This document shows, piece by piece, positions 1 through 44,356 of a DNA stretch of 44,356 nt. The stretch comes from a bacterium (lineage in GTDB: Bacteria > DRYD01): the NCBI GenBank assembly GCA_030549815.1, contig JAUQQQ010000008.1, forward strand, positions 1 to 44,356, read 5' to 3'. The notes under the pieces are model-generated. The model was not told where the DNA came from and ran no database searches. It saw only the letters and a list, made by a program, of their open reading frames with translations. A program made the translations under genes and the position numbers. Numbering within the stretch: position 1 is the first letter of the stretch; each line of letters begins with the position of its first letter.

Positions 1-840
1 TTTTATCCAACTTCGTTGGATAGATTGCTTCGCAATCACACTCCACCTATAAGGAATTGAAAACAGTTTTAATTAAAATAGAATAGTTCATTTTATCCAA
101 CTTCGTTGGATAGATTGCTTCGCAATCGCAGTCTGTCCATAAGGGATTGAAACGGTATTAATGAGAATAGGAAAATTCATTTTATCTGACTGTGTCGGAT
201 AGATTGCTATGCAATTACAGCTACCTATAAGGAATTAAAATAGTATTAATTAAAATAGAAGAAAATGCTTTCTGATTGTATTGGATAGATTGATCACAAT
301 CCCATACTACCTATAAGGAATAGAAACCTTTTTAATTAAAATAGAAGAATTAGTTTTATCCAATTTAGTTGGATATATTTCTATGCAATCACATCCTACC
401 TATGATGAATTGAAACTTACGATTATATCTCATTTGGATGGGACCCTATTGCAAATCGCAGCTTACCTATGAGGTATTGAAACTGTGTTAATGGAAACAG
501 AAAAATTCGTTTTATCCAACTTCGTTGGATAGATCGTTTTGCAATCCCCGTCTACCTATGAGGAATTGAAATATTTTTAATTAAAATAGAATAGTTCTTT
601 TTATCCGATGTTGTCCGATAGATTGCTTCACAATCTTAGTCTATCTATGAGAGATTGAAACTGTGTTAATTAAAATAGAAAAATTTGTTTTATCCGAGGT
701 TGTTGGATAGATTGCTATTCAATTCCAGCTTACTCATAAGGTATTAAAACATTAAGAATGAGAATAGAATAGTTTTTTATCCAACTTTGTTGAATATATT
801 GCTACGCAATTGAATCCTACCTATAAAGGAATTAAAACTT
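1..840. repeat. Tandem array of ~89-bp hairpin repeats with CRISPR-like ends
   Basis: About ten degenerate units start near 1, 91, 180, 268, 354, 426, 510, 599, 688 and 775, a period of 86-90 bases except for the short fifth unit. In order, each holds hairpin A (ATCCAAC-TTC-GTTGGAT in unit 1), hairpin B (GATTGC-TTC-GCAATC), a block like CTACCTATAAGGAATTGAAA, then an AT-rich tail containing TTAATTAAAATAGAA. The third block resembles the ATTGAAA(N) end of type I-B/III CRISPR repeats. However, the intervals between these blocks are conserved in sequence and structure instead of being unique spacers, and no cas gene is present. Hairpins keep pairing while sequence changes: unit 3 has ATCTGAC/GTCGGAT, with an A-T pair changed to G-C and a C-G pair changed to T-G. 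The array may continue left of the window. Function unknown. Confidence 0.85.
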
Positions 841-850
841 TGGTTATATA

Positions 851-2368
851 TTACCTGTATATAGTTTCCCACATATAATACATTTTTCTTTTTTTAGTAT
901 TAAAATTCATTCCACATATTATTACATTTTCTTCTAAAGTATACTTAGCATAATATTCTTTATTTTTTATTTGTTCTAAAGCTTTTTCTAAATGTTTATC
1001 TACCTTAATTTCGAAAATGTAGATTTTTTTGTTGGGAGTTTTAAGGATAATATCAATTCTTCCCAATTTGGTATGCAATTCTGCATTACAATCGAATCCT
1101 GTAGAATACAAGTAAACATACAGGAATGATTTTATACTTTTTTCATCGTTTCCATATAAATCATAGGGTATGTTCTCAAGGAGTTTATTAATTCTAAATT
1201 CTATTTCTTGTGTATCAAAATTTTCCAAAGCTTTTCGTAAGGGATTGATTTCACTGTCTTCACCTTTCCAATCTTTTAAGAACTCTCTTAACAAGTTTTC
1301 ATTAAAGCTAATTTGTACTTCTTTATTGGGAAATTTTAATTTATAAAACTTTCTACTGTATTCTTCTTTTACTTTGTGTATTGTTAAATATCCTGTTTGG
1401 AACATTAGTGCTTCTATGCTTATTTTGTCTACATCAACTCTGTTTAGGTCTTCTTCAGACAACATCAATTCCAAATTAGGAATTTCGTACTTATTATGTT
1501 GTATGAGTTTTATCAATACTTCAGGATTTCCAGTTTCATACCAATAGCTGCTATAAGATTTATTTTTTAAATAAAGCAAGACATCGAAAGGGTTGTAAAT
1601 TTTGCTACTTAGCCACCAGTAGCCGTTATACCAGTTTCGTATGCCTTCTATCTCTTGTTCCTTTATTCTTTCTCCAAATGTAAGCAATAACTCTTTTTCA
1701 GTGTATCCGCATAAATCACCATATTCTTGATTTAGGCTAATATCTTCTAATTGGTTTAACCCACTAAAAAGAGAGATTTTGGCGAACTTGCTTATTCCTG
1801 TAATAAAGACAAACTTTAAATATTGATCAATTCCTTTTATTGTTTGATAAAATCCTTTCAACACTTCTCTTATTTCCGCCGCTGTTTCTTTTTTCTCTAT
1901 ATTGTCTAGTATAGGTTTATCATATTCGTCTACTAATAATACTACTTTTTTTCTTGTTTTTTGATATATTTTATATACTAGTTCAAAAAAACTCTTATAG
2001 TAGATCTTTTCAGTTATATCTATTTCATATATTTTACTCCAAAACTTTATATCTGCTTTAATATATTCTTCTAATTCATTACTACTTCTTATTTTACCTT
2101 GATCAAAAGATATTCTTACAACAGGATAATTTTGGTTCCAATTCCAGTTGTTTTCGAGATACAACCCTGTAAATAATTCTTTTTTTCCTTCGAAAGCAGA
2201 TTTTAAAGTATCAACAAAAAGGCTTTTACCGAAGCGTCGGGGACGAGATAAAAAATAGTATTTCCCTTCATCAACTAATTTTTTAACAAAATGTGTTTTA
2301 TCAACGTAGTAGTAACCTTCAGTTCTTATTTCTTCAAAACTGCTTATACCAATTGGTAGTTTCTTCAT
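851..2368 (-). CDS. AAA-ATPase-like / PD-(D/E)XK nuclease family protein (DUF1703 type)
   Basis: A 505-residue protein of the large AAA-ATPase-like plus C-terminal nuclease family that is multicopy in many anaerobes and thermophiles. The opening residues LPIGISSFEEIRTEGYYYVD are typical of the family. A Walker-A variant RPRRFGKS lies at residues 42-49, a Walker B LLVDEYDKP is centred on D147-E148, and a sensor-like FITGISKF follows. Near the C-terminus GRIDI (D439) and FEIK (E453, K455) fit a PD-(D/E)XK nuclease core. The start ATG has a GGGAG-type ribosome site upstream. The repeat array begins directly after the stop codon, and a lone copy of the array's CRISPR-like block lies on the other side at 2460-2484. 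The cellular role of the family is not established; a mobile or defence role is inference. Confidence 0.88.
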   Translation of the reverse strand: MKKLPIGISSFEEIRTEGYYYVDKTHFVKKLVDEGKYYFLSRPRRFGKSLFVDTLKSAFEGKKELFTGLYLENNWNWNQNYPVVRISFDQGKIRSSNELEEYIKADIKFWSKIYEIDITEKIYYKSFFELVYKIYQKTRKKVVLLVDEYDKPILDNIEKKETAAEIREVLKGFYQTIKGIDQYLKFVFITGISKFAKISLFSGLNQLEDISLNQEYGDLCGYTEKELLLTFGERIKEQEIEGIRNWYNGYWWLSSKIYNPFDVLLYLKNKSYSSYWYETGNPEVLIKLIQHNKYEIPNLELMLSEEDLNRVDVDKISIEALMFQTGYLTIHKVKEEYSRKFYKLKFPNKEVQISFNENLLREFLKDWKGEDSEINPLRKALENFDTQEIEFRINKLLENIPYDLYGNDEKSIKSFLYVYLYSTGFDCNAELHTKLGRIDIILKTPNKKIYIFEIKVDKHLEKALEQIKNKEYYAKYTLEENVIICGMNFNTKKRKMYYMWETIYR

Positions 2369-2459
2369 TATTTTCTACACTCCCACAAATTTCTAAATAA
2401 TGACTTCCCTACATTTTATATTTACAAATCAAATCTATTATTACCTTTATTAAAAATTA

Positions 2460-2484
2460 CAGCCTAACTGGAAGGGATTGAAAA
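2460..2484. repeat. Isolated copy of the CRISPR-like repeat block
   Basis: CAGCCTAACTGGAAGGGATT followed by GAAAA matches the third block of the 1-840 units (for example CAGTCTGTCCATAAGGGATT then GAAAC in unit 2) but has no hairpins A or B. It sits in the 232-base gap between the divergent ATPase gene and the NuoF-like gene. Besides this block, the gap holds AT-rich sequence that should contain both promoters; no hexamer pair there was convincing. Confidence 0.55.
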
Positions 2485-2600
2485 TTTCCTGTTCTGGTAG
2501 TTTCTTTCTCTGTGTTTTCAACAAAGATTGAAAAGAAAAGGTAAGTGGTTTTTTATGTTTAATTTTTTAATATAGGAAAATAGGGTAGGGAGTGAAAATT

Positions 2601-4034
2601 ATGAAAATAAAGGTTTGTAGCTGCAGTAATTGCTCGAACGATTTCGATTTTACAGGTTTTGAAGTTGAAAAATGTGGTTGTTTAGGGCTATGCGGTTTTG
2701 GACCTATTGGTATTATCAATTCAAAAATAATTCCTATCAATGATAAAATCCTAAATAAAATAAAGAACGATCCAAACTATGTTGATCAATTACAATCACT
2801 AAATTTTGACAAGAATACTAAAATATTAATGAAAGATAATGATATAATAGATCCTGAGAATATTGAAACCTACATAAATGCAGGAGGATTTAAAGCTTTT
2901 AATAAAGCAATATCAATGAATCCTGATGAGATTATAAAAGAAATAGAACTAAGTGGTCTAAGAGGAAGAGGAGGGGCAGCATTCCCTACATACAAAAAAC
3001 TACAAATGGTAAAACAGGAAACAAATACACCTAAGTATATCGTCGCTAACCTTGAAGAGGGAGAAGTTGCATCTTTCAACAACACTATACTTGCAGAATC
3101 CAACCCTTTCTCCATAATCGAAGGAATGCTTATTGCAGCTTATACTGTCGAAGCTACTAAAGGCTATATCTTTGTTAATCATAAAGCAAAATTGGCTATA
3201 AAAAGACTACAAAATGCCATAAACCAAGCAAGAAATAAAGGATACTTTAAGAAAGTAAATCAAAATTTAGAATTCGATATCGAAATAAGAAGGTCACCCA
3301 GTGCATACATCGCAGGTGAGGAAACAGCAATGCTTGAAGTGATCGAAGGTAAAAAAGCTTACCCTCGAAATAAACCACCATTCCCCGTATCTGTTGGACT
3401 CTTTAAAAAACCAACACTCATTAACAACGTCGAGACTCTCGCTGCAATACCATACATCATACTCCATGGACATCAATACTACACATCATTCGGTAGCCAA
3501 GGATCTTATGGCACAAAAATGATATCACTTACTGGTAATGTTAATAACCCCTGTGTTAATGAAGTACCATTCAATATGACAATAAAAGAAATAATCGAAA
3601 AAATTGGAATGGGATACAGAGATAGTAATAAGGGTTTTCTTGTGGGGGGACCTTCTGGTGGAATTCTATCCCAACAATTCGAAACATTGAAATATAACTA
3701 CGATGAAGTAGCAAAAACTGGAGCTATGGTAGGATCTGGAGGAATTTACGTAATCCCTGAAAATATGAATATCGTCGAATTTGTTAAATACCTAATGAAA
3801 TTCTTTGCTGACGAAAGCTGCGGACAATGTATACCCTGCAGAGTAGGAACAAAAAAACTAACTGAAATACTTCAAAACTTTCTCAATGGCAAAGAATTAC
3901 CTAATAATTTGGATGAAATAAACGATTTTATAATGAATGTTAGTTTATGTGGTTTAGGACAAGCAGCACCTGTTCCTCTGATAACCGCAATGAAATATTT
4001 CCCCGATGAATTCAAAATTAAAATACATTCATAA
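2601..4034 (+). CDS. NuoF-like NADH:acceptor oxidoreductase flavin subunit
   Basis: A 477-residue homologue of the 51-kDa FMN/NADH subunit of complex I and of HydB-type hydrogenases. The N-terminus has six closely spaced cysteines (C6, C8, C11, C25, C27, C31), which suggests a fused mini [2Fe-2S] ferredoxin-like domain. The FMN-domain signature GLRGRGGAAFPT lies near residues 118-128, followed by YIAGEETAMLEVIEG and NNVETLA. The C-terminal 4Fe-4S site has C407, C410, C413 and C450. The usual NADEGEPG(T)FKD loop reads NLEEGEVASFNN, a marked divergence in the nucleotide-binding region. ATG 2601 is preferred to the in-frame GTG at 2592 because AGGGAG ends eight bases upstream of it. It leads recR and trmI and is far from nuoJ/nuoK, so it may serve another soluble complex. 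Confidence 0.85.
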   Translation: MKIKVCSCSNCSNDFDFTGFEVEKCGCLGLCGFGPIGIINSKIIPINDKILNKIKNDPNYVDQLQSLNFDKNTKILMKDNDIIDPENIETYINAGGFKAFNKAISMNPDEIIKEIELSGLRGRGGAAFPTYKKLQMVKQETNTPKYIVANLEEGEVASFNNTILAESNPFSIIEGMLIAAYTVEATKGYIFVNHKAKLAIKRLQNAINQARNKGYFKKVNQNLEFDIEIRRSPSAYIAGEETAMLEVIEGKKAYPRNKPPFPVSVGLFKKPTLINNVETLAAIPYIILHGHQYYTSFGSQGSYGTKMISLTGNVNNPCVNEVPFNMTIKEIIEKIGMGYRDSNKGFLVGGPSGGILSQQFETLKYNYDEVAKTGAMVGSGGIYVIPENMNIVEFVKYLMKFFADESCGQCIPCRVGTKKLTEILQNFLNGKELPNNLDEINDFIMNVSLCGLGQAAPVPLITAMKYFPDEFKIKIHS

Positions 4035-4040
4035 TAAAAT

Positions 4041-4652
4041 ATGATTACAAAATACCCAGAGATATCAAAACTTATCGAAGTATTCCAAAAACTTCCATTG
4101 GTAGGCCCCAAAACTGCTGAAAAAATAGCTTACTTCATCATTCAAACCGATGACAAAACAATAAACGAAATAATAGAATCCATAAAAGATGTAAAAAACA
4201 ACTTAACTAAATGTATTAACTGTTTCTGTTTAACAACCCAAAATGTTAATCCTTGTTCTATATGTATAGATAAAAATAGAGAACCTATTATTTGCGTTGT
4301 TCAAGAATTTAAAGATCAACTTTTAATTGAGGAATCTATCAATTTCTCCGGTAAATACCATGCACTTGAAGGACTCATAAACCCTATTGAAGGAAAAACA
4401 CCTGACAAACTAAAAATAAAAGAACTAATCGAAAGAATAAAAAGAGAAAATATAAAAGAAATAGTTTTTGCTATACCCTCTTCAATTGATGGAGATATAA
4501 CTGTAGAATACATTTCGGAAAAAATAAAAAAATCAATGGATGGTATTATTTTATCAAGAATAGCTGTGGGAATACCTGCTGGAAGCGAATTAGAAAATAT
4601 CGACAAAATAACTCTAACAAATGCCATAAATAATCGAAAAAAAATAGAATGA
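4041..4652 (+). CDS. recR: Recombination mediator protein RecR
   Basis: RecR acts with RecO and RecF in loading RecA during gap repair. The 203 residues match the family length. A helix-hairpin-helix segment LPLVGPKTAEKIA lies at residues 18-30, a four-cysteine zinc site at C58, C61, C72 and C75, and a Toprim domain follows with VVQEFKDQLLIEE and the typical YHALEGLINPIEG stretch. The gene starts seven bases after the NuoF-like stop and overlaps trmI by ATGA, so the three genes are probably one transcript. A RecO-like gene occurs elsewhere in the window at 38620-39183. Confidence 0.95.
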   Translation: MITKYPEISKLIEVFQKLPLVGPKTAEKIAYFIIQTDDKTINEIIESIKDVKNNLTKCINCFCLTTQNVNPCSICIDKNREPIICVVQEFKDQLLIEESINFSGKYHALEGLINPIEGKTPDKLKIKELIERIKRENIKEIVFAIPSSIDGDITVEYISEKIKKSMDGIILSRIAVGIPAGSELENIDKITLTNAINNRKKIE

Positions 4653-5422
4653 TAAAACTTAATAAAGTAATAAAAATTATTAACCTTCAAAACAAAAAAT
4701 CTTATCTCAGAAAAATAACTAACAATCCTAAAGTCTTTGAAGATCACTTGGGAAATTCCATAAAAAAAGAAGATATCATTAACAAAGAATACGGAATAAA
4801 TTTGAGTAGTTACATCATTGTTAAACCATCGATCGATGATTTTGTTTTATATTACTGGAAGAGAAAAACCCAAATTGTTTATCCCAAAGATGCTTCATAT
4901 ATAATAACAAAATTAGGACTAAATTATGAAAGTAAAATCTTGGAAATAGCTACAGGAAGCGGAGTTATGACACTCTTCTTAGCAAAAACAGTGTTCCCAA
5001 ACGGAAAGATAGTATCTGTCGAAAAAAATTATGACTTCCTTAAAAACGCAATAAAAAATTTAGAAGATTTTGACCAAACCTTCGAAACAAACTATATAGG
5101 AATCATAAACTTCTTTATTTCTAATAACATTAATTTTCTAAAAGGCAGCTTTGACGCTATTTTCTTAGATATTCCAAACCCTATTGAAGTAATAAAACAG
5201 GCACACAAATTATTAAGAGCTTCGGGATTCTTAGTTTGTGTATTACCCACCACAAACCAAGTATGTGAATTTTTAAAAACTATTTCCAATAATTACATTG
5301 ATATTGATGTAGAAGAAATAATGTTAAGAAAGTATAAACCCAATTATGAAAGATTGAGACCAAACGATATAATGACAGCTCATACAACATACATAATATC
5401 CGCAAAAAAATATTTAGACTAA
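4649..5422 (+). CDS. trmI: tRNA (adenine-58-N1)-methyltransferase TrmI-like
   Basis: S-adenosylmethionine-dependent methylase expected to make m1A58 in the T-loop of tRNA, a modification common in thermophiles. The 257-residue protein has an N-terminal beta-rich part, then the diagnostic KRKTQIVYPKDASYI segment (YPKD at residues 78-81) and SAM motif I EIATGSGVMTLFLA (99-112), with an acidic SVEKN motif after the second strand. The ATG overlaps the recR stop as ATGA, indicating translational coupling. The gene converges with the radical-SAM gene 12 bases downstream, and no clear terminator hairpin separates them. Confidence 0.9.
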   Translation: MIKLNKVIKIINLQNKKSYLRKITNNPKVFEDHLGNSIKKEDIINKEYGINLSSYIIVKPSIDDFVLYYWKRKTQIVYPKDASYIITKLGLNYESKILEIATGSGVMTLFLAKTVFPNGKIVSVEKNYDFLKNAIKNLEDFDQTFETNYIGIINFFISNNINFLKGSFDAIFLDIPNPIEVIKQAHKLLRASGFLVCVLPTTNQVCEFLKTISNNYIDIDVEEIMLRKYKPNYERLRPNDIMTAHTTYIISAKKYLD

Positions 5423-5434
5423 AACTAAAATCAT

Positions 5435-6049
5435 TTAAAAAGTATTTTTAGGTAATTTTTTAGATAATTTTATTATTTCCTCGAAATCTTTTTGATAGGG
5501 TATACCTGCCAAAAATAATTCTCCATCTTTTTCGATGAATTGTAGTTTTTTTTCTTTTCTCTTTTCCATGTATTCTTCATAAATATTTTTTAGTTTTGGA
5601 TTAATTATTATCATTCTTTGATTTTCTGAGCCTTTCCATATACTGTCTGTTTCTTTCCCCCATATGAAAGGACCATCTATGATTACATCAACTAAACATT
5701 TCAAATCTTCCCATATTTTTTCATTGCTTTCTATAAAATTTTCTAATACATACCCTGTGTATAACAGTATATCAGACTTAGTTGGTCTTACTCTTTTCAG
5801 CAACTCTATAAGCTGTTGAGCTTGATCCAATGGCTCTCCTCCTGATATAGTTAATTTATCAGTTGGAAATGAATTGATAATATTTGCTATATCATTGATA
5901 TTTACTTGGTACTTAGGAGATTTTTCCCAGGTATGTTTCGAGATACAGTTTTTACATCGAATAGAGCAACCCTGTAGCCATAAACCTGCCCTTATCCCTG
6001 GCCCTAAAGTATAGACTGGATGGTAAACTAAATTAACAAATATCTTCAA
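5435..6049 (-). CDS. Radical SAM 4Fe-4S activase-like protein (NrdG-like)
   Basis: A short 204-residue radical-SAM protein with the cluster motif CSIRCKNC (C28, C32, C35) preceded by GPGIRAGLWLQG, and the SAM motif SGGEPLDQAQQL, followed by YTGYVLENF and IDGPF. This pattern belongs to the family of small glycyl-radical activases and related proteins annotated as anaerobic ribonucleotide reductase activating protein. No glycyl-radical partner (NrdD or Pfl) is nearby, so the substrate is unknown. The start is a TTG that overlaps the glyQ stop (TTGA), and no in-frame ATG occurs in the first hundred residues. It is the last gene of the long minus-strand run. Confidence 0.82.
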   Translation of the reverse strand: MKIFVNLVYHPVYTLGPGIRAGLWLQGCSIRCKNCISKHTWEKSPKYQVNINDIANIINSFPTDKLTISGGEPLDQAQQLIELLKRVRPTKSDILLYTGYVLENFIESNEKIWEDLKCLVDVIIDGPFIWGKETDSIWKGSENQRMIIINPKLKNIYEEYMEKRKEKKLQFIEKDGELFLAGIPYQKDFEEIIKLSKKLPKNTF

Positions 6050-6939
6050 GTTTTTACTAAATTAACTTTTTCTAAAATTTTGTTTGTTATTTCCATATTT
6101 TCTGAATCTTGAATATAAAGTTGAGCGCATTTTTTTGCTAAATTTCTTATCTCAGATAATTTTTTAGCTCTTTCTATCGGCCCTATTGCATTCCTTGAAT
6201 CCAGTAGATTAAAAACATGGGATAATTTTAAAACATAGTCATAAGCAGGATAATATACATTTTCTGATAGTAATCGCTGTGCTTCATCAAAATATATTTC
6301 ATAGAGTTTTCTAAGATTTTCTATGTTTGCTTTGTCGAGGTTATAATGTGAAAATTGAACTTCAGGAATGTAATAAATATCCTTGTAAGTTGTATTGTAG
6401 TTCCATTTTATTTCCCAGATTTTGTTTTTATTTTGGACAAACATTGCTATTCTCTCAACGCCATATGTTATTTCAACGGGGACTTTTTTTAATTCTATCC
6501 CACCCATTAACTGAAAATATGTAAACTGAGTTATTTCCATGCCGTCTAACCATACTTCCCATCCTGTTCCCCACGCACCTAATGATGGTGATTCCCAGTT
6601 ATCCTCTATGAACCTAAGATCATGCTTTTGTAAATCTATTCCCAAATGATTAAGACTTTGAATGTATATATCTTGTATATCATCTGGAGTAGGTTTTATA
6701 ATAACTTGGTATTGGAAGTAATGTTGTAATCTGTTTGGATTTTGTGCGTACCTACCATCTGTGGGCCTTATTGATGGTTCAAAGTATGCAACTTTCCAAT
6801 CTTTGTTATCTAAACTTCTAAAGAATGTTAAGGGATTCATCGTGCCTGCACCAACCTCTGTATGGTAAGGAGTTCCTATAACACAACCTTGCTCAATCCA
6901 GTACTCATTAAGCTTAATTATTATCGTCTGAAAATCCAT
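6046..6939 (-). CDS. glyQ: Glycyl-tRNA synthetase alpha subunit
   Basis: Catalytic alpha subunit of the bacterial alpha2beta2 glycyl-tRNA synthetase. The 297 residues match the family length and carry its diagnostic stretches: GCVIGTPYHTEVGAGTMNP, FRSLDNKDWKVAYFEPS, RPTDGRYAQNPNRLQHYFQ, ESPSLGAWGTGWEVWLDGME and VEITYGVERIAMF. The start ATG lies two bases after the kinase gene's stop. The beta subunit gene glyS, usually immediately downstream, is absent; a radical-SAM gene follows instead. The gene is embedded in an operon with metG and tyrS, so translation functions are clustered here. There is no leader and so no T-box directly upstream. Confidence 0.97.
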   Translation of the reverse strand: MDFQTIIIKLNEYWIEQGCVIGTPYHTEVGAGTMNPLTFFRSLDNKDWKVAYFEPSIRPTDGRYAQNPNRLQHYFQYQVIIKPTPDDIQDIYIQSLNHLGIDLQKHDLRFIEDNWESPSLGAWGTGWEVWLDGMEITQFTYFQLMGGIELKKVPVEITYGVERIAMFVQNKNKIWEIKWNYNTTYKDIYYIPEVQFSHYNLDKANIENLRKLYEIYFDEAQRLLSENVYYPAYDYVLKLSHVFNLLDSRNAIGPIERAKKLSEIRNLAKKCAQLYIQDSENMEITNKILEKVNLVKT

Positions 6940-6941
6940 CT

Positions 6942-7907
6942 TTATTTTTCCCCCTGCTTTTTTAAACTTTCTCTGATTGTTGTTAGATCTTCTATTAATT
7001 TCAATACATTTTTGTATCTTCTTTCTGGATTCTTTTCAATAGATTTCATTATTACTTTCTCTAAATTTGTTGGTATATTAGGATTTATTAGTGATGGTAA
7101 TAAAGGAGTTTCCTTTAAATGTTTTATTACTATTTCACTTGGACTACCATCGAACGGAATTTTTCCTGTGAATATCTCATACATTGTTATTCCTAAAGAG
7201 TATATATCTATCCTTGGGTCAGTATAAACACCTTCAAATAATTCGGGTGCCATATATGCTGGAGTTCCCAATATTTGTCCATCATGGGTTATAGGTTTTG
7301 CATAAACTATCCTTGATATACCCAAATCTGTTAGTTTTATTGTCTTTAAATCTTTATCTACCAAAATGTTTTCGGGCTTAACATCTCTATGAATAATCCC
7401 TTTATTATGTAAATAATTCAAAGCATTACATACTGCTAAAATAATATCTATTTTTTGAATGATTGTTAAATTAGGATATATTTCATCAAGAGTTTTACCG
7501 TTAACATATTCCAATATAAGGTAAGCTTTATTATTATCTTCCCCATGATCTACTATTTGAACAATATTTATATGTTTAATCTGTTTAAGTATTTCAGTTT
7601 CTCTTTTAAATCTTTCTAATAGTTCCTTGTCGCTGTGTTGGAATACTTTTGCAGCATAGAAATTTTTATCCTTGGATACTAAATATACTTTACTTGTTGC
7701 TCCTTTACCTAGTTCTCTTATTATGGTGTACGGTCCTATTTTCTGAATATTTTCTTGATTTTGTACTTCCTTGTCCGTATTTTCAAATTGTTTATTATTT
7801 GTTTGTTTATTTTTTGATTTTGAATTATTTTTTATGAAAACTATAAAAAAAATACCGATTAAAAATAAAAATATGAACAAGAAAAGTACATTATTTTGTT
7901 CAAGCAT
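6942..7907 (-). CDS. Membrane-anchored Hanks-type Ser/Thr protein kinase
   Basis: A 321-residue eukaryotic-like kinase. A hydrophobic segment at residues 7-25 is followed by Lys/Asn-rich linker sequence, giving an N-terminal anchor with the kinase domain (about 57-310) in the cytoplasm. Motifs seen are the glycine loop LGKGATSKV, ATP lysine K87, catalytic HRDVKPEN (H173, D175), metal site DLG (D194) in place of DFG, and GTPAYMAPEL. This topology is the reverse of PknB-type kinases, which have the kinase first and extracellular PASTA repeats last; no sensor domain is present. The stop-to-start gap to the upstream sigma factor gene is three bases, so kinase and sigma factor are co-expressed. 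A regulatory link between them is inference. Confidence 0.93.
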   Translation of the reverse strand: MLEQNNVLFLFIFLFLIGIFFIVFIKNNSKSKNKQTNNKQFENTDKEVQNQENIQKIGPYTIIRELGKGATSKVYLVSKDKNFYAAKVFQHSDKELLERFKRETEILKQIKHINIVQIVDHGEDNNKAYLILEYVNGKTLDEIYPNLTIIQKIDIILAVCNALNYLHNKGIIHRDVKPENILVDKDLKTIKLTDLGISRIVYAKPITHDGQILGTPAYMAPELFEGVYTDPRIDIYSLGITMYEIFTGKIPFDGSPSEIVIKHLKETPLLPSLINPNIPTNLEKVIMKSIEKNPERRYKNVLKLIEDLTTIRESLKKQGEK

Positions 7908-7910
7908 TGA

Positions 7911-8675
7911 TTATAATTTCTTCATTATTTTTTCTTTTATGTTATTAAGTAGTGTATATAAATGCTTTCTTGAAATGTTTAATTTTTGTGCTATTAAACT
8001 TTTTGTGATATCTTCTTCAAACAGTAGCTTAATTATTTTTCTTTCCAGAGCCGATAATTGACTAATTATTTGTTCAATAAATATTTTGTCTTCTAGAGGC
8101 AACTCCAGATCTCTTATTTTTTGAGATTTTATCAATGAAAGATCAGCGTTATTTTTCTGGGGGATAGACAAAATTTCTTTGACAGCATCGCATGTTAGAT
8201 TAAATTTTTCTGCTATCTCTTCTACTGTTGAAGATGGGTTTAATGTTAAATATTTGTTTATTTGAAAATAAAGTTTTCTAACTGTTTTGGGGATTTTTAT
8301 GATATCTTGATTAAGAACAAAATTTTTTATCTCTTTTTCTATATAACACATGAAGTATGGAGTTGGGTCTTGGTTAATATCTTGATAGTTATTTATTGCT
8401 TTTATAATTGCCAAATAAGCAACTTGCTTTAAATCTTCTTTATCAAAAGTGTTATATTTTTTTATTAGTTTAAAGATAAATCCTTCAAAATTTTTTATAA
8501 TTTTTTCAGCTATTTTTTGTTTTTCATTAATATCGGCTTCATATTTATAATCATTAAGTAAATATCTTAATGAAAAAGTTGGATTTGTTTTGTTTTGGTT
8601 ATTCTGATTGTTTAGGATAGTATCTACGAATGTATCATGAATAACTAATGTCGCTTTTTTTAATTTTCTACTCAT
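7911..8675 (-). CDS. Alternative sigma-70 family RNA polymerase sigma factor
   Basis: A 254-residue sigma factor of the SigB/SigF/FliA-like group. Region 2 is seen around KNFEGFIFKLIKKYNTFDKEDLKQVAYLAIIKAINNY, with the typical DLxQ-x-AYLAIIKA pattern. Region 3 follows with IKIPKTVRKLYFQINKYL and a helix-turn-helix-like SSTVEEIAEKFNLTCDAV. Region 4 is at the C-terminus with LSALERKIIKLLFEEDITKS and the recognition segment LIAQKLNISRKHLYTLLNNI. The gene lies between a glycosyltransferase gene and the membrane kinase gene in the long operon. An anti-sigma-like HATPase lies about 18 kb away at 26564-26950, so partner switching is possible. Target promoters are not identifiable from the window. 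Confidence 0.88.
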   Translation of the reverse strand: MSRKLKKATLVIHDTFVDTILNNQNNQNKTNPTFSLRYLLNDYKYEADINEKQKIAEKIIKNFEGFIFKLIKKYNTFDKEDLKQVAYLAIIKAINNYQDINQDPTPYFMCYIEKEIKNFVLNQDIIKIPKTVRKLYFQINKYLTLNPSSTVEEIAEKFNLTCDAVKEILSIPQKNNADLSLIKSQKIRDLELPLEDKIFIEQIISQLSALERKIIKLLFEEDITKSLIAQKLNISRKHLYTLLNNIKEKIMKKL

Positions 8676-8702
8676 CCTTTTATTTAATTCTACTTTTTCT
8701 AT

Positions 8703-9812
8703 TTATTTTCCTACACAATTTTTATACAGTTTTATTAATGAGTCTAAATTTTTATTGAAATCATATTCTCTTAATGCTTTTTCTCTTGCTTTTTGTCCTA
8801 ATTCTAATCTTAATTGAGGATTAAGCAGCAGTTTCTCTATTGCTTCTGCCAATTGATTTTCATTTTGTTTTTCAACAAGGATACCATAGCTTTCAAGGAC
8901 TTCGGGCAATCCACCAACTTTCGTAGCTATGCAGGCTTTAGAACAGGCCATTGCTTCTACTAAAGAAACTCCAAAACTTTCTTCCACACTCGGCATTACA
9001 AATACATCAAGTATGTTGTATATTTTCCATAAATCTTGGTTATCAATGAATCCTGTGAATACTACTTTGTCTTCTAAATTCAAGTTTTTTACTAAATTAA
9101 GAAGTTTTGTTTTTAATGATCCTTCTCCTACTATTACCAGTTTTGCTTCTACGTTCTTTGTAATTAAAATTTTAAATGCTTTTATTAGATATTCTATTCC
9201 ATATTTGGGTTCTAAATTCCTTACTGTTCCCACAACTAAATCATTTTCTTTAATTCCATATTTTTCCATAATTTTTCTGTCTTTTTCACTTGGTCTAAAG
9301 ATTTTAGTATCAACCCCGAAAGGTATAACTTCGATTTTTTTAGAAGTGTATTTTTGTGTTTCTTTAGCCATTGTAGAAGAGGTTGAAGTTATACAATCAG
9401 CAGAAGAGAAAACCCATCTTATTAATATATTATGTAAAAAACTCTTTTTAGGGAAAGAAAAAACATCAGATCCCCAAACTGATATAAATAATTTAAAGTT
9501 CTTACTAAAAGCTTTTGAAATTTTTCCCAATAATCCATAACTACTTGCATAATGACAATGAACTATATCTACATTTTTTGTTAATTTAATAATTTTTGGT
9601 AATGAAAAAATATACTTCAACTTTTTAGGACTACCTTCTGAATCTTTCACTGCTTTTTCTTCTAATCCAAGTGTTTGGATTTCTACATTATATGAAAACT
9701 TTGTTGGGTTTGATAAACTAAAAAGTAGAACTTCTATTCCTTTATTTAATAAGCCATTAACCCATTTATAGGTATGAACAGAATTGGCGTTTGCAAGAAA
9801 TAATACTTTCAC
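8703..9812 (-). CDS. Glycosyltransferase family 4 (GT-B fold)
   Basis: A 369-residue GT4-type retaining glycosyltransferase. An N-terminal acceptor domain begins MKVLFLANANSVHTYKWVNG and contains DIVHCHYASSYGL. The C-terminal nucleotide-sugar domain has GTVRNLEPKYGIEYLIKAF, LVIVGEGSLKTKL, the VVFTGFI turn and the EX7E-like segment VEESFGVSLVEAMACSK with GGLPEVL. It probably builds cell-surface or exported polysaccharide; donor and acceptor are unknown. The start is GTG, overlapping the metG stop by one base (TAGTG). A second, more divergent GT4 gene lies at 35247-36332. Confidence 0.92.
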   Translation of the reverse strand: MKVLFLANANSVHTYKWVNGLLNKGIEVLLFSLSNPTKFSYNVEIQTLGLEEKAVKDSEGSPKKLKYIFSLPKIIKLTKNVDIVHCHYASSYGLLGKISKAFSKNFKLFISVWGSDVFSFPKKSFLHNILIRWVFSSADCITSTSSTMAKETQKYTSKKIEVIPFGVDTKIFRPSEKDRKIMEKYGIKENDLVVGTVRNLEPKYGIEYLIKAFKILITKNVEAKLVIVGEGSLKTKLLNLVKNLNLEDKVVFTGFIDNQDLWKIYNILDVFVMPSVEESFGVSLVEAMACSKACIATKVGGLPEVLESYGILVEKQNENQLAEAIEKLLLNPQLRLELGQKAREKALREYDFNKNLDSLIKLYKNCVGK

Positions 9813-11311
9813 TATGTTTTAACAATATTTTTTATTGTTGGAAATAAAGCTTCTCTATATTTTATTTCAACTTTTTCGATATTCGTATCAAAGGAAGATA
9901 GACCTATTTGTTCTAAGATTTTTTTAGATGTATAAGGAAGAGCTGGATAAAGTAATTTAGCAATATTTACTATTCCGAAAATTAATTCAAACATCAAGTT
10001 GTTAAGTTTTTCTCTATCATTTATCTCCCATGGTTTATTTTCCTCGATTTTTTTATTTAGAATGTTTGCAATTTCTACTACCATTTCTAAAGCTTTTGAA
10101 AATTCATAATTTTCAACATAATTGTAATATTTTGATGTAAATGAATCAATAATGTTTGCTAATGAACTTATGTCTGTTTGCTTATATACTTGCCCATCTA
10201 AGTTTTTTTGTATTATTGCTAATACTCTGGATACTAAATTACCAAAATTGTTAGCTAATTCGGAATTGTATATTTGTGTAAATCTTTCTAAACTTACAGG
10301 TATATCTTCTCCAAAAGAACCTTCTCTTAATAAGTAATACCTGAGAGCCATTATTAAATGAGGGGGATTATTAAAAACAAAATCTTTCAAATTAAAAATG
10401 TCTCCCCCTTTAGATTTTGATATTTTTTCTTTGCCAGCGGTTATTAGCCAACCATGAGCTATTATTTTCTTTGGTAAAGGTAGTTTTAGTGCCATCAATA
10501 TTGAAGGCCAAATAACAGCATGAAAACGAATTATATCTTTCCCCATTATATGATGCACATTTTCCCAATAATGTGCTTTAAAATTATCGGGATATCCTAT
10601 TCCTGTTATGTAATTTGTTAAAGCATCTATCCAAACGTAGATTGTATATTCTTTATCAAATGGAACTTTTATACCCCATTCTACATTTTTCCTACTAACT
10701 GAAATATCTTGTAATCCCATTTTTATAAAAGATAACACTTCATTATACCTTGATTTTGGAAAAATAACATCGGGATTATTTTCATAAAATTCTATTAATC
10801 TATCTTGAAAAGCTGATAATTTAAAGAAATAATTATCTTCTTTTAGCCACTCTAATTCTCTTTGACATTCTACATTAGGACATTTTTTATCTTCTCCAAC
10901 TTTAGATTTGGGCCAAAATGTTTCGCAATTTTTACAATACCAACCTTCATAAAAACTTTTATAAATATACCCTTCTTCAAATAATTTTTGAAAAACATAT
11001 GTTGCTGTCCTTACGTGTTCTTCATCTGTTGTTCTTATAAATTTATCATACTCTATGTGTAATTTATTCCAGATATCCTTAAAAAGGATTGCCATTTGAT
11101 CAACATATTCTTTCGTTTCTTTATTAGCTTTTCTTGCAGCTTCTTCTACTTTCACACTATTTTCATCATTACCTGTTAAGAAAAAAACATCATAGTTTTT
11201 CATTTTATAATACCTGCTTAAAAAATCTGCAATACAAGTCGTATATGCTGTTCCAATGTGAGGGTCAGAATTGGGATAATAAATCGGCGTAGTTATGTAA
11301 ATAGCCCTCAT
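9812..11311 (-). CDS. metG: Methionyl-tRNA synthetase
   Basis: Class I synthetase charging tRNA-Met. The HIGH-type motif is PHIGTAY near residue 17, and KMSKS is represented by KISKS within KEKISKSKGGDIFN. A zinc knuckle CKNC...CPNVEC lies in the connective insert after GWYCKNCETFW. The anticodon-binding helical domain follows. The protein is 499 residues and stops after that domain, so it lacks the C-terminal EMAP-II/Trbp111-like tRNA-binding domain present in longer bacterial MetG. An AAAGGGG ribosome site lies upstream of the ATG. It follows the tandem-PilZ gene by 16 bases within the operon. Confidence 0.96.
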   Translation of the reverse strand: MRAIYITTPIYYPNSDPHIGTAYTTCIADFLSRYYKMKNYDVFFLTGNDENSVKVEEAARKANKETKEYVDQMAILFKDIWNKLHIEYDKFIRTTDEEHVRTATYVFQKLFEEGYIYKSFYEGWYCKNCETFWPKSKVGEDKKCPNVECQRELEWLKEDNYFFKLSAFQDRLIEFYENNPDVIFPKSRYNEVLSFIKMGLQDISVSRKNVEWGIKVPFDKEYTIYVWIDALTNYITGIGYPDNFKAHYWENVHHIMGKDIIRFHAVIWPSILMALKLPLPKKIIAHGWLITAGKEKISKSKGGDIFNLKDFVFNNPPHLIMALRYYLLREGSFGEDIPVSLERFTQIYNSELANNFGNLVSRVLAIIQKNLDGQVYKQTDISSLANIIDSFTSKYYNYVENYEFSKALEMVVEIANILNKKIEENKPWEINDREKLNNLMFELIFGIVNIAKLLYPALPYTSKKILEQIGLSSFDTNIEKVEIKYREALFPTIKNIVKT

Positions 11312-11327
11312 TATCTATTTCCCCTTT

Positions 11328-12089
11328 CTATGTTGAATAAATGAAATTTTTTATTTTTTCTATATCTTCGTTATCAGCTTCAATAAAGTTTATGCCAATC
11401 ATTACTCCAAAAGTTTTGGTTTCTTGCCAAACTACTTTGGCCTTAATGTAATTAGTTTCTATTCCTCCAAGTATGGCTTTAATCAATATCAATTCATCTG
11501 AAGGTAGTTCAAAATCATTTATTATTCTCATCCCAGTTATGGATAGATCAACCGCATAAGTATAAAACTTTTTTACTTCGCTTTGTGTTTTTAATTCTAC
11601 TAAGAATGGTTTTTTTACCCTTACAGCCTTTCTTTCTTCAAAAGGTGCAAAGTTTAAAAGAAAACTATTGATTACTTCAAAGTTTTCTTGACTTAATTTA
11701 GCTAAATCAAGTCCAGCTGCATATAAACCAGACCCTTTAATCAACTCTTTACACCAAGCTATTCTTGCTTCTGTCTTAACAGGATCTTTAGAGGTATAAA
11801 ATTCTATATTAACTTTTTCTGCTAATTTCAAAGGTATATCTAATATTATCTTCATACCGTGTCGAGAAACATCAACTACGCTTACCCATTTCTCGATGAT
11901 TAGATCAGGATCGTAGTGTATAACAACCTTAACTAATCTTGCAGGACTTAAAATTTTTCTCTCTTCTTTTCTTCTTTCAACAAATTTCAAATCTATTAAT
12001 GAAGGTTTATCATTTTCTTCTTGTTCTACCAATTCTTCTTGAGTTTCTTGATTTTCATTTCCGTTTTCTTTTTCTTTTTTTTCTTCCAT
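11328..12089 (-). CDS. Tandem PilZ-domain c-di-GMP receptor
   Basis: A 253-residue cytoplasmic protein with an acidic, low-complexity N-terminus and two consecutive PilZ domains. Domain 1 has the c-di-GMP-binding RxxxR motif as RKEER (residues 40-44) and D/NxSxxG as DVSRHG (73-78). Domain 2 has RKAVR (153-157) and DLSITG (181-186). Both motifs are complete in both copies, so both may bind ligand. I place the start at the ATG preceded by AGGAGGG and five bases; the longer in-frame start at 12134 would overlap the upstream gene. An HD-GYP phosphodiesterase at 17350 and pilus-type genes at 40462-42552 suggest a motility or surface circuit. Confidence 0.9.
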   Translation of the reverse strand: MEEKKEKENGNENQETQEELVEQEENDKPSLIDLKFVERRKEERKILSPARLVKVVIHYDPDLIIEKWVSVVDVSRHGMKIILDIPLKLAEKVNIEFYTSKDPVKTEARIAWCKELIKGSGLYAAGLDLAKLSQENFEVINSFLLNFAPFEERKAVRVKKPFLVELKTQSEVKKFYTYAVDLSITGMRIINDFELPSDELILIKAILGGIETNYIKAKVVWQETKTFGVMIGINFIEADNEDIEKIKNFIYST

Positions 12090-12099
12090 CTTTACCCTC

Positions 12100-13014
12100 C
12101 TATTGAGATTTAGATAGAATTTCAATGTACTCATTATAATCTCTTATAAAGAAATCGACAGACATTCTTGACAAATCCAATAGTTTTGATTTTCTGTATT
12201 TTACTGAACCGCTTGAGATGACAGCAATTGTCCTGCTTATATTTTGAACATTGAAGAATACTATTTCTCCGTTTTTATTTAATAATAGATAATTTATTTG
12301 TAATTCTACTGTTGGAACTAAACTATTACCATCTTTTTCAAAATAATAATATTTTTTGAGTATCGGTATTATCGCTCCATCTATATTTTTTTCTTGCAAG
12401 TATTGAATAATATATTTAATATCAAAATCATTTAATTTAAAATCTTTAGCCAAGACTATAGTTTTAAAATTCTTTTCTGAAAATGCTGATTTTATAGTAT
12501 TTTCTAAATTATCTATGTCTTCTGTATAAGTTTTATAATTATTATCGTCAAGCTTTTTGACCTGGTTTACTGGATTTGATATTACTATTGTTTTGATGGA
12601 TTCCAGTTTTTTGTATATTATCGAATTTAAAAGAATACCATTTGAATTGTATGGATTTTGTGCTATTTGAATATTTTCAGAATTTTCTTTATTCTGAGTT
12701 GTTTGTGTTTGAGTTTTCTGTGTTTGAGTTAGTTGAGTTGTTTGTTTTGTTTGTATACTTGAGGATTGATTAGAATTAGTAATAACAGGTATTTTGTGAA
12801 ATAAAATATATTTTCTTGTTAAATTTACCTCATAATCGATATTAAATAAATTACTTATATCGTATATATCAACAAATACGGAAGTCCCTTTAATTATTGG
12901 ATTGGTATTTACTTCTTTACTTATTCCCTTTGCTCTTAACTTCCATTGAGTATTTGAATATACAAAAATAAGGACAGTTGATAATAACAATATAAGTAAA
13001 ATTATTCTTTTCAT
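12100..13014 (-). CDS. Secreted or membrane-anchored protein of unknown function
   Basis: A 304-residue protein with an N-terminal hydrophobic signal segment (residues 4-20) and no lipobox cysteine. The next ~45 residues have the feel of a copper-amine-oxidase N-terminal-like module (NTNPIIKGTSVFVDIYDIS then YILFHK); that is weak. A Gln/Thr/Asn-rich linker of about 45 residues follows (repeats of TQT and TTQ), then a mixed alpha/beta C-terminal domain of ~180 residues that I do not recognise. The linker suggests the C-terminal domain sits outside the membrane. The ribosome site AGGAGG is well placed. Its position between a Cys-rich protein and the PilZ protein hints at an envelope role, without more. 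Confidence 0.72.
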   Translation of the reverse strand: MKRIILLILLLSTVLIFVYSNTQWKLRAKGISKEVNTNPIIKGTSVFVDIYDISNLFNIDYEVNLTRKYILFHKIPVITNSNQSSSIQTKQTTQLTQTQKTQTQTTQNKENSENIQIAQNPYNSNGILLNSIIYKKLESIKTIVISNPVNQVKKLDDNNYKTYTEDIDNLENTIKSAFSEKNFKTIVLAKDFKLNDFDIKYIIQYLQEKNIDGAIIPILKKYYYFEKDGNSLVPTVELQINYLLLNKNGEIVFFNVQNISRTIAVISSGSVKYRKSKLLDLSRMSVDFFIRDYNEYIEILSKSQ

Positions 13015-13016
13015 TA

Positions 13017-13802
13017 TTAATTCCTCCTCATTTGTCCAACTTTTATTTTTTTATCTATTGCTTTATCTAGTACTTCTAAGAGCAGTAATTTATTTTTTTC
13101 TGAGATATCTGTTTGCACATTTTTATATCCGAATTCTGATAACTCATAAGCTGCTAAGGTTTTGCACTCTCCTTTAATAAAAGGTATAATATAGCCTTTA
13201 AAACCAAACAGTGGAGAAAGATATTTTATTACATTTAAAACCATATTGCAAACAGTTAGAACATAAGCTCCTTTTTTATGCTTAAAAAACTGGTTTTTAA
13301 GTATGTTCCATACACTGTCGTAATCTCCTAATACTATATAGTAATCTAAACCTAACAATTCTGTTCTTTGCTTTATCTGAGAAAGATAACAGCTTCTACA
13401 AATTTCATGTTTTGCGGAACATTTTGATGAAAACCTACCATCTGGACAATTGAAAGGTTTTTGACAATAGCTTATCGTTATGAAACCCTGCCCTTTGCTA
13501 AAATATTCTATTAATTTCTCTTTACTTATATCAGAATATAAACCTATTCTACCTCTTTTAATTAAAACATGTTTTATGAACTCAATTATAACCAAGGGTA
13601 ATACATTCATTAAAAAATTAAAAATTATTCTCAAGGGATTTTTGAAGAATAAAAACCAAAGATATTTAAAAGTTGGTTTCCTTATGTAATATTTTGTCAT
13701 TAGTATAAAGTTTGGGTCTTTTATTTTGTAATATTCTGGAAACTTTTCAGCAAATTTTTTAAAAAATGACAGATAATTTTGAGAATCTAATTTTGTATTC
13801 AT
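13017..13802 (-). CDS. Cysteine-rich, probably membrane-associated protein (DUF116-like?)
   Basis: A 261-residue protein with a hydrophobic stretch around residues 55-80 (LRIIFNFLMNVLPLVIIEFI) followed by a cysteine cluster CQKPFNC, KCSAKHEICRSC, and later TVCNM and GECKT. The cluster looks able to hold a metal or Fe-S centre. Its arrangement, with VLGDYDSVW and a following cysteine block, faintly recalls DUF116 proteins, but I cannot assign it firmly. The start ATG overlaps the prfA stop as ATGA. No function is proposed. Confidence 0.7.
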   Translation of the reverse strand: MNTKLDSQNYLSFFKKFAEKFPEYYKIKDPNFILMTKYYIRKPTFKYLWFLFFKNPLRIIFNFLMNVLPLVIIEFIKHVLIKRGRIGLYSDISKEKLIEYFSKGQGFITISYCQKPFNCPDGRFSSKCSAKHEICRSCYLSQIKQRTELLGLDYYIVLGDYDSVWNILKNQFFKHKKGAYVLTVCNMVLNVIKYLSPLFGFKGYIIPFIKGECKTLAAYELSEFGYKNVQTDISEKNKLLLLEVLDKAIDKKIKVGQMRRN

Positions 13803-14887
13803 TTCACTGTTTGTTTAATTTCTTCAATTTTTTCTAATATTTCATTTTTTTCAAGTTCTTGTATTATTTCATCAATGTTTCCTTCCAAAATATGTTCTAA
13901 ATTTTGTATTGTTAAATTGATTCTGTGATCTGTTACCCTGTTTTGGGGGAAATTGTAAGTTCTAATTTTTTCGCTTCTATCTCCTGTTCTTACTTGTTGT
14001 TTTCTTTGTTTTCGTAATTCTTCCTCTTGTTTTTCTCTTTCGATTTGTGCTATTTTTGCTCTTAGTATTTTGAGAGCTTTTATTTTATTTTGATGTAAGC
14101 TTCTTTCATCTGCACACGTTACGACTATTCCAGTTGGTATATGTCTTACTCTAACTGCGCATTCATTTTTATTTACATTTTGTCCTCCGGGTCCCCCTGC
14201 TTTAAATGTTTCCATCTCTACTTCATCTTCTTTTATTATTATTTCTTTTTCTTCCATTTCTGGTAAAACAATAACAGTTGCTGTGGAGGTATGTATTCTT
14301 CCACTTGCTTCGGTTATTGGCACTCTTTGAACCCTATGTGTCCCACTTTCATATTTGAAATATTTATAAGCGTTTTTTCCACTAACTAAGAAAACAATTT
14401 CTTTAATACCACCTAAATCAGTATAATGGGTATTGAGTATTTCTATTTTGAATTTCATTTTATCAGCGAATTTGGAATACATTCTAAAAAGGTCAGCGGC
14501 AAATAGGGCAGCTTCTTCCCCACCTGTTCCTGCTCTTATCTCTACTATAACATTCTTACTATCTTCCTCATTGGTTCCTATTATTAATCTCCATAAATCC
14601 TGTTCTAACTCTTTTGCTTTTTTTGAAAGATTTTCTATCTCCTCTTCAAGAAAGATTCTCGTTTCTTCATCTTTTTCTAACTGTATTAAATCCTTTGCAT
14701 CTTCAATATCTTTGATAGTTTTAGAATATTCATCAAATGTTTTTAAGTATTCTTCAACTATGTTTTTTTCTTTCAATAAATTGATATACTCTTTACTTGA
14801 AAAATCATCTATTTTATTTAATTCTTCTTCTATTTTTTTCAATCTTTCTTTTTTAGTTTCAAAAACGCTCTTAAGGATTTCATCCAT
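13799..14887 (-). CDS. prfA: Peptide chain release factor 1
   Basis: Recognises UAA and UAG and triggers peptide release. The 362 residues match RF1. The GGQ catalytic loop appears as GGPGGQNVNKNECAVR, and the tripeptide anticodon region reads RVPITEASGRIHTST, that is PxT as in RF1 instead of the SPF of RF2. GTGGEEAALFAADLFRMYSK is the conserved domain-1 segment. No prmC (the GGQ-glutamine methylase usually beside prfA) is present; its place is taken by the Cys-rich gene, which overlaps the stop codon. Confidence 0.97.
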   Translation of the reverse strand: MDEILKSVFETKKERLKKIEEELNKIDDFSSKEYINLLKEKNIVEEYLKTFDEYSKTIKDIEDAKDLIQLEKDEETRIFLEEEIENLSKKAKELEQDLWRLIIGTNEEDSKNVIVEIRAGTGGEEAALFAADLFRMYSKFADKMKFKIEILNTHYTDLGGIKEIVFLVSGKNAYKYFKYESGTHRVQRVPITEASGRIHTSTATVIVLPEMEEKEIIIKEDEVEMETFKAGGPGGQNVNKNECAVRVRHIPTGIVVTCADERSLHQNKIKALKILRAKIAQIEREKQEEELRKQRKQQVRTGDRSEKIRTYNFPQNRVTDHRINLTIQNLEHILEGNIDEIIQELEKNEILEKIEEIKQTVK

Positions 14888-14891
14888 ATAG

Positions 14892-15506
14892 CTAAACCCT
14901 TCTTACTAACATTATAATTGTCCCTATTATAAGAAAAAAAACTTCATATAAAGGTAAGTAATTGTTATTTCCAATTTCATTATTTTCCAAAAATGCTAAG
15001 AACTCCTTTTTTTCTAACACTTTATCGGTAATGTATTTTACTATTTTCTCATCAATATACTCTAAGAATTCATTTTTACCAATATTATAATCACTTTCAT
15101 TATATTTTCTGTTTTTTAGAACATTTGCCAAACCTAAATATACAGAAAATGTGTGACTGTTTATCAATATCACATTTTCAGAATACGTATTAATATTTTC
15201 TACATTAACCAATATGGATACTGGATAGAAACTACTTAAAAAATTGTGGCTACTTACAAAAAGCGTATTGAGGCAATAATTATTCAAATTGTAAAGCAGA
15301 TTAATAATGAATTTTGAAAATGAATCTTCATTGTAAATTACCAATACACTTTCTATAACTTTACTCAACAATTTTTGTTCGTCTTTCTTGATCAACTCAT
15401 TTGTATAATTTAAAAGATAAATATACTCTTCCAAACTAAAACTTTCGATTGAGGAAAATATTTTATTTTTCCTAAAAAGATTCATTTCTATTTTTTCTTT
15501 CCTCAT
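14892..15506 (-). CDS. Unknown protein with a C-terminal membrane segment
   Basis: A 204-residue protein that I do not recognise. It is rich in Asn, Ile, Leu and Tyr, appears mostly helical, and ends in a single hydrophobic segment (about residues 184-200) followed by RRV, which fits a C-terminal tail anchor with most of the protein in the cytoplasm. The gene lies between tyrS (stop two bases upstream) and prfA (four bases downstream). The real start may be the second ATG at 15485, because GAGGAAAG precedes it at about ten bases, whereas the first ATG has AGGA directly abutting it. Confidence 0.7.
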   Translation of the reverse strand: MRKEKIEMNLFRKNKIFSSIESFSLEEYIYLLNYTNELIKKDEQKLLSKVIESVLVIYNEDSFSKFIINLLYNLNNYCLNTLFVSSHNFLSSFYPVSILVNVENINTYSENVILINSHTFSVYLGLANVLKNRKYNESDYNIGKNEFLEYIDEKIVKYITDKVLEKKEFLAFLENNEIGNNNYLPLYEVFFLIIGTIIMLVRRV

Positions 15507-15508
15507 TC

Positions 15509-16714
15509 CTATTCATTTTCGATATTGTAATAATCGAATTTTCCTATTCTTATGATAAATGGTTTTTCATATTTAACTATTTTTGAAGTTAATTTTTTAC
15601 CATTTAAGTAAATTCCACCTTGTGAAAGTAATCTTTTAGCTTCTGCTTTACTTTCTAATATTCCCAAAGTGTATAGTGTTTCAACTATATTTAAATTTCC
15701 TTGATTATCAATTAAGTAGGGTGGTAGTTTAAATGTTGGTATGTTCGCAGGTAGCTCTTTCTTTGAATAAACATTTATAAATTCTTCATAAGCTTTATTT
15801 GCTTCTTCTTCTCCGTGATATATACTTACTATTTCTTTTGCAAGGATTAATTTTACGTCTCTTGGATTTGAATGAATTGAAAATAGTTTCTCTACGTTTT
15901 CTTGAGGAACGTTTGTACATAAACTAAAATATCTTCTTATTAAATTATCGGGTATCGACATTGTTTTAACGAACATATCTATAGGTTTTTCATCTATTCC
16001 TATGTAGTTTCCCAACGACTTACTCATTTTATTTTTTCCATCTATTCCCTCTAATATTGGCATCATTACTGCTACTTCTGGATCTTGTTCGTACTTTTCT
16101 TGTATATACCTTGCGACTAAAAAGTTAAACTTTTGATCTATTCCACCCAATTCGACATCTGCTTGTAGATATACACTATCATAAGCTTGGAATAAAGGAT
16201 AAAGCAATTCATGCAGTGAAATTGGTTCGTTAGATTTATACCTGTTTTTAAAATCTTCTCTTTCTAACATTTGGGCTAATGTGTATTTTGAAGATAATTT
16301 AATAATATCTTCTGGTTTTAATTCTGACAACCATTGCGAGTTATAAACTATTTTTGTTTTTGATAAATCTATAATTTTCCCTAATTGCGGTATATAAGTT
16401 TTTAAATTTTCTTCTATTTCTTGTTTAGTAAGCATGGGTCTGGTTTTGCTTTTTCCTGATGGGTCTCCAATCATTGCTGTAAAGTCACCAAGTATTAAAA
16501 ATGTCTCATGCCCTAATTCTTGGAATAATCTAAACTTTCTTAGAACTACTGCGAAACCTAAGTGAATGCTACTTGCTGTAGGGTCTATACCCAATTTGAC
16601 TTTCAATCTCTGTTTCTTTTTTAGTTTTATTTCTAATTCTTCTAAATTAATAACTTCCTCTGTATTTTCTTTAATTTTATTAATTTGTTCTTTAATTTCA
16701 GTTTTTGTTTCCAT
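15509..16714 (-). CDS. tyrS: Tyrosyl-tRNA synthetase
   Basis: Class I synthetase charging tRNA-Tyr; 401 residues, the length of the TyrZ-like bacterial subgroup. The HIGH-equivalent is HLGF in KLGIDPTASSIHLGFAVVL, and the KMSKS motif is NKMSKSLGNYIG. The conserved GDFTAMIGDPSGKSKTRP and LQADVELGGIDQKFNFL stretches are present. An S4 RNA-binding domain closes the protein (ESKAEAKRLLSQGGIYLNGK). AGGAG lies six bases upstream of the ATG. It is the second gene of the long minus-strand run, after sufU. Confidence 0.97.
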   Translation of the reverse strand: METKTEIKEQINKIKENTEEVINLEELEIKLKKKQRLKVKLGIDPTASSIHLGFAVVLRKFRLFQELGHETFLILGDFTAMIGDPSGKSKTRPMLTKQEIEENLKTYIPQLGKIIDLSKTKIVYNSQWLSELKPEDIIKLSSKYTLAQMLEREDFKNRYKSNEPISLHELLYPLFQAYDSVYLQADVELGGIDQKFNFLVARYIQEKYEQDPEVAVMMPILEGIDGKNKMSKSLGNYIGIDEKPIDMFVKTMSIPDNLIRRYFSLCTNVPQENVEKLFSIHSNPRDVKLILAKEIVSIYHGEEEANKAYEEFINVYSKKELPANIPTFKLPPYLIDNQGNLNIVETLYTLGILESKAEAKRLLSQGGIYLNGKKLTSKIVKYEKPFIIRIGKFDYYNIENE

Positions 16715-16730
16715 TTTTAACTCCTGCTGT

Positions 16731-17165
16731 TTATTTTGGATTTTTCAGAGCTTCATTTAAAGTTATCCATGGTAAAAGAGCACATTTTATTCTTACAGGA
16801 AACTTATGAATATTTTCAAATGCTACTATATCGGTATTTTCTATTTTTTCCATCCCTTCAGTTTTCCCTGTTTTTATATATTCTATTGTGGATTTTATTA
16901 ATTCTTCTACTTCTTTAATTTTCATTCCTTTAACTGTGGAAGTAAGTATGGATGATGAGGCTGTTGATATTGAACATCCTTGACCTATAAAGGAAATATC
17001 CTCTATTTTTTCGTTTTCAATTAAAACAAAAAGTTTAATCTGATCACCGCATGAAGGATTAACTCCTTCTTCTACAATGGTATATTTACTTAATTCTTTT
17101 TTATTGAAAGGATACTGATTATGTTCTAATATTATCTCGTTATAAACAGCTTTTATTTCCTCCAT
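16731..17165 (-). CDS. sufU: SufU/IscU-type Fe-S cluster assembly protein
   Basis: A 144-residue NifU N-domain protein acting in Fe-S cluster assembly, either as a scaffold or, in SufU proteins, as a zinc-dependent sulfur acceptor from SufS. The three conserved cysteines are in NPSCGDQ, GQGCSISTASSS and RIKCALLPW, and the spacing and final CALLPW fit SufU better than IscU. No sufB, sufC, sufD or sufS gene is in the window. It is the first gene of the thirteen-gene minus-strand run. There is no Shine-Dalgarno sequence before the ATG; a TATAAT lies only two bases upstream of it, probably by chance. Confidence 0.9.
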   Translation of the reverse strand: MEEIKAVYNEIILEHNQYPFNKKELSKYTIVEEGVNPSCGDQIKLFVLIENEKIEDISFIGQGCSISTASSSILTSTVKGMKIKEVEELIKSTIEYIKTGKTEGMEKIENTDIVAFENIHKFPVRIKCALLPWITLNEALKNPK

Positions 17166-17278
17166 TAATTATAGTATTTTTTTTCAAATTAGTTTTACCT
17201 TCTTGTTTTTACTGTGTCTTAGCCGGTAGCTGTTTAAAAGAATGTTGTTAAATTTTTGTAAAAAATTTTGAAAAATAC

Positions 17279-17306
17279 TTGACAAAATAGAAAAATATTT
17301 TATAAA
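17279..17306 (+). promoter_or_regulatory. Sigma-70-type promoter for the HD-GYP gene
   Basis: TTGACA at 17279-17284 and TATAAA at 17301-17306 are separated by 16 bases. Transcription would begin near 17313, giving a short leader that carries GAGGGG and AAAAGGGGG ribosome-site candidates ahead of the HD-GYP start. This is the clearest promoter in the window. The rest of the 17166-17349 gap must also contain the divergent promoter for sufU, which I could not place. Confidence 0.6.
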
Positions 17307-17349
17307 TATAAGAAGAGGGGTAATGTTTAGATATAAAAGGGGGAATGTT

Positions 17350-18381
17350 ATGCAGGAAAAAATAAAGGTGGGGTTGGATATTGAAAATAAAAAATTAAAC
17401 AACCAAATAAATGAAATATTTAAAAAATATATTCCGGAAGTGGAAATCGACCAAAATTTTTATAACTGCCATTTAATCCTTACAGATAACGAACAAAAAT
17501 ATACAATGATAAACGGTAATAATTTTATAGTTTCTTTTCCTCAATTTACTCTAAATAAGTCAACTATAATTATTAAGATAAGTGAATATGAGGAAAATTT
17601 GCCATACGACTCTGCGTTGCCAATCATTTTTATCGATGATAAAAGAATACAACAAACAATCTTTGATTTAAAAAACATGCTAAAACTTTGTTGTAATATT
17701 ATTAGACAAAGAAAGTATGGAAACATATCTGAACTTTCCGAAAAAATTAAAGAACTTGATACAAAACTTATTATTACCTCAAAACAAGTAGAAGAAGCTT
17801 TAGAGGAAATGATAATAAGACTATCGTTGGCTGTTGAAGCAAGAGACCACTTTACAGGAGACCATGTAAAAAGAGTAGCAAACTATTGCAAAATTATAGC
17901 AGAGTATTTAGGTTTAGAAAAAGAATTTATTGAAAGAATTTACTTAGCAAGCCCATTACATGATGTTGGAAAAATAGGCATTCCTGATAATATATTATTA
18001 AAACCTGCAAAGTTAACACCTGAAGAATTCGAAATAATAAAGAAACATACATTAATAGGAGCTCAAATATTGGCTAATTCAAAACATGAAGTTATAAAAA
18101 TGGCAGAAAACATAGCACTAACACATCATGAAAAATATAACGGAAAAGGATATCCATTAGGGCTGAAAGGGGAAAATATTCCGATAGAAGGAAGAATTGT
18201 TGCTATTGCTGACGTATTTGATGCTCTAACAAGTAGAAGGCCATACAAAGAACCATGGCCTATAGAAGATGCAGTTAGAGAAATAAAAAAAGAATCAAAA
18301 GAACACTTCTGCCCAGAAGTAGTCAATGCTTTCCTAAAAAATCTCAAGAAAATAATCGAAATAAAACATACCTATTTTTAA
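17350..18381 (+). CDS. HD-GYP domain cyclic-di-GMP phosphodiesterase
   Basis: Hydrolyses c-di-GMP. The N-terminal ~120 residues are divergent and could be a degenerate receiver or sensor module; no clear phospho-acceptor pattern is seen. A helical linker with EEALEEMIIRLSLAVEARD leads into the HD-GYP domain: TGDHVKRVANYCKIIAE, the metal-binding LHDVGKIGIPDN (H204, D205), HTLIGAQIL, THHEKYNGKGYP (GYP at 267-269) and IVAIADVFDALTSRRPYK. All catalytic elements are present. ATG 17350 is preferred to the in-frame ATG 17323 because AAAAGGGGG is spaced six bases from it. With the PilZ protein it forms a c-di-GMP response pair. Confidence 0.93.
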   Translation: MQEKIKVGLDIENKKLNNQINEIFKKYIPEVEIDQNFYNCHLILTDNEQKYTMINGNNFIVSFPQFTLNKSTIIIKISEYEENLPYDSALPIIFIDDKRIQQTIFDLKNMLKLCCNIIRQRKYGNISELSEKIKELDTKLIITSKQVEEALEEMIIRLSLAVEARDHFTGDHVKRVANYCKIIAEYLGLEKEFIERIYLASPLHDVGKIGIPDNILLKPAKLTPEEFEIIKKHTLIGAQILANSKHEVIKMAENIALTHHEKYNGKGYPLGLKGENIPIEGRIVAIADVFDALTSRRPYKEPWPIEDAVREIKKESKEHFCPEVVNAFLKNLKKIIEIKHTYF

Positions 18382-18499
18382 CACTGTTCAACGAAAAGTT
18401 ATTAAGCAAAATACAAATCAAAAAAATTAGTTTTGTTGTAATAAGATTAATAATGACTTCAAGGTAAAGATAAACATAGATCATACAAAAGTAATGTTC

Positions 18500-19072
18500 C
18501 TACTGAATTTTTTCAATTATTTTTTTTATCTTTTCAAAATGGTAAGTGTATTCGTCTATGTAGGAGGAATAGTTTCTCAATACAAATGCGGGATGATATG
18601 TACAGAATATGTACCTTCCTTCTTTTATGAAAACTCTACCTTTTAAGTGTGAAATCTTTAAATTTATTCCTAATACTGTGCTAACCGAATACTTTCCTAC
18701 TAATATTATTAATTTTGGATCAACTAATTCTATTTGCCTGAATAAGTAAGGTTTGCATGCTTCGATTTCATCTGTTATTGGGTCTCTATTTTCTGGTGGC
18801 CTGCATTTTACAACATTAGTTATAAAAATATCATTCCTTGATAAACCTATGTTATTAAGCATTTGTTCTAATAATTTTCCTGCTTGTCCAACAAAGGGTA
18901 GTCCTTCCAGATCTTCATTCCTTCCTGGAGCTTCACCAATAAGCATTATTTTTGTGTCATAAACTCCGTTTCCTGGAACCGCGTTTTTCCTCTCTTTGTA
19001 TAACCTACATTTTTGACATCCCTTTACTTCCTCTTCTATTTTTCTTAACTCTGTTAAAACACCTTTTTTCAT
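18500..19072 (-). CDS. Family 4 (type a) uracil-DNA glycosylase
   Basis: Removes uracil from DNA, a repair step important where cytosine deaminates quickly, as in thermophiles. The ~190-residue protein has Fe-S ligands CQKC near the N-terminus, KCRPPENRDP and EACKPYL, the family motif GEAPGRNEDLEGLPFVGQAG, and HPAFVLRN near the C-terminus. I take the ATG at 19072; an in-frame TTG at 19081 overlaps the fmt stop and would add three residues. It is the last gene of the nuoJ-nuoK-fmt run and converges with the HD-GYP gene. The 118-base gap 18382-18499 shows no recognisable element. Confidence 0.94.
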   Translation of the reverse strand: MKKGVLTELRKIEEEVKGCQKCRLYKERKNAVPGNGVYDTKIMLIGEAPGRNEDLEGLPFVGQAGKLLEQMLNNIGLSRNDIFITNVVKCRPPENRDPITDEIEACKPYLFRQIELVDPKLIILVGKYSVSTVLGINLKISHLKGRVFIKEGRYIFCTYHPAFVLRNYSSYIDEYTYHFEKIKKIIEKIQ

Positions 19073-19077
19073 ATAAA

Positions 19078-20019
19078 TCAAACATTCTTAAGATATCCAT
19101 TTATAAATGATATTGAGTTTATAGGTTTTTTGCCCTCTACTTGTAATTCTAAAATTTCAGCTAATTTATTTGTAAAACCTCTGAAAAACAACCTATTTTT
19201 AGAAAATAAGAATAAATCATTTTCTTTAAGGTCTAAATTAAGTTCTGATCTTTCTACTATTTTGGTTTTAAGGATTTTTATCCTCTTATTCTTGAAAGTT
19301 ATGTATGCATCGGGGAAATATGCCCTTACTTGATTATGTATGAAAATTGGACCTTTTGATAAATCTATTGATGTGTCTTTTATCTTCAATGTAAACGTTG
19401 CTTTTTCATCATCCTGCTTATAAAAATTAATCGAATTATTTTTGTATAAATCAAGAAATGTAGTAAAGCTTGTTAAAGCAAGTTGAGATAGTTTTTCCTT
19501 GAGTGTCACAAAATTATCATCTTCTTCTATTTTTATAATCTTTTGCAAAATGATATCACCTTTATCCACTTCTTTTGATAATAAGCATATTGTTATACCA
19601 GTGATTTTTTCATCATTTAGTAAAGTATATTGAATAGGGGATGGTCCTCGATATAATGGTAGAAGTGAAGGATGGATATTAATAAATATTTTGGGTAAAT
19701 CTATAAAAGATTCGGGTATTATTAACCCCACATCACAACATATTGCTATATCTGTTTCTTTTAGTATCCTTTTTAGTTCGTCTAATTTTTCTTTTTGTTC
19801 TATTTTTTTTAGACTTTCGAATTCAAAGATTGTTGTATCTTTTGAAAACTTTGTCGAATTTTCTAAAAATGTTTGTTTTACTATGTTTGGCTTAACTTTT
19901 AAGTGTCTGTCTTGCGGTTTGTCAGGTTTTGTTACTAAGATTAGTTTTGAGGAGTTTTGAAAGAGATAGGGGATTAGTTTCAGCGACAAGCTTCCTGAGG
20001 AAAACAGGACGATCTGCAT
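19078..20019 (-). CDS. fmt: Methionyl-tRNA formyltransferase
   Basis: Formylates initiator Met-tRNA. The 313-residue protein has the formyltransferase core with the catalytic Asn-His pair in INIHPSLLPLYRGPSPIQY and the Asp in KEVDKGDIILQ, followed by the C-terminal OB-like tRNA-binding domain (VRAYFPDAYITFKNKRIKI). The N-terminal substrate loop TKPDKPQDRHLKVKP is typical. The start ATG follows the nuoK stop directly (TAGATG), a fusion of translation and respiration genes in one transcript. No def gene is adjacent. Confidence 0.95.
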   Translation of the reverse strand: MQIVLFSSGSLSLKLIPYLFQNSSKLILVTKPDKPQDRHLKVKPNIVKQTFLENSTKFSKDTTIFEFESLKKIEQKEKLDELKRILKETDIAICCDVGLIIPESFIDLPKIFINIHPSLLPLYRGPSPIQYTLLNDEKITGITICLLSKEVDKGDIILQKIIKIEEDDNFVTLKEKLSQLALTSFTTFLDLYKNNSINFYKQDDEKATFTLKIKDTSIDLSKGPIFIHNQVRAYFPDAYITFKNKRIKILKTKIVERSELNLDLKENDLFLFSKNRLFFRGFTNKLAEILELQVEGKKPINSISFINGYLKNV

Positions 20020-20352
20020 CTACTCATCGACTCTTTCTTGTAGTTTGTTTAGTTTATCTATATCACTTGTTTGGATTGTATTTCTTATTGCAAATATTAT
20101 TGCTAAACCAACTGTTATTTCTACTGCTGCTATTAGTATATTAAAGAGTGCAAAGATTTGTCCATCTACCATTTGTCCCATTTCGTTCTTTAATCTTGAA
20201 AACATTATAAAATCTAAGTTTATAGCATTTAAGATTACCTCGATTGATATAAGGATTGCTACTAAGTTTCTTCTATATACTATTCCAACTATTCCGGCAC
20301 TGATCATGATTAAACTAACGATAAAAGTTGATATTACTAAGATGTTGTCCAT
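20020..20352 (-). CDS. nuoK: NADH-quinone oxidoreductase subunit K
   Basis: Small antiporter-like membrane subunit of complex I. The 110 residues contain three hydrophobic helices: VISTFIVSLIMISAGIVGIV, VAILISIEVILNAINLDFIM with the conserved glutamate, and FALFNILIAAVEITVGLAII with the second conserved glutamate. The start is placed at 20352, where AAAGGAG precedes the ATG by seven bases; a longer in-frame reading from 20388 would intrude into nuoJ. The remaining nuo genes are not in the window, and nuoJ-nuoK are followed here by fmt. Confidence 0.93.
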   Translation of the reverse strand: MDNILVISTFIVSLIMISAGIVGIVYRRNLVAILISIEVILNAINLDFIMFSRLKNEMGQMVDGQIFALFNILIAAVEITVGLAIIFAIRNTIQTSDIDKLNKLQERVDE

Positions 20353-20356
20353 ATTT

Positions 20357-20887
20357 TTACTCCTTTTTAGCGACTGTAATGGCTGCAATAACAGAGGCTA
20401 ATATTAATATACCTGCTAATTCGAATACTAAAACAAACCGTCCCCCATAATTTCCTATATCTTTCAAATTAAATAAAGCATTTGCAAAATCCTTCAAAGT
20501 TATCTTAAAATTATTAACATTAATTCCTATTTCTTTAATGATTAAAAAACCTATACCTAACAATGTTGAGAATACGACTATTCCTAAGAGAAAAGCAGGT
20601 AAGTAGTGGGGTTTGTAATCGAATATTTTTGCTTGGCCTAAACTTTCTATCTTTGCTGGAGTATGCATTATTGCAAATAATATTAATATTGCAATAGCTC
20701 CCGCATATATTATAAGCTGAATAACTGCTAAAAACTCTGACCCTAAAAGAAGATATATTCCACTTAATAGTATAAAAGCAAAAACTAAACTGACCGCAGC
20801 ATTAAAAACTTCTCTATTGAAAATCGCTACTAAGCTCAAAATTAAGACACCAATTAGCAATACTAAATACAAAACTTCACTCCACAT
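20357..20887 (-). CDS. nuoJ: NADH-quinone oxidoreductase subunit J
   Basis: Membrane subunit of complex I, 176 residues with five predicted helices. The conserved helix-3 region reads AVIQLIIYAGAIAILILFAI, with the AG.AILILF pattern typical of NuoJ. Its stop lies four bases ahead of the nuoK start. No Shine-Dalgarno sequence is obvious in front of the ATG. It is the first gene of its run; the 99-base gap to the divergent permease gene should hold its promoter. Nothing upstream belongs to complex I, so this is a detached piece of a nuo locus. Confidence 0.93.
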   Translation of the reverse strand: MWSEVLYLVLLIGVLILSLVAIFNREVFNAAVSLVFAFILLSGIYLLLGSEFLAVIQLIIYAGAIAILILFAIMHTPAKIESLGQAKIFDYKPHYLPAFLLGIVVFSTLLGIGFLIIKEIGINVNNFKITLKDFANALFNLKDIGNYGGRFVLVFELAGILILASVIAAITVAKKE

Positions 20888-20968
20888 ATTTTTAGTTTTC
20901 TATAAAAATTTATATTAACCTTCATAAAATGAGATTGTAAAGTAAAATTGGAGGTAATTGGGAGAGTT

Positions 20969-20998
20969 TTGTCAAAATAAATAAATGTGGAATTTAAT
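20969..20998 (+). promoter_or_regulatory. Candidate promoter for the permease-dnaK operon
   Basis: TTGTCA at 20969-20974 and TTTAAT at 20993-20998 are 18 bases apart. The predicted start of transcription falls at about 21005, the A of an in-frame ATG of the permease gene, which lacks a ribosome site. A leaderless message is therefore possible. No CIRCE-type inverted repeat (TTAGCACTC-N9-GAGTGCTAA) occurs here, so HrcA control is not suggested. Confidence 0.35.
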
Positions 20999-21796
20999 AT
21001 ATTTATGTTTTTTTTGAGTTTAAGCTTGATAACTGGAGTGGTTGGGACTATTATTGTCCTAAAAAAAATGGCAAGTGTTGCAGGTAGTGTATCTCACTCA
21101 TTACTTGCAAGTGTAGCTATCGCTAATTTTCTTAAGGTTAATCCAATTGTAACCTCTATACCTTTTGCTTTTATTATTTCACTAATAATACATTTCATTA
21201 GGCAAAATAAAAAACTAAACGAAGATATCGCTTTATCTATAATGTGGGTTTTAGGAGTTTCTATAGGTATAATATTCATTAACCTTTCTAATACCTATTC
21301 ATCAACTGTCTCGTTTTATTTATTTGGCAATGTTCTATTTACTGATTTTTATGACGTAATTATCTCTTTTCTATTTGCTGTTTTTATCCTTGCTTTTTAC
21401 TTAATCTTTAACACGGAAATAAAAAATATAATAGTTGATGAGGATTATAGTAAAATAATAGGAGTAAATACGGCACTATTTAATATTTTAGTGTTAACTA
21501 TTGTAGGTTTATCAATTGTTTTAACTATAAAAGCTGTTGGGATAATACTTTTGATTGCGATTTTTACTATACCATCAACTATAGCATATAAAAAATCTAA
21601 CAGTATAGAGAAATGTATGTTAATTAGTTCTATCATAAGTTTGATCTCTTTCTTTAGTGGCTACTATATTTCATTACTGCTTAATTTACCAATAAGTTCA
21701 ACTATAACAATAATGTTGGTAATGATTTTCTTAGTATCAGAATTAATTGATAGAAAGAGAGGGATAGTATGGAAAACAAGATTAAAAGAAACATAG
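20987..21796 (+). CDS. ABC-3 family (ZnuB-type) metal ABC transporter permease
   Basis: Membrane permease of zinc/manganese ABC importers, up to 269 residues with seven or eight hydrophobic helices. Family signatures are GVVGTIIVLKKMASVAGSVS followed by HSLL, IGVNTALFNIL, and IKAVGIILLIAIFTIPSTIA, matching the usual VGxLLVxALLxxPAAxA segment. The start is either GTG 20987 or ATG 21005; neither has a Shine-Dalgarno sequence. No ATPase or substrate-binding protein gene is adjacent, so partners must be elsewhere. It leads the grpE-dnaK-dnaJ operon, overlapping grpE by 28 bases, and a Fur-family regulator is encoded farther down the same run. Confidence 0.88.
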   Translation: MEFNIFMFFLSLSLITGVVGTIIVLKKMASVAGSVSHSLLASVAIANFLKVNPIVTSIPFAFIISLIIHFIRQNKKLNEDIALSIMWVLGVSIGIIFINLSNTYSSTVSFYLFGNVLFTDFYDVIISFLFAVFILAFYLIFNTEIKNIIVDEDYSKIIGVNTALFNILVLTIVGLSIVLTIKAVGIILLIAIFTIPSTIAYKKSNSIEKCMLISSIISLISFFSGYYISLLLNLPISSTITIMLVMIFLVSELIDRKRGIVWKTRLKET

Positions 21797-22566
21797 ATTT
21801 TATCGAAGAATTAATTAATAAATACGAATTCTTTAAAAATTTTGAAAGAAGTTTGGAAAAAATAAAAGAGAATCCAGATATTTATAAAATAAATGATTTA
21901 CTAAGAATAATATGCTCGATTTTTGAGGAAAAAATAAATGAATTAAGTCTGAAATTAAAAGAACAAGAAGAAAAACTAAGTGCAATAAAAGAAGAATTTA
22001 ACTTAGAAGAATACGAAAAAATTAAACAACAAAAAGAGGAAATCGAAAAACAACTAAATGATCAAATAAAAGAATATGAAAATAAATATCAAGATTTGTT
22101 AGATAGATACCAAAAACTAAGCGCTGCTTACAGAGAAATAAAAACAGAATATGAAAATTATATTCAACGCACTGAAAAAAATTTCGAAAAATTGAAAAGA
22201 GAATCTAAGGAGAGAATAATCTCTAATCTAATACCTGTTATCGATAGCTTTGAAATATCTCTTTCATCAATGAAAAATTCCAACGATATAGAAAATATAA
22301 TTAAAGGAGTAGAGTTGATATATGCTCAATTAGTTGAAGTTCTTAAAAATGAAGGTTTAGAGATAATTAAATCAACTCAAGGAGATAAATTTGATCCGTC
22401 TATACATGAAGCTATAGAAGTAGAAGAAACAAGTGAAGAAGAAAAAGATTCAGTTATAATTAAAGAATATAGACCTGCTTATAGATTACTCGATAAAATC
22501 CTACGTCCAGCATCAGTAAAAGTTTATAGGGTTGTAAAGAATAGCGAGGTGGAAAATAATGGCTAA
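21769..22566 (+). CDS. grpE: Nucleotide exchange factor GrpE
   Basis: Exchanges ADP for ATP on DnaK. The C-terminal GrpE core is clear: YQKLSAAYREIKTEYENYIQ coiled coil, RIISNLIPVIDSFEISL, GVELIYAQLVEVLKNEGLEI and FDPSIHEAIEVEET. The protein is 265 residues, longer than the usual ~200, because of a helical N-terminal extension of about 60 residues before the long coiled coil. The start has GAGAGGGA upstream within the permease gene, and the stop overlaps dnaK by eight bases. Confidence 0.95.
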   Translation: MENKIKRNIDFIEELINKYEFFKNFERSLEKIKENPDIYKINDLLRIICSIFEEKINELSLKLKEQEEKLSAIKEEFNLEEYEKIKQQKEEIEKQLNDQIKEYENKYQDLLDRYQKLSAAYREIKTEYENYIQRTEKNFEKLKRESKERIISNLIPVIDSFEISLSSMKNSNDIENIIKGVELIYAQLVEVLKNEGLEIIKSTQGDKFDPSIHEAIEVEETSEEEKDSVIIKEYRPAYRLLDKILRPASVKVYRVVKNSEVENNG

Positions 22567-24445
22567 AATTATTGGTATTGATCTTGGAACGACTAACAGT
22601 GTAATGGCTATTATGGAAGGTGGAAAACCTGTTGTTATACCTAACTCTGAAGGTGATTATCTAACGCCTTCCATAGTAAGCTTTACTAAAACAGGGGAAA
22701 GAATAGTTGGTGCTCTTGCTAAAAGACAGCTTGTGATTAATCCCGATAGAACTGTAAAGAGTATAAAAAGGAAAATGGGGACCGATTATAAAGTTAAAAT
22801 CGATAATAAAGAATATACTCCGCAGGAAATATCTGCGATGATTTTACAAAAAATGAAACTCGACGCTGAAAGTTATTTAGAAACAAAAATAGATAAAGCA
22901 GTAATAACAGTACCTGCACACTTTGACGATGCTCAAAGACAAGCTACTAAAGATGCAGGAACTATAGCTGGCTTAGAGGTGGTTAGAATATTGAACGAAC
23001 CAACCGCAGCCGCTATGGCTTATGGTTTTGATAAACAACAAGAAACGCAAACAATCGTTGTTTTTGATTTAGGTGGGGGAACTTTTGATGTCAGTGTCCT
23101 TGAAATAGGTGGAGGTGTTTATCAGGTCCTTGGTACAGCGGGAGATAATTTCCTCGGAGGAGATGACTGGGATGAAAGAATAATGAACTGGATCTTGAAT
23201 AAATTCTACGAAGAATATGGAATAGATCTAAAGATCCAAAAAGAGGCACTTCAAAAAATATTAGAAGCTTCTGAGAGAGCTAAAATTGAACTCTCTTCAA
23301 AAGAAGAAACTGTTATAAAAATACCTTTTATAACATCTGATGCTACCGGCCCTAAACATATAAACTATACATTAACAAGAAAAGAATTCGAAGAAATGAC
23401 CAAAGATTTAGTGGAAAGATTAAGGATTCCTGTTGAAGAAGCTTTCAAAGCTGCTAATTTAAGATACAATCAAATAAATGAAGTTATACTTGTTGGTGGA
23501 TCAACCAGAATGCCAATGGTCCAAGAAATGGCAAGAAAAATATTTAATAAAGAACCCAGGAAAGATATAGACCCTGATAAGGTTGTAGCCCTTGGAGCTG
23601 CTGTCCAGGCAGGTATAATTGAAGGTAATGTTAAAGAAATGGTATTACTCGATGTTACCTCTCTTTCTTTAGGTGTTGAAACTGCAGGTGGAGCATTTAC
23701 TAAAATAATACCACGTAATACACAGATTCCTGTTAAGAAAACTAAAATATTCACAACTGTCCAAGATGGACAATCTGTTGTCGAAGTCCATGTCTTGCAA
23801 GGTGAAAGAGAATTGGCTAAGTATAATAAATCGTTAGCTAGGTTTGAATTAGTTGGAATACCACCTGCCCCTAAAGGGATTCCTAAAATAGAGGTTACTT
23901 TTGAGATAGATGCTGATGGAATTCTACATGTAAGTGCTGTCGATTTAGCTACTGGCAATAAACAAAAAGTTGTTATACATTCTGTGTTACATTTGGATAG
24001 AGCTGAAGTTGATAGAATGTTGGAAGAGGCTTCTAAATATGCTCAGGTTGATAGAAAGGTAAGAGAGGAACAACAAATTATTGCACAAGCTACTGTGGAA
24101 CTCGACTCTGCTGAAAATCTTGTAAAAAACCATGCAGAAATATTAGACCTGAAAATGTTAGAAAAAGCAAAAAGAACTATGGAAGCATTGAAATTAGCAA
24201 TCGATGCCAAAAAATTCGATGAAATTAAAAAATTAACAGAAGAACTGAGATCTATTAACTTTTCTTTAGGAACGGAGCTATATAGGGTAATGGAAAAGCA
24301 GGTAGCAGAACAAAAAGAAAAAGTGGCTACACAAGAAGCAAAAGCTGAACCCCAAAAATCTAAAGAATCTTCTATTCTGGAACAAATTAAAAAAGTAACA
24401 GATGATGATATTTTATCATGGTTTAAAAAGAAAAAAGAAGGCTGA
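22559..24445 (+). CDS. dnaK: Chaperone protein DnaK (Hsp70)
   Basis: ATP-dependent chaperone of 628 residues. The ATPase domain begins IIGIDLGTTNSVMAIMEGGK and includes VPAHFDDAQRQATKDAG, NEPTAAAMAYGFD, FDLGGGTFDVSVLEIG and ILVGGSTRMPMVQ. The substrate domain carries TSLSLGVETAGGAFTKIIPR and FEIDADGILHVSAVD. The C-terminal lid ends DDILSWFKKKKEG instead of the usual EEVK/EEVD-like acidic tail. It overlaps grpE and is followed seven bases later by dnaJ, giving the complete KJE system in one operon. Confidence 0.98.
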   Translation: MAKIIGIDLGTTNSVMAIMEGGKPVVIPNSEGDYLTPSIVSFTKTGERIVGALAKRQLVINPDRTVKSIKRKMGTDYKVKIDNKEYTPQEISAMILQKMKLDAESYLETKIDKAVITVPAHFDDAQRQATKDAGTIAGLEVVRILNEPTAAAMAYGFDKQQETQTIVVFDLGGGTFDVSVLEIGGGVYQVLGTAGDNFLGGDDWDERIMNWILNKFYEEYGIDLKIQKEALQKILEASERAKIELSSKEETVIKIPFITSDATGPKHINYTLTRKEFEEMTKDLVERLRIPVEEAFKAANLRYNQINEVILVGGSTRMPMVQEMARKIFNKEPRKDIDPDKVVALGAAVQAGIIEGNVKEMVLLDVTSLSLGVETAGGAFTKIIPRNTQIPVKKTKIFTTVQDGQSVVEVHVLQGERELAKYNKSLARFELVGIPPAPKGIPKIEVTFEIDADGILHVSAVDLATGNKQKVVIHSVLHLDRAEVDRMLEEASKYAQVDRKVREEQQIIAQATVELDSAENLVKNHAEILDLKMLEKAKRTMEALKLAIDAKKFDEIKKLTEELRSINFSLGTELYRVMEKQVAEQKEKVATQEAKAEPQKSKESSILEQIKKVTDDDILSWFKKKKEG

Positions 24446-24451
24446 TGAACT

Positions 24452-25582
24452 ATGAAGGATTATTATGAAATCCTTGGAGTTAGTAGAAATGCAACTGATG
24501 AAGAAATAAAGGCAGCATATAGAAGATTAGCAAAAATTTATCATCCTGATGTAGCTGAAAACAAACAAGAAGCAGAAAAAAAATTTAAAGAAATAAACGA
24601 AGCATACCAAGTTTTAAGTGACCCTGAAAAAAGAAAAATCTACGATCGATACGGAACGTTAGAAAATGTATATCAATCTAATTACCAATCTTACCAAACC
24701 TCAGATATATTCGATGTTTTCTCAGAAATTTTTGATGATTTCATATTTCAACAAACAAGAAGTAAAAGAAACCCTATTGATGAATTGTACCGCCCTCAAA
24801 GAGGAAAAGATATAACTTATACATTGGAAATAAGTTTGGAAGATGCTTATTTTGGTAAAACCCAAAAAATAAGGATACCTTATAAGAGAGTCTGCTCAGA
24901 ATGTCAGGGATTAGGTTTTAAAAGAGAAGACTTAGTTAAATGTGAGAAATGTGGTGGAACTGGACAAGTTAGCTATAGAGCTAAATCTTTGTGGGGAACT
25001 ATTGTTAGCACTTATACTTGTGATGTTTGCAACGGATGGGGGTTTAAAACTAAAAAAGTATGTCATAAATGCTCTGGTAACAGATATGTGACTGATGAAA
25101 AAGAGATTCAGGTGAATGTCCCTAAGGGAGTTGAAGATGGAGATATAATCATGATTCAAGGGGAGGGTAATGAGGGATTAAATGGAGGAAGAAACGGAGA
25201 CCTTTATATTAAAATAAAAATCATTGAACATCCATTTTTGAAGAGAATTGGAAACAATCTTTTAATAGAGTATCCCATTAATTTTATCGACGCTATTTTG
25301 GGGACTACTGTAAAAGTACCTCACATGAACGGATATATAGAAGTAAATGTTAATCAGCTTACTCAACCTAATTCTGAAATAGTTATTAAAGGACAAGGAA
25401 TGCCTATTAAAAACACTAACAGAAAAGGAGATTTCATCGTTAAAGTTAAAGTGATGTTTCCACAAAAATTAACTAATGAACAAATTAAAGCTCTTGAATC
25501 TATAAGACCATTGTTTTTAGAAAACAACAAAGATAATAATAACAAAAAGAATATATTTGAAAAAATATTCAAGAAAAAGTAA
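24452..25582 (+). CDS. dnaJ: Chaperone protein DnaJ (Hsp40)
   Basis: Co-chaperone stimulating DnaK, 376 residues. The J domain has HPD at residues 31-33. The four zinc repeats are [24 protein letters not shown] and CHKCSGNR, the last lacking its second glycine. The C-terminal substrate domains include [20 protein letters not shown]. The Gly/Phe-rich linker normally following the J domain is replaced by a Tyr/Gln/Ser/Asp/Phe-rich stretch ([17 protein letters not shown]) with almost no glycine. The stop overlaps the next start (TAATG). Confidence 0.96.
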
Positions 25583-26163
25583 TGAAAATTTATACAAAAA
25601 CGGGCGATAAGGGGCAGACTAAACTTTTTAGTGGGCATTGTGTTTCCAAAAACGACCCACTCATAAAAGCCTATGGCAAAGTAGATACTCTTGTCTCTTT
25701 TCTCGGCTATTCTAAAGCTCTTCTTCTAAAAAGCAAAAAAAAGGAATTTAAAGAAATAATTAATGTAGTCGAAGAAATACAAATCCTATGCTTTAAAACA
25801 ATGACTGATTTAGCAGCTACTAAAATGAATAACGTTGAAAGAATAAATGAAAATGATCTAAAAAAAATAGAAAATACCATCGATAAATTCTGGGAAAGAT
25901 TACCAAAATTGAAAAACTTCATTATCCCAGGTAGTGATGTTTATAGTGCTTCCCTACACATAAGTAGATCAGTATGTAGGGAAATAGAACCAATCATTTT
26001 AGAGGCAATAGATTATTATAAACAACAGGGCACTGAAGTTAATCCATTAACTTTGACATTGATAAACAGAATATCAGACTTACTTTTTACTTTGGCTGTT
26101 TATGTTGAATTTATATTGAACAAAAAATTAACCATAATAAAAAATAACAAAAAATTAAAATGA
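25582..26163 (+). CDS. PduO-type cob(I)alamin adenosyltransferase
   Basis: Transfers the adenosyl group of ATP to cob(I)alamin, making coenzyme B12. The 193-residue protein opens with the ATP-binding signature KIYTKTGDKGQTKLFSG, then the trimer-interface segment KAYGKVDTLVSFLGYSKAL, and FIIPGSDVYSASLHISRSVC with RRxE-like SVCREIEP. The ATG overlaps the dnaJ stop by one base, so translation is coupled. The link with chaperone genes looks like operon packing; no cobalamin riboswitch or B12-dependent enzyme gene is in the window. Confidence 0.92.
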   Translation: MKIYTKTGDKGQTKLFSGHCVSKNDPLIKAYGKVDTLVSFLGYSKALLLKSKKKEFKEIINVVEEIQILCFKTMTDLAATKMNNVERINENDLKKIENTIDKFWERLPKLKNFIIPGSDVYSASLHISRSVCREIEPIILEAIDYYKQQGTEVNPLTLTLINRISDLLFTLAVYVEFILNKKLTIIKNNKKLK

Positions 26164-26172
26164 GTGAAGCAA

Positions 26173-26577
26173 ATGAGTAAGGCAATAGAAATACTTGAAA
26201 AAAATAAGATAAAACCCTCGTTTATTAGGATAAAAATTTTGGAGTATCTTATGAATACTAAAACTCATCCTACTGCTCACGAAATATATGAACAACTAAA
26301 AAAGGAAATACCAACACTGTCAAAAACATCTGTATATCTTAATCTAAACCTTTTTCTTAAAAAAAAGATAATCGTGGATTTAAAAACAAAAGAAGAACAA
26401 AGGTTTGATTTTATCCAATATGAACACATTAATTTCTATTGTAGGATTTGTAAAAAAGTTTTTGATTTACCTATTGTTAATTACATAAAGGAAAATGATA
26501 TAAAAGTTGATGAGTTTATGGTAGAAAAAATAAATATTTACCTTGAGGGAGTTTGTAAGGACTGTGGAAAACCTTAA
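26173..26577 (+). CDS. Fur-family metal-dependent transcriptional repressor
   Basis: A ~134-residue Fur/PerR/Zur protein. The winged helix contains KPSFIRIKILEYLMNTKTHP, TAHEIYEQLKKEIPTLSKTS and VYLNLNLFLKKK. The C-terminal dimerisation part has the HxxFYCxxC motif (HINFYCRICKK) and a second CxxC (GVCKDCGK), which form the structural zinc site. Which metal or peroxide it senses cannot be read. The start is ATG 26173 or the in-frame GTG 26164 directly after the previous stop. It lies in the operon led by a zinc/manganese-type permease, so autoregulation of that operon in response to metal is a reasonable inference. Confidence 0.9.
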   Translation: MSKAIEILEKNKIKPSFIRIKILEYLMNTKTHPTAHEIYEQLKKEIPTLSKTSVYLNLNLFLKKKIIVDLKTKEEQRFDFIQYEHINFYCRICKKVFDLPIVNYIKENDIKVDEFMVEKINIYLEGVCKDCGKP

Positions 26578-26950
26578 AACAGAATATGAAATAGACCTTA
26601 CTATACCTGCCAAAAAAAATTTAGTGATAATACCTCGCTTGGTGGTAGCAGGATTGTTATCTGAACAAAAAATAACAGTAGAAGAACTTGAAAATATTAA
26701 ACTAATTATCTCTGAAGCTGTAAATTTGCTTTTTAATAGCGAGGGTAAGATAAATATGAAAATATCTTTGCTAAAGGAAAATGACAAAAATGTCCTAAAA
26801 GTGATTATTTCTACCAATTTAACGAAAGAGATACTTGAAAACTTATCTAAAAGCGGTTTAACTATTCATATTTTGAATTACCTGTGCTCAAAATTTAATG
26901 TTCATCAGAAACAGAAAGAAATAGAAATTTTTATAGAAAAAGAAATTTAA
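26564..26950 (+). CDS. Anti-sigma-like (RsbW/SpoIIAB-type) HATPase protein
   Basis: A small protein of about 128 residues with an N-terminal pattern typical of anti-sigma-factor serine kinases: LTIPAKKNLVIIPRLVVAGLL, then ITVEELENIKLIISEAVNLLF, which matches the N-box region (E..A..N). The rest is short, and G-box motifs are weak, with KSGLTIHILNYL near the end, so ATP binding is uncertain. I choose GTG 26564, preceded by AAGGA; an in-frame TTG at 26543 would overlap the Fur gene further. It could control the SigB/F-like sigma factor encoded at 7911-8675. No STAS-domain antagonist is in the window. Confidence 0.7.
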   Translation: MENLKTEYEIDLTIPAKKNLVIIPRLVVAGLLSEQKITVEELENIKLIISEAVNLLFNSEGKINMKISLLKENDKNVLKVIISTNLTKEILENLSKSGLTIHILNYLCSKFNVHQKQKEIEIFIEKEI

Positions 26951-27077
26951 CTAAGAAACTACAACTTGAGTTTTTCACAGAGTATTGCGGTTTAGTATTT
27001 TTGAAGGATAATACTTGCGTTTTGTCTAACAATTTTAACAGTAATGACAAAACTAAAGTTTCATTTTTTGAGGAATT

Positions 27078-29060
27078 ATGAGTAAGGAACAAAAATTTTA
27101 CAAAGTGCTTCAAGAAGTTTTTATTGGTGCCAATATTGAAGGTAAAGGTGGATTTCTTAATTTGATGAGTATAAAATCAAATTATTATAGCAAGATAGAG
27201 AGATTACTTAAAGCCGATATAGAAAAAGCATTAGAAAAGTATCCCAGTTTTAGGGATGAACTTTTTGACAAGCTTTATTCCTTTTTCAGTAGATATTTTA
27301 CGCAGAGTGGTTCAATCTATTTCAATTCTACTCCATTTCACAGCAATGTCTATGAGAAAGTTTATACCGATGAAAAGGATGTTATTCTATTTTGGAAAAC
27401 TCATATGCTTTACTATGTCAAAACCGACAGGATTTTCAGGAGTTTTCCAGTTGAGTTTGATGGATTAAAATTTTACTTTGATGCTTCGAAAACAGAAATC
27501 AAAAGAGCTAATGAAAAGAGATCACTTATTTTTGAGTTAAATGAAGTTCGTGAAGATGGCACAATTGTTTTTGCTGTTCAATATTCCGAAAAAGGGACAA
27601 AGACAAAAACCGACGAGATATTAAAGGAATTAAAGAAGAAAGGCATTGGGATTAGTGAGGAACAATTGGAGCGTGCTTTTAGAATTTTTGAAAAACAAAG
27701 TGAAGTTGATTTTTTCATAAATAAAAACGCAAAAGCATTCTTACAGGAACAATTTAAGCTATGGATTTATCAGTATTTTTGGGAAGGTGCAAAGGAGTGG
27801 GATGCCGATAGGGTTAATCAACTGCAAATCCTTAAAGATATTGCATTTAAGATAATTGACTTTATTTCTCAGTTTGAGGATGAGCTTGTAAAAATTTGGA
27901 ACAAGCCCAAGTTTGTTAAAAATTCAAACTATGTAATTACTTTGGATAGAATTGCAAATATTAATATAATTGAGAAAATTTTGAAACACAAAAATGTTGA
28001 TGAACAGGTCAAAGAATGGAAGGAACTTGGAATTGTAGATGAAAATTTTAAAACGAGTGATGTTATTGAAACTAATTTAACAGGCAAATATTTATCAAAG
28101 AAATACAAGCATTTACCTATTGATACAAAGTATTTTAAAGATTTAGAACTTGAGATTTTAAGTTTATTTGATGATTTAGATAATGCATTGGATGGCTGGT
28201 TGATAAAAAGTGAGAATTATCAAGCATTAAATACAATTTTACCAAAATTTAAGGAGAAAGTGCAGACAATCTATATTGACCCTCCATTTAATAAAGAACA
28301 GGATGCCGATTATTTTTATTCTGTAAAATACAAAGATTCTACCTGGATTACAATGCTGGAAAATAGATTACAATTAGCAAAGGAATTTATTAAAGACACA
28401 GGAAGCATTTTTGTTAGATGCGATTACAACGGGAATATGTATGTTAGGCTTTTGATGAATCAGATTTTTGGAGAAGAAAATTTTAGAAATGAGATAACTA
28501 TAGCAAAATCTAAAGAATTCTTTAAAACTATGACACATATTAAAAAATTTTCAGAAGAAACAGAAAGTTTGTTTTTATTTTCCAAAACAGAGAATATGCT
28601 TTTCAATCTAATATATAAGGAAAAAGATAAACCTTCTAAATACGAACCTTTCTTGCCAGTGGATGATAAATTATATAGCGATTTCAGGATAATAAATGGG
28701 GAAAAGGTATTTTCTCCTAAAGGTAGAAAGTGGGGAGTAAAACAAGAAGATATTGAAAAATTGATAAATGAAAAAAGGTTAGTTTATGAAAATGGTAAAT
28801 GGTGGCTTATTACATATCAAGAACCGCTTAAAGATGTTTGGATAGATTATCAAGGATATTCAAGAAATTGGGGCTTTAAAACCGAAAACTCCGAAATTCT
28901 TTTAAAACGTGTTATAGAATCTACATCTAATGAAGGTGATTTAGTTATGGATTTCTTCCTTGGTTCTGGCACTACTACTGCAGTAGCACATAAACTTGGT
29001 AGAAAATGGATAGGTATTGAGATGGGAGAGCATTGCTGGCGGATTTTTCAAATACTTTGA
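27078..29060 (+). CDS. Type III-like DNA methyltransferase (Mod), main fragment
   Basis: Beta-class amino-methylase expected to modify adenine in the recognition site. An N-terminal region of ~400 residues of unknown role precedes catalytic motif IV DPPFN (401-405). The putative target-recognition region follows, then SAM motif I DFFLGSGT (625-632) and AHKLGRKWIGIEMGEH. Reading ends soon after GEH with ten out-of-family residues, while the expected C-terminal continuation lies in the +1 frame (next entry). Upstream of the ATG is GAGGAATT. The 127-base gap 26951-27077 separates it from the Fur/anti-sigma run and holds only a weak AGTATT/AATACT inverted repeat. Because both SAM and catalytic motifs survive, partial activity cannot be excluded, but a broken gene is likelier. 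Confidence 0.82.
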   Translation: MSKEQKFYKVLQEVFIGANIEGKGGFLNLMSIKSNYYSKIERLLKADIEKALEKYPSFRDELFDKLYSFFSRYFTQSGSIYFNSTPFHSNVYEKVYTDEKDVILFWKTHMLYYVKTDRIFRSFPVEFDGLKFYFDASKTEIKRANEKRSLIFELNEVREDGTIVFAVQYSEKGTKTKTDEILKELKKKGIGISEEQLERAFRIFEKQSEVDFFINKNAKAFLQEQFKLWIYQYFWEGAKEWDADRVNQLQILKDIAFKIIDFISQFEDELVKIWNKPKFVKNSNYVITLDRIANINIIEKILKHKNVDEQVKEWKELGIVDENFKTSDVIETNLTGKYLSKKYKHLPIDTKYFKDLELEILSLFDDLDNALDGWLIKSENYQALNTILPKFKEKVQTIYIDPPFNKEQDADYFYSVKYKDSTWITMLENRLQLAKEFIKDTGSIFVRCDYNGNMYVRLLMNQIFGEENFRNEITIAKSKEFFKTMTHIKKFSEETESLFLFSKTENMLFNLIYKEKDKPSKYEPFLPVDDKLYSDFRIINGEKVFSPKGRKWGVKQEDIEKLINEKRLVYENGKWWLITYQEPLKDVWIDYQGYSRNWGFKTENSEILLKRVIESTSNEGDLVMDFFLGSGTTTAVAHKLGRKWIGIEMGEHCWRIFQIL

Positions 29061-29391
29061 ACTTGAACAATATGATGAAGCATTGGCTAAATGTAAATAT
29101 GAAGATGGGGATTTATTCACTGTGCCTACCAAAAGTCCTTATCAAGAATACGTATTTTTGAAAGACGAAAAAATGCTTAAAGCATTAGAGATTGATTATG
29201 AGAACAACAAAGTAAAAGTAGATTTATCAAAACTTTATGAAAACATAGATATTGCTGAAACACTGTCAAACCTTCTTGGCAAGTGGATTAAAAAAATAAG
29301 CAAGGATGAAGTAGAGTTTGAGGATGGAACAAAAATCAATACCAAAGATTTGGATTATAAAATTATTAAACCCCTAATTTGGTGGGATTAA
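29017..29391 (+). pseudogene. Frame-shifted C-terminal fragment of the Mod methyltransferase
   Basis: Codons from about 29035 encode AGGFFKYFELEQYDEALAKC, the segment that in related type III Mod proteins continues the same polypeptide after a stretch that follows GEH. Here it is in the +1 frame, and the intermediate ~25-35 residues seem missing. The simplest reading is an out-of-frame deletion near 29033-29036. The fragment continues for about 115 residues to a stop at 29391 and overlaps the AAA gene start region. No good ribosome site precedes it. Sequence-assembly error is an alternative. Confidence 0.72.
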
Positions 29392-29393
29392 TT

Positions 29394-30851
29394 GTGGATA
29401 AAATTTTAGAAGGAATATTGTTATCAACAAAAGTAACGAAGAGTGTTATTGAAACTCGTATTAGACATTCAATTACAGGGAAAAAATATCCTAAGAGAAT
29501 ATTTTATATACTATTGAAAAAATACGCTGATGATTTTTTAACGAATGGATATGAACCAAGAATGATTGGACTTGCTGGGTTGCGTGGAACTGGTAAAACT
29601 ACTCTGATGTGGCAAATAGCAGAATATATTTTTAAAAATAAAGAAATTCCTGTTTATTTCTTTAATGTAGATATTATTAAAACTGCTTCTTATTCTTTAT
29701 TTGAAGTTTTACAAGGATTTCAAAAAATAATTTTAAAGAAGGAATTCAGGAAGTTACAAGAACCAATTGTTTTCTTGTTTGATGAAGTCCATGAGGATGC
29801 AGAATGGGCTAAAACATTAAAGATACTTTATGATGAAGCAAGAACTGCTTTTATTGTATGCACTGGATCATCTGCTTTACTCATACAACAAACTGCTGAT
29901 TTGGCTCGTAGGATGAAAATTGAAAGAGTTTATCCCTTCAAATTTATTGAATTTATCACAGCTAAAAGTTTTTATGAAAGAGAAGAAAAAATTTTTCCAG
30001 AGAGGAACTTATCGAATGAAATTAAAAATGCTTTATTTTTCAGTCCTACTCTAAATGATGCTTATGAAGGAATACAAAAAATTAGTAATAAGATAGAAAA
30101 TTATTTTAATAAGGTTAATAAAGTGTTTTCAGGTTACAAAGGAAATTTGATATCTGAATATATTAAATATCATAATATTCCTTCATTTTTAGAATATAGG
30201 GAAAAATCTGCAATATTTGATTCCATATTAGAACTATTAAAAAGAGTAATTAATGAAGATGTTCCAAAAATTAAAGAAAATGCAGGGGAGAAAAGTGTAG
30301 GAGAAAATGAAAAAATTCTAAAACTTCTTCTTCAGTTAGCTATTTCAGATGAAATTAATCTGGATACTTTATCTCAAAAGACTGGAATTAAAAAAGACGA
30401 AATAGAATTTTTCTTGGACATACTTAATGGATCTGAGGTTGTCAATATTTTCAATCCTTACGGTGGTAAGGAAGCCAGGATATGGAAAAATAAAAAGATA
30501 TTTTTTATGTCTCCTTCCATAAGATTATCTTTATTATCAAGCATTTATGGTGATAGAATAACAAAAGAAATGGAAGGTAAATTATACGAAGATATTGTCG
30601 CTATGTATATAAGAAGAATATTAGACAATAATGTTATGATTTTAACATCAAAAAATATTAAAAAACCAGATTTTGTAATAGAAACAATGGAAAAGCCACT
30701 ATTACTTGAGGTTGGTATTAGTAAAACAACAAGTGATCAATTTTCTAATATCGATTGTAGGTATGGAATTTTAGTAAGCAATGGTATTAAAGAAATAGAA
30801 AAAAATAAGAAATACTTAAAATTACCATTAAAATGGTTCTTATTGATGTGA
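29394..30851 (+). CDS. AAA ATPase (AAA_14-like) with nuclease-like C-terminus, between mod and res
   Basis: A ~485-residue P-loop ATPase: Walker A GLRGTGKT (residues 62-69), Walker B FLFDEVHE (D130, E131) and sensor CTGSSALLIQQTADLARRMK, the pattern of AAA_14/DUF4143-type ATPases. A winged-helix-like region (LDTLSQKTGIKKDEIEFFLD) follows, then a C-terminal domain with PDFVIE and LLLEVGIS, which resembles a PD-(D/E)XK fold with the usual ExK lysine replaced by glycine. GTG 29394 is chosen because GGTGGG precedes it; TTG 29379 is possible. It overlaps res by 19 bases, so it belongs to the R-M operon. An ATPase at this position is not part of standard type III systems. Confidence 0.82.
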   Translation: MDKILEGILLSTKVTKSVIETRIRHSITGKKYPKRIFYILLKKYADDFLTNGYEPRMIGLAGLRGTGKTTLMWQIAEYIFKNKEIPVYFFNVDIIKTASYSLFEVLQGFQKIILKKEFRKLQEPIVFLFDEVHEDAEWAKTLKILYDEARTAFIVCTGSSALLIQQTADLARRMKIERVYPFKFIEFITAKSFYEREEKIFPERNLSNEIKNALFFSPTLNDAYEGIQKISNKIENYFNKVNKVFSGYKGNLISEYIKYHNIPSFLEYREKSAIFDSILELLKRVINEDVPKIKENAGEKSVGENEKILKLLLQLAISDEINLDTLSQKTGIKKDEIEFFLDILNGSEVVNIFNPYGGKEARIWKNKKIFFMSPSIRLSLLSSIYGDRITKEMEGKLYEDIVAMYIRRILDNNVMILTSKNIKKPDFVIETMEKPLLLEVGISKTTSDQFSNIDCRYGILVSNGIKEIEKNKKYLKLPLKWFLLM

Positions 30852-32995
30852 AAACTAGTATGAGTAGGTTGTATCTTCAAAATATCTTAAATGATATTTC
30901 TTTTGAGGATTTGCCGGCAAAGTGGCAAAGATTTGATTTAGGACGATTTTCAAAAGATAAAAATCTTTTTGATTTTCAGCAAAATGCTTTGAAAAATGCT
31001 ATAAAAGCATTGTATCTATATTTCAAAGACAAAAATGCTGACAAGAAAGCTTTATTTGACCATTACAAACTCAATGGACTTGAAGAAAACTTTGATTATG
31101 ACTTAAAGAAAAAACAAGACAGTAAAACAGTTAAGTATCTTCTGGAATATCCTGATGATTACCCTGTTATCAATAACCTGTCTGCGCAGGCAGGCAAAAT
31201 TTCATTTACTCATTTTATCAATCGAATGAGTTTTTGGATGGCTACAGGTGCGGGCAAGACACTAATTATCGTTAAACTAATTGAAATTTTGGGAAAACTC
31301 ATTGCTGAGAAGGAATTACCAACAGGTGATATTCTATTTTTGACTCATCGAGATGACCTTTTAGATCAATTCAAAAATCATGTTGAGGAATTTAATAGTT
31401 TCAACTTTGATGCAAGGATAAATCTTAGAAGTTTGAAAGATTATGAGAGAGTGAAGCGTGAAAATGCTTTGCCATTTCTCAAAAATGAGATAACTGTTTT
31501 TTATTATCGCTCTGATTTGATTTCTGACGAACATAAAGAAAAGATTGTTGATTTTAGGAATTATGATAATGGTGGCAAATGGTATATCCTTTTAGACGAA
31601 GCTCACAAAGGAGATAGAGAAGATAGTAAACGACAGATTTTATACTCTATACTTTCAAGGAACGGGTTTCTGTTTAACTTCTCTGCAACTTTTACTGATC
31701 CAAGGGATTTTGCAACTTGCGCTTTTAACTTCAATCTTTCAAGATTTGTTATAGAAGGATATGGCAAACATATTTATGTATCAAAATCAAATATATCTGC
31801 TTTTAAGGATAAGGATGATTTTTCACCAATTGAAAAACAGAAAATTGTTTTGAAGACCCTTTTACTCTTAGCTTATATAAATAAGCATTTTGAAGAAATT
31901 AGAAAGGTTGATAATTCACTTTACCATCGCCCACTACTTTTAACTTTGGTTAATTCTGTAGATATAGAACAATCCGACTTGGAATTATTTTTTAGGGAAT
32001 TGGAAAAAGTAGCTAAAAACGAAATTAGACAAGATTTATTTGAAGAAGCAAAAAAGGAACTTTTTATGGAATTTAACGAGTATCCAACGTTTGAGTTTGA
32101 GGAAAAAAAACTTGAAGTAGATGCTCATTTGATTTCAAGATTGGAATACAAAGATATTTTGAAATATGTATTTAATACACAAGCTTCGGGGAAGGTCGAA
32201 GTTTTAAGGATCCCTGGGAATAAGCAAGAGTTGATTTTTAAGCTAAGCACGAGTGAAAAACCGTTTGCATTGATAAAAATTGGTGATATATCTAATTGGC
32301 TGAAAGATAAGCTTGAAGGTTACGAGATAAGCGAGAGTTTTGATAATGAAAGCTATTTTAGACAAATTAATCTCGACGATTCTGAGATAAACATTTTGAT
32401 GGGATCTCGATCTTTCTATGAAGGCTGGGATTCTAATAGACCAAACGTGATTTTATTTATAAATATAGGGGTTGGAAGTGATGCCAAAAAATTTGTGCTG
32501 CAATCCATTGGTAGAGGGGTAAGAATAGAGCCACTAAAAAACCAAAGAAAAAGACTACAGAATTTGTTTAATGCTAAAGTTGTAAAAGAGGAAATTTTTG
32601 AGAAAGTTAAAGATCATATTTTGTTTCTCGAGAGCTTGTTTGTTTTTGGAACTAATGCCGAAAACTTGAGGGAAATAATTAAAACATTGAAAGAAGAAAA
32701 ACAAGATAAAAATTTGGGTGATGAATTTATATTAAATCCTGAGGTGCAAAAACATCTTCTTCTGGTGCCTATCTATAAAACTGCTGAGAAAATTTTGGTC
32801 GAAGATAGAGAACCACAAAAATACATCTTAAGCAAAGACGATTTTAATATAACAAAAAATTTTTATGAATACATAGGCGATAAAATCGCTGTAGCTAAAT
32901 ATAATTGTGAAGTAAAGGTTTTGAAGAAAGTAAAAGAAAGTTTTGCAGAAAAAGAACGGTATTATGATTTTAGTGAAAAAAAAATCTCTTTTTGA
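30833..32995 (+). CDS. Type III-like restriction enzyme Res, helicase part (split by frameshift)
   Basis: Superfamily 2 helicase part of a Res subunit: FDFQQNALKNAI (Q-like motif), Walker A ATGAGKT (137-143), LFLTHRDDLLDQF, DEAH box (255-258), NFSATFTDPRDF and motif VI QSIGRGVRIEP (from 557). A 720-residue reading ends at TGA 32993-32995, right after an A9 tract at 32976-32984. The nuclease part continues in the +1 frame; removing one A would join the reading as SEKKSLFEPELI. The start is ATG 30833, or ATG 30860 (MSRLYLQN); neither has a ribosome site, so coupling to the overlapping AAA gene is likely. Confidence 0.86.
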   Translation: MVLIDVKTSMSRLYLQNILNDISFEDLPAKWQRFDLGRFSKDKNLFDFQQNALKNAIKALYLYFKDKNADKKALFDHYKLNGLEENFDYDLKKKQDSKTVKYLLEYPDDYPVINNLSAQAGKISFTHFINRMSFWMATGAGKTLIIVKLIEILGKLIAEKELPTGDILFLTHRDDLLDQFKNHVEEFNSFNFDARINLRSLKDYERVKRENALPFLKNEITVFYYRSDLISDEHKEKIVDFRNYDNGGKWYILLDEAHKGDREDSKRQILYSILSRNGFLFNFSATFTDPRDFATCAFNFNLSRFVIEGYGKHIYVSKSNISAFKDKDDFSPIEKQKIVLKTLLLLAYINKHFEEIRKVDNSLYHRPLLLTLVNSVDIEQSDLELFFRELEKVAKNEIRQDLFEEAKKELFMEFNEYPTFEFEEKKLEVDAHLISRLEYKDILKYVFNTQASGKVEVLRIPGNKQELIFKLSTSEKPFALIKIGDISNWLKDKLEGYEISESFDNESYFRQINLDDSEINILMGSRSFYEGWDSNRPNVILFINIGVGSDAKKFVLQSIGRGVRIEPLKNQRKRLQNLFNAKVVKEEIFEKVKDHILFLESLFVFGTNAENLREIIKTLKEEKQDKNLGDEFILNPEVQKHLLLVPIYKTAEKILVEDREPQKYILSKDDFNITKNFYEYIGDKIAVAKYNCEVKVLKKVKESFAEKERYYDFSEKKISF

Positions 32996-33851
32996 GCCAG
33001 AGTTAATTCTTGGCCGCATTTTTGACTATCTTGGAGTTAAAAGTATGGAGTTTGAAAAATTTAAAGAATTGAAAGATGAAATTGTGCATTTTAGAAACAT
33101 TAGATTTCGATTTAATGATGAAGAAAAATATGAGGAAATCAAAAGAAAGATAGAGGAAATTAGACGCTACCCTGAGAGACATAAAGAGTTAGATGAGAAA
33201 TATGGGAAAATACCAAGAGAAGAATTTGAAAGACAGATGTATTTGTTTACAAATGCAGGAAATTTTGAAATGAAGAACCAGAGAATAAAAATCAAGTATA
33301 TTGCTAATCATTATTATCTACCAGTTATTCTTTCGGAGCAAGAGAAAATTGATTATATTAATCACATAATCAATATCTCTAGTGAAGTGAAATTTATTGA
33401 AGAATTAGAAGAATATCTTAAATATCCCAATAATGTGTTTAAGCACTTTGAATGGTGGATGTTTTCAAAGATTGACCAAACAATGGATGAGGTATTTATT
33501 CCTTATTACAACCCAAAGAAAAATAAAATTGCCAAGTTCAAACCAGATTTTATTTTTTGGATGCAAAAGGATAAACGATACTTGATTTTATTTGTTGATC
33601 CAAAAGGGACAGAGTATGCAGAGGGATATAGAAAGATCGATGGATATTCAAGAATATTTGAAGTTGAGCAAAATGGGAAAAAGCAAAGTAGGGATTTTTT
33701 ATACAACGGATTTGTTATAAATGTAAAGCTATTGCTAAAACCAAAGCGAGGAATTGCAAGTGTTTTAGAAAATTACAAGCAATACTGGTTTGACAACTTT
33801 ACTGATTTTTCTAATAAGGTAAAACAATTCTTTACAGAGAAAATTGAATGA
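32943..33851 (+). pseudogene. Res nuclease part in the +1 frame after the A9 tract
   Basis: This reading supplies the missing C-terminus of Res. From SLFEPELILGRIFDYLG onward it looks like the natural continuation of the helicase. A PD-(D/E)XK endonuclease core is seen as KPDFIFWM (D202 in this reading) and LFVDPKGTEY (D219, K221). A short internal ATG exists at 32943 but no convincing ribosome site. The protein might be made as a fusion through transcriptional slippage on A9, as a separate subunit, or not at all. It ends 67 bases before the DCD-AAA+ gene. Confidence 0.7.
32976..32984 (+). repeat. A9 homopolymer at the res frameshift
   Basis: Nine adenines inside GTG-A9-TCTCTT separate the two res reading frames. 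Eight (or eleven) adenines would make helicase and nuclease one protein of about 1,010 residues. Such tracts are prone to replication and transcription slippage, and also to sequencing error. Confidence 0.85.
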
Positions 33852-33918
33852 TGGTGAATAAGAAAAATTATGTATTAACGGTAATGGTTTGATAAATTTG
33901 AAAAAGTAAGGAGGTAAT

Positions 33919-35244
33919 ATGATTAACACAAAGGTAAATTTACCTTGTTTCTTTATGATTTGTACCAATGAAACAGAAAAAGAATGTTTGCAAAAGGAGC
34001 TGTTTGGCGATAGAAAATGGCGACTACCACACCTAAAATCCATAAAAAGGGGGGATATCGGTTTTCTGTTGAACATTACTAAAGACGAACTTCTTGGAAT
34101 TTTTGTAGCAGAAAGTGAAGCACAGATTAGTATTGACCCAAATGCTTGGAATGGAAAATTTCCTTCTCAGGTTAAAGTAAAACTAATTGGAGAATTACAG
34201 AGAATTCCTAATGCTTCGAAGGAATTGGAGAGAATCGTTCGGCTTAAAGAAGTAAAAAAGAAAATAAAAAATGGGACAATAAAAATCACTTATATGGTTC
34301 CTGCAGAAAACACTTATGGTCCAGATATTACTAATAGGGTATTATCTTTGTTTAAATTGTCAGAGGAATTGGAAAAATATTTTAAAGCAGCTTCACAAGA
34401 AGTAGAGATTGGTGTATTTTCTGAGTATAGGTTGGATGATGTCGCTGGTTTAGACGAAGTGAAGGATTTTATATATCAGCGAATTATAGCACCGTTTGAA
34501 GATGAGGAAATTGCTTATAGATTGGGGCTACGCATAGGTGGGGGTGTTTTACTTTTTGGGCCTCCAGGTACAGGAAAAACACTTATAGCAATGGCAATTG
34601 CCAATCACATTCAGGCAAAGTTCATAGAGATAAGTCCTTCTATTATCATAGGTTATCCAGGTGAAGCTGAGAAGAAAATAGAGAATATCTTTTCGTCGTT
34701 AGAAAAAGAGCCACGTGCTGTAGTTTTTCTTGATGAAGCAGAATGGATTTTATGCAGGCGTGAAGAGCAAACGTCGTCAGTAATGCAAAGAGTAACACCT
34801 GTTCTTTTAGTTCAGTTAGGTAGGATATTCAAGCAAAAAAAGAAGCCCATAGTTATCATTGCTGCAACTAATAGACCGGAAATGATAGATCCTGCTTTTT
34901 TACGGCCAGGAAGATTTGATAAAATTTTTTACGTTCCCTTGCCAGATAAAAAGGCAAGAGAGAAAATTATAGAAATACACTTACAAAATAGAGAAAATGA
35001 GTTAAAAAAGGATGATATAGCAGAAATTGCAGACAAACTGGAAGGTTATTCAGGTGCAGATATAGCTCATATTGTTGAAGAGGCAGCATATAACGCTTTT
35101 AAGAGAAGGAAAACTCAAAATGCTAAAATAACAAAAGAAGATATAATAAAAGTTATTGAACAAACTACACGATCAATTACGGCGCAAGAAGTAGAAAGAA
35201 TAGAAAAGTGGGCAACGGGGTATAGAATACCAAAAATAAAATAA
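33919..35244 (+). CDS. DCD-like domain fused to a AAA+ ATPase
   Basis: A 441-residue protein with two parts. Residues ~8-100 match the layout of the DCD (Development and Cell Death) domain: CFFMICTNETEKECLQKELF, RLPHLKSIKRGDIGFLLNI, LLGIFVAESEAQISIDP and WNGKFPSQVKVKL. These parallel the plant hallmarks xQLFGLP, LFLYN, GIFEA and FPAQV. Residues ~180-430 are one Cdc48/Vps4-like AAA domain: VAGLDEVKDFI, Walker A GPPGTGKT (214-221), Walker B FLDEAE (D272, E273), NRPEMIDPAFLRPGRFDK with the arginine finger region, and a C-terminal helical lid. Start ATG follows AAGGAGGT closely, the best ribosome site in the island. It ends the mod-AAA-res run, so a role in the same defence island is inferred. 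Confidence 0.82.
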   Translation: MINTKVNLPCFFMICTNETEKECLQKELFGDRKWRLPHLKSIKRGDIGFLLNITKDELLGIFVAESEAQISIDPNAWNGKFPSQVKVKLIGELQRIPNASKELERIVRLKEVKKKIKNGTIKITYMVPAENTYGPDITNRVLSLFKLSEELEKYFKAASQEVEIGVFSEYRLDDVAGLDEVKDFIYQRIIAPFEDEEIAYRLGLRIGGGVLLFGPPGTGKTLIAMAIANHIQAKFIEISPSIIIGYPGEAEKKIENIFSSLEKEPRAVVFLDEAEWILCRREEQTSSVMQRVTPVLLVQLGRIFKQKKKPIVIIAATNRPEMIDPAFLRPGRFDKIFYVPLPDKKAREKIIEIHLQNRENELKKDDIAEIADKLEGYSGADIAHIVEEAAYNAFKRRKTQNAKITKEDIIKVIEQTTRSITAQEVERIEKWATGYRIPKIK

Positions 35245-35246
35245 GG

Positions 35247-36332
35247 TTAAAGTATAGAAAATTTATTTGATGTCATTTTTTCTATAATTTTTTCCCATCC
35301 AATATTTTTTTGTTCTATGGTTTTTTTAGCGTTTTGTCCCATTTTTTCTGCTTCTTTTTTATGTTTAAACAAGTAATCCATAGCTTCTGCTATTGATTGT
35401 GGTGTTGGATCTACAACTAATCCATTAAAATTGTGTTCGACGAATTCTAACGGACCACCACTATCTTTACAAGTTATAACAGGCTTGGATGAATAAAAAG
35501 CTTCTAATGTAATATATCCGTAATCTTCATCAAATGGGGTAAATAAAATTGCTAAACATTTTGAATAAAGTTCTATCTTTTTTTCCTCTTCTACAAAATC
35601 CAATATTTCTAACTTTTCAACAATTTGCTTTTCTTTCAGCAGTGGTTCTATTTTTTTTCTAAAATACTTTTCATCTTTTTGTCCTGCTATGACAAGTTTA
35701 TAATTTTCTTTTGTGTGTTTTAAAGCTGAGATTACTAAATCTTGCCTTTTATTTGTTGCTAACCTGCTTGGTAAAAAGAAGAAGTTTTCTTGGCTTTGAG
35801 AGAAGTATTTTTCTTTATTTGGTAAAGGAGGATATAAAACTTCAGCATTAATGCCATTGAACTTTTCCAATCTATTTTTTACATTATTTGATATAGCGAA
35901 GACTTTTTTACATTCTTTTAGGAAAATATTGTCATATTGAATTATCTTTTCTCTTAATTTCAGATATTTTTCTTTGTTTCTACGTAATATATTAAATTCT
36001 GTGTCCCATAATTCATAAAGATATCTTATGTGGTGCATGAACCATACAATTTTGTTATGATGTTTTATCGCATAGCTAAAAGGTCTTGAGGTTATTGCTA
36101 AATCTCCGTAATCAAATTTAAGCTTTCTTAATCCTTCTATTTGTTCTTCTAACAGGTTAGGGTTTATTGAAAAAGGAATAAAAATTTTTTCTACTTCAAA
36201 GTATTTAGACAACTCATTTTCTAAAGAATTGATAAATACACTATCCCCGCCATAGATAAAGGGATCTTTTGTTGATACTAAAAGGATTTTCCTTACTTTT
36301 TTAAAGACTGTTAATACTTTTTTAAGAAACAT
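35247..36332 (-). CDS. Glycosyltransferase family 4-like protein
   Basis: A 361-residue GT-B glycosyltransferase. The N-terminal part contains YGGDSVFINSLENELSKYF and MHHIRYLYELWDTE. The C-terminal donor domain has FFLPSRLATNKRQDLVISAL, YKLVIAGQKDEKYF, and FTPFDEDYGYITLEAFYSSK with SGGPLEFVEHNFNGLVVDP, the EX7E-type segment and its following loop. It probably acts in envelope polysaccharide synthesis along with wecB upstream. Its ATG overlaps the ddl stop by one base (TAATG). It converges with the DCD-AAA+ gene with a two-base gap. Confidence 0.9.
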   Translation of the reverse strand: MFLKKVLTVFKKVRKILLVSTKDPFIYGGDSVFINSLENELSKYFEVEKIFIPFSINPNLLEEQIEGLRKLKFDYGDLAITSRPFSYAIKHHNKIVWFMHHIRYLYELWDTEFNILRRNKEKYLKLREKIIQYDNIFLKECKKVFAISNNVKNRLEKFNGINAEVLYPPLPNKEKYFSQSQENFFFLPSRLATNKRQDLVISALKHTKENYKLVIAGQKDEKYFRKKIEPLLKEKQIVEKLEILDFVEEEKKIELYSKCLAILFTPFDEDYGYITLEAFYSSKPVITCKDSGGPLEFVEHNFNGLVVDPTPQSIAEAMDYLFKHKKEAEKMGQNAKKTIEQKNIGWEKIIEKMTSNKFSIL

Positions 36333-37330
36333 TAACTTCGTTCAATTTGCAGTTTCCTTATGTTATTTTCTATTATTATTTTTAGTAATTCTTCGAATTT
36401 AATTCCTGTTTTTTCTGCTTCTTGTGGCAATAATGATACTTCTGTAAAGCCAGGAATGGTATTAACTTCAAGAAAATATAGTTTATTTTCCTTTGTTATT
36501 CTATAATCTATTCTTACTGCATCTTTGAATCCCATATATTCAAAAATTCTTTTTGATATATTTTTTAAGTATTCAAGAGCTGTTTCTTCTAAGTTTGGTG
36601 GTATAATGTGGTTTATTTTTTTTGTATATTTGTTTTCATAGTCAAATAGTTTACTTTCTTTTAGTTCTAATTCGCAGGGTTCTAATGGCATGGTTTCATC
36701 ATCTTTTTTTATAACACCAACAGTTATTTCTCTTCCTTCTATGTATTCTTGTATTAATGATATTTGAGGGTCTTCTTTAAATGATTTTTCTAACGCTTTT
36801 TCTAATGATTTTTCTAAATCCTTTATATTTTCGATAATGCTTAATCCTACGCTGCTTCCCGAAAAATTAGGTTTTACTATTAAGGGGGGATATAAAAAAT
36901 GTTGTTTCATTTTTTCTAAAACAAAATCTATTCCTCTTTTTTCATATTCTTCTTTTTTTACATAAACTGTATTAGGAATAAAAAGATTGACAATGTTGTT
37001 TTCTTTGATAAATTTTTCTATAACCAAATTTGTTAAGTATTTATTCATTCCTATCATACTTGTTACGGAGTTTGAAAAAGAAAAGGGTATGTTAAGGGTT
37101 TCTAAAAAAGTTTGTATGACACCATCTTCTCCATTCTTTCCATGTAGAACGATAAAAACAAAATCGTAATGATTATCAAGGATCTTCCTATAAAAATCTC
37201 TAAAATCATTGAGAACGTATTTTTCTACATTTTTATAGATTGATTGTAGTTTATTAAATACATTTTCACCGGATTTTATGGAAATTTCTCTTTCGGAGGA
37301 TAATCCCCCCATTACTACCAAGATTTTCAT
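36332..37330 (-). CDS. ddl: D-alanine--D-alanine ligase
   Basis: Makes D-Ala-D-Ala for peptidoglycan. The 332-residue ATP-grasp protein begins KILVVMGGLSSEREISIKSG and has HGKNGEDGVIQTFLETLNIP, the ATP-grasp loop KPNFSGSSVGLSI, EYIEGREITVGVI and the metal/ADP site VNTIPGFTEVSLLPQEAEKT. The usual MDKxxSK segment reads MNKYLTNL, a mild divergence. It overlaps tlyA by ATGA. Together with wecB it shows the organism builds a peptidoglycan-containing envelope. Confidence 0.95.
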   Translation of the reverse strand: MKILVVMGGLSSEREISIKSGENVFNKLQSIYKNVEKYVLNDFRDFYRKILDNHYDFVFIVLHGKNGEDGVIQTFLETLNIPFSFSNSVTSMIGMNKYLTNLVIEKFIKENNIVNLFIPNTVYVKKEEYEKRGIDFVLEKMKQHFLYPPLIVKPNFSGSSVGLSIIENIKDLEKSLEKALEKSFKEDPQISLIQEYIEGREITVGVIKKDDETMPLEPCELELKESKLFDYENKYTKKINHIIPPNLEETALEYLKNISKRIFEYMGFKDAVRIDYRITKENKLYFLEVNTIPGFTEVSLLPQEAEKTGIKFEELLKIIIENNIRKLQIERS

Positions 37331-38100
37331 ACTTCTTTTATATAATACACTAAAAATTCGACATTACCTTTATCCCCTTTTATTGGAGATTTTATAACTT
37401 TTATAAATTTGAACCCTTGTTTTCTAATTGTTCTTAAGGTTCTCAGTAATACGGAAAACATTTTTTTATTGTCTTTTAAAACTCCCTTTTTTAAGAATTT
37501 CAATTCATTTTTTTGTAATTCAAAATTGGGTTTAATAAGAATGACAATATGTATTGGCTTGCCGAATTTTATTTTACTAATTGATTGTGTTATTAATGTA
37601 CAACTTATAAATGAAACATCTATTGTTATTATTTCAATTTTATTTAATATTTCTTGCAATATTTTATTTTCGAAGAGTTTTTCTAAATTTCTTGCATTGA
37701 ACTCTTCTATGTTAATAACGTTGGGATTATTGAGTAGTTTGGGGTGTAGTTGATTTTTACCGTTGTCTAATGCAATCACTAATTTGGCTCCATGTTTTAA
37801 TAGGCAATCTGTGAATCCTCCTGTTGATGCTCCTATATCCAAACAAACTTTATCATCTACTCTTAACCCTATTTTTGAAAATTCATCTAATGCCGCTTTA
37901 AGTTTATATCCTCCTCTTGAAACAAATTCTTCTTCCTGTATTACATTGATATTTGTGTTAATATCGAATTTTTGTGCTGGTTTATATAATACTTTCCCCT
38001 CAACTAATACTTTTCCATCAAGTATTAATTTTTGTGCTTTTACTCTCGAATCTACAAGTTTTTTTATGACTAATAACTCATCTAACCGATATTTTCCCAT
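37327..38100 (-). CDS. tlyA: TlyA-family rRNA 2'-O-methyltransferase
   Basis: Predicted ribosomal RNA cytidine 2'-O-methyltransferase, 257 residues. An N-terminal S4 RNA-binding domain (RLDELLVIKKLVDSRVKAQK and DGKVLVEGKV) is followed by FVSRGGYKLKAALDEF and an FtsJ-like methylase with SAM motif LDIGASTGGFTDCLLKHGA, ALDNGKNQLHP and TIDVSFISCT. The gene overlaps bioY by 19 bases and ddl by four. Confidence 0.94.
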   Translation of the reverse strand: MGKYRLDELLVIKKLVDSRVKAQKLILDGKVLVEGKVLYKPAQKFDINTNINVIQEEEFVSRGGYKLKAALDEFSKIGLRVDDKVCLDIGASTGGFTDCLLKHGAKLVIALDNGKNQLHPKLLNNPNVINIEEFNARNLEKLFENKILQEILNKIEIITIDVSFISCTLITQSISKIKFGKPIHIVILIKPNFELQKNELKFLKKGVLKDNKKMFSVLLRTLRTIRKQGFKFIKVIKSPIKGDKGNVEFLVYYIKEV

Positions 38101-38642
38101 TTTGTTTTAATTTTCTCAATAATCAATGAGGCCAAGGATATTTTTGCCAAATCTCCGATAATAAATGGTAATATTCCTAATTTTATGCTGTTTTCTATTC
38201 CTACAAATAATGATAATTGGAGAATGCCAAAAAAGTATATAACTATGTTTCCAAGAAGTAGGATAAAAAAGATTCGAATGAATAGATTTTTATTAGGTAA
38301 GATTGATTGGTTTTTTAGAAGACTTCCTATAAGGAATGTTGCAAAAATAAACCCTAATAAGTATCCTCCTGTTGGACCTAACAGAACTTGTATACCTCCT
38401 TTGTAATTTGCGAATACTGGTAATCCTGCTATACCTTCAAGGATATAAGATATAACTACAAATGTCCCATATTTAGGACCTGCAATCGATGCAATCAGAA
38501 ATATACCTAACGTTTGTAATGTCATTGGAACGGGATTTAAGGGAATACTTATTTGAGAACACACGATTAGAAATATGTTAAGAATTACTAAAACTGCTAT
38601 TTTGTAAGCGAAGGATAAATTATCTATTGCTCCTGATAGCAT
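38082..38642 (-). CDS. bioY: Biotin transporter BioY (ECF S component)
   Basis: Substrate-binding membrane subunit for biotin uptake, 186 residues with about six helices. The family signature is IPLNPVPMTLQTLGIFLIAS, followed by GPKYGTFVVISYILEGIAGL and GPTGGYLLGFIFATFLIG. No ECF ATPase or EcfT gene is nearby, so it either uses shared ECF modules or acts alone. A strong GGGAGG site lies inside the upstream recO-like gene, which it overlaps by 23 bases. Confidence 0.94.
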   Translation of the reverse strand: MLSGAIDNLSFAYKIAVLVILNIFLIVCSQISIPLNPVPMTLQTLGIFLIASIAGPKYGTFVVISYILEGIAGLPVFANYKGGIQVLLGPTGGYLLGFIFATFLIGSLLKNQSILPNKNLFIRIFFILLLGNIVIYFFGILQLSLFVGIENSIKLGILPFIIGDLAKISLASLIIEKIKTKWENIG

Positions 38643-39183
38643 GATTCCTTACCTCCCTTAAAGTGTCTTCTAATAATGATTTTGAGTTTATATCAACATT
38701 TGTAAGTATTTCTAATTTTTGTATTTTTTCTGTTATTGTTAAATTTTCATCTATTTGATATCCTAACATTTGGATAAATGCATTGATGAATTTTTCGAAA
38801 TTTTTCTCAATTTGGTTATGGTTGTTTGATTTATCAAGGTAATTAAGGAAAGACAATGTGAGTTTAAAAATTTGGTTTTCCCTGTGGTTTTCCGGCAATG
38901 TTTTCCTTATTATTTCTAATATTATTTGAGATAAAATTTTTTTGTAGAAAGAGTTTCTGATGTTTTCAAAATAGTTTATTACGGTATATTGTTTTATAAA
39001 AGCGTATTCCTTGTTTGTTTTTGTTTGGAATGAAATTAGGTTAAGGGTATCCAATTTTAGGTTTTTTATTTTGTAAGGGTAGATGAATTTGGTTAATCCT
39101 GAATTTTTGCAAAAGATGTATAATAGATTTCCTTTGAGGATTTTTGTTTTTTCAATGATTATTCCTGTTAAATATTTATACAT
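38620..39183 (-). CDS. recO: RecO-like DNA repair protein
   Basis: A 187-residue protein whose layout fits RecO: an N-terminal OB-fold-like part (YLTGIIIEKTKILKGNLLYI then KNSGLTKFIYPYKI) and a helical part with FEKFINAFIQMLGYQIDE, which matches RecO's FxxxLLxxLGY segment. It is shorter than typical RecO (~240) and lacks the four-cysteine zinc motif, as do some bacterial RecO proteins. RecR is encoded at 4041-4652, which supports a RecFOR-type pathway. The start overlaps the wecB stop by eight bases. Confidence 0.62.
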   Translation of the reverse strand: MYKYLTGIIIEKTKILKGNLLYIFCKNSGLTKFIYPYKIKNLKLDTLNLISFQTKTNKEYAFIKQYTVINYFENIRNSFYKKILSQIILEIIRKTLPENHRENQIFKLTLSFLNYLDKSNNHNQIEKNFEKFINAFIQMLGYQIDENLTITEKIQKLEILTNVDINSKSLLEDTLREVRNHAIRSNR

Positions 39184-40315
39184 TTTTTCTTGTTTTAATT
39201 TTTCCTTTATTTTCTTGGAATGGATGGTATATATTATTTACGAGGATGTTGAAAATTCTTTTTGATGCTAATCCATCACCATATGGGTTTGGAGCATTTG
39301 ATTTTTGTAATTTTTGTTTATGATTAAGGTATTTTAATGTTTTTGATATTATTGATTTTTTTTCTGTGCCAGCAATGATGATGAATTTATGTTTTATTCC
39401 TTCTGGTCTTTCTGTTTTATTTCTAACTACCAAGCAAGGTGTTCTAAAGGTGGGGGCTTCCTCTTGTATCCCTCCAGAATCCGTTATTATCAACTTTGCA
39501 TTCTTTATTAAACTTAACATTGTTAAATAGTCCACGGGTTCTATTAGATTTATGTTTCTGTTTTTTGATAGTATTTCAAAAGCGGGTTTTCTTACATTTG
39601 GATTGTAATGGACGGGGAATATTATTTTTAATTTTGTAAAATATTGTATTACATTTATTGCTTCCAATATTGATAGCATTGTTTTGCCAAATGATTCCCT
39701 TCTGTGTACCTCCACTAATATGAAATTATTTTTTTCTACGTTGAATTTTTTTTCTATATCTACTGTGTCAATTAGTTTACTTATTGATAATAGGGCATCA
39801 ACAACAGTATTTCCTGTTATAAAGACGTTCTCTTTTATGTTTTCTTTGTATAGATTTCGTGCTGATAATTTTGTAGGACAAAAATGATAATCTCCTACTA
39901 CACTTATTAATCTTCTGTTTATTTCTTCTGGAAATGGTTGATGCTTATCAAAGGATCGCAAGCCTGCTTCTATATGGCAAACTTTTATATTTAGGTAAAA
40001 GGATGCAAGTGATACTATGAAAGCTGTTGTTGTGTCACCTTGCACAAATACGAAATCTGGTTGTATATGAGAAAGAAAATCTTTTATCTTGGACATAACA
40101 TTTATTGATATATCAAAAAGGTCTTGGTTAGGTTTCATGATGTCGAGGTCAAAATCGAAGTTAATGTTAAAAACTTGGTTTGCCATGTTAAGTAGCTCTT
40201 TGTGTTGTGAGGTTGATAAGACTATTGTTTCTTGGTTATTTTGTTGGAATTCTTTTATTACGGGTGCAGTTTTTATTAATTCTGGCCGTGTCCCCACAAC
40301 AAAACAATACCTCAT
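39176..40315 (-). CDS. wecB: UDP-N-acetylglucosamine 2-epimerase (non-hydrolysing)
   Basis: Interconverts UDP-GlcNAc and UDP-ManNAc for surface polysaccharides. The 379-residue GT-B-fold protein begins CFVVGTRPELIKTAPVIKEF and has FVQGDTTTAFIVSLASFYL, HIEAGLRSFDKHQPFPEEIN, VTGNTVVDALL-like FITGNTVVDALL, VEVHRRESFG and ITDSGGIQEEAPTFRTPCLV with RPEG. All substrate-binding motifs are intact. It leads a six-gene minus-strand run. The 146-base gap 40316-40461 contains two TTAACAAT motifs and AT-rich sequence that should hold divergent promoters. Confidence 0.95.
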   Translation of the reverse strand: MRYCFVVGTRPELIKTAPVIKEFQQNNQETIVLSTSQHKELLNMANQVFNINFDFDLDIMKPNQDLFDISINVMSKIKDFLSHIQPDFVFVQGDTTTAFIVSLASFYLNIKVCHIEAGLRSFDKHQPFPEEINRRLISVVGDYHFCPTKLSARNLYKENIKENVFITGNTVVDALLSISKLIDTVDIEKKFNVEKNNFILVEVHRRESFGKTMLSILEAINVIQYFTKLKIIFPVHYNPNVRKPAFEILSKNRNINLIEPVDYLTMLSLIKNAKLIITDSGGIQEEAPTFRTPCLVVRNKTERPEGIKHKFIIIAGTEKKSIISKTLKYLNHKQKLQKSNAPNPYGDGLASKRIFNILVNNIYHPFQENKGKIKTRKNV

Positions 40316-40461
40316 AATATATCATTTCAATACTACTTTTTACTTGCCTGTTTTTTATGATCAATTTTTTTAAAATTATTAACAATTTTTTTATTAATTT
40401 TTAACAATGTTTTGAGGAAAATAAATGATTTTCTTAGAAATTAAAAAAGGGGTGAATAAAA

Positions 40462-41989
40462 ATGGAAAAAAGAGGGATGATGTTGTATTTATGGCTTTCC
40501 TTATTTACTGTTTTTGTTAGTTTTTTTAGTATAATATTGTTTAATTATGTAGGTGCGGATATAAAAGCTGTAAGAAGTTTATATTTAACAAGTAGAAAAC
40601 ATTTTGATTATCGTTCGATTGCAATGGTATTAGCAGAGATGTATAAGGAAACAGGAAGAACAAATGGAAACTATATAACAAACTTGGCAGGAGTAAGATA
40701 TAATATTGATTATCGAATAAGAAGATTAACGGATACAGATATAATGGTTGAATTAATAAAAAATAATGAGGTAGTAGGAAGGAGCATAGTAAGGATTAGG
40801 AATAAGTTCGATAATTTAGCTTTGATAACAACAGATGATAATGTTAATCTGCAGGGTAGTGATTATTATTCATCAGGATGGATAATGGGTAATAGAGTAA
40901 ATGTGCAAGGGGGGGGTGTATAGTAATAGTAAGAGGATGTTGAGTTGGGGAGTAATAAGACCGGATACGATAGTAAATGGAAAAGGAGGATTTAATGAGG
41001 AAAATTTAAAAGAATTGCAAAAATACACAAATTTTGCATCCTATGGAGACTATAGACAAACTCTCCTTTCATACTATAACCAACTGTATGATCAAATGAG
41101 CAATATGGCAAAAAATTACAATGGGATGGAAAATTACTACAATGTTAATGGGATAAGTCCAAATCATCCACACAATTTTATCCAACTTACACCATCCGGA
41201 ATTTTGTACATAAAGAGAACTAATTTGTATCAAAAAATTGTATTGAGAATGGTAGGTAGTATTGATTATCAAGAAATAGATATAATGGGGCTTGATTATG
41301 GTGGTAGGGTAATAAATTTGGCAAGATTTAGTTTTTACGATAGTGGAGGCAATAGAGTGCCTTTAACTTATTCTGTTTCTGTGCCTTATGGAAGTGTGTT
41401 GATTTCTAATCAACAGGAAATTATGAATGCTAACGGGAATTTTATTTCGCTTAGAACTACAGATGCGATTTATAATTTTTACCCGAACTACTATATATTT
41501 ATATTTAAGTTGTAATGGAAATCCAAATGTTGATACTGTTATAAGGTTTTCGACACAACTAAAACCTGTAATGATTATATATTCAGAAATGCCAATTGAT
41601 ATAGTGGGTTTTAGGGAAAATGATATTAATAATCGTTTTAACATTTCTCCTTCTATTGCTGCTAATTTTAGTTATGTTTCGCAACAAATATTAGTTTTGA
41701 CTAAGCAGACTGTTACGATTCAGGATGATATATTTTATGAAGGAACACTTACAGAGGGTCAGATTGTTAATATTATAAAGTTTCTAATGGAAGAAGTAGA
41801 AATATTTGTATATTTGGGTCGTTTCAGGCAGCAAATATGGATTTGCTAAATGAAAATATTGGTAAATACTTTGTAAGTGATAACAGATTAACAACAAAAG
41901 ATCCGAGTATAAAACTTGTGCCGAATTTAACTACTGATAGTTTATATTTAAACACGCTTACTCCTGTTTTTACCGAGGTTATAAAATGA
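40462..41989 (+). pseudogene. Type IV pilus PilX-like protein, broken by three 1-base frameshifts
   Basis: One gene of about 508 codons can be rebuilt across three frames. Piece 1 (40462-40923) has an N-terminal membrane segment LYLWLSLFTVFVSFFSIILF after KRG, like PilX/GspK-type minor pilins without the +5 glutamate. It runs out of frame at a G8 tract (40909-40916); G7 restores VNVQGGVYSNSKRML. Piece 2 then reads to 41515, with a switch best placed at T5 (41476-41480). Piece 3 reads to 41849, with a switch near AAA at 41777-41779, after which FGSFQAANMDLLNENIGKY continues to the TGA at 41987-41989. The beta-rich body (NVNLQG, TVTIQDDIFYEGTL) resembles polymer-forming pilus-associated proteins. 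AAGGGGTGA precedes the ATG. Real decay, phase variation or sequencing error are all possible. Confidence 0.75.
40909..40916 (+). repeat. G8 homopolymer at a pilus-gene frameshift
   Basis: Eight guanines in a very AT-rich region, read CAA GGG GGG GGT GTA TAG in the upstream frame. Seven guanines would extend the reading past the stop at 40921-40923. G tracts of this length are classic slippage sites in variable surface genes. Confidence 0.85.
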
Positions 41990-42552
41990 GGAAGAGAAAG
42001 ATAGAAAGGAGGTTGGGAATAACTATAGTTGAAGTAATTATTTCTTTTTCTATTGCACTTATCCTTATAATGGCTTTGTATATGATAGTCTATTGGGGAA
42101 CAAATTATAACCCAGTAAATGAAAAAATAATGTCGATAAATAATATTTTAACATATATACAAGCTGATATGGTGAATAATACTACAAGATATTTTGATTA
42201 TGACAGTAATACAGGAAGAATGTTTCCCAAAGGTAATATAGACAGTATTATTATGGCAAGGTTACAAGAGGGTAGGTATAGGCTTGATTTTATAAAAAGT
42301 ATAAAAGTAGCGAGTTTTGAAAATGAGATAAAGCCGACAGGTGGTAGGTTTGACAATATCTATAGAGTAACGATAATTGTTGAATGGCAACACAAGAATC
42401 AGATAAAAAAATATGATGCTCAGATTATAGTAAGTAGTTATGACTACAAGAAAATAATGGCAAATCAAAGACCTAATGAAACTACACTTACCCTTAGATT
42501 GCCTCAGACATTCGTTAATACAATATATCAGACAACAATAACACGACCATAA
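41986..42552 (+). CDS. Type IV pilin-like / pseudopilin protein
   Basis: A 188-residue protein with a prepilin peptidase site: basic leader MRKRKIERRLG, cleavage after G11, mature start ITIVEVIISFSIALILIMAL with the conserved glutamate at +5 (E16). The globular C-terminal part (~150 residues) is polar and unrecognised; the size fits minor pilins or pseudopilins (PilW/GspJ-like). The ATG overlaps the stop of the reconstructed upstream gene as ATGA, which strongly supports the reconstruction and shows the two are one operon. No pilus assembly ATPase or secretin is in the window. Confidence 0.85.
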   Translation: MRKRKIERRLGITIVEVIISFSIALILIMALYMIVYWGTNYNPVNEKIMSINNILTYIQADMVNNTTRYFDYDSNTGRMFPKGNIDSIIMARLQEGRYRLDFIKSIKVASFENEIKPTGGRFDNIYRVTIIVEWQHKNQIKKYDAQIIVSSYDYKKIMANQRPNETTLTLRLPQTFVNTIYQTTITRP

Positions 42553-42577
42553 TTTTGTATCTCAAAAAAAATTTTAT

Positions 42578-42976
42578 TCAATATTTCTTTGTAAATTCTT
42601 CTAAAAGTTGGATAGATTTTTCAAAATGTTCTTTGTATATTTTTATTCTTTGGTATATTTCTATTGCTATTTCTTCGTTATATATATGTGTTGATGTGTT
42701 TCTATCTTCCAACATATCAAGGAATATTTCATCATTGGGAATTAGTCCTGTTTTGAAAGCAATTTTTATACATTCTCTTGGGCTGCTGCATTCAAAACCA
42801 CTGTATTTAAGAAATATTTTTATGGTTTTCCAAAAGGTATCAAATGTAAATTCAAACCGTTGAATTAAACCATCTCTTTCTAATTCTGTTATATTTTCTT
42901 TATCTAATCCTTCCTTGAGCTTAAGGAATGATTTTTTGAATTTATTTAGTGCTATTATTATTTCTATTTTTTTCAT
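42578..42976 (-). CDS. hepT: HepT-type HEPN toxin
   Basis: A 132-residue HEPN/nucleotidyltransferase-substrate-binding protein (HI0074 type). The RX4HXY motif is complete as RNTSTHIY, with R92, H97 and the modifiable tyrosine Y99. Other family stretches are ERDGLIQRFEFTFDTFWKTI and SPRECIKIAFKTGLI. In characterised MntA-HepT pairs HepT is an RNase whose motif tyrosine is AMPylated by MntA. Its start overlaps the mntA-like gene by 35 bases. It converges with the pilin-like gene. Confidence 0.92.
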   Translation of the reverse strand: MKKIEIIIALNKFKKSFLKLKEGLDKENITELERDGLIQRFEFTFDTFWKTIKIFLKYSGFECSSPRECIKIAFKTGLIPNDEIFLDMLEDRNTSTHIYNEEIAIEIYQRIKIYKEHFEKSIQLLEEFTKKY

Positions 42977-43265
42977 AGATTGTTATTCCTGTTTCTTTAA
43001 TTATTTCCTTAAATTCATTTGATGTTTGTTCCAAAAATATTAAATCGACTGAATATATTCCTGATAATTCTTCAATCTTATCTTTGATTTTTCTTTTTGT
43101 TCTTATGTCCAGTTTCTGTTTTGTAACTATTGCTATATCTATGTCTGAGAATTCTTTGTGTTCTTTTTTTGCTCTTGACCCGAAAAGTATTATTTTTTCT
43201 ACTTGAAACTGCGGATCTTTTAGGAATTCAACTATATTATCTATTATTTCTTTTACTGCTTTCAT
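42942..43265 (-). CDS. mntA: MntA-type nucleotidyltransferase antitoxin
   Basis: A 107-residue minimal nucleotidyltransferase. The GSX10DXD motif is exact: G29-S30, ten residues, D41-I-D43, within ILFGSRAKKEHKEFSDIDIA. In the known system this enzyme neutralises HepT by adding AMP to the RX4HXY tyrosine. I start at ATG 43265; a TTG one codon earlier is less likely. No Shine-Dalgarno sequence is evident. Order, overlap and motifs all match a complete, apparently functional toxin-antitoxin module. Confidence 0.93.
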   Translation of the reverse strand: MKAVKEIIDNIVEFLKDPQFQVEKIILFGSRAKKEHKEFSDIDIAIVTKQKLDIRTKRKIKDKIEELSGIYSVDLIFLEQTSNEFKEIIKETGITIYEKNRNNNSTK

Positions 43266-43310
43266 CAAATTTATTATTCTATACTATCATTTCGAAAACC
43301 TACATTCAAA

Positions 43311-43343
43311 TATTAAAAAAGTATTAAAAAAAGTATTAAAAAA
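43311..43343. repeat. Three tandem TATTAAAAAA direct repeats
   Basis: TATTAAAAAA, G, TATTAAAAAAA, G, TATTAAAAAA: three copies with an 11-12-base period in the gap between the divergent mntA-like and YyaL-like genes, close to one helical turn apart. They could be an operator or an A-tract upstream element; this is inference. Confidence 0.55.
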
Positions 43344-43377
43344 GGAGTGTTAAGGAATTATTTGTAATAGATATATT

Positions 43378-44356
43378 ATGAATGAGTTGTATAAATCTAA
43401 AAGCCCTTATCTTTTATCCCATAAGGATAATCCTATAGAGTGGAAGTTATGGAATGATGAAACTCTGAATTATATAAGACGACAAGATAAGCCTGTTTTT
43501 TTATCGATTGGTTATTTTACTTGTCATTGGTGTCATGTTATGGCAAGAGAAGTGTTTGAAGATGAAGAGGTGGCAAGAATACTAAATGAAAATTTTGTAT
43601 GTATAAAGGTTGATCGAGAAGAAAATCCTGATATTGATGGTTTTTATATAAACGCATTGGGTTTGCTAAATGATGGTAATGCAGGGTGGCCTGCTAATCT
43701 ATTTCTAACTCAAGAACTCAAACCTTTCTTCGGAATTACTTATCTTCCAAAAAAGCATTTTATAAATCTTGTAAATAAAATAATTCAACTTTGGAAGTAT
43801 GAAAGACAAAGTTTAATTGAATACGCAGAAAAGATTTATAGTTACCTATCGACCAATTATCTTGAATATATAGACAAAGATTTACCCAAAAGTTTATTGA
43901 ACATAAATGAATTGGAAAATTTTCTTTACAATTGCGATAAATTTATCTTTTCTAAATTAGATAGTAAAGGGGGTTTTAGTTTTAGACCTAAATTTCCTCC
44001 TCATCAAATTCTTGAATACTTGCTTTTAAGAATGGAGGATACTCCAAGTAAATATGTCCTGGAATGTATTGATAGAACTTTAAGTAATTGTATTTTAGGT
44101 GGAATGTATGATGTGGTAGATGGGGGATTTTGTAGGTATAGTGTAGATGAAAATTGGATGATCCCTCACTTTGAAAAGATGCTTTATGATAACGCTTTAT
44201 TACTTTATATATATTCTCATGCTTCTGAAATTTATAAATCTATAAATTACCAGAAATCAGTAATTTTCGAATATATATCTTTAAAAACTTTCGAATTTCT
44301 TTTGAATTTTTTATATAGTGGAAATGCTTTTTATAGTTCTTTATCTGCTGAGTCAA
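43378..44356 (+). CDS. YyaL/DUF255 thioredoxin-domain protein (5' part, runs off window)
   Basis: The open reading frame continues through the window edge with 326 codons visible of a usual ~650-700. The N-terminal thioredoxin-like DUF255 domain shows the family signature NPIEWKLW, then FLSIGYFTCHWCHVMAREVF (CxxC active site), IKVDREENPDIDGFY and GGxGWP-like DGNAGWPANLFLT. A linker and the start of the helical (alpha/alpha)6-barrel follow: GGFSFRPKFPPHQILEYLL, GGMYDVVDGGFCRYSVDENW and PHFEKMLYDNALLL. The family's biochemical role is unclear. An AAGGAG lies about 33 bases before the ATG, too far to be its ribosome site. Confidence 0.92.
   Translation, partial: MNELYKSKSPYLLSHKDNPIEWKLWNDETLNYIRRQDKPVFLSIGYFTCHWCHVMAREVFEDEEVARILNENFVCIKVDREENPDIDGFYINALGLLNDGNAGWPANLFLTQELKPFFGITYLPKKHFINLVNKIIQLWKYERQSLIEYAEKIYSYLSTNYLEYIDKDLPKSLLNINELENFLYNCDKFIFSKLDSKGGFSFRPKFPPHQILEYLLLRMEDTPSKYVLECIDRTLSNCILGGMYDVVDGGFCRYSVDENWMIPHFEKMLYDNALLLYIYSHASEIYKSINYQKSVIFEYISLKTFEFLLNFLYSGNAFYSSLSAES

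Follow-up and report, generated by a model that had tools for sequence, protein, structure and literature searches.

The stretch of bacterial DNA discussed here, called the window (44,356 nucleotides), encodes on its forward strand a 441-residue protein (33919..35244) in which an N-terminal DCD domain is joined to a classical AAA ATPase domain. Judged from its sequence, this DCD-AAA protein is a functional two-part machine, with a chance fusion disfavored, and its role is probably that of an accessory in antiviral systems. Such proteins were found in eight species, those of the window and seven more, scattered over unrelated phyla and mostly 50 to 70% identical.

Architecture and predicted fold

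The extent of the gene follows from the list of open reading frames, the Pfam matches, and the alignment of orthologues; it has an ATG start, 5' of which lies a Shine-Dalgarno-like AAGGAGGT at about 33908..33915 on the same strand. A preliminary description of the window had read a DCD layout in the N-terminus, and the Pfam search agrees: the DCD core, residues 12 to 98 (33952..34212), matches PF10539 (E = 1.2e-17), its 64.3 bits exceeding the cut-off of 27.8, and all four of the motifs named there, ECLQKELF, GFLLNI, GIFVAE, and FPSQVKVKL, are present. The DCD motifs as published are FGLP, LFL, PAQV, and PLxE (PMC1182354). In the protein of the window, FG-D-R, FLL, and PSQV fall at the expected positions, with PAQV in several orthologues, and PLxE is indistinct. 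The view of DCD as plant-specific, under which the domain was first described, has been given up since 2020, prokaryotic DCD proteins having been described (PMC7641849).

The remainder of the protein had been called a complete Cdc48/Vps4-like AAA+ domain, and it proves to be one. PF00004 matches residues 210 to 341 (34546..34941) over its full profile (116.8 bits, E = 1.2e-33), the AAA_lid_3 lid occupies residues 366 to 409 (35014..35145; 44.7 bits), Vps4_C gives a weak match under its cut-off, and in the PDB the AAA part comes closest in sequence to archaeal VCP-like domains and Cdc48 D2 domains. The marks of a classical AAA protein of the Cdc48/Vps4 type are all found: the lid, Walker A GPPGTGKT at residues 214 to 221 (34558..34581), Walker B FLDEAEW (34726..34746), an SRH with the arginine fingers R329 and R332 in RPGR (34903..34914), and a pore loop 1 (GYPGEAE, 34651..34671) whose aromatic residue is Y246 and which pairs in the alignment with its counterpart in archaeal VCP D2, kwvGEsE. 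The Walker motifs (D272 to W276 of Walker B included), both arginines, the pore loop, and the DCD core are invariant across the eight DCD-AAA proteins, and the linker is variable. Because the catalytic, arginine-finger, and pore-loop residues are invariant together with the DCD core, the protein appears to be a competent motor with a reader. The source genome (1.59 Mb) has no DCD gene other than that of the window, and its one other match to the AAA part at E < 1e-30 is a 599-residue frame that we take to be FtsH.

An AlphaFold2 model of the DCD (residues 1 to 165), built from an 11-sequence alignment, has a mean pLDDT of 90.7 and was compared with the PDB by Foldseek and VIA-align. The best solved match is PH1033 (Z = 13.1, 2.6 Å over 120 residues), and MJECL36 (Z = 12.1), YTHDF2 with m6A and YTHDC2 with m6A DNA (Z = 11.2), and the EVE-HNH restriction enzyme VcaM4I (Z = 10.2) also match. 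By sequence, the DCD profile reaches weakly the same two archaeal EVE-family proteins as the fold search, 2p5d (E = 0.027) and 1wmm (E = 0.51), and a profile-profile comparison of DCDs with three archaeal EVE-like proteins by hhalign gives a probability of 93%. Furthermore, a DCD from the archaeal sample (L056) scores above the cut-offs of the DCD and EVE Pfam models alike. From these fold and profile matches and from L056, we conclude that the DCD is, as modeled, a PUA-like domain of the EVE/YTH type, in line with the kinship proposed in the preliminary description and with the inference of Bell et al. 2020 (PMC7641849). An unrelated predicted fold, which the preliminary description had named in advance as a refutation, was not the outcome.

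Within the domain, W77 (34147..34149) is invariant in all 11 DCDs and all 8 DCD-AAA proteins, and F29-G30 of the LFG motif (34003..34008), which corresponds to FGLP in plant DCDs, is invariant in the 8 DCD-AAA proteins. YTH domains have an aromatic cage, and by analogy W77 and F29 are candidate pocket residues, W77 as part of a putative cage and F29-G30 at a possible base-pocket position. The modeled fold suggests that the DCD would sense a modified base; our literature search found no report of a DCD ligand.

Distribution and genomic neighborhoods

Some 1,700 genome searches altogether, overlaps included, yielded few DCD-AAA genes, and so the gene is rare. A genome-wide pattern scan recovered four full-length relatives at 61 to 70% identity: L024 and L027 from unclassified bacterial MAGs, L025 from a Bacteroidales MAG, and L026 from a 5-kb contig of a Lokiarchaeota MAG, which is possibly misbinned. 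The query of that scan included artificial, script-written rows that steered the choice of pattern and are not evidence, and the homologues were re-aligned alone; plant-like rows in two alignments (A1 and A3) are not evidence either. Three more came from searches of whole genomes: L049 and L050, whose phylum (35 species) is that of the L024 genome, and L073, whose phylum is that of the Planctomycetota genome. No DCD gene was detected in 143 other sampled bacterial genomes, a set including the few members of the order of the window genome, and no DCD-AAA gene in the remaining close relatives searched. DCD patterns gave nothing in viral contigs, as did a DCD search of plasmids; two viral matches to a mixed DCD/AAA pattern were AAA-only, and the phage matches to DCD-AAA span the AAA part only.

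Further candidates were not counted as DCD-AAA relatives. L029 (Ignavibacteria) had a match of 32 residues in a genome with no above-threshold DCD; L057, L058, and L068 are EVE-like; and L051 and L052 are DCD-methyltransferase fusions. In L052, a MerR-type HTH, a DCD, and an N6_N4 methyltransferase are fused in one gene (8908-10329) inside an apparent mur/fts cell-wall cluster.

In the window, mod, an AAA_14/DUF4143 ATPase gene, and res lie in this order on the forward strand, with the DCD-AAA gene 67 bp on, and the island is flanked by dnaK/cob/fur genes on one side and by a convergent glycosyltransferase/ddl/tlyA block on the other. The restriction-modification (RM) island reported earlier is thus present in content, with the mod and res genes of a type III system both there, but each of the two is split as assembled. 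The N-terminal 660 residues of the type III Mod, an N6/N4 DNA methyltransferase (27078..29060; PF01555), match the PADLOC model MTase_III with 859 bits over positions 4 to 672 of 816, and a C-terminal remnant in a second, overlapping frame (29017..29391) matches positions 701 to 816 of the same profile, so that the frame is lost near 29017-29060, together with about 28 positions of the profile. The ATPase gene follows (29379..30851; PF13173, PF13635, and PADLOC PDC-S01). The helicase part of the type III-like Res (30833..32995; PF04851, and REase_III with 84.5 bits) is 50 to 57% identical to plasmid Res proteins, and its C-terminal part lies in another frame (32943..33851) after a run of nine A at 32976-32984, with 39 to 43% identity to the C-terminus of the Rhodothermus and Athalassotoga plasmid Res. 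In those plasmid relatives Res is a single protein, the Athalassotoga copy being broken by IS256. With both mod and res split, the sequence at hand does not give an intact neighboring RM system; an assembly error, decay, and phase variation are each possible causes. In the related operon of the Rhodothermus plasmid (L069), a nucleotidyltransferase gene and a small hypothetical one stand between mod and res, a slot that seems to take differing accessory genes.

A survey of linkage to defense genes had been set in advance as a test, and its outcome supports the link: three of the eight DCD-AAA genes lie inside defense loci, namely the type III-like RM locus of the window, a type I RM locus (L049), and a type III-B CRISPR locus (L027). 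The order in L049 is hsdM, an MNT nucleotidyltransferase gene, a HEPN gene, hsdS, DCD-AAA, and hsdR; the DCD-AAA stop overlaps the start of hsdR by 4 bp, and the 1.7-Mb genome has no HSDR_N match besides this hsdR. The genes set between hsdM and hsdS (11543-12267) form a HEPN-MNT toxin-antitoxin pair. In L027, a 4-repeat CRISPR array (9702-9929) is followed by DCD-AAA (9995-11287) and then, from 11638, by a type III-B operon with Cmr1, a CARF protein, Cas10, more Cmr-like genes, and Csx1. L026 has a DUF4365/Aga-REase-like gene two genes downstream of DCD-AAA. In L050, DCD-AAA is near an unannotated 706-residue protein and small genes without assigned function, which together are possibly a novel defense operon; the 706-residue protein, encoded two genes upstream (1778-3898), has no Pfam match and a possible P-loop, YAPPGFQKSE. 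There is no defense gene in the available sequence around DCD-AAA in L024 and L073, and the context in L025 is limited by the end of a short contig.

Stand-alone DCD genes were found directly after hsdR at distances of 46 bp (L028) and 67 bp (L074). A small GIY-YIG-like gene with no Pfam match (2294-2731) comes after the hsdR-DCD pair of L028, and a DUF4357 gene is on the opposite strand near that of L074. In each of the four RM-linked loci (the window, L049, L028, and L074) the DCD gene and the R gene are immediate neighbors, and for this reason the R subunit is taken here to be the probable partner; the loci are few and were selected non-randomly, which makes the tie suggestive and not a statistical proof.

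Possible roles in defense

We tentatively favor the view that the DCD-AAA protein is a modification-gated remodeler that works with the adjoining R subunit as a type IV-like, positive arm. The DCD would dock a single-ring AAA unfoldase on nucleic acid in which a base is modified, methylation in DNA being the most plausible case, and a hexamer would collect on the modified DNA. The aromatic pore would then take in R, either by itself or within a nucleoprotein complex, and ATP hydrolysis would remodel R so that DNA ignored by ordinary type I or type III restriction becomes a target. Such an arm, added to other systems, would be analogous to the reader-AAA+-nuclease logic of McrBC. The analysis shows the domains, the modeled fold, the conserved catalytic and pore residues, and the placement in defense loci, while we infer the ligand, the hexamer, the partner, and the sign of the effect alike, and the lean toward a positive, type IV-like role comes from the precedents of McrBC and of DCD/EVE-nuclease fusions. 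Several observations count against this view: the CRISPR-linked copy sits beside a system without an R subunit, L024 and L073 have no visible defense gene, the contexts of L025 and L050 are short or unclear, and the mod and res of the window are frameshifted. A broader reading, possible if doubtful, is that DCD-AAA is a portable modification-gated unfoldase module for type I RM, type III RM, and type III CRISPR systems, whose nucleases it would control; that would make it a type of defense accessory not described so far, with a Cdc48-type ring driven by a YTH/EVE-type reader.

Between distant loci, the DCD and the motor are conserved to about the same degree (66% against 60% for the window and L049 proteins), which weighs against the favored view: a constant ligand or partner fits this better than an arms race over the modifications of invaders. 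This conservation would also suit a constant self ligand, and thus a role in self-protection, which we consider somewhat unlikely in itself but not far behind the favored role in probability: the DCD would read a host methyl mark, for example m6A from HsdM or Mod, and the ring would unfold R or strip it from self DNA. The precedent is ClpXP, an AAA+ unfoldase that removes the translocating HsdR of EcoKI in restriction alleviation (PMC4231737). Polypeptides are the substrates of classical AAA rings whose pore loop is aromatic, the methyltransferases linked to these genes as writers are of the adenine/N4 type, DCDs elsewhere are fused to N6_N4 methyltransferases, and m6A is read by YTH domains, which have the same fold as the DCD. 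However, self-protection leaves the CRISPR-linked and free-standing copies unexplained, no protease partner is seen, and published DCD-nuclease fusions speak for a positive role.

The copies beside three types of defense system, and those without visible defense genes, would both be accommodated if the protein were a stand-alone defense or stress effector, which binds modified RNA (tRNA, rRNA, or mRNA) or phage nucleic acid and remodels the bound complexes alone, with the defense genes as mere neighbors. Related YTH and EVE domains often read RNA, but the tight packing of the L049 operon and the repeated abutment with R genes suggest a closer tie, and we judge such an effector unlikely. Quite improbable is a housekeeping or passenger protein, such as a chaperone, that is in the islands by chance: although four of the eight loci have no defense link and grpE-dnaK-dnaJ lies in the flanks of the window, the gene is very rare and patchy, it has 60 to 70% identity between the Lokiarchaeota bin and several bacterial phyla, and copies are inside RM and CRISPR operons.

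If the protein is indeed a modification-gated remodeler, its combination of a YTH/EVE-type reader with a Cdc48-type ring would newly connect proteostasis machines with readers of the epitranscriptome type. The sensing of base modification would be coupled to an ATP-driven remodeler, allowing a wider restriction of modified invaders or the shielding of self DNA. What DCD, known from plant cell-death proteins, does biochemically could then be studied in a prokaryote.

Comparison with known systems

Prokaryotic DCDs are known beside type I RM genes and in fusions with Rossmann methyltransferases, PD-(D/E)XK, and McrB-like GTPase domains, according to the parts of the paper by Bell, Wolf, and Koonin (2020) at hand (PMC7641849). 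The proteins described here share with those the Pfam domain, the EVE-like fold, the rare and patchy occurrence, and the link to type I RM, and DCD-N6_N4 methyltransferase fusions and stand-alone DCD genes after hsdR were recovered here too. They differ from that account, as far as its available text goes, in the fusion to a classical Cdc48/Vps4-type AAA domain and in the placement with type III-like RM and type III-B CRISPR systems. Our literature search, partial in its coverage, found no DCD-Cdc48-type fusion, and the literature at hand names no link of DCD to type III RM or CRISPR.

The PADLOC models for IetA of the IetAS system match the AAA part of DCD-AAA, in a part of the model without a DCD; the IetA equivalog score is 100 bits, under the cut-off of 510, and an assignment to IetA was dropped; there is no IetS-type subtilase or peptidase among the annotated genes of the island (27078-35244). 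Cdc48-related AAA proteins also occur in a restriction superoperon, as the p97/CDC48 homologues (SpoVK family) of type III-A CoCoNuT extensions (PMC11090510). Unlike DCD-AAA, those homologues carry AAA domains in tandem, one of the copies being dead, and they are not reported to have a DCD reader (PMC11090510).

Closer in logic is McrBC, with its EVE, YTH, or DCD fusions to McrB: an AAA+ motor has an N-terminal reader of modified bases and works for a separate nuclease. Assignment to McrB was itself dropped, the sensor-1 region being ATNRPE and not the NxxD GTPase signature, with no McrC among the annotated neighbors in the window; DCD-AAA also differs from McrB in its classical AAA domain, with an SRH and arginine fingers and an aromatic pore loop. 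In the sequence of the AAA domain, the likeness is to archaeal VCP-like proteins and Cdc48 D2 and to Vps4/CdvC, but DCD-AAA has a single AAA ring, and its DCD takes the place of the N domain of Cdc48 or the MIT domain.
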